45,095 bases of DNA from Thermoleophilaceae bacterium. Lineage in GTDB: Bacteria > Actinomycetota > Thermoleophilia > Solirubrobacterales > Thermoleophilaceae. The notes beneath the pieces were generated by a model. That model saw nothing but the letters and a program-made list of their open reading frames with translations. It did no database searches and was not told the DNA's origin. The stretch lies in NCBI GenBank assembly GCA_025928345.1, contig JAICJR010000004.1, forward strand, positions 1 to 45,095, read 5' to 3'. Below are positions 1 through 45,095 of this stretch, piece after piece (the stretch's first letter is position 1; the number at the start of each line of letters is the position of its first letter). Made by a program: the position numbers and the translations under genes.

Positions 1-2
1 GC

Positions 3-371
3 CTGATCACGATGAACCACCACCCGCTGCACATCAACGACGTGTACGCGGCGGAGTCGCAGCAGGGACGCAACGTGGTGGTCGGCCCGCTCGTGTACTC
101 GCTCGCGCTCGGCATGTCCATGAGCGATGTGTCCGGCAAGGCCATCGCCAACCTCGCCACCGAGGAGCTCTCCCATCCGGCGCCCGTTTTCCACGGGGAC
201 ACGCTGTTCGTGGAGAGCGAGGTGCTGGACGTGCGACCGTCGCAGTCCAAGCCGGATCGCGGGGTGGTGAAGGTGCGCACGGACGTCTACAACCAGGACG
301 GCGTGCTGGTGGCCACGTTCAAGCGCGCCGTGCTGATTCCCCGCAAGCCGGAGAACGTCCCAACCGACTAG
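3..371 (+). CDS. MaoC-like dehydratase/hydratase domain protein (5' truncated by window edge)
   Basis: Frame open to window start; HPAPVFHGDTLFVESEVLDVRPS...VKVRTDVYNQDG pattern typical of MaoC/hot-dog acyl-CoA hydratases. Confidence 0.75.
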   Translation: MITMNHHPLHINDVYAAESQQGRNVVVGPLVYSLALGMSMSDVSGKAIANLATEELSHPAPVFHGDTLFVESEVLDVRPSQSKPDRGVVKVRTDVYNQDGVLVATFKRAVLIPRKPENVPTD

Positions 372-424
372 CGCGGTCCCCATTCGGTGGTAGGCTCGCG
401 CCCTCTTTCAGACCAGGAGCGCGC

Positions 425-1120
425 GTGAGCGAACAGGCAGGGGTAGGGCGCGAGGAATCTGTATCGGGTGAGCTGGGCGAGCGGGTCCGCGCGCTCGTGG
501 CCGCGGCGGAGAGCATGGCGGACGCCGTCCGCACCGACGCGGACAGCTACGCGGAAACCCGCCGCCGCGAGGCCGACACCGAGGCCGAGCGCCGCCTCCG
601 CGAGGCGAGCGAGCAGGCGGATGCGCTGCTGGCCGAGCGGGTGTCGCGGCTCTCGGAGCTGTCGGATGGGATTTTGGAACGGGCCGAGGCCGTGGCCCGA
701 GCGCTCGGCGATGCTGCGGCTCAGATGAGCTCCGAGCTCGGGCGAGGCGGAGGCCGGAGGCCGGAGGCCGGAGGGCCTGAGGCCCCGGCCGCGGATAGCC
801 CCTCCGACCTCCCGCCTCCTACCTCCGACCCCGAGGACGAACATCCGATGGCGGACGAGGTCCGCCCATTGCGTCCACCGTCCGAAAGCGCGCCCCGGCC
901 GCTGCGGTCGGTCGCCCGTGCCCATGTGCCGCGGAGTCCTGCCGAGACGCGGCTTGAGGATGCTCGGCTTGTTGCTCTTCAAATGGCGGTTGCCGGCAGG
1001 ACGCGGGATGAGGTGGCGTCGCACCTGCGCACGGCGTTCGAGGTGGAGGATCCCAAGCCGATCCTCGACCACGTGTTCGCCGATGGCTTCCCGCCTCCGG
1101 GCCCGCGCGCCGGCGCTTAG
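425..1120 (+). CDS. Coiled-coil protein (DivIVA/ATP-synthase-b-like N-terminal helix), function unknown
   Basis: Ala/Glu/Arg-rich heptad helix in N-terminal 100 aa; low-complexity middle; conserved-looking C-terminus ARLVALQMAVAGRTRDEVASHLRTAF. Confidence 0.6.
   Translation: MSEQAGVGREESVSGELGERVRALVAAAESMADAVRTDADSYAETRRREADTEAERRLREASEQADALLAERVSRLSELSDGILERAEAVARALGDAAAQMSSELGRGGGRRPEAGGPEAPAADSPSDLPPPTSDPEDEHPMADEVRPLRPPSESAPRPLRSVARAHVPRSPAETRLEDARLVALQMAVAGRTRDEVASHLRTAFEVEDPKPILDHVFADGFPPPGPRAGA
747..828. repeat. Inverted heptanucleotide arrays (GGAGGCC)n ... (CCTCCGA)n inside the coiled-coil protein gene
   Basis: GCGGAGG CCGGAGG CCGGAGG CCGGAGG (747-774) and CCTCCGA CCTCCCG CCTCCTA CCTCCGA (801-828). 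Confidence 0.88.
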
Positions 1121-1900
1121 TCAGCGGCGCCGGCCGGGAAGCCTGATTCCGCGCCGACCGCCGCCCGTGCGCGGCGGGTTCGGCAGCGGCTCGCCCTCGA
1201 GGATCGCGGCAGCCGCGTCCGTAACCATCCATTCGGCGTACGCGGGAGCGAGCTCGTCGAACGCCTGCACGCCCGCGCGCAGCGCCGGCGGGCGGAAGTC
1301 ACCGGCCGAGTGCGAATCGCTCGCCAGGTTGTGGGCCAGCCCCTCGCGCACGAGGGCGAAGGCGAGCTTGCGCGAGCGTGACCCGCGCTCGCGGCTGACG
1401 ACGGACGGAAGCGTGATCTGGATCAGCACGCCCCTCCCGGCGAGCTCTCGCAGCCGCTCGGGGTCGCGCTGGAAGGTGGGGTTGCGCTCTGGATGGGCGA
1501 GCAGGACGCGGAAGCCCCGCACACTGAGCCTGAACAGCATGTCCTCGAAGCTGTCCGGCAGCAGCCCGTACGGCGTCTCGACGAGCAAATCGCTGCCGTG
1601 CTGCCCGAGCGACGCGAGCCGCAGCTCGTCGTCGGTCGCCCCCTGAGCCCAGAAGACGTCGACCTCCGCCCCCGGTATGACGAGGACGTCGGGCTCCGGC
1701 GGCACCAGCTCATTCAGCTCCGTGCAGCGCTCTGCGAGCTCGTCCACGTGCACCCGCGGGTGGTCCGAGCGCACGTGGGGCGTGGCGGCCAGGAGCGTGG
1801 TGCCCTGCTGTCCCGCCATCCGCACGAACGCGAGGCTCTCCTCGAGGTCCTCCGGGCCGTCGTCGATTCCCGGCAGCACGTGGGAATGCAGATCGATCAT
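1121..1900 (-). CDS. PHP-domain tyrosine-protein phosphatase (CpsB/YwqE-like)
   Basis: MIDLHSHVLPGIDDGPEDLEESLAFVRMA...TPH...LLAHPERN...SDSHSAGDFRPP motifs of the CpsB/CapC PHP family. Confidence 0.9.
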   Translation of the reverse strand: MIDLHSHVLPGIDDGPEDLEESLAFVRMAGQQGTTLLAATPHVRSDHPRVHVDELAERCTELNELVPPEPDVLVIPGAEVDVFWAQGATDDELRLASLGQHGSDLLVETPYGLLPDSFEDMLFRLSVRGFRVLLAHPERNPTFQRDPERLRELAGRGVLIQITLPSVVSRERGSRSRKLAFALVREGLAHNLASDSHSAGDFRPPALRAGVQAFDELAPAYAEWMVTDAAAAILEGEPLPNPPRTGGGRRGIRLPGRRR

Positions 1901-1944
1901 GCGCGCCCATTCTGCCGGGCGTGGCTAAGCGAAGTCTTTTGTGG

Positions 1945-2370
1945 CTAGGCGGCGCCCGCCGCGCGGCGGATCGGCTCGACCGGCGCGGACTCCGCGGCCC
2001 GCTGAAGAGTCACGTCCCACATCCGCGCGTGGACCACGCGGCAGATGTCCTCGAAGTTCTCGCCAAGCCCCTTCACGACCAGCTCGCCCGCGTCCGTCTG
2101 GAGCTGGATGAAGGGCTTGCGGCGATCCTTCGCAGCGACGAAGGAGACGATCCGCGAGTAGGCGGCCTCGTGGACGTCGTCGGTGCCGTTCAGGACGATC
2201 AGACGGCGGTCAGTGGCGGCCACCAGGCCGCGCGACGAAGGGGCGACGTGGAGCAGCTGCTCGCCTTCCTCGACCTTGGTGGGCAGAATGTCGAGCAGGC
2301 GCCTGGCGCGAATCCTGCTCGGCAGGGACAGCTGCGTCCCCGCCTGGACGGCAAGGGGGTGAAGGGGCAT
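1945..2370 (-). CDS. Small PH-like (YokE-type) domain protein
   Basis: C-terminal part of ORF 1945..3471; ATG at 2370 gives a 141-aa product with ...EEGEQLLHVAPSSRGLVAATDRRLIVLNG... typical of bacterial PH-like domains. Confidence 0.65.
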   Translation of the reverse strand: MPLHPLAVQAGTQLSLPSRIRARRLLDILPTKVEEGEQLLHVAPSSRGLVAATDRRLIVLNGTDDVHEAAYSRIVSFVAAKDRRKPFIQLQTDAGELVVKGLGENFEDICRVVHARMWDVTLQRAAESAPVEPIRRAAGAA

Positions 2371-2459
2371 GTGAGCCAAAGTACCCGACTTCGAGCGTTT
2401 TCGCGTCAGATATTCGTCCAGGCGGACGTAACCTTGCAGCGGGTGCTTCGCAGGGTTCT

Positions 2460-3188
2460 CTACTGGCTCGCGGTGCTGGTGATCGCGCTCGTGCTGGTCG
2501 TGGCGCTCGTGCTGCTGCTCGAACGGCGCGACTCCGGCTCGATCGGAGTGGTGAGCTTCGCGAACACCACGATCCGGTGAGACGCGCTGTAGAGCGGATG
2601 GCAGGCGCTGAGGACCAGCCGCTGATAGCCGACGTTGCGCGTGACCCAGAGGGCCGTGGGCTCGACCACGCGCGCCTCCTGCACGCGGTAGGTGAAGCTC
2701 CCGTACGGCATCTGAAGCACGATCGGGTCGCCTGCGTGAAGCTGGTCGATCGTCTTGAACGGCGCGAGGTAGGTGGTGCGGTGGCCGGCGATCGCCACGG
2801 TGCCGGGCTCGCCGGGCAGCGGGGTGTCCGGATAGTGCCCAGGACCACTGCGCAAGCTCGCCGAGTCCGTGCCCTGCACCATCACGTACGAGCGGCCGAG
2901 CGTGGGCAGGCGGATGCGTCCGAGCGCATGGCCGTCCTGCACGCGCGCCTGCTCGTGGCGGGCGAGCGCGGCGAGCCGGCCGCGGCGCACGCGGGCGAGC
3001 GCGCGCTCGTCCGCGGCGCTGAGCCGGTCGAGCGTCTTGAGCTGGTTCTTCAGCCGCGCCTGATCGCGGTGCGCGACCAGCGCCGACACCGGCTCCTGCC
3101 ACAGCAGCGTGACCACCACGTCGGCGATCAGCAGCGCGCCGGCGACGACCAGCACCGACGCGATGAAACGACCGATCGCGCGCATCAC
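2460..3188 (-). CDS. Class E sortase
   Basis: N-terminal TM helix; GHRTTYLAPF catalytic His, LVLSACHPLYSASHRIVVFA catalytic Cys/Arg region. Confidence 0.85.
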   Translation of the reverse strand: MMRAIGRFIASVLVVAGALLIADVVVTLLWQEPVSALVAHRDQARLKNQLKTLDRLSAADERALARVRRGRLAALARHEQARVQDGHALGRIRLPTLGRSYVMVQGTDSASLRSGPGHYPDTPLPGEPGTVAIAGHRTTYLAPFKTIDQLHAGDPIVLQMPYGSFTYRVQEARVVEPTALWVTRNVGYQRLVLSACHPLYSASHRIVVFAKLTTPIEPESRRSSSSTSATTSTSAITSTASQ

Positions 3189-3212
3189 GCCGAGTGTATG
3201 TCTGGATGGCGA

Positions 3213-5069
3213 CTAGGCCTGGTCGAGGCGCTGCTCGAGGTCGCGCATCTGCTCGGAGATTCCCTCCGGCAGGCGATCGCCGAACTGCGCGAAGTGCTGC
3301 TTCATCTGCGGCAGCTGATCGCGCAGAGCCTCGGGATCGACGTTCAGCAGCTCCCGCATGTCGTCCTTGCTCACGTCGAGAGCCTCGATGTCGATCTCGC
3401 CCTCGGCGGGCACCAGCCCGAGGAGCGAATCGTCGGCGGCGGCCTCCTCGTCGCAGCGGCGGAATATCCACGCGAGCACGTGGATGTTGTCGCCGAAACC
3501 CGGCCAGATGAACTTGCCGTCGTCGTCCTTACGGAACCAGTTGACGTAGAAGAGGCGCGGGAGCTTTGCGCCCTCGCGCTCCTTCAGGCTCAGCCAGTAG
3601 CCGAAGTAGTCGGCCATGTTGTAGCCGCAGAACGGGAGCATCGCGAACGGGTCGAACCGCAGCTCGCCGACGTTGCCGGCCGCCGCGGCGGTCTTCTCGG
3701 AAGACATGCTCGAGCCGAGGAACACGCCGTGATCCCAGTCGCGCGCCTCGGTCACGAGCGGCACCACTTTGGAGCGGCGGCCGCCGAACATGATCGCCTC
3801 GATCGGCACGCCCGCCGGGTCGTCCCACTCGGCGGCGATCGACGGCGTCTGCACCGCCGCCACGGTGAAGCGGGCGTTGGGATGCGCGGCAGGGGTCTCG
3901 CTGTCCGGCGTCCACTCGTTGCCGCGCCAGTCGATCGCGTGCGCGGGCGGCTCCTTGGTGAGGCCCTCCCACCACACGTCGCCCTCGTCGGTGAGCGCGC
4001 AGTTGGTGAAGATCGTGTTCTTCTCGAGCATCTTCACCGCGTTGGGGTTGGTGTTCGCACCGGTGCCCGGCGCGACGCCGAAGAAGCCGGCCTCGGGGTT
4101 GACCGCGTACAGGCGGCCGTCCTCGCCCCAGCGCATCCAGGCGATGTCGTCGCCCACGGTCTCGACCTTCCAGCCGCGCAGCTTCGGCACCATCATCGAG
4201 AGGTTGGTCTTGCCGCACGCGGATGGGAACGCGCCGGCGATGTACTTCGTCTCGCCGTCGGGCGAGGTGAGCTTGAGGATCAGCATGTGCTCGGCGAGCC
4301 AGCCCTCGTCGCGCGCCATCACCGACGCGATGCGGAGCGCCAGGCACTTCTTTCCGAGCAGAGCATTGCCGCCGTAGCCCGAGCCGAACGACCAGATCTC
4401 GCGCGTCTTCGTGAAGTGCACGATGTACTTGTTGTCCGCGTTGCAGGGCCACGGCACATCCTCGGCGCCCTCCTCGAGCGGAGCGCCGACCGAGTGGAGA
4501 CACGGGACGAAGGCACCGTTGTCGCCCAGCGCCGCGAGCGCCTGGGCGCCCATGCGAGCCATCAGCCGCATACTCACGGCCACGTAGGCCGAGTCGGTGC
4601 ACTGGACGCCGATCTGCGCCACGGGCGCGCCGATCGGGCCCATCGAGAACGGGACCACGTACATCGTGCGCCCGCGCATGCAGCCCCGGAACAGGTCGGT
4701 GAGAAGCTCGCGCATCTCGTCCGGGTCGCGCCAGTTGTTGTTCGGGCCGGCCTCGTCCTCGGTGGGCGCGCAGATGAAGGTGCGGTCCTCCACACGCGCG
4801 ACATCGTCCGGATCCGAGCGTGCCAGGTACGAGTTCGGCCTCAGTTCCTCGTTCAGGCGCGTGAACGTGCCCGCTTCGACGAGCTGCTGGCAAAGCTGGT
4901 CGTACTCCTCCTCGGAGCCGTCACACCAGTGCACGTCGGCAGGCTCAGTGAGGGCTACCACCTCCTGCACCCAGTCGAGAAGTTGCTTGTTCTTCGTGGG
5001 GGCGGTAGCGGTATCTGGCACGGTCGGTTCTACTCCTTCGAGGTTGCTGTTGACTGGAGAGTCAACCAT
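3213..5069 (-). CDS. pckG: Phosphoenolpyruvate carboxykinase (GTP)
   Basis: [16 protein letters not shown]-loop motif, full-length GTP-PEPCK pattern; ATG at 5069 (MVDSPVNS) preferred over the upstream start at 5111. Confidence 0.95.
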
Positions 5070-5166
5070 GAATAGGCGGATGGATGCTCCGCTCGCGAAC
5101 AGACGCCTCACACAAATCCTAGGTTGCCCGGCTCACATTCAGCGCATGCGTAGCGTTTCGTAGACA

Positions 5167-5631
5167 GTGAGCTTGCCTCCGTTCCAAGCCTTTCTTGACG
5201 CTCAGCGGGAGACGGTCTTCCGCTATCTGGTTGCCATGATCGGCCCGGACGATGCGGAGGATGTCTTCCAGGAGACCTTCATCTCGGCGATGCGGGCCTA
5301 TCCGCGGCTGAAGCCCGATTCGAACCTGCGTGCGTGGGCGCTGACGATCGCGAACCGCAAGGCAATAGACGCGATCCGGGCGCGCAAACGGCGGGCCCTG
5401 CCGGTGGAAGACGTGCCGGAGGTTGCCGTGAACGACGGCCATCCGGTCGAGCAGGGGGACGTGTGGACCGCCGCGCGCGACCTGCCCCCTTCGCAGCGGG
5501 AGGCGCTGCTCTACCGCTTCGCGGCGGATTTGCCATACAGCGACGTGGCCGCGGTGCTCGGTACGAGCGAGGAGGCGGCACGCCAGCGGGTGAGCGAGGG
5601 GATTCGACATTTGAGAAAGGCGATGGCATGA
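5167..5631 (+). CDS. ECF-type RNA polymerase sigma-70 factor
   Basis: DDAEDVFQETFISAMRAYPRL (region 2), ALPPSQREALLYRFAADLPYSDVAAVLGTSEEAARQRVSEG (region 4) patterns; GTG start. Confidence 0.9.
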   Translation: MSLPPFQAFLDAQRETVFRYLVAMIGPDDAEDVFQETFISAMRAYPRLKPDSNLRAWALTIANRKAIDAIRARKRRALPVEDVPEVAVNDGHPVEQGDVWTAARDLPPSQREALLYRFAADLPYSDVAAVLGTSEEAARQRVSEGIRHLRKAMA

Positions 5632-6230
5632 CCAACATCGAGAAGGATCTGGCGCTGCGTCTGCCGCCTGACGCCTCGCGTGTGCTGGCGGAGCGCTTCG
5701 CGGCGCGCGCAGAGGACGAGGGACTCGTCGATATCGCCTACACCGTGGAGGACTCGCCTGTGGGCCCGCTGCTGCTGGCGGCCACGAAGCGGGGGCTCGT
5801 GGAGCTCGGCTTCGAGGGGCAGAAGGAGCTCGACTTCTACCTCGAGCGCCTCAGCCGGGGCGTCTCCCCGCGGATCCTGGAGGCGCCGGCGCGGCTCGAT
5901 CCCGTGCGGCGCGAGCTCGACGAATACTTCGAGGGGCGGCGGACACGGTTCGACGTGCCGCTCGATTGGAGCCTGTCGAAGGGCTTCACCCAGCGCATCC
6001 TGAGGGCCACCGCGAAGGTGCCTTACGGCGAGGTGAGCACGTACCGGCAGATGGCCGCGAAGGCCGGCAACGAGCGCGCCGTGCGCGCGGCGGGCAATGC
6101 GCTCGGCGCGAACCCGATTCCGATCGTGGTGCCCTGCCACCGGATCCTCCGCACCGGCGGGTCGCTCGGCGGCTACGGTGGCGGGCCGGAGCGCAAGGAG
6201 TTCCTGCTCAGGCTGGAGGGCGCGCTCTAG
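5628..6230 (+). CDS. Methylated-DNA--protein-cysteine methyltransferase (Ogt-like) with N-terminal extension
   Basis: Active site IVVPCHRIL, RAVRAAGNALGANP; ATG at 5628 overlaps the sigma factor stop by 4 nt. Confidence 0.93.
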   Translation: MTNIEKDLALRLPPDASRVLAERFAARAEDEGLVDIAYTVEDSPVGPLLLAATKRGLVELGFEGQKELDFYLERLSRGVSPRILEAPARLDPVRRELDEYFEGRRTRFDVPLDWSLSKGFTQRILRATAKVPYGEVSTYRQMAAKAGNERAVRAAGNALGANPIPIVVPCHRILRTGGSLGGYGGGPERKEFLLRLEGAL

Positions 6231-6234
6231 TGCG

Positions 6235-6843
6235 CTAGTGCTGGCCGTCTGAGCCGGTGGCCGCGGCGGGTGGCCGCGACTCCTCGGCGAGCGACGTGAT
6301 CGCGAGGTCGCCGCGGGCGGCGTCTTCCAGCACCTCTGCGGCCTCCTCGGCCGAGCGCGCGTACAGCTCGACGAGCATGTGGATCACGATCTGGTCGCCC
6401 TCGTGCTTGTGAAAGCGCACGTGGGTGAAGAACTCGCGCGTGCCGTGGTCGCCGAAGGCGCCGAAGGCGAGCGAGTCGGCGGCGTCAGGCCCCGAGCAGC
6501 TCTCCACCTGCTCGCCGTCCACCGTCACCGTGCAGGAGGCCACCCAGGGCGTGCCGGCAACCATTCGCTCCCAGCGATCCTCAACGGCCTCGATCTTGCT
6601 GATCCGGCGGCCGTTCTCCTCATAGAAGGTGAGATTGAGGTGCGGCTGGTCGTGGAGGCAGTCGAGGCACTGGACGACGGCCTCCTGCACCTCCTCGACC
6701 GGGTCCACCGCCTCGGCGGTCTCCGGGTCGACCTTCAGCACGCCCTCGTAATGAACCTGAACCTCGAGGTTCTGAGACCAGCAGCGGTAGCACCGAAGCC
6801 AGCTCGAAGCCGTGCCTATCGAGTCCCTGGCTGAACCTTCCAT
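6235..6843 (-). CDS. Hypothetical protein with CxxC pairs (putative zinc ribbon)
   Basis: LRCYRCWSQ...VVQCLDCLHD two CxxC motifs; high-quality ORF between two annotated genes. Confidence 0.6.
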   Translation of the reverse strand: MEGSARDSIGTASSWLRCYRCWSQNLEVQVHYEGVLKVDPETAEAVDPVEEVQEAVVQCLDCLHDQPHLNLTFYEENGRRISKIEAVEDRWERMVAGTPWVASCTVTVDGEQVESCSGPDAADSLAFGAFGDHGTREFFTHVRFHKHEGDQIVIHMLVELYARSAEEAAEVLEDAARGDLAITSLAEESRPPAAATGSDGQH

Positions 6844-6919
6844 TCGCTCATTATGCTCCGTGGTCTGGGCGAGCGACCATCGCGGCCGCTGTTTTGCCTG
6901 CAGATGGGCGCTTACCCGG

Positions 6920-7921
6920 TCAGCGCAAATGCACGCTGAGGCCGGCGAGGGCCTTCAGGGTCACGTCGAAGTCGGTGCGCGGAACGCCGCCGAGGCAAGG
7001 CGACGTGGTGCCCGCCTCCAGGTAGCGGTGGACCGCCGCCTCGGCCTCCGTGGCGTTGCCCACAGCGGCCAGCTGCTCGAGGAAGCGGTTTGAGATCGCG
7101 GCGGCCGCGGCTTCGGTGTCGCCGCGCTTCATCGCCTCGTCGAAGGCGCCGATTTCGTCGCCATAGCCGGAGCGCTCGATCATCGCCCGGTAGAAGGGGA
7201 GAGAGAAGTAGGGGATGAGGTCGCTACGCAGAGACGCCCGGGCCGTGTCCGGGTCCTCGGTGACCGCCGCGGGGACGGCCGCGACGATGTCGAAGCCGTC
7301 GAGCGTCTTGCCTGCGCGCTCGCGCCCCTTTGTCACCTCGGGAACAACGACGTCTCGGATGTAGTCCGGGTTGCAGAGCCAGAGCATCACGCCGTCGCCG
7401 ATCTGGCCGGCCAGGCGCAGCATCGCGGGGGAGAGGGCGGCGACGTACACCGGCAGGTCGGGCCGCGGCTCGTAGCCCATGAACCGGAAGCGGGTGGGGA
7501 ACTTCTCTCCCGGCGGCGGGTCCTCGCCGCGGAACATCGCCCGGATGGCGTTCACGTACTCGCGCATCTCCGCCACCGGCTTGCCGATCGTGGAGCCGAA
7601 CCAGTTCTCGACCGTCACCTGGTGCGCCACGCCGAGGCCCAGCACCATCCGGCCGCCGGAGAGCTCGTCGATGGTCGCCGCCGCCTGTGCGGTGGCCACC
7701 GGCGTCCGCGAGTAGATGGGGAGCACGCCGGTGCCGAGCTTGATTTTTTCGGTGCGGCTCGCGTACGCGGCGAGCACGGTGAGGGAGTCGCGTGCCGCGA
7801 TGTGGGTGGTGTAGACGGACTCGTAGCCGAGGCTCTCGGCGCGCTCGACCCGCTGAAGCGCGGTCTCGAGCGAGCGGCCGGCGGAGATGAAGGTCCCTAC
7901 GCCCACGGGGTGTGGCAGCAT
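6920..7921 (-). CDS. LLM class F420-dependent oxidoreductase (luciferase-like)
   Basis: GYESVYTTHIAARDSLTVLAAYASRTEKIKLGTGVLPIYSRTPVATAQAAATIDELSGGRMVLGLGVAH: canonical LLM family pattern. Confidence 0.93.
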   Translation of the reverse strand: MLPHPVGVGTFISAGRSLETALQRVERAESLGYESVYTTHIAARDSLTVLAAYASRTEKIKLGTGVLPIYSRTPVATAQAAATIDELSGGRMVLGLGVAHQVTVENWFGSTIGKPVAEMREYVNAIRAMFRGEDPPPGEKFPTRFRFMGYEPRPDLPVYVAALSPAMLRLAGQIGDGVMLWLCNPDYIRDVVVPEVTKGRERAGKTLDGFDIVAAVPAAVTEDPDTARASLRSDLIPYFSLPFYRAMIERSGYGDEIGAFDEAMKRGDTEAAAAAISNRFLEQLAAVGNATEAEAAVHRYLEAGTTSPCLGGVPRTDFDVTLKALAGLSVHLR

Positions 7922-7945
7922 AGCCCCGGTGGCACGGAGAGGCCA

Positions 7946-8506
7946 TTGATAGGCGCTGTGCTCGCCGGGGGACGGGGCTCACGCCTCGGTCAGGCGAGCA
8001 AGCCGGCGGCGGTGCTGGCCGGGCGGCCGCTCCTCTCGTATCCCGTGGCGGCTCTTGCGGCTGTGTGCGATCGGGTGGCCGTTGTGTGCAAGCGCGGCAC
8101 GAAGCTCCCTGAGCTCGACGGGGTCGAGCGCTGGGACGAGCCGGACGAGCCGCAGCACCCGCTCGCGGGGATCGTGTTCGCTTTGTCTGAGGCGGGCGGC
8201 GCGCCGGTGCTCGTGTGCGCGGCCGACATGCCGTTCGTCACCGCCGACGCCTGCCGCTCGCTTTTGGCGACGCCCCCGAAGGGCCTCGCCGTGGTGGCCG
8301 CCGCTGACGGCGTGCTGCAGCCGACGTTCGGGCTCTACGCGGGGAGTGCCTTGGAGACGCTCCGTGCGGCGCCGATGAACGGCCGGCTCACGGACGCGGT
8401 GGAGGCGTTGGAGCCAACCCGCGTGGCGTTCCCGTTGCGGTTGGTGCGGAGCGTGAACACGCCCGAGGAGTTGGCGGAGGCGGAGAAGCTGCTGGCGGCG
8501 GCCTAG
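7946..8506 (+). CDS. Molybdenum cofactor guanylyltransferase-like nucleotidyltransferase (MobA family)
   Basis: LIGAVLAGGRGSRLGQASKPAAVLAGRPLL...VLVCAADMPFV; TTG start at 7946 in frame with ORF 7622..8506. Confidence 0.85.
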   Translation: MIGAVLAGGRGSRLGQASKPAAVLAGRPLLSYPVAALAAVCDRVAVVCKRGTKLPELDGVERWDEPDEPQHPLAGIVFALSEAGGAPVLVCAADMPFVTADACRSLLATPPKGLAVVAAADGVLQPTFGLYAGSALETLRAAPMNGRLTDAVEALEPTRVAFPLRLVRSVNTPEELAEAEKLLAAA

Positions 8507-8514
8507 TCCGTAGC

Positions 8515-8792
8515 GCTTACGGCAGCGATGAGGGCGGCTCGGATCCAGGTGTCATCCCCGCCGCTTACTGCAGCAATGACGGCGCCTCGGAGCCGGGTGT
8601 CATCCCAAAGTGCACCTATAGCGCACCAATTGGAGACACCTGGCGGGAGAGGAGTCGTTTTAGCGCGATGGGGCCCATTCGGAGGAGCTGGCCCTGACCC
8701 ACCGCGCTGACGGCAGCAATGAGGGCGGCTCGGATCCAGGTGTCATCCCAAAGTGCACCTATAGCGTGCAGATCGGGTGACACCCGGTGTCT
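8515..8792. repeat. Degenerate intergenic repeat, three copies
   Basis: GGCAGC(A/G)ATGAGGGCGGCTCGGATCCAGGTGTCATCCC at ~8521 and ~8712, diverged copy ~8570; GGTGTCATCCCAAAGTGCACCTATAGCG occurs twice identically; ends in GTGACACCCGGTGTC palindrome. Confidence 0.8.
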
Positions 8793-8822
8793 TGTCCTCC
8801 GCCGGGCGCCCCTCGCCCGCCC

Positions 8823-9188
8823 CTAGGGCTGCTGGTCCGGTGGCACCAACGCCTCGGCGTCGGTGACCATCAGGTTGTAGCCGTCAGGGTCGTCGATGCT
8901 GAACTCGCGGCGGGGAGGGCCGGGGTCGATCGGGCCTGGCTCGAGGCCGGCCCCTGTGAGTCGGTCGTGCAGGTCGTCGAGGTCGTGCACGTACAGATAG
9001 AAGAGCGCGAACTGCTGCTTCGCCGGGACCGGCTCCTCAGTCTCGGCGAGCATGAGCCGGGCCTGGTTGCGTTCCAGCCAGCACCAGATTCGTCGCCCAT
9101 GGAGCTCGTAGGTGTTTCGCACCTCGAAGCCGAACCGCTCGTAGAACTCGGTCGACTTGACGACGTCCTGAACGTGCACGAAGGGCAC
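8823..9188 (-). CDS. VOC family (glyoxalase/bleomycin resistance-like) protein
   Basis: MPFVHVQDVVKSTEFYERFGFEV...DDPDGYNLMVTDAE: VOC half-site pattern; start could lie upstream. Confidence 0.8.
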   Translation of the reverse strand: MPFVHVQDVVKSTEFYERFGFEVRNTYELHGRRIWCWLERNQARLMLAETEEPVPAKQQFALFYLYVHDLDDLHDRLTGAGLEPGPIDPGPPRREFSIDDPDGYNLMVTDAEALVPPDQQP

Positions 9189-9238
9189 GAGGCCCTCGAT
9201 GTGCGCGCCGCCGTCGCTCGCGGCGCAGCCGTATCCCG

Positions 9239-9284
9239 GAAAAAATGAAGCGGACCGCGGGGGAGGACTACCCGCGGTCCGCTT
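9239..9284 (-). terminator. Intrinsic terminator downstream of fliC
   Basis: Perfect 14-bp stem AAGCGGACCGCGGG / CCCGCGGTCCGCTT (9248-9261 / 9271-9284); on the minus strand followed by CATTTTTTCC. Confidence 0.9.
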
Positions 9285-9305
9285 CTGGATCTGTCGCTTG
9301 GCTTA

Positions 9306-10118
9306 TTAGCCGCGCAGCAGTGTCAACACTGACTGTGGCAGCTGGTTGGCCTGCGCGAGCATGCTCGTGCCGGCCTGCTGGAGGACCTGCAGCTGAGTCA
9401 GGTTCGACATTTCAGACGCCATGTCGACGTCCTTGATCTGGCTCTCGGAGGAGGTCAGGTTCTCCTGGTACACGCCCAGGTTGCTGATCACGTGCTCGAG
9501 CCGGTTCTGGACCGCACCGTAGGTGGAGCGCATGTCGCTCACCGCGTTGATCGCGGAATCGATCTCGGCGATGTCCTGGGTGTCCGTGGCCGAGAGCTGG
9601 AACGCGTTCGACGGGATCGCGCTGCCGTAGAGCGTGGCGGTGGTGACGGAGATCTCCTCGCCGTCGTTCGCGCCAACCTGGAACGTGATCGTCACCTGGC
9701 CGTTCAGCAGCGGGATGCCGTTGAACTGAGCCGTGTTGCCGATCCGCTCGATCTCGCAGGCGAGCTGGTTGATCTCGGACTGGATGGCCGTCTGGTCCTG
9801 AGAGGACAGCGTGCCGTTCTTCGACTCGACCGCCAGCTCGCGAACACGCTGAAGCATCGAGTGAACCTCGTTCAGCTGACCCTCGGCGGTCTGCACGAGC
9901 GAAACCGCGTCCTGGGTGTTCCGGTTGGCCTGGTCGAGACCGTTGATCTGAGCCGTCAGCTTCTCGCTGATCGCGAGTCCAGCCGCGTCGTCAGCCGCCG
10001 AGTTGATGCGGTAGCCCGAGGACAGGCGCTGCATCGACTGCTGGAGCTTGTTCTGAGTCAGCTCCAGCTGACGGTGGGCGTCGAACGCCTCGATGTTGGT
10101 GTTGATCCTGAGTGACAT
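9306..10118 (-). CDS. fliC: Flagellin (270 aa, D0/D1-type core)
   Basis: MSLRINTNIEAFDAHRQLELTQNKLQQSMQRLSSGYRINSAADDAAGLAISEKL ... C-terminal SQIKDVDMASEMSNLTQLQVLQQAGTSMLAQANQLPQSVLTLLRG. Confidence 0.98.
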   Translation of the reverse strand: MSLRINTNIEAFDAHRQLELTQNKLQQSMQRLSSGYRINSAADDAAGLAISEKLTAQINGLDQANRNTQDAVSLVQTAEGQLNEVHSMLQRVRELAVESKNGTLSSQDQTAIQSEINQLACEIERIGNTAQFNGIPLLNGQVTITFQVGANDGEEISVTTATLYGSAIPSNAFQLSATDTQDIAEIDSAINAVSDMRSTYGAVQNRLEHVISNLGVYQENLTSSESQIKDVDMASEMSNLTQLQVLQQAGTSMLAQANQLPQSVLTLLRG

Positions 10119-10136
10119 GGGTGTGTTGTTCCTTCC

Positions 10137-10367
10137 TTAGACGCGCGCTCCGGCGTCGGCCGGGCGGGGCATCGAATCCGCTTCGGCGCGCGCCGAAGCC
10201 TGGTTTTCCTCCTTCACTGCCGCCCAGATCTCCTCGCGGTAGACGGGCAGCGACTTGGGGGCGTCAATCCCGATACGGGCGCTGTTGCCGACGATCTCCA
10301 TCACGTGAACCGTGATGTCGTCGCCGAGCATGATTCGCTCGCCGGGTTTGCGTGTGATGATGAGCAC
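10137..10367 (-). CDS. csrA: Carbon storage/translational regulator CsrA
   Basis: MLIITRKPGERIMLGDDITVHVMEIVGNSARIGIDAPKSLPVYREEI; GTG start at 10367. Confidence 0.97.
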   Translation of the reverse strand: MLIITRKPGERIMLGDDITVHVMEIVGNSARIGIDAPKSLPVYREEIWAAVKEENQASARAEADSMPRPADAGARV

Positions 10368-10409
10368 GGGGTTATTCCTCCTTGGAATACGAGGGACGGA
10401 TCGGTGCCG

Positions 10410-10865
10410 CTAGGCGACGCTCGACGCAGTCGTCGGGAGCGTCAGGCCGGCGAACAGCGGCGCCCTCATCGGCACCCCGTCGGCCTCGTTGATGATCTGG
10501 AAGCCGCGGCCGCGGGCGACCACGATCGGTGCTTTGAGGTTCGCGGTGCAGTCCTCCACCTCCGCGGTGGCGCGGACCGTCACGTAGACGTCGACGTCAG
10601 CCGGGTCGGTGATGCCGATGCGCGCGGCCTCAGCGGCCGAGAGCTCCAGGTCATAGTCGGCGAAGAATCGCCACGGGTTGGTCACGGGAAGGGCGAGCGA
10701 CGGGTCGTCAAGCGACTGAAGCCAAACGATTGCGCTCGTCTCATCGGTGGCGAGCAGCGCATAGCGCGAACCGCCGAGTCCGATGAGGCCGCTCGGGAAC
10801 TCGATCACTGCCTCGGCCGCGATCTCCTGTTCCCCGAAGCGGGTGGTCTCGATTGTGAGGGTCAT
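10410..10865 (-). CDS. fliW: Flagellar assembly factor FliW
   Basis: FGEQEI...FPSGLIGLGGSRYALL...LQSLDDPSLALPVTNPWRFFADYDLEL; next to csrA; ATG at 10865. Confidence 0.95.
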   Translation of the reverse strand: MTLTIETTRFGEQEIAAEAVIEFPSGLIGLGGSRYALLATDETSAIVWLQSLDDPSLALPVTNPWRFFADYDLELSAAEAARIGITDPADVDVYVTVRATAEVEDCTANLKAPIVVARGRGFQIINEADGVPMRAPLFAGLTLPTTASSVA

Positions 10866-10886
10866 TGAACCTCCCTGGGTCATCCG

Positions 10887-11801
10887 CTACGACAGGAAGT
10901 CGAGTAGCGAGGTCTGGACGATGTGCGCGCCCGCTTGGAGCGCGGCCTGGTACACGTTCGATTGCATGGAGAAGTCGGTCATCGTCTGAGCCATGTCGGC
11001 GTCGGTGGTGTCCGACAGCAGGCCGGTGGTGGCCTGCTCGATCTGGGTCAGACGGTTTGTTGCGCTCGTGAGGCGGTTGCTCGTGGCTCCGACCACTGCC
11101 TGGGCGGAGCTGAGCTTGGCCATCGCCGTGTCGAGCGAAGAGAGGTCGGTGGTGCGCAGCGAGTCGGCGGACGCCGCGGTGCCGGAGCGCATGTCGGCCG
11201 ATGCCTGACGCAGGACCGAGAGCAGGCCGCCGTCGCCCGGCGTCCCGTTGCCGAGAACGTCGGAGCCCACGGTGTTGATCTGCACGGACACGCCCGGGCC
11301 GATCTGGCGGTAGACGCCGCCCGTGTTGCCGTTGTAGCTGTCGTTTGGGGGCGAGCCGCCGACGGTGTAGGGCGCCGTTCCGGTCTTGGTGCCGGCGAAG
11401 ATGTACTGGCCGTTGTACTGCGCGTTGGCGTCGCCCTTGATGGCCTCGATCAGCTGGTCGATCTCGTCCGCCATCGCAGAGCGGTCGCTGGTCGAGTTGG
11501 TGTCGTTCCCCGCCTGCACGAGCAGCTCGCGGGCGCGCTGAGTGGCGTTCTCGACGCTGCCGAGCGTGGTGTCGGTGAGGTTCGACCAGGCGGTGGCGTC
11601 GTTCACGTTGCTCTCGTACTGCTTCGTCGACTCGAGGCTGCCCGAGAGCGACAGCGCCTGGCTCGTGCCGAACGGGTTGTCCGACGGCTTCGTGATCGAC
11701 TTGCCGGACGAGAGCTTCTCCTCGGTCTTCGACAGACGGTTGGAGGCGTTCTCGAGATCCGACAGGACCCGCGTGCTCACCATGGACTGGGTGATGCGCA
11801 T
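10887..11801 (-). CDS. flgL: Flagellar hook-associated protein 3 (hook-filament junction)
   Basis: MRITQSMVSTRVLSDLENASNRLSKTEEKLSSGKSITKPSDNP; flagellin-like termini. Confidence 0.95.
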   Translation of the reverse strand: MRITQSMVSTRVLSDLENASNRLSKTEEKLSSGKSITKPSDNPFGTSQALSLSGSLESTKQYESNVNDATAWSNLTDTTLGSVENATQRARELLVQAGNDTNSTSDRSAMADEIDQLIEAIKGDANAQYNGQYIFAGTKTGTAPYTVGGSPPNDSYNGNTGGVYRQIGPGVSVQINTVGSDVLGNGTPGDGGLLSVLRQASADMRSGTAASADSLRTTDLSSLDTAMAKLSSAQAVVGATSNRLTSATNRLTQIEQATTGLLSDTTDADMAQTMTDFSMQSNVYQAALQAGAHIVQTSLLDFLS

Positions 11802-13162
11802 CAGAGGCCCACCCTTCCGGTGCGGTTGATGAGCGTGTCGAGCATGGTGTCCATGGCCGACATCGCGCGAGCCGCGGCCTGGTAGCCGCGCTGGAACTTG
11901 ACCATGTTGGTCATCTCCTCATCCATGGAGACGCCGGAGGTGCTCTGGCGCTGGCTGTCTACGGAGTCGACGAGTGCCTGAGCGCTCGCGGATTGACGGT
12001 CCGCCGACTGCACCATGCTGCCGATCCGGGTGACGAAGGTCGAGTACAGCTTGTCGGTCGAGCCGCCGGCGAGGTTGGCGATCGCCATGGCGATGTCGTT
12101 GTCGCCCGGGTTGCCGGTGCTGCTCGCCACCACCTGCGCGGCGGTGACATTCACGGCGATCGTGCTCGCCTCGGAGCCGTTCGTGTAGGTGAAGAAGTTG
12201 GTGCCGCTGCCGCCCGGGTTGTAGATCGCGTTGACCTTGTTGGCGAGGTCCTTGGCGATCCCATTCAGGTCAGAGCGCAGCGAGTCGATCGTGCCGCCCG
12301 TCTTCGACAGGTCGTTGAGGGCGCCGAGCTGGCCGCCCGAGCTCGTGGCCGGCGGGCCGGCGTTGTTCAGGGTCTGCGGCCAGTCGACCGTCGTGTCGGA
12401 GATGACCGGGTTGGCGGCGTCGCCGAAGTTGAGGTTGATCGAGCCGTTGCCGAGGTCGGTGACCGACACCTGGGCGAGGCCGGAGAGCTTGTCGAGCAGC
12501 TGGTCGCGCTGGTCGAGCAGATCGTTCGGCTGACCGCCCGCGGCCACCTGCTTCTTGATCGCCGAGTTCAGGTTGGAGATCTGCTGCAGGTCCTGCGCGA
12601 TCTCGCCGTTCGGCGATGCGGTGAGCGAGTTGTACTGCGCGGTGGCCTGCGCGGAAGCGGCCGAGAGCTGCGAGTCGAGCTGGTTGAGCGAGTCGCTGAG
12701 CGTCGCGGCCTGGTCCACGAGCGCCTGCTGGGGAGCGGTGGCGTTCGGGTCGTTGTTGTTCGCAACGTCAGACCACGCGCTCCAGAACTTGTTGAGCAGC
12801 GACGCGATGCCGTTGTCACCGGGCTCCTGCAGCGCGGTCTCGATCTGGCTCAGCGCGGTGTCCGTGGTCTGCTGCTGGCCGAGCTGCATGTTCTGCGCCC
12901 GGTACTGAAGGTCGAGGAACTGATCGCGCACGCGCGAGAAGCCCGTGACCTGCACGCCGGTGCCGAGCGAGGCCAGGACCGACTCGTTGGCGCCGTCGGT
13001 CACCTGCAGCGCGCTGGCAGCCTGGAGGTTGGCGTTCTGCCGCGAGTAGCCGGGCGTGTTCGCGTTGGCGATGTTGTGGCTCGTGACGTCAAGCGACTGC
13101 TGCTCAGCGAGCAGTCCGCGCAGGCTCGTCTCAAGGCCGAAGAAGGTGGAGATGCCGGTCAT
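11801..13162 (-). CDS. flgK: Flagellar hook-associated protein 1
   Basis: GLETSLRGLLAEQQSLDVTSHNIANANTPGYSRQNANLQ; C-terminal MDEEMTNMVKFQRGYQAAARAMSAMDTMLDTLINRTG. Confidence 0.97.
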   Translation of the reverse strand: MTGISTFFGLETSLRGLLAEQQSLDVTSHNIANANTPGYSRQNANLQAASALQVTDGANESVLASLGTGVQVTGFSRVRDQFLDLQYRAQNMQLGQQQTTDTALSQIETALQEPGDNGIASLLNKFWSAWSDVANNNDPNATAPQQALVDQAATLSDSLNQLDSQLSAASAQATAQYNSLTASPNGEIAQDLQQISNLNSAIKKQVAAGGQPNDLLDQRDQLLDKLSGLAQVSVTDLGNGSINLNFGDAANPVISDTTVDWPQTLNNAGPPATSSGGQLGALNDLSKTGGTIDSLRSDLNGIAKDLANKVNAIYNPGGSGTNFFTYTNGSEASTIAVNVTAAQVVASSTGNPGDNDIAMAIANLAGGSTDKLYSTFVTRIGSMVQSADRQSASAQALVDSVDSQRQSTSGVSMDEEMTNMVKFQRGYQAAARAMSAMDTMLDTLINRTGRVGL

Positions 13163-13165
13163 TGG

Positions 13166-13687
13166 TCAGGCCTGCAGGTTGAGGACGTGGTGGCTCTGCG
13201 TGTGCGGAGCGGGACCGCTGGGCCGGTAGCCCGCCTGCTCCGGCTCGCGCCCGAGCAGGCGCGTGAGGTGGTCGAGGAAGGCGAGCTCCTGACGCATCAG
13301 CGCGCGGTTGATTCCGTGCTCGCGGCTGACCTCGTCGAGCAGCCCGCGGAGCTCGGCGCTCCGCTGACGCGCGCGCTCGGCCGTCGGCTCGGCCATCAGG
13401 CCGGTCATTGCCTCGAGCGTCACGGCGGCGGCCGGCACGGCGAGCATCGCGCCCGCGCGCACGAGCAGGTCGGTGCGCTCGGACTCGAGGCGACCGCGCA
13501 GGTCCATCTCAGTCTTGATGTCGGCGAGGCGCGCAAGGACGACCTCGACGTCGCGGGAGCGGATCGCCGCCCCCTGCGCGAGGATCGAGCCGAGCAGGCG
13601 ACGGGCCGATTCGATCTGGGCGTCGAGGTGCGCAAGCACGTCGCGCTCGAACGGCGTCTGGCCGGGCTGAGTCATCGCGGCGCTCAC
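13166..13687 (-). CDS. flgN: FlgN-like export chaperone
   Basis: All-helical ~170 aa protein directly upstream of flgK in operon; LDHLTRLLG C-terminal pattern. Confidence 0.75.
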   Translation of the reverse strand: MSAAMTQPGQTPFERDVLAHLDAQIESARRLLGSILAQGAAIRSRDVEVVLARLADIKTEMDLRGRLESERTDLLVRAGAMLAVPAAAVTLEAMTGLMAEPTAERARQRSAELRGLLDEVSREHGINRALMRQELAFLDHLTRLLGREPEQAGYRPSGPAPHTQSHHVLNLQA

Positions 13688-14034
13688 GACTTCGCCTCGC
13701 TCTGCTGCTTGAGCGACTGGTAGAGGTTGTCGGCAAGGCCGGTCCCGCCGCCGGACACCAGCGCGCTTGCGAGCTGGTCCGGAAGCATCTGGCTGTAGGC
13801 CTGAGTCACGGCGTCGCTGGAGTCGCCCGAGCTGTCGTCGCTCGAGTCGCTGCTCGAGCTGTCGTCGTTCTGCGAGGTGTCGACCATTGCCTGGGTGAGC
13901 TGCGTGAGCAGCTCGCGCTCGAAGCCGAGCGCCGCCTGGTAGGTCTGCTTGTCTGCGTCCGTCCCGTTGCGGACATCCGCCGGGAGGGCGGTGTCGGGCA
14001 CGACGGGCAGCGCGCCTAGTGGATCCATCGTCAC
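13684..14034 (-). CDS. flgJ: FlgJ-like rod-binding domain protein without muramidase domain
   Basis: FERELLTQLTQAM...AYSQMLPDQLASALVSGGGTGLADNLYQSL; Ser/Asp-rich insert in the middle. Confidence 0.8.
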   Translation of the reverse strand: MTMDPLGALPVVPDTALPADVRNGTDADKQTYQAALGFERELLTQLTQAMVDTSQNDDSSSSDSSDDSSGDSSDAVTQAYSQMLPDQLASALVSGGGTGLADNLYQSLKQQSEAKS

Positions 14035-14771
14035 TGCTTCACCTGGTTGGCGATGGCGGCCATGTCGTCCTGCATCTGAATGGCCTTGCTTGCGAGTTCG
14101 AAGCTCCGCTGCGCGTCCATCATGTCGACCATCGAGTCGGCCATGTCGACGTTGGAGCCTTCGAGGTACCCCTGCTGAAGAGTGGTGCCGTTGCCGGCGA
14201 TCGGGCGGATGGGCCCGCTCGCAGCGTTCGCGGTGAAGAGGTTGCTGCCGGCGGGCGTGAGCGCCTCAGGCGAGCGCACGCTGACGAGCCGCAGCGTGCC
14301 GAGCTGCTTCCCATTCGCCGCCACGGAGCCGTTCGCGCTGATCGTCACCTGGTCACCGGTGGTCCCGCGCGGGACGGTGATCGGCGGCTGCAGGCGCAGG
14401 CCCTCCGAGGTGACGAGCTGGCCGTTGGCGTTCAGGTGGAAGGAGCCGTCGCGGGTGAGTGCGAGCTGGCCGTTCGCCTGCCGCACCTCGAAGAAGCCCT
14501 GGCCCTGGATCGCGACGTCCAGCATGTTGCCCGTGTTCTGGAGGGCGCCCTGGTCGAGCGTGCGCCCGAGCTGGGTGGCGGCGGAACCGGCACCCTGGTC
14601 AACCCCGGCGCCGGCGGCCGTGCGCGCGGGCGTGTAGAGAAGATCGCGGAAACCGACCCGGACCTTCTTGTATCCGGTCGTGTCGACGTTGGCCAAGTCG
14701 TTGGCCACAGCGTCCATGTGCTGCTGCTGTGCCGCCATACCGGCGGCGGCGGAGTAAAGGCCCTCCAGCAT
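14031..14771 (-). CDS. flgG: Flagellar basal-body rod protein FlgG-like
   Basis: MLEGLYSAAAGMAAQQQHMDAVANDLANVDTTGYKK ... LDVAIQGQGFFEV ... YLEGSNVDMADSMVDMMDAQRSFELASKAIQMQDDM. Confidence 0.93.
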   Translation of the reverse strand: MLEGLYSAAAGMAAQQQHMDAVANDLANVDTTGYKKVRVGFRDLLYTPARTAAGAGVDQGAGSAATQLGRTLDQGALQNTGNMLDVAIQGQGFFEVRQANGQLALTRDGSFHLNANGQLVTSEGLRLQPPITVPRGTTGDQVTISANGSVAANGKQLGTLRLVSVRSPEALTPAGSNLFTANAASGPIRPIAGNGTTLQQGYLEGSNVDMADSMVDMMDAQRSFELASKAIQMQDDMAAIANQVKQ

Positions 14772-14849
14772 TACGAATTCCTTTTACGAGGAGTTCGGAA
14801 CGCGGCTTCTGCAAAGCAGTCCAGCCGTGATCCTGTTGGTCAGCCGGGG

Positions 14850-14876
14850 TAGTCGGCAGCCCCAAAACGATCTTTA
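14850..14876 (-). promoter_or_regulatory. Putative FliA (sigma-28) promoter for flgG operon
   Basis: Minus strand TAAA-N15(GATCGTTTTGGGGCT)-GCCGACTA, ~78 nt upstream of flgG ATG. Confidence 0.75.
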
Positions 14877-14895
14877 GGGCGATTGGACTAAGGGA

Positions 14896-15582
14896 TCAGC
14901 CGTTGATGCTGGGCACCGACGTGACGGCCTTCTGCAGCGTCTCGTCGATGGTGTGGATGGCCTTCTGGCCAGCCTCGTAGGAGCGCTCGGAGGTGATCAT
15001 GTCGACCATCGCCTGAGCGGGGTTCGTGCCCGAGGACTCGAGCGCGCCGCTCTGCACCGTTCCGGTGCCCCTGCCCGCGGCGCGGCCGGTGAACATCGAG
15101 TCGCCGACCTTGCGCGGATTGGTTACGTTGAAGACTCCGGGGTTGGCCGCCGGCGTGCCGGCGGCATTAACCGTGATCGGCCTGCCGTTCTGACCGAGCA
15201 CCTGGTTGCCGAGCGAGTCCGTGAGGGTGCCGGTGGGCGAGCGCATGAACTGCCCGTTGCGCGTGTAGCGCAGGCCCTGCGGCGTCTGCAGCTCGAAGAA
15301 GCCCTGGCCCTCGATCGCGAAGTCGAGCGGCTCGCCGGTGGCGCGCACGGGGGCCGACTGAAGATCGGTGACGGTCCGGGCGATCTCCACGCCCCCGCCG
15401 ATCGGGCCGATTGCCTGGCCGGAGACCGTGTTCTCGAGCATCATGTCGCCGAAGCTGCGCTGGCTCGAGCGGTCTGCCTTGTAGCCGGGCGTGGACGCGT
15501 TTGCCAGGTCGTTCGCGATCTGGTTCTGCCGAACCTGCTCAGCGATCATCCCGGAAGCGGCGATGTAGAGGCCACGCTCCAT
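14896..15582 (-). CDS. flgF: Flagellar basal-body rod protein (FlgF/FlgG family)
   Basis: MERGLYIAASGMIAEQVRQNQIANDLANASTPGYKADR ... LDFAIEGQGFFELQTPQG ... MVDMITSERSYEAGQKAIHTIDETLQKAV; ATG at 15582. Confidence 0.9.
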   Translation of the reverse strand: MERGLYIAASGMIAEQVRQNQIANDLANASTPGYKADRSSQRSFGDMMLENTVSGQAIGPIGGGVEIARTVTDLQSAPVRATGEPLDFAIEGQGFFELQTPQGLRYTRNGQFMRSPTGTLTDSLGNQVLGQNGRPITVNAAGTPAANPGVFNVTNPRKVGDSMFTGRAAGRGTGTVQSGALESSGTNPAQAMVDMITSERSYEAGQKAIHTIDETLQKAVTSVPSING

Positions 15583-15591
15583 ACCGTCGGG

Positions 15592-15618
15592 TGATCGGCC
15601 GGGTGTCAACATCCTTGA
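15592..15618 (-). promoter_or_regulatory. Putative FliA promoter for flgF, near-leaderless
   Basis: Minus strand TCAA-N15(GGATGTTGACACCCG)-GCCGATCA, only 9 nt from flgF ATG. Confidence 0.6.
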
Positions 15619-15619
15619 G

Positions 15620-16186
15620 ATGCGAGTCCTCCTCGACCCCGCATTGCTCAAGGCCGAGCTGCCGACGCTGGTGCTGCGGCCCGGGATGACCCTGGCCGCG
15701 CGCGTGGCTGAGACGCACGGTAACCGCGGCCTCCTGATGATCGCCAACGCGGCGCTCGCGGCGGAGCTGCCGGAGGGGGTCAAGGCGGGGGACACCCTCA
15801 AGCTGCGGGTGCAAGAGGCAACGCCCGACCGGATCGTGATGCGGATGGACAGCCAGCAGCAACCGCCGCCGATCGTGCCCGTGCCGCTGCCGGGGAACCT
15901 GGCGGCTCAGATCGAGGTGAACGAGCGGGAGGGAGAAGGGAGGCGGAGTGGGGAGCAGGCCGCGGTGGCGATCACGTATAGGTCACCCGCTTTGGGCGCG
16001 ATCGACTTCCGGCTCGCCCTCGAGGGCGGCGCGGTGACCGCTCAGGTGAGAGCCAGGGAGGGAGCACCGTACGAGCTGGCCCAGACGCAGGCCGCACAGC
16101 TGCGCGAGGCGCTGAACCAGGCGACGGGCAAGGCCGTGCAGCTCACAGTCAGCCCCCGGCACGACCCACTCGATGTCTACGCGTAA
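15620..16186 (+). CDS. FliK C-terminal-domain-like protein (analogous in position to Bacillus YlqG)
   Basis: LKAGDTLKLRVQEATPDRIVMRM ... LGAIDFRLALEGGAVTAQVRAREGAPYELAQTQAAQLREALNQATG: hook-length-control-like C-terminal pattern; followed by flhB C-terminal-like gene. Confidence 0.65.
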   Translation: MRVLLDPALLKAELPTLVLRPGMTLAARVAETHGNRGLLMIANAALAAELPEGVKAGDTLKLRVQEATPDRIVMRMDSQQQPPPIVPVPLPGNLAAQIEVNEREGEGRRSGEQAAVAITYRSPALGAIDFRLALEGGAVTAQVRAREGAPYELAQTQAAQLREALNQATGKAVQLTVSPRHDPLDVYA

Positions 16187-16445
16187 ACGAGCAGCCGCGC
16201 TGCGCTACGAGCCCGGCTCGAGCGCCCCGAAGGTAACCGCAGCCGGCAAGGGGCGGATCGCGGAGAAGATCCTCGAAGAGGCGAAGAAAGCCGGCGTCCC
16301 GATCCGCGAGGACAAAGCGCTGGCCGAAGCCCTGGCCGGGCTCGAGCTGGGGAGGGAAGTGCCCGAGGACCTGTGGATCGCAGTAGCGCAAGCACTCGCA
16401 TGGGCCTACAGGCTGGACCTGCGGTCCAGCGGTCATAGGTCATAG
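16173..16445 (+). CDS. FlhB cytoplasmic-domain-like protein (YlqH-like)
   Basis: AAALRYEPGSSAPKVTAAGKGRIAEKILEEAKKAGVPIREDKALAEALAGLELGREVPEDLWIAVAQALAWAYRLD matches the FlhB autocleavage/C-terminal region pattern, without TM domain. Confidence 0.85.
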   Translation: MSTRKRAAALRYEPGSSAPKVTAAGKGRIAEKILEEAKKAGVPIREDKALAEALAGLELGREVPEDLWIAVAQALAWAYRLDLRSSGHRS

Positions 16446-16516
16446 GTCATGGGTCATAGGAAAAGGGCCGACGCTCGAGCGCCGGCCCTATGACCTATCG
16501 CCTATGACCTATGACC
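16431..16516. repeat. Inverted heptanucleotide arrays (GGTCATA)n ... (TATGACC)n enclosing a GC hairpin, between convergent genes
   Basis: Left arm 16431-16460, right arm 16487-16516, ~30-bp stem with about 3 mismatches; inner hairpin GGGCCGACGCTCGAGCGCCGGCCC. Confidence 0.9.
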
Positions 16517-16523
16517 AGCCGGC

Positions 16524-17333
16524 CTAGGCAACCTCGGAGAACAGCGACGCCTCCCCGGCAAGCTGATCCTTCAGCTTCCTCTTCAGGTGCCCGTGGATCT
16601 GGCAGACGCGGCTCTCGGACACACCGAGCACGTCGCCGATCTCGCGGAGCGTCAGGTTGTTGACGTAGAGGAGCACCGCAACCTCGCGCTCGCGATCCGG
16701 CAGCTTGGCGAACGCGTGGCGGAACTTCTCCTTCGCCTCCGTGGCGGCCGAGGCGCGCTCGGGATCGAGGCGCGAGTCGTCCGACACGAGCGTGTCGATG
16801 CGCTCGACCGTCGTCTCCTCGTCGGAGATCACGAGCGTGTTCAGCGAGGTGACCTCGGATGCTGCGATCTCGTGCTCGCGGGTGGCGAGCTCCTCCGGAG
16901 TCGTGGCGAGGGACTCGGCCAGCTCCTCACGGGTGGGACGGCGGTTGTGGAGCACGATGAAGCTCTCGCGGGCCCGGGCGATGTCGCGCTCCCAGCGGCG
17001 CAGCGAGCGCGGCGCCCAGTCCTGACGGCGAAGCTCGTCGAGCACGGCGCCGTGGATGCGGGTCCACGCGAACTGCTCGAGCGTCGCGCCCTTCTCCGGG
17101 TCGTAGCGATCGATCGAGTTGATGAGCGCCTCGAGACCGCAGGAGATGAAGTCTTCGACCTCGCAGCGGGCCGGAAGCTCACGGATCTTCTTGTAAACGA
17201 TGTACTTGACCAGCGGCGCGTAGGTCATGATCAGACGGTCGCGCAGGCGCGGGTCGTTCGTCTTGCGGTACTCGGTCCAGAGCTTCAGAGCGTCGTCGGG
17301 CGAGATACGGCGGCGGCTCTTGTCGGATTGCAT
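16524..17333 (-). CDS. fliA: Flagellar/motility RNA polymerase sigma factor (FliA/SigD/WhiG family)
   Basis: LWTEYRKTNDPRLRDRLIMTYAPLVKYIV...CEVEDFISCGLEALINSIDRYDPEKGATLEQFAWTRIHGAVLDELRRQDWAPRSLRR...LTLREIGDVLGVSESRVCQIHGHLKRKLK; ATG at 17333. Confidence 0.95.
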   Translation of the reverse strand: MQSDKSRRRISPDDALKLWTEYRKTNDPRLRDRLIMTYAPLVKYIVYKKIRELPARCEVEDFISCGLEALINSIDRYDPEKGATLEQFAWTRIHGAVLDELRRQDWAPRSLRRWERDIARARESFIVLHNRRPTREELAESLATTPEELATREHEIAASEVTSLNTLVISDEETTVERIDTLVSDDSRLDPERASAATEAKEKFRHAFAKLPDREREVAVLLYVNNLTLREIGDVLGVSESRVCQIHGHLKRKLKDQLAGEASLFSEVA

Positions 17334-17531
17334 GGGTTCAGAACTCCTTTTGAGGGTCTCGGTTCCCCTGCCAGAGGGACGTGGATCAAGGTGGAGGGCC
17401 CTGACTGCTTGGCTGGGCCGTGAGCGTCCCTCTTGCTGCCGGGACATGGCTATATCGGCGACCCCACCAGGGCTCTTCATCCCACGAATGGTGTAAATCC
17501 GATCGGAAGGTCGTCTAGGAACTCGGGCGCC

Positions 17532-17558
17532 TCAGCTTTTGCCGGCGCCGGTCGATCA
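17532..17558 (+). promoter_or_regulatory. Putative FliA-type promoter for GT2-TPR gene (weaker)
   Basis: TCAG-N15(CTTTTGCCGGCGCCG)-GTCGATCA, 37 nt upstream of ATG 17596. Confidence 0.45.
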
Positions 17559-17595
17559 CACGGGGCGTCCGTCCCTCCAGGAGGTCACGTTCCCC

Positions 17596-20040
17596 ATGGC
17601 TCTTCGACTCACCACCGCGTCCGCTCCCAAGACCGCTCGCCGCTCCCCGCTGGAGCTGGCCGCCCTCGCGCGCGCGGCTCTGCTGAAGGGCGACCTCGCG
17701 GCCTACCGCGACCTCTTCGCGCAGGCCAAGGAGGACCAGAACATCCATAGCCGCTTCCGCTCGCGCACCACTCTGATCGAGTCCGGGATGGCCGGGACGA
17801 AGGCCGCCCCGCCCCGCTCGGTCGCTCCGATCTGGCTCGCGATCGCGCGCGCCGGCATCGAGATCCTCGAGGAGGAGCCGCGGGAGCCCGTGCTTCTCAA
17901 CTATGTCGGCGTCGCGTTCTACGAGCTTGGCGCCCTCAAGCCGGCCGAGCAGCTCTTCAAGGCCGCCCGGCGGCTCGACACACAGCTTCCCCACGTGGCC
18001 CGCAACCTGGACGAGATCGCGCGCCGCCGCCGCAAGAACGTCGATCTGATCTCCAAGCTGCCGCCGGCGATCGGGCTGGCGGTGCCGCCGCTCGCCCGAC
18101 GGGTCGAGAGGATCGCCGCCGCCGCCGTGCCGGCGAAGGACATGAAGATCAGCCTTGTGATGATCGTCAAGGACGAGGAGGAGATGTTGCCTCGCTGCCT
18201 CGAGGCGGTCCACGATGCGGTCGACGAGATGGTGATCGTCGACACGGGATCCAGCGACTCGACAGTCGAGATCGCGGAGTCGTTCGGCGCGCGCGTGCTC
18301 CACCACGAGTGGACCGGCGACTTCTCCGAGGCGCGCAACGTGTCCCTCGACGCCGCCACCGGGGACTGGTTCCTCTATCTGGACGCGGACGAGGTGCTCG
18401 TGCGCGAGGACGCGCACCACCTGCGCGAGATGGCGGGGCAGACCTGGCGCGAGGCGTTCTTCTTCGTCGAGACGAACTTCACCGGCGACCTCGACGACGG
18501 CATGGCGGTGAACCACAACACGCTGCGCATGTACCGCAATCGCCCCGAGTACCGCTTCGAGGGCCGCATCCACGAGCAGCTCGCCCACTGCCTCCCGGGC
18601 GGCATGCCGGAGCGCATCGGGCAGCCGTTGGCGCGTATCGAGCACTACGGCTACCTCGGCGCGGTGCGTGACGCGAAGGAGAAGTCGCGCCGCAACATCG
18701 AGCTGCTCGAGCGCCAGCTCGAGGAGAGCGAGCCCACGGCCTTCCTCTGCTTCAACCTCGGCTCCGAGTACGCCGCGGCGGGCGATGCGCAGCGGGCGCT
18801 GTCCGAGTTCGAGCGCTCCTGGATGCTGCTGCGCGGCGACCCGGAGATGATCTCCTACGGCTTCGTCCCCTCGCTGACCAACCGCCTGGTGAAGGCGCTG
18901 CGCAGCACCGGCGACCCCAAGCGGGCGAGCGAGCGCGCCGACGAGGGCCTCGAGATCTTCCCCGGCTTCACCGACCTGGTGTTCGAGCAGGCGCAGTGCG
19001 CGCGCGAGCTTGGAGATCTGGAGAAGGCCGCCGAGCTTGTGGAGCGCTGCCTCGAGATGGGCGACGCCCCAAGCCGCTACTCGCCGATGGTGGGCTGCGG
19101 CAGCTATCTGGCGCTCGGCATGATGGCCGACATCCGCCGCGAGCAGGGCGACTTCCCGACCGCCCAGCGCCTGCTCATCGAGAGCCTCGAGAACCACCCC
19201 GGCTTCCTGGGGGCCGTGCACCCGCTCGCGGCGATCATGCTGGCGCAGGCCACGCCGTCCGACGAGGTCGTCGCCACCATCGAGTCGATCGTGGCCAAGC
19301 TCACGCCGAACGTTCACTTCATGCTCGGCAGCGCGCTATACGAGCAGCGCCATGCGGAGGCGGCCGAGGCCCAGTTCCGGGCGCTGCTCGAGAAGCAGCA
19401 CTCGAGCGATGCCGCTCGCGTGGCACTCTCGGAGACGCTGCTGTCCCAGTGCCGCTGGCGGGAGGCTGCCGAGGCCGTGGCCGACGTGGAGCCCACGAGT
19501 GGTTACACGCACGTGGCTCTCCGCAGCGAGCTGTTCGCTCGCATCATGGACCGCGACGCGGAAGGCGCCGAGCGGGCCCTCGAGCGTGCCGAGGCCGCCG
19601 ACATGCTGCGCGCCGACCTGGCCTTCTTCCGCGAGTGGCTGGGAGTTCGCACAGGCGAGCAGCCCTCCGAGAGCCTGCCCCTCGAGGCCGGCGCCCTGCT
19701 GTCCGTGACGCTCGAAGCGCTTCTGCGCGTGCACGAGGTGCAGGCGTTCGCAGAGCTCGTCCCGCTGCTCGAGCGCGTTGGGCTCCCCTGGCGCGAGCAG
19801 CGCGAGCTGCTCGGCGGGATGTACCTGCGCCGCGGCTTCCTCGAGTCCGCCGGCGACGAGTGGGTGGCTGTGGTCGAGAGCTCCGGGCCGGACGCGCGGG
19901 CCATGTTCGGGCTCGCTCAGGTGGCCGTGTCCCGCGGGCTGCTCGAGGACGCGAACTTCTTCGCCGCCCAGGCGCAGGAGCTCGATCCCGAGCACGCGGG
20001 CGTCGACTCGTTGCTCGGCGCAATTGCCGCCGCGGCCTGA
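17596..20040 (+). CDS. GT2 family glycosyltransferase with TPR-like repeats
   Basis: ISLVMIVKDEEEMLPRCLEAVHDAVDEMVIVDTGSSDSTVEIAESFGARVLHHEWTGDFSEARNVSLDAATGDWFLYLDADEVL; helical repeats N- and C-terminal. Confidence 0.92.
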   Translation: MALRLTTASAPKTARRSPLELAALARAALLKGDLAAYRDLFAQAKEDQNIHSRFRSRTTLIESGMAGTKAAPPRSVAPIWLAIARAGIEILEEEPREPVLLNYVGVAFYELGALKPAEQLFKAARRLDTQLPHVARNLDEIARRRRKNVDLISKLPPAIGLAVPPLARRVERIAAAAVPAKDMKISLVMIVKDEEEMLPRCLEAVHDAVDEMVIVDTGSSDSTVEIAESFGARVLHHEWTGDFSEARNVSLDAATGDWFLYLDADEVLVREDAHHLREMAGQTWREAFFFVETNFTGDLDDGMAVNHNTLRMYRNRPEYRFEGRIHEQLAHCLPGGMPERIGQPLARIEHYGYLGAVRDAKEKSRRNIELLERQLEESEPTAFLCFNLGSEYAAAGDAQRALSEFERSWMLLRGDPEMISYGFVPSLTNRLVKALRSTGDPKRASERADEGLEIFPGFTDLVFEQAQCARELGDLEKAAELVERCLEMGDAPSRYSPMVGCGSYLALGMMADIRREQGDFPTAQRLLIESLENHPGFLGAVHPLAAIMLAQATPSDEVVATIESIVAKLTPNVHFMLGSALYEQRHAEAAEAQFRALLEKQHSSDAARVALSETLLSQCRWREAAEAVADVEPTSGYTHVALRSELFARIMDRDAEGAERALERAEAADMLRADLAFFREWLGVRTGEQPSESLPLEAGALLSVTLEALLRVHEVQAFAELVPLLERVGLPWREQRELLGGMYLRRGFLESAGDEWVAVVESSGPDARAMFGLAQVAVSRGLLEDANFFAAQAQELDPEHAGVDSLLGAIAAAA

Positions 20041-20050
20041 AACTCATGTG

Positions 20051-20077
20051 TCAAGTTTCTGAAGCGGCGACCGAATA
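20051..20077 (+). promoter_or_regulatory. Putative FliA-type promoter for flaG-fliD
   Basis: TCAA-N15(GTTTCTGAAGCGGCG)-ACCGAATA, 69 nt upstream of flaG. Confidence 0.55.
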
Positions 20078-20146
20078 CACCCCACAGACCAATCGCGGTC
20101 CGGTCTAGGGACCGGATCCAGACTCCTCACAAGGAGGGCGAAGGAA

Positions 20147-20482
20147 ATGAGCTTCGAAGTGCCACCCGTCAGCGGTGCGGAGCAGGTGATGCCCGCGCAG
20201 GCGACCCGGCGCACGGACAAGCAGGTAGCCGCGACCAGGGAGGACAGCGCGGTGCAGGTGGACATGATTCCCAGCAGCCCCCCGGCGGAGCTGCACGACC
20301 AGATCGACGCCGCTGGACAGCGGGTCGACGAGCTTCGCAGCCAGGGCCGCGAGCTCCACTTCGCGTACGACAAGAGCACGCAGCGCGTGCAGATCCAGGT
20401 GCGTGACCTCGACGGCAACGTCCTGAGGACGATCCCGCCGTCGAAGGCGCTCGAGGTCGCATCCGGGGCCTCGCTCGACTAG
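20147..20482 (+). CDS. flaG: FlaG-like flagellar protein
   Basis: RELHFAYDKSTQRVQIQVRDLDGNVLRTIPPSKALEVA: FlaG family pattern; upstream of fliD. Confidence 0.9.
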   Translation: MSFEVPPVSGAEQVMPAQATRRTDKQVAATREDSAVQVDMIPSSPPAELHDQIDAAGQRVDELRSQGRELHFAYDKSTQRVQIQVRDLDGNVLRTIPPSKALEVASGASLD

Positions 20483-20494
20483 TAGGAAGGCGCC

Positions 20495-22207
20495 TTGGCA
20501 ACGAGCACAAACCAGAGCCTCGCGCTCACGGGCCTCGCGTCCGGCCTCGACACGAGCTCGATCGTGTCGGCCTTGATGCAGGTCAACTCGATGCCCGAGA
20601 CCGCGCTCAAGAACCGCCAGACTCAGACCCAGGCGCGCCAGTCCGCGCTGACCGCGATCCAGACCGAGATCCAGAATCTCAAGGACACGGCGGACGCACT
20701 GTCTGACCCGGGCCTGTTCGCGGACACCCAGACGGTCGACACGAGCGACCCGACGAAGATCACCGCAACGCGCGTATCCGGCGCGGGCACGGGCGGGACT
20801 CAGATCACTGTCGCCCGTCTGGCCAGTTCGCAGCAGCGCACCTACAACTACACCTCGGGCGCGAGCGACTCCCTGCTCGACTTCGGCAACGGCCAGACCC
20901 TCACGGTTGCCGCGGGCACCAGCATCGACGACCTGGTGAGCGCCATCAACTCGGGCAGCAGCCTGCCCGTGTACGCCGCGTCGATCACGGATCCGAATGA
21001 CCCCACGGGCCAGAACAAGCTGCTTGTCCTGTCGAGCAAGACGCCGGGCTCGAGCGGCGACTTCTCACTGGCGGCCGACTCGACCGCGGGTCTGTCAGAG
21101 ATCACCGCGGACGCCAAGGCGGGCGCGGCCACCGGCGCGAGCCAGACCTTCGGCTACACGGCCGACCCGGTCAACCCCCAGACGATCACCGTCAACGGCG
21201 TGAACGTGTCGATCAACGCGAACGCGTCGCTCGACGACGTGATCAGCGCCATCAACGGCACGAGCGGCGTGGGCGCGACGGCGTCGAAGGACGCGAACAA
21301 CCAGCTCGTGGTCACGAGCACCACGCTCGGTTCGGGCAGCAGCCTTAGCGTCACGAGCTCGCAGCTGGCTCAGGTGAGCTCCACCGCCGGCCAGGACTCG
21401 ACGCTCACAAACCTGAACGCCATGTACTACCTGGACGGCAGCGCCACGCCCCGCTATTCGGACTCGAACACCGTGACCGACGCGATCCCCGGCGTCTCGC
21501 TCACCTTCAAGGCCGCGAGCACCGATCCGGTCACGGTCATCGTTGGATCGCCGGCGGCGGACAAGGACGCGATCCACCAGAAGGTGACCGACTTCATCAG
21601 CCAATACAACTCGGTGATGGACGACCTCAACTCGAAGCTGAACGAGCAGCCGGTGGTGAACCCGTCGACCCCCAGCGATCTCGTGACGGGCCTGTTCTTC
21701 GGCGATCCGATGCTGGAGAACATCCAGGACAACCTGCGAAACCTGATGATGAGCCCGATCGGAACGAACTCCAGCCTGAACCTGATGTCCGAGATCGGCA
21801 TCTCCACCGGAGACACCACGGGCGACGGCACGGTCAACCAGGACTCGGTGGACGGCAAGCTCACGCTCGACGCGGACAAGCTCGACTCGATGCTCGACTC
21901 GGACCCGGACGCCGTGCAGAGCCTGTTCGGCGCCGCGCTCGGCGGCAGCGGCTTCGGGCAGGCGTTCGACGCCGTGCTCGCTCCCGAGCTCGACCCATCG
22001 AATGGCGACTTCGCCCAGCAGCAGACGCAGGCGAGCGACGAGCTGAGCGACCTCGCCAGCCAGATCTCGGACATGGACGACAACCTCCAGCAGACGCAGC
22101 AGCGGCTGCAGGCGCAGTTCGCCGCGATGGAGACCGCGCTGTCGTCCAGCCAGAGCCAGCAGCAGTGGCTCATGGGCGAGATCAGCGGACTCTCCGCCAA
22201 CGCCTAG
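20495..22207 (+). CDS. fliD: Flagellar filament cap protein
   Basis: ALTGLASGLDTSSIVSALMQVNSMPETALKNRQTQTQARQSALTAIQTEIQNLK ... MDDNLQQTQQRLQAQFAAMETALSSSQSQQQWLMGEI; TTG start. Confidence 0.96.
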   Translation: MATSTNQSLALTGLASGLDTSSIVSALMQVNSMPETALKNRQTQTQARQSALTAIQTEIQNLKDTADALSDPGLFADTQTVDTSDPTKITATRVSGAGTGGTQITVARLASSQQRTYNYTSGASDSLLDFGNGQTLTVAAGTSIDDLVSAINSGSSLPVYAASITDPNDPTGQNKLLVLSSKTPGSSGDFSLAADSTAGLSEITADAKAGAATGASQTFGYTADPVNPQTITVNGVNVSINANASLDDVISAINGTSGVGATASKDANNQLVVTSTTLGSGSSLSVTSSQLAQVSSTAGQDSTLTNLNAMYYLDGSATPRYSDSNTVTDAIPGVSLTFKAASTDPVTVIVGSPAADKDAIHQKVTDFISQYNSVMDDLNSKLNEQPVVNPSTPSDLVTGLFFGDPMLENIQDNLRNLMMSPIGTNSSLNLMSEIGISTGDTTGDGTVNQDSVDGKLTLDADKLDSMLDSDPDAVQSLFGAALGGSGFGQAFDAVLAPELDPSNGDFAQQQTQASDELSDLASQISDMDDNLQQTQQRLQAQFAAMETALSSSQSQQQWLMGEISGLSANA

Positions 22208-22210
22208 GGC

Positions 22211-22237
22211 TCAAACTCGGCCGCCTTCGGCCGACTA
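22211..22237 (+). promoter_or_regulatory. Putative FliA promoter for fliS
   Basis: TCAA-N15(ACTCGGCCGCCTTCG)-GCCGACTA, 37 nt upstream of fliS ATG. Confidence 0.75.
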
Positions 22238-22274
22238 CTGAGGCGATCCACTCCCCAGAACGGAGATCCCCTCG

Positions 22275-22643
22275 ATGAACCCCACCCTCGCTCCCCAGGC
22301 TTACAAGGAGAGCGCGATTCTCACAGCCCCGCCGGAGCGCCTCGTTGTGATGCTGTACGACGGCATCCGCCGCTTCCTCTACCAGGCGGCCGTCGCGATG
22401 CGCGAGGGGAACATCGAGGCCACCAACAGCCGCCTCCAGCGGGCCGAGGCGATCATCGACGAGCTGAACAACACGCTCGACATGTCCGCCGGCGAGGTCG
22501 CATCCAACCTGCGCTCGCTCTACGTCTTCAGCAAGCGCCACCTCATGCAGGCACGCCTCAAGCGCAGCCCGGAGATGATCGAGGAGGTCTCGAAGATCCT
22601 CGACACCGTGGGGGACGCATGGCGTCAGATTGCCGGCGCCTGA
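22275..22643 (+). CDS. fliS: Flagellin export chaperone
   Basis: YKESAILTAPPERLVVMLYDGIRRFLYQAAVAM...EIIDELNNTLDMSAGEVASNLRSLYVF. Confidence 0.95.
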   Translation: MNPTLAPQAYKESAILTAPPERLVVMLYDGIRRFLYQAAVAMREGNIEATNSRLQRAEAIIDELNNTLDMSAGEVASNLRSLYVFSKRHLMQARLKRSPEMIEEVSKILDTVGDAWRQIAGA

Positions 22644-22957
22644 GCGACCGCTACGAGCAGCTCGCTGAGCTGGCAAGGACCGAGCTCGCGCTCGTCCGCG
22701 CCGGCGAGTGGGAGAAGCTGGCGGAGCTCGACGCGAACCGCCAGGCTTTGATGGCGCAGCTCCCCGAGCGCGCGCCCCAGGACGCGCTCCCCGCGCTCGA
22801 CCGCACGGCCGAGCTGCAGCGGCAGGTGTCCGCCGAGCTGGCGAAGGCGATCGCGATCGTCAAGCAGCAGCTGGGTCGCATCGAGCGCGGCCGCGGCGCC
22901 GTGCGCGGCTACGCGCCGTCGCTCGAGCGGCGCAAGCTGGTCGACAGCGCCGGCTAG
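22619..22957 (+). CDS. FliT-like small helical chaperone
   Basis: ~112-aa all-helical ORF overlapping the fliS 3' end; position matches fliT in fliD-fliS-fliT clusters. Confidence 0.55.
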   Translation: MASDCRRLSDRYEQLAELARTELALVRAGEWEKLAELDANRQALMAQLPERAPQDALPALDRTAELQRQVSAELAKAIAIVKQQLGRIERGRGAVRGYAPSLERRKLVDSAG

Positions 22958-22965
22958 GGGTCGGC

Positions 22966-22992
22966 TAAAGCGGCGGCAACCGCTGCCGATCA
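22966..22992 (+). promoter_or_regulatory. Putative FliA promoter for flgB-C-fliE operon
   Basis: TAAA-N15(GCGGCGGCAACCGCT)-GCCGATCA, 62 nt upstream of flgB ATG. Confidence 0.8.
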
Positions 22993-23054
22993 CCCCAGGC
23001 GACCCCAACGGATTGGTGGTCGGCGAGCTCATGGATGGGCGGCGAAAGGCATCC

Positions 23055-23411
23055 ATGTCTCTGTTCGACAACACCGAGCTCACTCTCTCCGCGGCAATCC
23101 GGGGCGCCGGACTTCGCCAGACGGCGCTGTCCGACAACATCGCGAACGCGAACACCCCGGGCTACCAGCGCCAGGACGTGGACTTCGAGTCCGCGCTCCA
23201 GTCGGCGATGGCCGACGGCCAGAACCCCGAAAATCTTCAGTTCAGCGTCCAGACCGATGCGTCGGCTCCGATGCAGCCGGACGGCAACAGCGTGGACGTC
23301 GACACCGAGTCCGCGAAGCTCGCCGAGAACGGCCTCGACTACGAGTCGCTGATCACGGTCGCGAAGGCGCGGCTCGACATCCTCCAGAGCGCTATGGGCG
23401 GTGGTGCCTGA
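23055..23411 (+). CDS. flgB: Flagellar basal-body rod protein
   Basis: LSAAIRGAGLRQTALSDNIANANTPGYQRQDVDFESAL; first of flgB-flgC-fliE. Confidence 0.95.
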   Translation: MSLFDNTELTLSAAIRGAGLRQTALSDNIANANTPGYQRQDVDFESALQSAMADGQNPENLQFSVQTDASAPMQPDGNSVDVDTESAKLAENGLDYESLITVAKARLDILQSAMGGGA

Positions 23412-23860
23412 TGGGCATCTTCGACTCGCTCGACATCTCGGCCAGCGGCCTCAGCGCCGAGCGGCTGCGGATGGACGTCACCTCCGAGAACCTCGCCAAC
23501 GCGCAGACCACGCGCGGCGCGAACGGCCAGCCGTATCAGCGCCAGGAGGTCGTGCTCCAGCAGGCCGGCGGCGGCAGCTTCGGCGCGACGCTCGCCGGCG
23601 TCATGGGCGGCTCGGGCTCAGAGACCGCTCCCGGCGGCGTGGAGGTCGCGGGCATCGTGCAGGACGCGACACAGGGCCAGCTCGTCTACGACCCCGGCCA
23701 CCCCGACGCGAACGCGCAGGGGTACGTGCGCATGCCCAACGTGGAGCCGGTGGAGGAGATGACTGACCTCATCACCGAGTCGCGCACCTACGAGGCGAAC
23801 GTGACCGCGATGTCCACCGCCAAGTCCATGTACACCAAGTCCCTCGACATCCTGCGCTGA
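23411..23860 (+). CDS. flgC: Flagellar basal-body rod protein
   Basis: MGIFDSLDISASGLSAERLRMDVTSENLANAQTTRG ... YVRMPNVEPVEEMTDLITESRTYEANVTAMSTAKSMYTKSLDILR. Confidence 0.97.
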   Translation: MGIFDSLDISASGLSAERLRMDVTSENLANAQTTRGANGQPYQRQEVVLQQAGGGSFGATLAGVMGGSGSETAPGGVEVAGIVQDATQGQLVYDPGHPDANAQGYVRMPNVEPVEEMTDLITESRTYEANVTAMSTAKSMYTKSLDILR

Positions 23861-24171
23861 TGCCCATCCCGATCGATCCAACCATCGTCGCGAACGGGCC
23901 TGAGTGGCAGATCCAGTCGCCAACCGCGACGCCCGGCCAGCAGAGCGGCGGGCAGAACTTCGGCGGCGCGCTCACCCAGGCGATCTCGAGCCTGTCAAAC
24001 GAGCAGACCCAGGCCGCCGATGCGGCGCAGCAGCTCGCAGCCGGCACCGCCAGCGACCCCGCGTCGGTGGAGATGTCGGTGGAGCGGGCCAAGCTCGCGA
24101 TGCAGCTCGCGTCGCAGCTTCGCACCAAGGCCATCGAGGCCGAGTCCGACATCTTCCACACACAGGTCTAG
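23860..24171 (+). CDS. fliE: Flagellar hook-basal body complex protein
   Basis: NFGGALTQAISSLSNEQTQAADAAQQLAAG...DPASVEMSVERAKLAMQLASQLRTKAIEAESDIFHTQV. Confidence 0.92.
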   Translation: MPIPIDPTIVANGPEWQIQSPTATPGQQSGGQNFGGALTQAISSLSNEQTQAADAAQQLAAGTASDPASVEMSVERAKLAMQLASQLRTKAIEAESDIFHTQV

Positions 24172-24175
24172 GTAA

Positions 24176-25669
24176 ATGGGATCCCTCATCCAGAACACCA
24201 GCACGAAGGGCAAGATCGGCATGGCGGCAGCGGCACTCGGCGTGTTGCTGGTGGCGGTGATGCTGATGAAGATGGCGACCTCGCCGAGCTACTCGACGAT
24301 CGCCACCGGTGTCGACCCGGCGCAGACCGGCAAGATGACCGCGGCCCTCGACACCAAGGGCATCAAGTGGAAGCTCGTGAACAACGGCACCGGCATCGCC
24401 GTGGACTCGGGCCAGACCGCGTCCGCGCGCGTCGCGCTCGCCGAGCAGGGGCTGCCTCAGAGCGGCCAGCCCGGCTTCGAGCTCTTCGACAAGCAGAAGC
24501 TCGGCGCAAGCAACCTTCAGCAGCAGGTGACCTATCAGCGCGCCCTCGAGGGCGAGCTCGACCAGACCATCGGCCAGGTGCAGGGCGTGACGAGCGCGCA
24601 GGTGAACCTCGTGCTCCCGCAGGAGCAGCTCTTCAGCGACGCCAACTCCACCGCCAAGGCATCGGTCCTGCTCGACACCGGCGGCAGCGCGCTCGACCCG
24701 AACGCGGTGCGGGGCATCGCTCAGCTCGTGTCCGGCGGCGTGCAGGGCCTGACGCTCCAGAACGTCTCGATCACCGACTCGGGCGGCCAGCTTCTGTGGC
24801 CCACGGCCGACTCGCTCGGCAACGGCCCGAGCGCCAGCCTCAAGGAGGCCGCGCAGTCCCGCTACGACCAGCAGCTCGGCGCGCAGCTTCAGTCGCTGCT
24901 CGACCAGACGGTCGGCGCCGGCAAGGGCACGGTGCAGGTGAACGCGGACCTGAACGTCGACCAGACGAGCAAGGACGCCCTCGTGTACGCGAAGAAGGGC
25001 GTGCCGCTCACCTCGCACAAGCAGAACGAGCTCCTGAAGGGCGGGGGCGGCGCCTCCGGCACCGCGGGTGCCGGGGCGAACATCCCGAGCTACGCGGGGG
25101 CTGGCGCCGGCGGCGGCAACAACAACTACAACAACAAGGTCCAGGACGACACCTTCGGCGTGTCGAAGACGGTGTCGCACACCAAGGTCGCGCCGGGCAC
25201 GGTGAACAAGCTCGACGTGGCGGTGCTCGTCGACAAGTCGATTCCACCGGCCACTGTCGCGCAGCTTCAGTCGGCGCTCGGCGCCGCCGCGGGCATCACG
25301 CCCAAGCGCGGCGACGCGATCACGGTGAGCCAGGTGGCCTTCGCCAAGCAGCCGGCTCCCACAACGCCGAAGACGCCGCTCAACCCGATCGGCTACGCCA
25401 AGTACGTCCTGATGGGCATCGCGCTCATGGCCTTCCTGTTCTTCATGATGCGCCACCTCAAGAAGCGCGAGGACGAGACGCTGATGCGCAAGCCCACGTG
25501 GCTGAACGAGATCGAGTCTCCCACCTCGCTCGCGGAGCTCGAGGCGAGCACCGAGTCCCAGGTCCCCGTGCCGGTCGAGTCCCCCACACGGAAGGGAGTG
25601 GAGGAGCTCGCCGACCGCGCGCCTGACCGCGTGGCACAGCAGGTCCGCATCTGGATGAACGAGGCGTAG
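24176..25669 (+). CDS. fliF: Flagellar MS-ring protein
   Basis: YSTIATGVDPAQTGKMTAALDTKGIKWKLVNNGTGIAV...GFELFDKQKLGASNLQQQVTYQRALEGELDQTI; two TM segments. Confidence 0.96.
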   Translation: MGSLIQNTSTKGKIGMAAAALGVLLVAVMLMKMATSPSYSTIATGVDPAQTGKMTAALDTKGIKWKLVNNGTGIAVDSGQTASARVALAEQGLPQSGQPGFELFDKQKLGASNLQQQVTYQRALEGELDQTIGQVQGVTSAQVNLVLPQEQLFSDANSTAKASVLLDTGGSALDPNAVRGIAQLVSGGVQGLTLQNVSITDSGGQLLWPTADSLGNGPSASLKEAAQSRYDQQLGAQLQSLLDQTVGAGKGTVQVNADLNVDQTSKDALVYAKKGVPLTSHKQNELLKGGGGASGTAGAGANIPSYAGAGAGGGNNNYNNKVQDDTFGVSKTVSHTKVAPGTVNKLDVAVLVDKSIPPATVAQLQSALGAAAGITPKRGDAITVSQVAFAKQPAPTTPKTPLNPIGYAKYVLMGIALMAFLFFMMRHLKKREDETLMRKPTWLNEIESPTSLAELEASTESQVPVPVESPTRKGVEELADRAPDRVAQQVRIWMNEA

Positions 25670-25672
25670 GCG

Positions 25673-26728
25673 ATGTCCGAGGCTCTCGACATCCCTGTGA
25701 GCAAGACGCTCACGCCCGGCAAGCTCAACGGCCGGCAGAAGGCCGCGGTGCTGCTCGTCTCGCTGGGCGCGCAGCGCGCGTCCTCGGTGTTCAAGCACCT
25801 GCGGGAGAACGAGATCGAGCATCTCTCGCTTGAGATGTCCAAGCTCGACGCCGTGCAGCCGGAGGCCGTGGACTCCGTGTTCGACGAGGCGTCCGAGCAC
25901 ATGATGGCGGCCGAGTACATCGCGCAGGGCGGACTCGACTTCGCCCGCGAGGTGCTCGAGAACTCCGTCGGCGAGGACCGCGCGAAGGACATCATCGGCC
26001 GCCTCTCGGCGATCATCGAAGTCCGTCCGTTCGAGTTCCTGCGGCGCACGCCGCCGGAGCAGATCCAGGCGTTCCTCGCCGGCGAGTCCACGCAGACGCT
26101 CGCGCTCGTGCTCGCCAACATGCACACCTCGATCGGCGCCCAGGTGCTCGCGCATCTCCCTCCGGAGACGCAGGCGGAGGTGGCGATGAAGATCGCCGAG
26201 ATGAGCGAGACGAGCCCCGACGTGATCAAGGACGTCGAGGCCGTGATGCGCCAAAAGCTCGCGCTCGTGAAGTCCGAGGACTACTCGGCATCAGGCGGCG
26301 TGAAGGGCCTCGCAGACATCCTCAACTCCGCCGACCGCGCGACCGAGCGCAACGTGATCGAGACGCTCGCCCAGAAGGACGCGCAGCTCGCGGAGGAGAT
26401 CCGCATGCTGCTGTTCGTCTTCGAGGACATCATCAAGCTCGACGACCGCAGCGTGCAGCTCGTGCTGAAGGACGTCGACCAGAAGGACCTCGCGCTCGCT
26501 CTGCGCGGCGTTTCCGAGGAGGTCAAGCAGAAGATCCTCGGCAACATGTCGCAGCGCGGCTCCGAGATGCTCATCGAGGAGATGGAGTACCAGCCGCCTC
26601 AGCGCCGCTCGGTGATCGAGGAGGCGCAGGGGCGCATCGTCGGCAGCATCCGCCGCCTCGAGGACGCGGGCGCGATCGTCATCGCCCGCGGTGGCGACGA
26701 CGAGGAGGAGGCCGAGGAGCTTGTCTAG
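25673..26728 (+). CDS. fliG: Flagellar motor switch protein
   Basis: LNGRQKAAVLLVSLGAQRASSVFKHLRENEIEHLSLEMSKLD...MFVFEDIIKLDDRSVQLVLKDVDQKDLALALRGVSEEVKQKILGNMSQRGSEML-type pattern. Confidence 0.98.
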   Translation: MSEALDIPVSKTLTPGKLNGRQKAAVLLVSLGAQRASSVFKHLRENEIEHLSLEMSKLDAVQPEAVDSVFDEASEHMMAAEYIAQGGLDFAREVLENSVGEDRAKDIIGRLSAIIEVRPFEFLRRTPPEQIQAFLAGESTQTLALVLANMHTSIGAQVLAHLPPETQAEVAMKIAEMSETSPDVIKDVEAVMRQKLALVKSEDYSASGGVKGLADILNSADRATERNVIETLAQKDAQLAEEIRMLLFVFEDIIKLDDRSVQLVLKDVDQKDLALALRGVSEEVKQKILGNMSQRGSEMLIEEMEYQPPQRRSVIEEAQGRIVGSIRRLEDAGAIVIARGGDDEEEAEELV

Positions 26729-26729
26729 C

Positions 26730-27368
26730 GTGGCCGAGGCGCCTTCGGGCGCCTTCTCCTTCGACCAGCTTCCGCCGGAGCCCGCGGGCGCGCGCGTGGT
26801 GGCCGGTGTCAATCCCCATGCGATGGCCGAGGACTTCCTCGCCGCTGCGCGGGCCGAGGCGGACGACATCCGCCACGCCGCTCGCCAGCAGGGCTACGAG
26901 GAAGGCTTCCAGGCCGGCATGGCGGCCGCGCGCGAAGAGCTTGCGCCCGCCACGGCGGCGCTCGGCGAGGCGCTTGCCGAGGCCGAGCGGCTGCGCGCCG
27001 ATACCGCGGACGTCGTGGAGGCGCGCGCGGTGGAGCTTTCCCTGCGGCTCGCCGAGAAGGTGCTCGCCGGCACGCTCGACGTGCAGCCCGAGCGTGTTGT
27101 GGACGTGGTCCGCGGCGCGCTGCGCTGCCTCGTCGAGCGCGAGCGCGTGGTGGTCCAGGTGAACACGCTCGACCTCGACCTCGTGCGCGACGCGGTGGAG
27201 CCAATCGCGGCCACGCTCGGCGGGATCGACAGCCTGGAGGTCCAGGAGGACCGCCGCGTCGGGCGCGGCGGTGCACTCGTCCGCAGCCTCGCGGGCGAGG
27301 TGGACGCGACCATCGAGACGAAGCTCGAGCGCGCCCGTGAGGTGCTCGAGGCCGAGCTGGCGCGATGA
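26730..27368 (+). CDS. fliH: Flagellar export ATPase regulator FliH
   Basis: EEGFQAGMAAAREEL helix, C-terminal VQVNTLDLDLVRDAVEPIAATLGGIDSLEVQEDRRVGRGGALVRSLAGEVDATIETKLERARE; GTG start assumed. Confidence 0.88.
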   Translation: MAEAPSGAFSFDQLPPEPAGARVVAGVNPHAMAEDFLAAARAEADDIRHAARQQGYEEGFQAGMAAAREELAPATAALGEALAEAERLRADTADVVEARAVELSLRLAEKVLAGTLDVQPERVVDVVRGALRCLVERERVVVQVNTLDLDLVRDAVEPIAATLGGIDSLEVQEDRRVGRGGALVRSLAGEVDATIETKLERAREVLEAELAR

Positions 27369-28786
27369 GCCTGGCGGAGGCTCCTCTCACGGGCGTCTTC
27401 GACGCCCTCAAATGGAGCGACCTTCATGCTCGTCGTGGCCGCGTGATCAACCTGATCGGCCTGATCATCGAGGCCACCGGCCTCGAGGCCGAGGTGGGGG
27501 AGGTGTGCCAGGTCGAGACCGGGCGCAACCGCGACTCGGTGCCCGCCGAGGTTGTGGGCTTCCGGGACTCGCGCACGCTGCTGATGCCGCTCGGCGAGAT
27601 GCATGGCATCGGCCCCGGCCGCGCCGTCACGCCCACCGGTCAGCAGTTCCGCGTGAGCGTGGACAACGATCTTCTCGGCCGCGTGCTCGACGGTCTTGGC
27701 CGCCCGCTTGACGACCGCGGCGATGCGCCGGCCGGCCGGTCGGTGTCGACGATCGCGCAGGCGCCGGATCCCATGGAGCGCTCGCCGATCAAGGAGCGCG
27801 TGTCGCTCGGCGTGCGCGCGCTCGACGCGCTCGTGCCGTGCGGCCGCGGCCAGCGCCTCGGCATCTTCGCGGGCTCGGGCGTGGGTAAGTCCTCGCTGCT
27901 CGGCATGATCGCCCGCTCGACGTCGGCCGACGTGAACGTGATCTGCCTCGTGGGCGAGCGCGGCCGCGAGGTGCGCGAGTTCATCGACCGCGACCTCGGC
28001 TCGGGCCTCACCCGCAGCGTGGTGGTCGTGGCCACCTCCGACCAGCCGGCGCTCGTGCGCATCAAGGCCGCCTTCACCGCCACAACCATCGCCGAGTACT
28101 TCCGCGACCAGGGCGCGAACGTGATGCTGATGATGGACTCGGTCACCCGCTTCGCGATGGCGCAGCGCGAGGTGGGCCTCGCGATCGGCGAGCCGCCCGC
28201 CACCCGCGGCTACACGCCGAGCGTGTTCGCCCTTCTCCCCAAGCTGCTCGAGCGCTCGGGCAACAACAGGACCGGCTCGATCACCGGGCTCTACACCGTG
28301 CTCGTCGACGGCGACGACATGAACGAGCCGATCGCGGACGCCGTCCGCTCGATCCTGGACGGCCACATCGTGCTCTCGCGCGACCTGGCCCACGCCAACC
28401 ACTACCCGGCGATCGACGTGCTCTCGAGCGTGTCGCGCCTCGTGGGCGAGGTGGTCACTCCGGAGGTGCGCGCCGCCGGCCAGAACGTGCGCCAGCTGCT
28501 GGCCGCCTACAAGGAGAAGGAGGACCTGATCGCTATCGGCGCCTACCAGCACGGCGCGGATCCGGTGACGGACCTCGCGATCGCCAAGCGCGACCCGATC
28601 AACGGCTTCCTGCGCCAGGCCGTGACCGAGACGAGCACGGCCGACGAGGCGGACGAGTTGCTCATGCAACTCGGCGAGGAGCAAGACCTCCGACCTCCGA
28701 CCTCCGACCTCTACGAAGAACCGGCTCAACCCGCGCCCATCGCCCCCGGTCCTTCTGCCATCCCACCCCTCCATCTGGCGGTCTAG
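27365..28786 (+). CDS. fliI: Flagellum-specific ATPase
   Basis: GRGQRLGIFAGSGVGKSSLLGMIAR P-loop, VICLVGERGREVREFIDRDLG, MMDSVTRFAMAQREVGLAIGEPPATRGYTPSVFALLPKLLERSG. Confidence 0.98.
   Translation: MSLAEAPLTGVFDALKWSDLHARRGRVINLIGLIIEATGLEAEVGEVCQVETGRNRDSVPAEVVGFRDSRTLLMPLGEMHGIGPGRAVTPTGQQFRVSVDNDLLGRVLDGLGRPLDDRGDAPAGRSVSTIAQAPDPMERSPIKERVSLGVRALDALVPCGRGQRLGIFAGSGVGKSSLLGMIARSTSADVNVICLVGERGREVREFIDRDLGSGLTRSVVVVATSDQPALVRIKAAFTATTIAEYFRDQGANVMLMMDSVTRFAMAQREVGLAIGEPPATRGYTPSVFALLPKLLERSGNNRTGSITGLYTVLVDGDDMNEPIADAVRSILDGHIVLSRDLAHANHYPAIDVLSSVSRLVGEVVTPEVRAAGQNVRQLLAAYKEKEDLIAIGAYQHGADPVTDLAIAKRDPINGFLRQAVTETSTADEADELLMQLGEEQDLRPPTSDLYEEPAQPAPIAPGPSAIPPLHLAV
28687..28714 (+). repeat. 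Heptanucleotide array (CCTCCGA)n inside fliI 3' end
   Basis: CCTCCGA x3 + CCTCTAC, encodes DLRPPTSDLYEE. Confidence 0.9.
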
Positions 28787-28806
28787 CTGCCGACTAACGA
28801 GAACGG

Positions 28807-29703
28807 ATGACTCCCACCAGACACCCGCGCGTACGCGAGATCGACTTCCGGCGGCCGTCCAAGTTCAACCGCGAACAGGTCCGCCGCATCGAGGTCGCGC
28901 ACGAGAACTTCTGCCAGTCGGCCTCGAGCCGCATGTCAGCGGAGCTCCGCACGGAGCTCCAGCTCGGCGTGCTCAACACGGACCAGCTTCCGTACGGCGT
29001 GGTGATGGCCGAGGAGGTGCCGCGCCAGGCGCTTGTGAACCTGCTGCGGATCGACCCGCTGGGCACCGAGGTCGCACTCATCATGGACCTGCCGCTCGCG
29101 CTCGCACTCGTGGCGCGCCTGCTCGGCGGGCACGGAGCCCCGTCCGGTCAGCCGACGTCGCTCACGGACGTGGAGCTGACGGTGGCGCAGCGCGCGGTGA
29201 CGAGCCTGGTGAACGCTCTTTCGTCCACGTGGCACGACCTCGCGGACGTGAGCCTCGCGCTCGACGGCCACGCGATCTCGCCGATGACCGTGCAGATCGT
29301 CTCGCCGAGCGAGCCGACCCTGCTGCTCAACCTCTCGGCGATGATCGACGGGCTGATGTCGATCATGACGCTTGTGATCCCGCACAGCGCGGTGGAGCGG
29401 ATCATGTCGAAGCTCGAGCAGGGCCACTACGGCGCGCCGCAGATCGACGAGCACAGCGCGGCAGACATGCACAACGCTGTCGGCGACGTCGAGATGAACC
29501 TTCGCGCCGAGGTGGGGGCGGTTGAGCTGCCCCTGTCCGAGGTGCTCGCCATGCAGGCCGGTGACATCGTGCGCCTGCGGCGGCCCGTTTCCAAGGGCGT
29601 CGTGCTGTACGCCGGCGACGTGGCCGCGCACGTCGGTGATCCCGGCCGCAACGGCAACTCGCGCGCGGTCCAGATCCGCCAGCCGTGGGGAGGTGTGTCG
29701 TGA
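28807..29703 (+). CDS. fliM: Flagellar motor switch protein FliM lacking an N-terminal CheY-binding peptide
   Basis: IDFRRPSKFNREQVRRIEVAHENFCQSASSRMSAELRTELQLGVLNTDQLPYGVVM ... FliM/CheC-like core and SpoA C-terminus. Confidence 0.95.
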   Translation: MTPTRHPRVREIDFRRPSKFNREQVRRIEVAHENFCQSASSRMSAELRTELQLGVLNTDQLPYGVVMAEEVPRQALVNLLRIDPLGTEVALIMDLPLALALVARLLGGHGAPSGQPTSLTDVELTVAQRAVTSLVNALSSTWHDLADVSLALDGHAISPMTVQIVSPSEPTLLLNLSAMIDGLMSIMTLVIPHSAVERIMSKLEQGHYGAPQIDEHSAADMHNAVGDVEMNLRAEVGAVELPLSEVLAMQAGDIVRLRRPVSKGVVLYAGDVAAHVGDPGRNGNSRAVQIRQPWGGVS

Positions 29704-30203
29704 GCGAAGAAGAGAACCTTCCTTCAGCGGAGGAGATGCGGGCGCGCTATGCCGACCTCATGAAAGATGAGGACGAGGTCGGAGGCGGGAGGTCGGAGGC
29801 CGGAGAGGCTGAGCCCGAAGCGCCTCAGGCTGCCGTCGAGGAGCCGGCTCCGACACCCGACACCCCGGCAGCGCCCGCTCCAGTTCCGGAACCGGAACCC
29901 GTAGACGAGCCGCCGGAAGTCGCCGAGGACCTTGTTGAGCATCTGCTCGATGTGAACGTGCGGCTGTGGGCGGAGCTCGGGCGTGCGCGGCTGCCGCTTG
30001 CTCAGACCGTTGCGCTGGGCAGCGGCGCAATCGTGGATCTGGACAAGGAGCCCGAGGACGAGCTCGACGTGCTCGTGAACGGCATGCCGTTCGCCAAGGG
30101 AAAGCTGCTTCTCGTTGATGGGGAGTGGGCGATCCGCCTCGAGCGCATCGTCGCCGCTCCGGCCGCCGTCGAACAGGCGTCCAGCTCAGGTTCAGGAGCC
30201 TGA
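29700..30203 (+). CDS. fliN: FliN-like motor switch protein with long linker (copy 1)
   Basis: LLDVNVRLWAELGRARLPLAQTVALGSGAIVDLDKEPEDELDVLVNGMPFAKGKLLLVDGEWAIRLERIV SpoA domain; GTG start overlapping fliM stop. Confidence 0.9.
   Translation: MSEEENLPSAEEMRARYADLMKDEDEVGGGRSEAGEAEPEAPQAAVEEPAPTPDTPAAPAPVPEPEPVDEPPEVAEDLVEHLLDVNVRLWAELGRARLPLAQTVALGSGAIVDLDKEPEDELDVLVNGMPFAKGKLLLVDGEWAIRLERIVAAPAAVEQASSSGSGA
29777..29804 (+). repeat. Heptanucleotide array (GGTCGGA/GGCCGGA)n within fliN linker
   Basis: GGTCGGA GGCGGGA GGTCGGA GGCCGGA. Confidence 0.85.
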
Positions 30204-30225
30204 GCCGGCGTCGATCACCCGGGCC

Positions 30226-30681
30226 GTGGACCGTCCCTTCACGTTCAAGCTCGAACGCGTTCGCGCGCTCAGAGAGCGTAAAGAAGACCTCGCCAAGGAG
30301 GAGCTCGCGGCTTCGCTCGCAATGCGGCTCCGTGGCGAGGCGATGCTGCGTGCAGCGGCCGAGAGCGTCGAGCAGGCACGCGGCGTTCAGCGTTCCGCCG
30401 CGGGCGCCCCGATGACCGCGGCAGAGCTTCAGGCGGCCCAGGCCTACCTCGAGCGGACCGAGCGCGAGCGCGAGAGCGCGTCTCTCGACCTCGATCGCCG
30501 CGACGCCGAGGTGGACTCCCGCCGGATGGCCCTCCAGAACGCCGCGCGCGAGCGCGAGGTGCTCGAGCGCCTCAAGGAGCGCCGCCGCGTCGAGCATGTC
30601 CGTGAGGAGAACCGCCGCGAGGGCGCCGCCCTCGACGAGATGGCGATCACCATGCATCGCCGGGCGGGGTACGCGGCATGA
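30226..30681 (+). CDS. fliJ: FliJ-like flagellar export coiled-coil protein
   Basis: FTFKLERVRALRERKEDLAKEELAASLAMRL... continuous coiled coil; GTG start. Confidence 0.88.
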   Translation: MDRPFTFKLERVRALRERKEDLAKEELAASLAMRLRGEAMLRAAAESVEQARGVQRSAAGAPMTAAELQAAQAYLERTERERESASLDLDRRDAEVDSRRMALQNAAREREVLERLKERRRVEHVREENRREGAALDEMAITMHRRAGYAA

Positions 30682-31286
30682 GCGTCCAGTCCGCCATCTC
30701 CCGGGTGTCGCAGCTCGAGGCCATGATCGCCGCCGCAAACGGCGGCTCGCCGTCGCCCTCGGCCGCCACCTCCACGACCTTCGACCAGCAGCTCTCGCAG
30801 GCCACCGACGTCACCGCCACGAGCGCGAGCACCAGCTCCACCGCCGTGGACTCGACCGGCTCGGGCAGCGTGCCGTACGAGCAGCAGATCGACGCCGCCG
30901 CTCAGAAGTACGGCATCGACCCCGCCGTGCTCAAGGGCCTGATCAAGCAGGAGTCCGGCTTCAACCCGGACGCCGGCAGCCCGGCCGGGGCCCAGGGCCT
31001 CACGCAGCTGATGCCGGGGACGGCATCCGCGATGGGCGTGACGAACCTTCACGATCCGGCGCAGTCGATCGACGGCGGCGCCCACTACCTGAAGATGCAG
31101 CTCGACCGCTTCGGCGGCGACTACAGCAAGGCGCTTGCCGCCTACAACGCGGGACCCGGCGCCGTGCAGCGCTACGGCGGCATCCCGCCATACAGCGAGA
31201 CGCAGAACTACGTGAAGAGCGTGCTCGCGTTCGCGCAGCAGTACCGGCAGTCCGACTCCACCACCAACTCCTACTCGACGGTTTGA
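30678..31286 (+). CDS. Lytic transglycosylase (SLT domain), flagellar-operon encoded
   Basis: IDAAAQKYGIDPAVLKGLIKQESGFNPDAGSPAGAQGLTQLMPGTASAMGVTNLHDPAQSIDGGAHYLKMQLDRFGGDYSKALAAYNAGPGAV. Confidence 0.95.
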   Translation: MSVQSAISRVSQLEAMIAAANGGSPSPSAATSTTFDQQLSQATDVTATSASTSSTAVDSTGSGSVPYEQQIDAAAQKYGIDPAVLKGLIKQESGFNPDAGSPAGAQGLTQLMPGTASAMGVTNLHDPAQSIDGGAHYLKMQLDRFGGDYSKALAAYNAGPGAVQRYGGIPPYSETQNYVKSVLAFAQQYRQSDSTTNSYSTV

Positions 31287-31289
31287 AAA

Positions 31290-32717
31290 ATGACACCTGA
31301 ACGCAGCGCAGCCGCAGAGGCACTGACCTCGCAACCACCGCCCTCAAGGCCACCCGCGAGGGGTAGGCAAGAAGGTGGGGGAGACCACTTCGAAACACTC
31401 CTCGACCAGCACCAGGCCCGGACCGCCGATGCGGAAGGCCAAGTAAAGGAGTCAGGACAGGACTCCACAAAGAGCAGGTCGCAGGTCGCAGGTCGCAAGT
31501 CGCAGGGCGACGCCGACAAAGCGCACGACCACGACAAGTCGCAGGACGATACGAAGACGGCGAAGGCCGTCGACAACGGCACCGCTGCTCAGCAGGCCGT
31601 CGTCGTGCCGCCGGCCACTCCGCAGGCACCCCTCATTGCTGCCGTTCCGGCGACGCCCGTCGTGGCGACCCAGCCCGCGGATGCCGTCTCGATCTCGCAG
31701 GTGGCCGGCAAGGTGGTTCAGGCGGCGGCAGGCCCGCAGCTCCCGACGGCCGCCGCCGGCGCGCCCGTGCAGCTGACCCCGCCGGTCCAGCTCGCGGCAA
31801 CGTCCACCGCTCCCGTCGTAACCGCCCCGAAGGCCGCGACCACGCAGCCCGCGGCTCCGGTCGCACAGGCGCCGCAGGCACCTGACGCGCCGAAGCCGGT
31901 GGCCGACCTCCCGCAGCCCACGGCCGCGCAGGATCCGACCAAGGTCGCCCCGACGCAGCCGAACCCGACCCCTCCGGCCTCCGACCTCCGGCCTCCGACC
32001 GCACCACAGGCGCCGCAGGCGCCGGCTGCGCCCCACGCAACTCCCGCTCCGAACCCCAACACCCCCCAGCAGGACTCGCAGCAGCAGCAACCGCAGCAGC
32101 AGGACCCGAAGGCGGCCGCACCAGCACCCGCCCTGGCGCCCGCGGCCCCACACCAGCCGCAGGCAGTCACGCCTCCGGCCTCCGTACTCCCTACTCCCAA
32201 CTCGCCGGTTATGCCGCAAGCGCCGGCGGCGCCGACGCCGCTGACGCCAGCAGCTGCGCCCGCACCCACGCCCAATCCCCCGGGCGCCCGCCTGTTCCAG
32301 GCGGTGGAGACCGTGCAGCAGGTGATCCGCATCTCGCAGTCGAGCGGGATCACCCAGGCGCGGGTGCAGCTCCACCCGGAGGAGCTCGGCTCGATCGACA
32401 TCCACCTCCGCGCCACCGCGGACGGCGTGATCGCCCGCGTGGTCACTCACGCCTCCCAGGCTGCCGCGGTGCTCCGCGACGGCGGCGACGAGCTTCGTCG
32501 CCAGCTCGCTCAGCAGGGCATCAACCTCAGCCACTTCGACGTCGGAACCAGCAGCCAGGAGCAGGCCCAGAGCGGCTTCCTGGCGGGTGACGGCGACAGC
32601 CGCCGGCGCGGCGGCTCGACCCGCTCGAACGCATCCGAGCCGGAGCTCCCCGCCACCCCGACCCCGGAGAAGACGCTCAGCCTGCCGAACGGCGTGCTGG
32701 TCGACGTTCTCGCCTGA
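31290..32717 (+). CDS. fliK: Flagellar hook-length control protein
   Basis: Pro/Ala/Gln-rich N-terminal region and SGITQARVQLHPEELGSIDIHLRATADGVIARVVTHASQAAAVLRDGGDELRRQLAQQGINLSHFDV C-terminal FliK domain. Confidence 0.93.
   Translation: MTPERSAAAEALTSQPPPSRPPARGRQEGGGDHFETLLDQHQARTADAEGQVKESGQDSTKSRSQVAGRKSQGDADKAHDHDKSQDDTKTAKAVDNGTAAQQAVVVPPATPQAPLIAAVPATPVVATQPADAVSISQVAGKVVQAAAGPQLPTAAAGAPVQLTPPVQLAATSTAPVVTAPKAATTQPAAPVAQAPQAPDAPKPVADLPQPTAAQDPTKVAPTQPNPTPPASDLRPPTAPQAPQAPAAPHATPAPNPNTPQQDSQQQQPQQQDPKAAAPAPALAPAAPHQPQAVTPPASVLPTPNSPVMPQAPAAPTPLTPAAAPAPTPNPPGARLFQAVETVQQVIRISQSSGITQARVQLHPEELGSIDIHLRATADGVIARVVTHASQAAAVLRDGGDELRRQLAQQGINLSHFDVGTSSQEQAQSGFLAGDGDSRRRGGSTRSNASEPELPATPTPEKTLSLPNGVLVDVLA
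31477..31505 (+). repeat. Heptanucleotide array (AGGTCGC)n in fliK
   Basis: AGGTCGC x3 + AAGTCGC. Confidence 0.85.
31971..32000 (+). repeat. Heptanucleotide array (CCTCCGG/CCTCCGA)n in fliK
   Basis: CCTCCGG CCTCCGA CCTCCGG CCTCCGA CC; encodes PPASDLRPPTA; related array GCCTCCG GCCTCCG TACTCCC TACTCCC at 32171-32198. Confidence 0.85.
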
Positions 32718-32735
32718 CCAAGGAGACAGACAGCA

Positions 32736-33155
32736 ATGGCAATTGATCCGACACTCAGTCTGACGACGCCGACCTCCGCGGCCAACCAGACGGACAACAA
32801 GAGCAACACGCTCGGCAAGGACGACTTCCTGAAGATCCTGGTCGGCGAGATGCAGAACATGAACCCGATGGACTCGAGCAGCCAGGACCCGACCCAGTCC
32901 GTCACGCAGATGACTCAGTACTCGATCCTGGAGCAGCTCCAGAACATGTCGAGCTCCGAGAATTCGGCCCTGCTCTCGCAGCAGCAGACCCAGAGCCTGT
33001 CCCTGCTCGGCAAGACCGTGGACTACACGGCCGCCGACGGCAGCGACGCCAGCGGCGTCGTGCAGAAGGTCGACTTCGCGGCCGACGGCTCGAGCCAGCT
33101 CACGATCGACGGCATCACCGGCATCAAGCCGGGCGCCATCACGGGGGTCAAGTGA
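32736..33155 (+). CDS. flgD: Flagellar hook capping protein
   Basis: LGKDDFLKILVGEMQNMNPMDSSSQDPTQSVTQMTQYSILEQLQNM. Confidence 0.95.
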   Translation: MAIDPTLSLTTPTSAANQTDNKSNTLGKDDFLKILVGEMQNMNPMDSSSQDPTQSVTQMTQYSILEQLQNMSSSENSALLSQQQTQSLSLLGKTVDYTAADGSDASGVVQKVDFAADGSSQLTIDGITGIKPGAITGVK

Positions 33156-33550
33156 CCGACACCGTCCACAATCCCGCGCTGGTGCCGCCGGGCCTCGCGC
33201 CCGCGGCGCCTGCCGGCGCCACCCCGGTCACATCGGGGCGGACGGAGCCCGTCAGCGGGCCCTCGTTCGCCGAGATCTTCCGGCAGCAGCAGACCGGCAG
33301 CCTGCAGTTCTCGCAGCATGCGCTGCAGCGCATCGAGCGCAGGGGCATCGACCTCTCGGACGGGACGCTTCAGCGTCTCGAGGCGGGCGCTGCCCGCGCC
33401 GCGAGCAAGGGCTCACGCGACTCGGTCGTCTTCGTGGACAACACCGCGTTCGTGGTGTCCGTCCGCAACAAGACCGTCATCACGGCGGTGGACAAGGAGC
33501 ACATGCGCGAGCACGTGTTCACCAACATCGACTCAGCGGTGATCGCCTAG
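33152..33550 (+). CDS. TIGR02530-like flagellar operon protein
   Basis: LQFSQHALQRIERRGIDLSDGTLQRLEAGAARAASKGSRDSVVFVDNTAFVVSVRNKTVITAVD...VFTNIDSAVIA; between flgD and flgE. Confidence 0.88.
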   Translation: MTDTVHNPALVPPGLAPAAPAGATPVTSGRTEPVSGPSFAEIFRQQQTGSLQFSQHALQRIERRGIDLSDGTLQRLEAGAARAASKGSRDSVVFVDNTAFVVSVRNKTVITAVDKEHMREHVFTNIDSAVIA

Positions 33551-33626
33551 CAGGCACCCCGCGAACGGAATCCGGCCGGACCCCACGGACGGGGAGGCCG
33601 CTTCAGCGAAAGGAAGTGATGCCCCG

Positions 33627-34496
33627 ATGATGCGGAGCATGTTCGCCGCGATCAGCGGCCTCAAGCAGCACCAGATCATGATGGACGTCACGGCGAACGA
33701 CATCGCCAACGTCAACACCATCGGCTACAAGTCGAGCCGCACCACCTTCAAGGACTCGCTCGCCGAGCTCCAGCGCGGTGGCGCGGGCCAGGGCCAGGGC
33801 TCTGGCGGTCAGAACCCGTCGCAGGTGGGCCTCGGCGCCCAGCTGGGCTCGATCGACAGCAACATGCAGTCGGGCGCGCTCCAGTCCACGGGCAACGCGC
33901 TCGACGTCGCCATCCAGGACGACGGCGAGGGCTGGTTCCGTATCGGTTCCGCCACGGTCAGCGGCACGACCGCGACGCTCTCGCCGGGTACGACCCAGTA
34001 CACCCGCGCGGGCAACTTCAGCCGCGACGACCAGGGCTACCTCGTCACCGAGGACGGCTACTACGTCATCGGCCGCACCGTGCAGAACACGACCGCCGGC
34101 GGCGTGCCGGCCGGCGCCGACCAGCTCCTTCAGATCCCGAACGGCGCGACCAGCGTCGCCATCGGGCCTGACGGCGCGGTGAGCTACCTGCCGGCCGGGT
34201 CGAGCACCCGCACGGTGGCGGGCTACATCTCGCTCGCGATCTTCCCGAACGAGAACGGCCTGCAGCGTGCGTCCGGCAACCGCTGGACCGCCAACACGGC
34301 ATCGGGCGCCGAGGAGATCGGCACCCCGGGCGGCGACTTCGGGAGCACCCAGTCGGGCACGCTCGAGATGTCGAACGTCGACCTCGCCACCGAGTTCACG
34401 AACATGATCAGCGCGCAGCGCGGCTTCGAGGCCAACTCGCGCGTGATCTCGACCGCCGACGACATGCTCAACACGCTGGTGCAGATGAAGCACTAG
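33627..34496 (+). CDS. flgE: Flagellar hook protein (short, 289 aa)
   Basis: MMRSMFAAISGLKQHQIMMDVTANDIANVNTIGYKSSRTTFKDSLAE ... TLEMSNVDLATEFTNMISAQRGFEANSRVISTADDMLNTLVQMKH. Confidence 0.95.
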   Translation: MMRSMFAAISGLKQHQIMMDVTANDIANVNTIGYKSSRTTFKDSLAELQRGGAGQGQGSGGQNPSQVGLGAQLGSIDSNMQSGALQSTGNALDVAIQDDGEGWFRIGSATVSGTTATLSPGTTQYTRAGNFSRDDQGYLVTEDGYYVIGRTVQNTTAGGVPAGADQLLQIPNGATSVAIGPDGAVSYLPAGSSTRTVAGYISLAIFPNENGLQRASGNRWTANTASGAEEIGTPGGDFGSTQSGTLEMSNVDLATEFTNMISAQRGFEANSRVISTADDMLNTLVQMKH

Positions 34497-34520
34497 TCAG
34501 CGGCCGGTAAAGCGTGACCA

Positions 34521-34559
34521 CGCGGCACGGTAGGGACGAGGGACCCCTGCCGTGCCGCG
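34521..34559. terminator. Hairpin downstream of flgE
   Basis: CGCGGCACGGTAGGG (34521-34535) pairs with CCCTGCCGTGCCGCG (34545-34559), one T:G wobble; no clear U-tract. Confidence 0.6.
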
Positions 34560-34572
34560 CGGCACGGAATCG

Positions 34573-34634
34573 AGTGCCCAGTGGCCAGTGCCCAGTAGCC
34601 AGTCTGGGCACTGGGCACTGGGCTCTGGGCACTG
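34573..34634. repeat. Inverted heptanucleotide arrays (AGTGCCC)n / (CTGGGCA)n
   Basis: AGTGCCC AGTGGCC AGTGCCC AGTAGCC AGT | CTGGGCA CTGGGCA CTGGGCT CTGGGCA CTG; ~30-bp imperfect hairpin between flgE and flbD. Confidence 0.92.
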
Positions 34635-34643
34635 AGGAAACCA

Positions 34644-34850
34644 ATGATCACTCTTCACCGACTAGGCCACTCCGACGAACCGTTTCTGCTCAACAGCGAC
34701 CTGATCGTGACTGTCGAGGCCTGCCCCGACACGCACGTGGCGCTCGCTACGGGCAACAAGATCGTCGTGTCGGAGAGCCCCGAGCAGATCGCCGATGCGG
34801 TGCGCGAATGGCGGGCCAGCATCCGTCTCGCCGGGCTTCGAACGGTCTAG
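34644..34850 (+). CDS. flbD: FlbD family protein
   Basis: MITLHRLGHSDEPFLLNSDLIVTVEACPDTHVALATGNKIVVSESPEQIADAVREWRASI. Confidence 0.93.
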   Translation: MITLHRLGHSDEPFLLNSDLIVTVEACPDTHVALATGNKIVVSESPEQIADAVREWRASIRLAGLRTV

Positions 34851-34867
34851 TTAGAGCCTTCTGAGGC

Positions 34868-34894
34868 CAAAGATTTCCCCTCCCCGGCCGACTA
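34868..34894 (+). promoter_or_regulatory. Putative FliA promoter for motAB
   Basis: CAAA-N15(GATTTCCCCTCCCCG)-GCCGACTA, 22 nt upstream of motA TTG. Confidence 0.7.
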
Positions 34895-34916
34895 CCGGGG
34901 CCGGAGGCTTGCTGCT

Positions 34917-35732
34917 TTGAAAGCTATTTCTGCCATCGGAATCGGAGTTGCCGTCGCGGGCCTGTTGATGGGCGCGATGATGGACGGCACCCAGATTCCG
35001 GCCTTCATCAACATCCCCGCGATGCTGGTGGTGCTCGGCGGCACCTTCGGCGTGACCATGGCGGGCACGTCGATGAACCAGATCAAGCTGATCCCGAAGC
35101 TCTACAAGCTCGCGTTCAGCCCGCCCGAGTACAACCTGCGCGAGCGCGTACAGCTGCTCGTGAAGTTCGCCGAGATGGCGCGCCGCGAGGGCCTTCTGGC
35201 GCTCGACGACGAGCTCCAGAACGTCGAGGACGAGTTCACCCGCAAGGGCATGCAGCTCGTGGTCGACGGCACGGACCCCGAGCTGGTCGCCCAGATCCTC
35301 GAGATCGAGCTCGAGTCGATGGCCGCCCGGCACGCGAAGGGCGCCCAGCCGTTCGAGAAGGCGGGCGGCTTCGCTCCCACGCTCGGCATCACCGGCACGG
35401 TGATGGGCCTCGTGCACGTGCTCGAGAACCTCTCGAGGCCGGCCACGCTCGGCCCGTCGATCTCTAGCGCCTTCATCGCGACGCTCTACGGCGTCGGCTC
35501 CGCCAACGTCGTCTTCCTGCCGGTGGCGAACAAGCTGAAGTACCTCTCCTCGGTGGAGCAGGAGCTGGGCTACCTCACCATCGAGGGGATCCTCGCCATC
35601 CAGGCCGGTGACAACCCGCGCGTGGTGGAGAGCAAGCTGATGAGCTACGTGGCTCCGGACGAGCGTGCGACCGAGGGCGAGGCCGAGGCTGCTGCCCCGG
35701 CCGCGACCGAGCCCGCCGCGGCGGCGGCGTAG
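34917..35732 (+). CDS. motA: Flagellar motor stator protein
   Basis: IPAFINIPAMLVVLGGTFGVTMAG...GFAPTLGITGTVMGLVHVLENLSRPATLGPSISSAFIATLYGVGSANVVFLPVANKLK; TTG start. Confidence 0.97.
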   Translation: MKAISAIGIGVAVAGLLMGAMMDGTQIPAFINIPAMLVVLGGTFGVTMAGTSMNQIKLIPKLYKLAFSPPEYNLRERVQLLVKFAEMARREGLLALDDELQNVEDEFTRKGMQLVVDGTDPELVAQILEIELESMAARHAKGAQPFEKAGGFAPTLGITGTVMGLVHVLENLSRPATLGPSISSAFIATLYGVGSANVVFLPVANKLKYLSSVEQELGYLTIEGILAIQAGDNPRVVESKLMSYVAPDERATEGEAEAAAPAATEPAAAAA

Positions 35733-35734
35733 CC

Positions 35735-36571
35735 ATGAGCGCCCACCGCGGAGGGCGCCGCGGCCGCAGAGGCGGGCACGCGGGCGAGCACGAGAACGAG
35801 GAGCGCTGGCTCCTCACCTACTCGGACATGATCACGCTGCTGATGGCGCTGTTCATGGTGCTGTTCTCGATCTCGTCCGTGAACACGTCGAAGTACAAGG
35901 AGCTGCAGAAGTCGCTCCAGGACGCCTTCTCGGGCAAGATCCTCACCGGCGGAAAGCAGATCGTGAACAGCGGGAGCGACGGCAAGAGCCCGAGCGACCA
36001 GGCCTCGCCGCTGATCGCCCCGATCAAGCCGCAGATCGGCCAGACCAGCACGAACAACGACAAGTCCGCGGCCGCCGACAACAAGGAATTTGCCCGGATC
36101 AAGCGGCAGATCGACACCTACGCCCGCCAGCACGGCCTCTCAAAGCAGCTTCAGACGGTGATCGCGCGGCGCGGTCTGGTGGTGCGCCTGCTCACAGACC
36201 AGGTGGTGTTCGACCCCGGGCAGGCGGTGCTCAAGCCGCAGGCCACGCCGGTTCTAACCGGCGTGGGTCACGCCCTGAACATCGACAAGAAGCACCCGAT
36301 CATGGTCGAGGGCCACACCGACAACGTGCCGATCAGCGGCTCTCAGTTCCCCAGCAACTGGGAGTTGTCCACCGCGCGCGCCTCAGTGGTGGTCCGATTC
36401 CTGATCCACACGGGCATCGACAAGTTCCGTCTGGGGGCCGCCGGCTACGCAAATCTCTACCCCGTGGCCTCCAACTCCACGGCAATTGGTCGATCAAAGA
36501 ACCGACGGGTGGAAATCGTGCTGCTCCGGCAGGACCAGCAGATCACCCCCGACAGTCCAGGGAACGGATGA
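35735..36571 (+). CDS. motB: Flagellar motor stator protein
   Basis: ENEERWLLTYSDMITLLMALFMVLFSISSVN; OmpA-like VEGHTDNVPISGSQFPSNWELSTARASVVVRFLI. Confidence 0.97.
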   Translation: MSAHRGGRRGRRGGHAGEHENEERWLLTYSDMITLLMALFMVLFSISSVNTSKYKELQKSLQDAFSGKILTGGKQIVNSGSDGKSPSDQASPLIAPIKPQIGQTSTNNDKSAAADNKEFARIKRQIDTYARQHGLSKQLQTVIARRGLVVRLLTDQVVFDPGQAVLKPQATPVLTGVGHALNIDKKHPIMVEGHTDNVPISGSQFPSNWELSTARASVVVRFLIHTGIDKFRLGAAGYANLYPVASNSTAIGRSKNRRVEIVLLRQDQQITPDSPGNG

Positions 36572-36598
36572 GAAGCAGCTCCATGGAGGGAGTTCCAA

Positions 36599-37030
36599 GT
36601 GAAGAAGAAGTTGAAGTTCATCATCCCGATCGTGCTCGTGCTGTTCGGGGGTGTGTACAAGACAGTGCTCGCCAAGCCGGCCAAGGCTCCCAAGCCGAAG
36701 ATCGCCGGCACGGTGTACGTGATGCCGAAGGAATTCCTGCTCAACATGGCTGACGGCCGCTACGCAAAGCTTGATGTCTCGCTCGTCCTGGACCCGAAGG
36801 AGGTCGTGCCGACCGCCGAGGGCGCCAGCTCCGACGCGAGCTACGGCGCGCTGCCGCAGGAGCCCGCGGTGCGCGACGTGATCACCAACATCGTCACGGA
36901 CGAGCCCTCGAACGACCTGATCCAGCGCGCCGGGCGCGAGAAGCTGAAGAAGGAGATCCTCAAGGGAATCCGCGAGAACACCGACGTGAAGGTGGACGAG
37001 ATCCTGTTCACCGACGTCGCGGTCCAGTAG
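36599..37030 (+). CDS. fliL: Flagellar basal body-associated protein
   Basis: N-terminal [20 protein letters not shown]...[53 protein letters not shown]. Confidence 0.93.
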
Positions 37031-37041
37031 GAGGAGAGCTC

Positions 37042-37374
37042 GTGTCCCAGGAGATCGAATACCAGGCCCTCGAGAGCACGACCGTGACCGAGCAGCGCGC
37101 GGCGGACCTCCACCGGCTGGAGGACGTGCCTGTGGAGCTGGCCGTGGAGATCGGCCGCACCCACATGACGATCGGCGAGACGCTCGCCCTCGGCCCCGGC
37201 TCCATCGTGTCCCTGAACCGCCTCGCCGGCGAGCCCGTGGACCTGCTGGTGAACGGGAAGCGGATCGCCAAAGGCGAAGTCGTGGTTATTGACGAAGAGT
37301 TCGGACTACGCCTCACAGAAGTTGTCTCGCCTGCGCGCAGGTTGCGTGAGGCTGAGTCCTCGCTAGAGAACTAG
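37042..37374 (+). CDS. fliN: FliN-like motor switch protein (copy 2)
   Basis: [70 protein letters not shown] SpoA domain. Confidence 0.95.
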
Positions 37375-37441
37375 TGCCCAGAGCCCAGTGCCCAGTGCCC
37401 AGAAATCGGGACTGGCCACTGGGCACTGGCCAGTGGGCACT
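37373..37441. repeat. Inverted heptanucleotide arrays (AGTGCCC)n / (ACTGGGC)n
   Basis: AGTGCCC AGAGCCC AGTGCCC AGTGCCC AG AAATCGGG ACTGGCC ACTGGGC ACTGGCC AGTGGGC ACT; ends 8 nt before the fliO promoter -35. Confidence 0.92.
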
Positions 37442-37448
37442 TAGGGGC

Positions 37449-37475
37449 TAAAGCCCCGGCCGAAGCGGCCGAATA
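37449..37475 (+). promoter_or_regulatory. Putative FliA promoter for fliOPQR-flhBA operon
   Basis: TAAA-N15(GCCCCGGCCGAAGCG)-GCCGAATA, 38 nt upstream of fliO ATG. Confidence 0.8.
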
Positions 37476-37513
37476 CCCCGGACGGTCAAGTCCCTCAACC
37501 TGACCGTCCCTCA

Positions 37514-38068
37514 ATGCGATTGGCTCAACTTTCGATCGCCGCTTCGGCGGCTATGGCTGGCATTCTCGTGCCGGCACAGGTGGCTCTCGCCAAGCCCTCC
37601 GGGCCTGGTGAGAACACGCCGCTGAACCTTCCGACGCACACGACGCAGAGCGCCAGCACCCCCGGCGCGAGCGGCGGCAGCCTGGTCCACACATTCGTGG
37701 GCCTCGCGATCGTGCTCGCCGTGATCTACGGGCTCTACTGGGTCCTCAAGCAGGTGAAGGCCGGCAAGGAGGAGCGCAGCTCCGGCCAGGGCCTCTCCAG
37801 CATCGCCACGCTTGCGCTCGGCCCCAACCGCGCCGTCCACCTCGTCCGCAGCGGCCGCGAGTACGTGCTCGTCGGCGCCAGCGAGCACGGCGTCACGCCG
37901 ATCCGCACCTACTCCGAGGAGGAGGCGCACGACGCCGGCCTGATCCCGGACCCGGCCGACGTGGACGCCGAGGGCCTCGAGGCCCCGCTCCCAGCACGCC
38001 CGCAGAAGAGCGGAATCCTGCTCAAGGACGTCCTCGACGAGATCCGCCGCAGGACGGTGCGGAAGTGA
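37514..38068 (+). CDS. fliO: FliO-like flagellar biosynthetic protein
   Basis: Signal-like N-terminus, TM FVGLAIVLAVIYGLYWVLKQVKAG, then LALGPNRAVHLVRSGREYVLVGASEHGVTPI. Confidence 0.88.
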   Translation: MRLAQLSIAASAAMAGILVPAQVALAKPSGPGENTPLNLPTHTTQSASTPGASGGSLVHTFVGLAIVLAVIYGLYWVLKQVKAGKEERSSGQGLSSIATLALGPNRAVHLVRSGREYVLVGASEHGVTPIRTYSEEEAHDAGLIPDPADVDAEGLEAPLPARPQKSGILLKDVLDEIRRRTVRK

Positions 38069-38706
38069 ACATCCACGCCTCGGGCGGCAACGCCGTCGAG
38101 ATCTTCCTGATCATCGCCGGGATCTCGCTGGTCCCGGCTCTGCTCTTCACGGTCACCGGCTTCACCCGGATCCTGATCGTCCTCGGCTTCATCCGCAGCG
38201 GCCTCGGCACGCCCACCGCGCCGCCGAACCAGGTGCTCGTCGGCATCTCCGTCTTCCTGACCATCTTCGTGATGGCGCCCACCTTCACCGCGATCAAGAA
38301 GGACGCCATCGACCCGCTGAGCCATCACAAGATCACCCAGGCTCAGGCGATCCAGCGCGGCCAGGAGCCGCTGCGCCAGTTCATGTTCAAGCAGACGCGG
38401 GAGAAGGACCTCGCGCTGTTCGCCAAGCTCGCGCACCTCAAGCAGCCGAAGACGCGGGCGGACATCCCCACCTACACGCTGATCCCCGCCTTCATCATCA
38501 GCGAGCTGAAGACGGCGTTCCAGATCGGCTTTTTGATCTTCCTGCCGTTCCTCGTGATCGACTTAGTCGTCTCGTCGACCTTGATGAGCATGGGCATGAT
38601 GATGCTGCCGCCGACGTTCATCTCGCTGCCCTTCAAGATCCTCCTGTTCGTCCTGGTGGACGGCTGGAACCTCGTCACGCAATCGCTCGTTCAGAGCTTC
38701 CACTGA
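38065..38706 (+). CDS. fliP: Flagellar export apparatus protein
   Basis: TGFTRILIVLGFIRSGLGTPTAPPNQVLVGISVFLTIFVMAP...IPAFIISELKTAFQIGFLIFLPFLVIDLVVSSTLMSMGMMMLPP. Confidence 0.97.
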   Translation: MNIHASGGNAVEIFLIIAGISLVPALLFTVTGFTRILIVLGFIRSGLGTPTAPPNQVLVGISVFLTIFVMAPTFTAIKKDAIDPLSHHKITQAQAIQRGQEPLRQFMFKQTREKDLALFAKLAHLKQPKTRADIPTYTLIPAFIISELKTAFQIGFLIFLPFLVIDLVVSSTLMSMGMMMLPPTFISLPFKILLFVLVDGWNLVTQSLVQSFH

Positions 38707-38719
38707 CCTGAGGTAACGC

Positions 38720-38989
38720 ATGAGCCAGGACGTCGTCATCAACCTCGTAATGCAGACCATCACCGTCGCGATGAAGGTCGCGCTGCCGCTCCTTCTCGCC
38801 GGCCTGGTGGTGGGCCTGCTCGTGAGCATCTTCCAGGCGGTCACCCAGATCCAGGAGATGACGCTCACGTTCATCCCGAAGATCCTCGCGGCGATCGTGG
38901 TGATGATCGTCGCCGGTCCGTGGATGCTGAATCAGATCATCACCTACACGCAGCAGCTCTGGCAGGGCATCCCGGGGATCGTCTCGTGA
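38720..38989 (+). CDS. fliQ: Flagellar export apparatus protein
   Basis: ALPLLLAGLVVGLLVSIFQAVTQIQEMTLTFIPKILAAIVVMIVAGPWML. Confidence 0.97.
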   Translation: MSQDVVINLVMQTITVAMKVALPLLLAGLVVGLLVSIFQAVTQIQEMTLTFIPKILAAIVVMIVAGPWMLNQIITYTQQLWQGIPGIVS

Positions 38990-39765
38990 ACACGCTGCTC
39001 CAGCAGTTCAGCGAGCGCCAGCTCGTGGGCTTCATCCTCGTGCTCGCGCGGGTCAGCCCGCTGTTCCTGCTTGCGCCGATCTTCTCGTCGAAGATGGTCC
39101 CGGCCCGCGCGCGCGGCGTGCTGGCCGTGGCGATCTCGTTCGGACTCGCGCCGCTCGCGATGCACGGGCAGCACCTGAGCACGGACACGACCACGCTCGC
39201 CGGCCTGCTCGGCAAGGAGATCCTCGTGGGGCTCGCCTACGCGTTCGCGCTCGCGGCGGTTTTCGCCGCTATCAGCACCGCCGGCTCGCTGCTCGACATG
39301 GCGGTGGGCTTCTCGTTCGGCTCCCTGGTCGACCCGATCACCGGCGTCCAGTCCACGATCCTCGCCCAGCTCTACGCGATGGTGGGCGTGCTCATCTTCA
39401 TCGTGCTGGACGGCGACCACTGGATGATCGAGGGCCTCGCGCGCAGCTACCAGCTCGTGCCCTTGACGAGGTTCCCCTCGATCAACGCCCTGGTCGGCGG
39501 CGCCGACAAGGCCTTCATCTCGATCTTCGGCTCCGCGATCGAGCTGGCCGCGCCGGTGATGATCGCGGCCCTCCTCACCGACTGCGCCCTGGGCCTCGTG
39601 GCCCGCGTGATGCCGCAGCTCAACGTGTTCTCGCTCGCCTTCCCGGCGAAGATCGCGATCGGCCTGCTCGTGATGGGCGTCTCGCTGCCGTTCGTCGGCG
39701 GCTGGATCTCAGACCAGGTGCAGGTGTCCGTCTCGTCCGCCCTCCAGTCCATCCACGTGGCGTAA
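38986..39765 (+). CDS. fliR: Flagellar export apparatus protein
   Basis: GTG start at 38986; VLARVSPLFLLAPIFSSKMVPARARGVLAVAISFGLAPL...GSLLDMAVGFSFGSLVDPITGVQSTILAQL. Confidence 0.95.
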   Translation: MNTLLQQFSERQLVGFILVLARVSPLFLLAPIFSSKMVPARARGVLAVAISFGLAPLAMHGQHLSTDTTTLAGLLGKEILVGLAYAFALAAVFAAISTAGSLLDMAVGFSFGSLVDPITGVQSTILAQLYAMVGVLIFIVLDGDHWMIEGLARSYQLVPLTRFPSINALVGGADKAFISIFGSAIELAAPVMIAALLTDCALGLVARVMPQLNVFSLAFPAKIAIGLLVMGVSLPFVGGWISDQVQVSVSSALQSIHVA

Positions 39766-39768
39766 CCG

Positions 39769-40827
39769 ATGCCGGGCGAGCGCACAGAAAAAGCGACTCC
39801 CAAGCGCCGTAATGAGGCGCGGAAGAAGGGGCAGGTCGCCAAGTCGGCGGATATCAACGGCTCGGTCGTGATGCTGGCCTCGCTGTTTGCGCTCGGCTCC
39901 TTCGGCCCGAAGATCGTGCAGACGCTCGAGAACTCGATGCTCAGCGGTCTCGGCCAGATTGCACACCCGGACGTGGTCACCCAGCAGGGCCTCGGCAAGC
40001 TGATGCTCTCCACCTTCTCGGGAGCGCTCACCGCGGTCGCTCCGCTGGCGGGCGTATGCATGGTGGCCGGCGTGCTCGCGAACGTGGCGCAGGTCCGCCC
40101 CAAGATCAACGCGCAGGCGCTCAAGCCGGACATCAAGAAGCTCAACCCGCAGAACGGCATCAAGCGGCTCTTCGGCCCCTCGAGCGCCTTCGAGGCCGGC
40201 AAGGGCCTGCTCAAGGTCACGCTGCTCGGCGTGATGGCATTCATCACCGTCAAGCCGAAGATCGGGGAGATCGCGGCCTCGGTGGGCATGTCGCCGCAGG
40301 ACTTCCTCTCCGCGACGGGCACGATGATCCTCGCCGTCGGACGCCGCCTGGCGGTGGCCTACCTCGTGATCGCGATCGGCGACTACTTCTTCCAGCGCTA
40401 CCGGCACGAGAAGTCCCTGAAGATGTCGAAGGAGGACATCAAGGAGGAGGGCAAGCAGCACTCGCTGCCGCCCGAGGTGCGCAGCGCGATCCGCCGCCGT
40501 CAGATTCAGGCAGCCCGCGCCCGCATGATGTCGGCGGTCCCGCAGGCGGACGTGGTCGTCACGAACCCGACCCACTTCGCCGTCGCGCTCGCATACGACG
40601 GCAACAAGGGAGCGCCCGAGGTGCTCGCCAAGGGCCCGGACCTCATCGCGAAGCAGATCCGCAAGATCGCCGAGGAGCACGGCATCCCGATCGTCGAGGA
40701 CCCGCCGCTCGCCCGCGCGCTGCACGCGAGCGTTGAGATCGGCCACGAGATCCCCGAAGAGTTCTTCCAGGCGGTGGCTCAGCTGCTCGCCTACGTGTAC
40801 CGCATGGCAGGTAGGAGGGCCAGCTGA
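39769..40827 (+). CDS. flhB: Flagellar export apparatus switch protein
   Basis: ERTEKATPKRRNEARKKGQVAKSADINGS...ADVVVTNPTHFAVALAYDGNKGAPEVLAKGPDLIAKQIRKIAEEHGIPIVEDPPLARALH (NPTH cleavage motif). Confidence 0.98.
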   Translation: MPGERTEKATPKRRNEARKKGQVAKSADINGSVVMLASLFALGSFGPKIVQTLENSMLSGLGQIAHPDVVTQQGLGKLMLSTFSGALTAVAPLAGVCMVAGVLANVAQVRPKINAQALKPDIKKLNPQNGIKRLFGPSSAFEAGKGLLKVTLLGVMAFITVKPKIGEIAASVGMSPQDFLSATGTMILAVGRRLAVAYLVIAIGDYFFQRYRHEKSLKMSKEDIKEEGKQHSLPPEVRSAIRRRQIQAARARMMSAVPQADVVVTNPTHFAVALAYDGNKGAPEVLAKGPDLIAKQIRKIAEEHGIPIVEDPPLARALHASVEIGHEIPEEFFQAVAQLLAYVYRMAGRRAS

Positions 40828-42893
40828 TGGAAGCCACGATGGGCCGCCTGACGAAGCACACCGACCTGCTCGCCGCGGGCGCGGTGGTGCTCGTCGTGCT
40901 GATGATGATCATCCCGCTGCCGCCGATGCTGGTGGACCTCTTCATCAGCCTGAACATCTCGGCCGCGCTCGCGATCGTCGTCACCACGCTGTACCTGCCG
41001 ACCGCGCTCGACTTCAGCTCGTTCCCGAGTCTCCTGCTGCTCACCACTCTCTTCAGGCTCGCGATCAACGTGTCGGTCACGCGCCTCGTGCTGCTCCACG
41101 GCGACGCCGGCGGCGTGGTCCGCTCGTTCGGCCAGTTCGTGGTGGGCGGCAACGTGATCGTCGGCCTCGTGGTCTTCCTCATCCTGATCGTGATCCAGTT
41201 CGTGGTGATCACGAACGGCGCCGGCCGCGTGGCCGAGGTGGCCGCGCGTTTCACCCTCGACGCCATGCCCGGCAAGCAGATGGCGATCGACGCCGACCTC
41301 AACGCCGGCCAGATCACCGACGAGGAGGCCCGCCAGCGCCGCAAGGACATCGCCCGCGAGGCGGACTTCTACGGCGCGATGGATGGTGCGTCCAAGTTCG
41401 TGAAGGGCGACGCCATGGCCGGCCTCTTGATCGTCGCGATCAACCTGCTCGGCGGCATCGTGATCGGCCTGCTCCAGCAGCACATGTCGATCGGCGCGGC
41501 CGGCAAGCACTTCTCGCTGCTCACGGTCGGCGACGGCCTCAGCGCTCAGATCCCCGCGCTGATGATCTCCGTTGCCACGGGCATCATCGTCACCCGCACC
41601 GCGTCCGAGAAGGATCTGGGCAACGACATCGCCAGCCAGATCACGGGCCAGAAGAAGGCTCCGCTCGTGGCGGGCACTGTGATGATCGTGCTCGCGGCCG
41701 TGCCGGGCCTGCCGAAGATCCCGTTCGTCGTCATCGGCGGCCTCTTCCTCATGCTGTGGCGTGCGATCAAGGACCGTCCGGATCCGCTCACGGCCGCCGA
41801 GCAGCAGTCGCAGCTCGAGCAGGCGGCTGCGCAGAATGAGCTGCCCGCTCCGAAGGACGCGGCGCTCGAGGCGCTCCAGGTGGATGCGCTCGAACTCGCC
41901 ATCGGCTTCGGCCTCGTGCCGCTCGTGGACGAGTCGGCCGGCGGCTCCCTGCTCGCGCGCGTGAAGACCATCCGCCGCCAGATCGCTTCCGAGCTCGGCG
42001 TGGTGATCCCGCCCGTGCGCATCCACGACGAGGTGGGCCTCGAGGCGCACGAGTACGTGGTCAAGGTGCGCGGGGCGGAGGTGGCCCAGGGCCGCATCCT
42101 CGCCGGCCATCAGCTTGCGATGGACCCGGGCGACGCCGTGGGCCAGCTCCAGGGCGTGCCAACCACGGAGCCCGCCTTCGGAATCCCGGCAACGTGGATC
42201 ACGGACGCCGCACGTGCGGAGGCCGAGGCTCTCGGGTACACGGTCGTGGACCGGGAATCGGTGATCGTCACTCACCTCACCGAGACCATCCGGGCCAACG
42301 CAGGGGACATGCTCACACGGCAGGACACGCGCCAGCTGCTCGACCAGCTCAAGGAGACCAACGCCGCGGTGGTGGAGGAGGTCGTGCCCGACGTCCTCCA
42401 GCTCGGCGAGGTGCAACGCGTCTTGCAGAACCTGCTGCGCGAGGGCGTGTCGGTGCGCGACCTCGGCACGATCGTCGAGGCGATCGGGGACAAGGCGCGC
42501 GTCACGCGCGACCCGTCGCTGCTCGCCGAGTACGCGCGCCAGGCGCTCGGCCGCTCGATCACCGCGCCGCACCTCGACGCGGAGCGCAAGCTGCGCGCCA
42601 TCTCGCTCGACCCCGTGGTGGAGCAGGAGGTGTCGGAGTCGATTGCGCAGACCGCCGATGGCGAGTACCTCGTCCTCGAGCCGTCGCGCGCGCAGCTGAT
42701 CGTGTCGGCGCTCAAGGATCAGATGGACAACGCGCTCGCCCACGGCGGCCGTCCGGTCCTGCTCTGCTCGGCTCGCGTTCGCCGCCATCTGCGGCGCCTC
42801 TGCGAGCAGGCGCTGCCTCAGCTTCCGGTTTGCTCGTACAACGAGGTCATGCCCGGTATCCGGGTAGAGACCGTGGGGGTGGTTAACGCATGA
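40827..42893 (+). CDS. flhA: Flagellar export apparatus protein
   Basis: MMIIPLPPMLVDLFISLNISAALAIVVTTLYLPTALDFSSFPSLLLLTTLFRLAINVSVTRLVL...AARFTLDAMPGKQMAIDADLNAG. Confidence 0.98.
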   Translation: MEATMGRLTKHTDLLAAGAVVLVVLMMIIPLPPMLVDLFISLNISAALAIVVTTLYLPTALDFSSFPSLLLLTTLFRLAINVSVTRLVLLHGDAGGVVRSFGQFVVGGNVIVGLVVFLILIVIQFVVITNGAGRVAEVAARFTLDAMPGKQMAIDADLNAGQITDEEARQRRKDIAREADFYGAMDGASKFVKGDAMAGLLIVAINLLGGIVIGLLQQHMSIGAAGKHFSLLTVGDGLSAQIPALMISVATGIIVTRTASEKDLGNDIASQITGQKKAPLVAGTVMIVLAAVPGLPKIPFVVIGGLFLMLWRAIKDRPDPLTAAEQQSQLEQAAAQNELPAPKDAALEALQVDALELAIGFGLVPLVDESAGGSLLARVKTIRRQIASELGVVIPPVRIHDEVGLEAHEYVVKVRGAEVAQGRILAGHQLAMDPGDAVGQLQGVPTTEPAFGIPATWITDAARAEAEALGYTVVDRESVIVTHLTETIRANAGDMLTRQDTRQLLDQLKETNAAVVEEVVPDVLQLGEVQRVLQNLLREGVSVRDLGTIVEAIGDKARVTRDPSLLAEYARQALGRSITAPHLDAERKLRAISLDPVVEQEVSESIAQTADGEYLVLEPSRAQLIVSALKDQMDNALAHGGRPVLLCSARVRRHLRRLCEQALPQLPVCSYNEVMPGIRVETVGVVNA

Positions 42894-44041
42894 GCGCGGC
42901 TACACGCACATATCGCGGCAGTTCCCTCGAGGAGATCCTGCCTCGCATCCGGGCCGAGCTCGGTCCCGATGCCGTGATCACGCGCCGGCGGGAAGGGCTC
43001 ACCGGCGGGCTCGCGGGGTTCTTTCAGAAGCAGTTTGTTGAGGTGGAGGCGCGGGCGGGAGTGCCCCGCTTTGAGGCTCTCGATGACTCGGAGGCGTTGC
43101 CGGACGCGTTGAAGAGGTCGGAGGTCATGGGTCATAGGTCAGAGGAACAGCCTCCGGCCCCGGCCATTCAGAAAATTCTTGAGCAGGCCGCGCCGTTCGC
43201 GGATCAGCTCTCAAGCGCCCTCGAACGCACGTCACCTGCGCCTGGCACCGCTATGGCGCCTTTGGTGGCCGGCAATCGAGCACCGGGTGAGGCCCGGGAG
43301 ATCGTTGAGGATCTCGTTGAGGCCGGGCTTCACCCGGTGCTCGCCGAGGGCGTGGTGACCGAGACGGTGTCGCACGTGATGCCGTTCTCGCCGCACCTGT
43401 CGCTCGAGCGGATGGTGCGCGAGACGCTCGCAAAGCGCATCCCCGTGCAGTCCACGTGGACGCGCCGCGGGCGCACGATCGGCTTCGTCGGTCCCGGCGG
43501 TTCCGGCAAGACGCTGTGCACCGCCCGTCTCGCGGCCACCTACGCCGTGGGCAGCGACCTGCCGGTGATCGTCCTCACGCTGCGCCCGCGCGACGGCGGC
43601 GCCGAGCTCCGCTCGCTGCTCGAGCCGTACGCGATCGGCGTGCACGCGGTGGGTGGTCCCGACGAGGCGCGCGCGATCATCGCGGGGGCCCGCGAGCACG
43701 CGCTGATCGTGATCGACACACCCACTGTCTCGCCATCCGCACCGGCGGAGATGGACCGCCTCGCGGCCGACCTCGAGCGCATCGGCGTGTACGAGGTGCA
43801 CCTCACGCTTCCCGCAACCGTCGGCGGCCACGCGGCCGATGACGTGCTCAACGGCTATGCGCCACTCGGCGTCTCGCGCATCGTGCTGACACACGCCGAC
43901 GAGACCGGCCACGTCGGTCCCGCGGTGGGTCTCGCCATCCGCAGCGGCCGTCCTTTCTCGTACATATCGAGCGGTACCTCGGTGGATGGAGGGCTATTGC
44001 CTGTAAATCCCCACGCGCTCGCGTCGATCATCGTGACATGA
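42890..44041 (+). CDS. flhF: FlhF-like SRP-type GTPase
   Basis: TYRGSSLEEILPRIRAELGPDAVITRRRE; IGFVGPGGSGKTLCTARLAATYA G1; LIVIDTPTVSPSAPAEMDRLAADL. Confidence 0.92.
   Translation: MSAATRTYRGSSLEEILPRIRAELGPDAVITRRREGLTGGLAGFFQKQFVEVEARAGVPRFEALDDSEALPDALKRSEVMGHRSEEQPPAPAIQKILEQAAPFADQLSSALERTSPAPGTAMAPLVAGNRAPGEAREIVEDLVEAGLHPVLAEGVVTETVSHVMPFSPHLSLERMVRETLAKRIPVQSTWTRRGRTIGFVGPGGSGKTLCTARLAATYAVGSDLPVIVLTLRPRDGGAELRSLLEPYAIGVHAVGGPDEARAIIAGAREHALIVIDTPTVSPSAPAEMDRLAADLERIGVYEVHLTLPATVGGHAADDVLNGYAPLGVSRIVLTHADETGHVGPAVGLAIRSGRPFSYISSGTSVDGGLLPVNPHALASIIVT
43116..43145 (+). repeat. Mixed heptanucleotide array in flhF linker
   Basis: GGTCGGA GGTCATG GGTCATA GGTCAGA GG; encodes RSEVMGHRSEE. 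Confidence 0.88.
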
Positions 44042-44655
44042 GCAGCAACGCGGTCACGCCAGGACAGCGCGTGGAGTTGAAGATCCGCGGGCTTGGCAGC
44101 ACGTCCGGCAACGTGGAGACGCTGTCCGATCACGCGATCATGATCGCGCTGGTGGTCGATCCCGGCGCGGGCGCCAAGGCGCTCGGCGACCCGGACGCCA
44201 CGCTCGAGTTCCCGTCAGGCCGCGGCGTCTACCGCCAGGAGGGCTTCGCGCGCTTCGACGGCCCGCCCGGCTCGGTCTGCTTCGTCTCGAGGGCGGAGGC
44301 GCAGCTCGTGCAGCGCCGTGAGTTCGCCCGCGTGCAGGTGCACATCCCGGTGGTCGTGAAGGTCGGCGGCTGGGCGGCCGTGACCTACGACACAGAGAAC
44401 GTCAGCGCCAACGGGCTGTTGCTCCGTCAGCCCACGCTCGGCGCGGGCAAGCTCGAGCTCGGCACCGTCCTTTGGGTCGAGATGGACCTGGGCGATGGCG
44501 AAGGTCGAGTTGAGGCGCGTGGCACGGTCGTCCGCGCGGCCGACAACGGCGCCGTGGGCGTGCGCTACGACCACATCAGCGAGGAGCATCAGGAGCAGCT
44601 CGCGCGCTTCGTCCTCCGCACGGAGATCGAGCTGCGCAGAAAGGCACTTAAGTAA
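44038..44655 (+). CDS. PilZ domain protein (YcgR-like c-di-GMP effector)
   Basis: QRREFARVQVHIPV (RxxxR) and NVSANGLLL ((D/N)xSxxG) PilZ motifs; two-domain length. Confidence 0.88.
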   Translation: MSSNAVTPGQRVELKIRGLGSTSGNVETLSDHAIMIALVVDPGAGAKALGDPDATLEFPSGRGVYRQEGFARFDGPPGSVCFVSRAEAQLVQRREFARVQVHIPVVVKVGGWAAVTYDTENVSANGLLLRQPTLGAGKLELGTVLWVEMDLGDGEGRVEARGTVVRAADNGAVGVRYDHISEEHQEQLARFVLRTEIELRRKALK

Positions 44656-45011
44656 TGGCCAAGAAGTCGAAGGGCGACGACCAGCCCACCACCATCACCC
44701 CGGCAGGCGCCGAGGACATCAAGGTCTCCGCGCACCCGCGCGCCAAGCGGGAGATCCGCCGCTGGAAAGGCTTTGGAGGCATGGCCGGCTTCGCCCTGAT
44801 GGCTTGGCTCTCGTGGCGTTCGGGCACCGACTTCGTGCACCTCGGCCTGCGCGCGCTCCTCGGCGGCCTGGTGACCTACGTGGCCGTGTGGACCGCGGCG
44901 GTGTACGTGTGGCGGCAGATCGCGATCGCGGAAGTGCGCCAGCGCGCACGCATTCTCGCCGAGCGGAGGTTCGCCGCGCTCGACGCAGCCGAGAGGGAGC
45001 GCGCTGCCTAG
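44655..45011 (+). CDS. Small membrane protein, unknown function
   Basis: Two hydrophobic segments GMAGFALMAWLSW and LLGGLVTYVAVWTAAVYVW flanked by charged termini; coupled to pilZ. Confidence 0.6.
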   Translation: MAKKSKGDDQPTTITPAGAEDIKVSAHPRAKREIRRWKGFGGMAGFALMAWLSWRSGTDFVHLGLRALLGGLVTYVAVWTAAVYVWRQIAIAEVRQRARILAERRFAALDAAERERAA

Positions 45012-45021
45012 CGGATGAGTC

Positions 45022-45095
45022 ATGGAGCCGATCCAGCCAATCGGCCCGAGGGTCTACGAGATCCCGGGCGTTGAGCGGGTCTCGCACCGCGTAGA
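45022..45095 (+). CDS. Possible 5' end of further ORF (MEPIQPIGPRVYEIPGVERVSHRV...)
   Basis: ATG shortly after previous stop, frame open to window end. Confidence 0.4.
   Translation, partial: MEPIQPIGPRVYEIPGVERVSHRV

Follow-up and report, generated by a model that had tools for sequence, protein, structure and literature searches.

The window, by which we mean the whole stretch of 45,095 nucleotides that was analysed, contains a two-gene operon in which a gene for an ECF sigma factor is followed by a gene for an O6-methylguanine-DNA methyltransferase (Ogt). The operon is composed of the following features:

5132-5157, + strand: putative ECF-type promoter CTCAC-N17-CGTT, with the -35 CTCAC at 5132-5136 and the -10 CGTT at 5154-5157, 9 nt ahead of the GTG at 5167.
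5167-5631, + strand: ECF sigma factor gene, with GTG start at 5167 and TGA at 5629-5631; 154 aa with sigma2 and sigma4 domains.
5628-6230, + strand: ogt gene, with ATG at 5628 and TAG at 6230; 200 aa, O6-methylguanine-DNA methyltransferase.
5628-5631, + strand: ATGA start/stop overlap (translational coupling), in which the TGA of the sigma gene overlaps the ATG of ogt; this -4 overlap is kept in 140 of 180 pairs of the short-extension type.
5628-5735, + strand: N-terminal extension of Ogt, MTNIEKDLALRLPPDASRVLAERFAARAEDEGLVDI; 36 aa, candidate sigma-binding segment, with helices predicted by AlphaFold at residues 3-8 and 16-30.

The sigma factor matches the Pfam families Sigma70_r2 (57 bits) and Sigma70_r4 (42.1 bits) and scores 78.7 bits on TIGR02937 sigma70-ECF, against a cut-off of 42.9. 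It has the composition of an ECF sigma factor, with only the sigma2 and sigma4 domains and a size in the ~150-200 aa range of the class. The Ogt matches DNA_binding_1 (106 bits) and Methyltransf_1N (51.7 bits), and its PCHR active site is intact (~6132-6143), so that both domains and the catalytic cysteine of an Ogt are present. Since these domains start at residue 37 and solved Ogt structures align to the protein only from residue ~37, around 36 residues are additional to the usual protein, compared with the ~33 that a preliminary description of this DNA had counted ahead of the usual Ogt start. The same description had reported the 4-nt ATGA overlap, which is located at 5628-5631, and the lack of a separate anti-sigma ORF, which also holds, the sigma gene having a GTP-dependent PEPCK gene in divergent orientation on its upstream side and ogt a convergent, unrelated ORF on its downstream side. 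This latter ORF (6235-6843, - strand, 202 aa) lies right after ogt and gave no match to Pfam families above the cut-off, its weak XRCC4_CC match reaching 20 bits against 27. Directly past the PEPCK gene there is an ORF resembling a class E sortase (2460-3188, - strand), and an ORF with a flagellin N- and C-terminal signature is found at 9306-10118 (- strand). Rfam identified no RNA elements in the window. Regarding the sigma factor itself, an ECF43-like protein controlled by phosphorylation was ruled out because the DAED motif in region 2.2 is intact, and a ClpXP di-alanine degron because the protein terminates in AMA and has no AA degron.

Searches with both proteins revealed that close homologues of sigma and Ogt are adjacent in ~100 of the 151 genomes of the order, and that the pair extends to further orders of the phylum and to Chloroflexota, which disposes of the concern that it might not be conserved beyond this strain. 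The loci retrieved comprised 100 from the order, 54 from the wider phylum and more from Chloroflexota, and 200 paired loci were counted. Most of the short-extension pairs without the -4 overlap overlap by 1-25 nt, and a catalytic PCHR or ACHR can be read in 197 of the 200 loci, the C-terminus being unreadable in the other three. Given the -4 overlap and the conservation of the catalytic motif over 200 loci, the arrangement goes beyond chance. Neither a third conserved gene nor a separate anti-sigma was found at the 200 loci, where the best neighbour is common to at most ~24, and the unit is therefore a two-gene cassette. Natural sigma-Ogt fusion proteins were absent from these 200 loci, stop codons separating the in-frame cases. 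Four more distant sigma matches in the phylum sample (L246-L249) occur without Ogt. At two loci, L145 (G099:C600) and L097 (G122:C104), the sigma gene is accompanied by two Ogt-like genes that are arranged in tandem or lie near each other.

How is the cassette transcribed? In a de novo spaced-word search of the regions ahead of the sigma genes, CTCAC-N17-CGTT was found as an exact match at 70 of 101 loci and at none on the reverse strand, and a relaxed version of the motif was present in 144 of 200 loci, compared with 6 and 2 in the reverse-complement and coding controls, respectively. The sigma start codon usually lies 8-12 nt past CGTT, which implies a leaderless mRNA. CTCAC-N17-CGTT promoters are predicted to be recognised by the sigma factor, and the promoter at 5132-5157 is probably autoregulated by the sigma factor that it serves. 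Wherever the pair is present, the TCTCAC-N17-CGTT motif also offers a handle for tracing the regulon in that genome.

In 14 genomes, the pattern TCTCACR-N16-CGTT matched at 24 sites, against 4 for the reversed pattern used as control. Seven of these matches correspond to sigma operons and the remainder include, at leaderless distance, Ada_Zn-Ogt genes in two genomes, one Ada_Zn-AlkA, one solo Ogt and two EamA genes; four repair genes in 17 non-sigma matches is far above a rough chance estimate. The motif is found 8-12 nt before genes encoding Ada_Zn-Ogt (L402, L403), Ada_Zn-AlkA (L382/L411), solo Ogt (L416), AlkA (L366, L399) and EamA (L404, L414, L425). In addition, alkA is the next gene after the pair in L166 and L159, and eamA comes after the pair in 14 loci. 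EamA genes behind this promoter are found in G138, G144 and G842. The recurrence of EamA both after the pair and behind the promoter suggests that an exporter belongs to the alkylation regulon. That relatives have the motif ahead of alkA, of Ada-domain genes and of Ogt genes, and that alkA follows the pair in some genomes, bears out at the sequence level the earlier idea of an alkylation-responsive unit, and the pair very probably represents an alkylation-defence regulon driven by the ECF sigma factor and including its own operon.

The genome from which the window comes contains 47 matches to CTCAC-N17-CGTT, of which 30 were inspected; most of them are not followed by a gene start at leaderless distance and seem to be chance occurrences. 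Among the loci inspected, a promoter at leaderless distance was found only at the sigma operon and at a gene for an EamA (DMT-family) protein (L337, G000:C24:14920-14945), in which CTCAC-N17-CGTT lies 8 nt before the ATG, with a weaker case at an MFS transporter gene. The Ada-AlkA gene of this genome has no such promoter at leaderless distance. A stricter class-wide pattern, with the spacing to the ATG fixed at 8 nt, produced only 4 matches, one of which belongs to an EamA gene. The MFS transporter gene (L345, G000:C117:10292-10317) carries a full TCTCACA-N16-CGTT site 13 nt before its ATG and is a possible second target.

The part of the cassette that calls for an explanation is the N-terminal extension of Ogt. 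Paired Ogts have 24-70 residues ahead of the Ogt core motif, compared with ~7-14 in solo Ogts. The first part of the extension is variable, its N-terminal half differing greatly between relatives, and the part adjacent to the core (RA..EGLLDVAY) is conserved. The Ogt of L063, which is nested in the paired clade of the tree and beside whose gene no sigma was detected, has no extension. In the sequences compared, the extension is restricted to sigma-linked Ogts.

In one Chloroflexota clade (L255, L285-L307), an HxxxCxxC finger is present at the N-terminus of the Ogt encoded after sigma in 24 of 24 loci. Three of six scanned proteins of the clade exceed the zf-HC2 cut-off of 22.2 bits (L301, 33.4; L302, 36.0; L298, 23.7), L290 and L307 score just under it, and L064, with the motif present, is clearly under it at 13.2 bits. 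In L301 the zf-HC2 domain begins the protein at the -4 overlap. With an Hx3Cx2C motif or zf-HC2 domain beside an ECF gene, these Chloroflexota homologues belong by sequence with the class I (ZAS / zf-HC2) anti-sigma factors, and the solved chains nearest to the finger are, weakly, the anti-sigmas DdvA and RsrA. Many of the zinc-finger systems share the sigma promoter motif, except that their spacer is one base shorter. In a further locus, L257, the finger is degenerate (CxxC), and L266 has a short extension without zinc ligands; both cluster with four zinc-finger systems in the sigma tree (92 SH-aLRT) but not in the Ogt tree, and neither tree firmly unites the zinc-finger lineage with the short-extension lineage. 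In characterised cases, domains of the zf-HC2 type beside ECF genes act as inhibitors (PMC7406223, PMC4598750), and zinc and non-zinc anti-sigma domains occur mixed within ECF groups (PMC7406223).

Residues 1-36 of the window Ogt contain no Hx3Cx2C motif, no zf-HC2 Pfam match and no Cys/His zinc ligands, and their similarity to the zinc finger is undetectable; lacking zinc ligands, the extension falls outside the zinc-binding class I. In this respect, CnrY, the class II anti-sigma of CnrH, demonstrates that two short helices without zinc suffice to hold an ECF sigma (PMC7406223, PMC4598750). Two helices are likewise predicted for the 36 residues of the extension, and the likeness is one of predicted helices; CnrY, however, serves metal sensing through CnrX. 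Foldseek searches with both models returned ordinary Ogts over the core only and nothing for the extension. The preliminary description had suggested that the extension might be an anti-sigma segment. This suggestion is indirectly supported by the homologous pairs that have zf-HC2 in the same place and by the limitation of the extension to sigma-linked Ogts, and it receives no extension-specific signal from mean-field DCA, in which the extension takes part in 4 of the top 20 sigma couplings compared with 3.1 expected (171 sigma-Ogt pairs, Neff 111, an alignment too shallow to be informative). On the basis of the zinc-finger fusions and the extension restriction, we regard it as fairly likely that Ogt acts as an anti-sigma, the extension being the putative segment that binds sigma.

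Could Ogt be simply an output of the system? In such a scenario, ogt is one member of a repair regulon driven by the sigma factor, the activity of sigma is set elsewhere (by another transcription factor, by protein stability or by intrinsic autoinhibition) and the gene overlap serves co-expression. The shallow DCA and the absence of a recognisable anti-sigma domain in the window extension fit it, and there is precedent in other ECFs without anti-sigma, whose control is transcriptional or by proteolysis (PMC8999054). We nevertheless find this scenario rather unlikely: in the same type of pair an anti-sigma domain of the zf-HC2 type is fused to Ogt, the extension accompanies only sigma-linked Ogts, the coupling of the two genes is kept while their neighbours vary, and the window sigma has an intact DAED motif and no C-terminal AA degron. 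A second possibility is that this Ogt subfamily uses the extension as a structural helix, for stability, for handling DNA or for translational coupling, with no relation to sigma. AlphaFold models the window Ogt alone with high confidence in the extension (block means of 87-91 over residues 11-30), so the extension may simply belong to the Ogt fold, and its top DCA coupling, from the same shallow alignment, is internal to Ogt (23-196). Against a purely structural role, Ogts that have no sigma partner, L063 within the paired clade among them, lack the extension, and a zinc-finger anti-sigma domain takes its place in one lineage; we consider such a role improbable. Methylated Ada activates E. 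coli promoters, and this precedent for methyl-triggered activation would also permit a methylated or DNA-bound Ogt to co-activate sigma through the extension, without releasing it, which the conservation and extension data fit equally. This we judge very improbable in view of the inhibitory function of zf-HC2-type domains by ECF genes in characterised cases (PMC7406223, PMC4598750) and of an extension without visible DNA-binding or activation domain.

Returning to Ogt as the anti-sigma, the zf-HC2-Ogt pairs, the sigma promoter, its presence at repair and EamA genes and an extension limited to the pairs lead us to favour, by a modest balance of probability, an autoregulated alkylation-damage regulon under the ECF sigma, with Ogt as sensor and probable anti-sigma. 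The operon and its overlap, their conservation, the promoter motif, the composition of the predicted regulon, the zinc-finger fusions and the restriction of the extension are read directly from the genomes; the steps of the model would be as follows. The sigma factor would transcribe its own sigma-ogt operon from the leaderless CTCAC-N17-CGTT promoter and would also drive alkylation defences that vary between species, namely alkA, Ada-domain repair proteins, extra Ogt and EamA exporters. Because they are translationally coupled, sigma and Ogt would be produced in step. Unmethylated Ogt would then restrain sigma via its N-terminal segment, which would be the zf-HC2 domain in one Chloroflexota clade and a short two-helix segment in the family of the window. 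When methylated by a DNA lesion, Ogt would change shape or be removed, free sigma would increase in proportion to damage, and the operon would replenish Ogt until the damage is cleared. Whether methyl transfer is the trigger that releases sigma is, in our estimation, evenly poised. We give a similarly even chance to the broader proposal that a suicidal Ogt serves as anti-sigma in such a way that one Ogt spent on O6-methylguanine frees one sigma. The cell would thereby count lesions stoichiometrically, and the adaptive response would be governed by an ECF sigma instead of Ada in parts of the phylum of the window and in parts of Chloroflexota. If true, this would amount to an anti-sigma titrated by damage and to an adaptive response independent of Ada.

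The association with Ogt is already recorded for group ECF122 of the Casas-Pastor classification, whose conserved neighbour is a 6-O-methylguanine-DNA methyltransferase and whose mechanism is to be characterised according to a 2022 review (PMC8999054). The window pair resembles this group, as judged by the neighbour description, in having an ECF sigma, a methyltransferase neighbour and no recognised anti-sigma gene. Neither a mechanism nor a regulon, a promoter or a zinc-finger fusion is given in the review, and we found no prior description of zinc-finger-Ogt fusions, of the promoter or of the regulon in open-licence PMC papers. The fusions, the promoter and the alkA/ada/eamA targets provide a testable model for this uncharacterised Ogt-linked ECF group (PMC8999054). 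As in the class I zinc anti-sigmas RsrA and ChrR, the partner is soluble and encoded right after the ECF gene, and the Chloroflexota homologues have an N-terminal Hx3Cx2C; the sensor here is, in contrast, a suicidal DNA methyltransferase, and the window version has no zinc motif. What the system shares with Ada is a presumed signal, the transfer of a methyl group to a repair protein, and a regulon of Ogt and AlkA, whereas the window Ogt, in which only the two Ogt domains were found, has neither Ada_Zn domain nor AraC-type HTH and is not a member of the Ada family, control being exerted through a sigma factor. The order retains Ada-type AlkA fusions, among them L411, which is preceded by the promoter described here. 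At this locus (L411 / L382, G040:C95) the Ada zinc domain is joined directly to AlkA with no AraC HTH between them, an ECF-type promoter precedes the gene and another Ogt follows it; here the sigma factor seems to have taken the place of the regulator domain of Ada.
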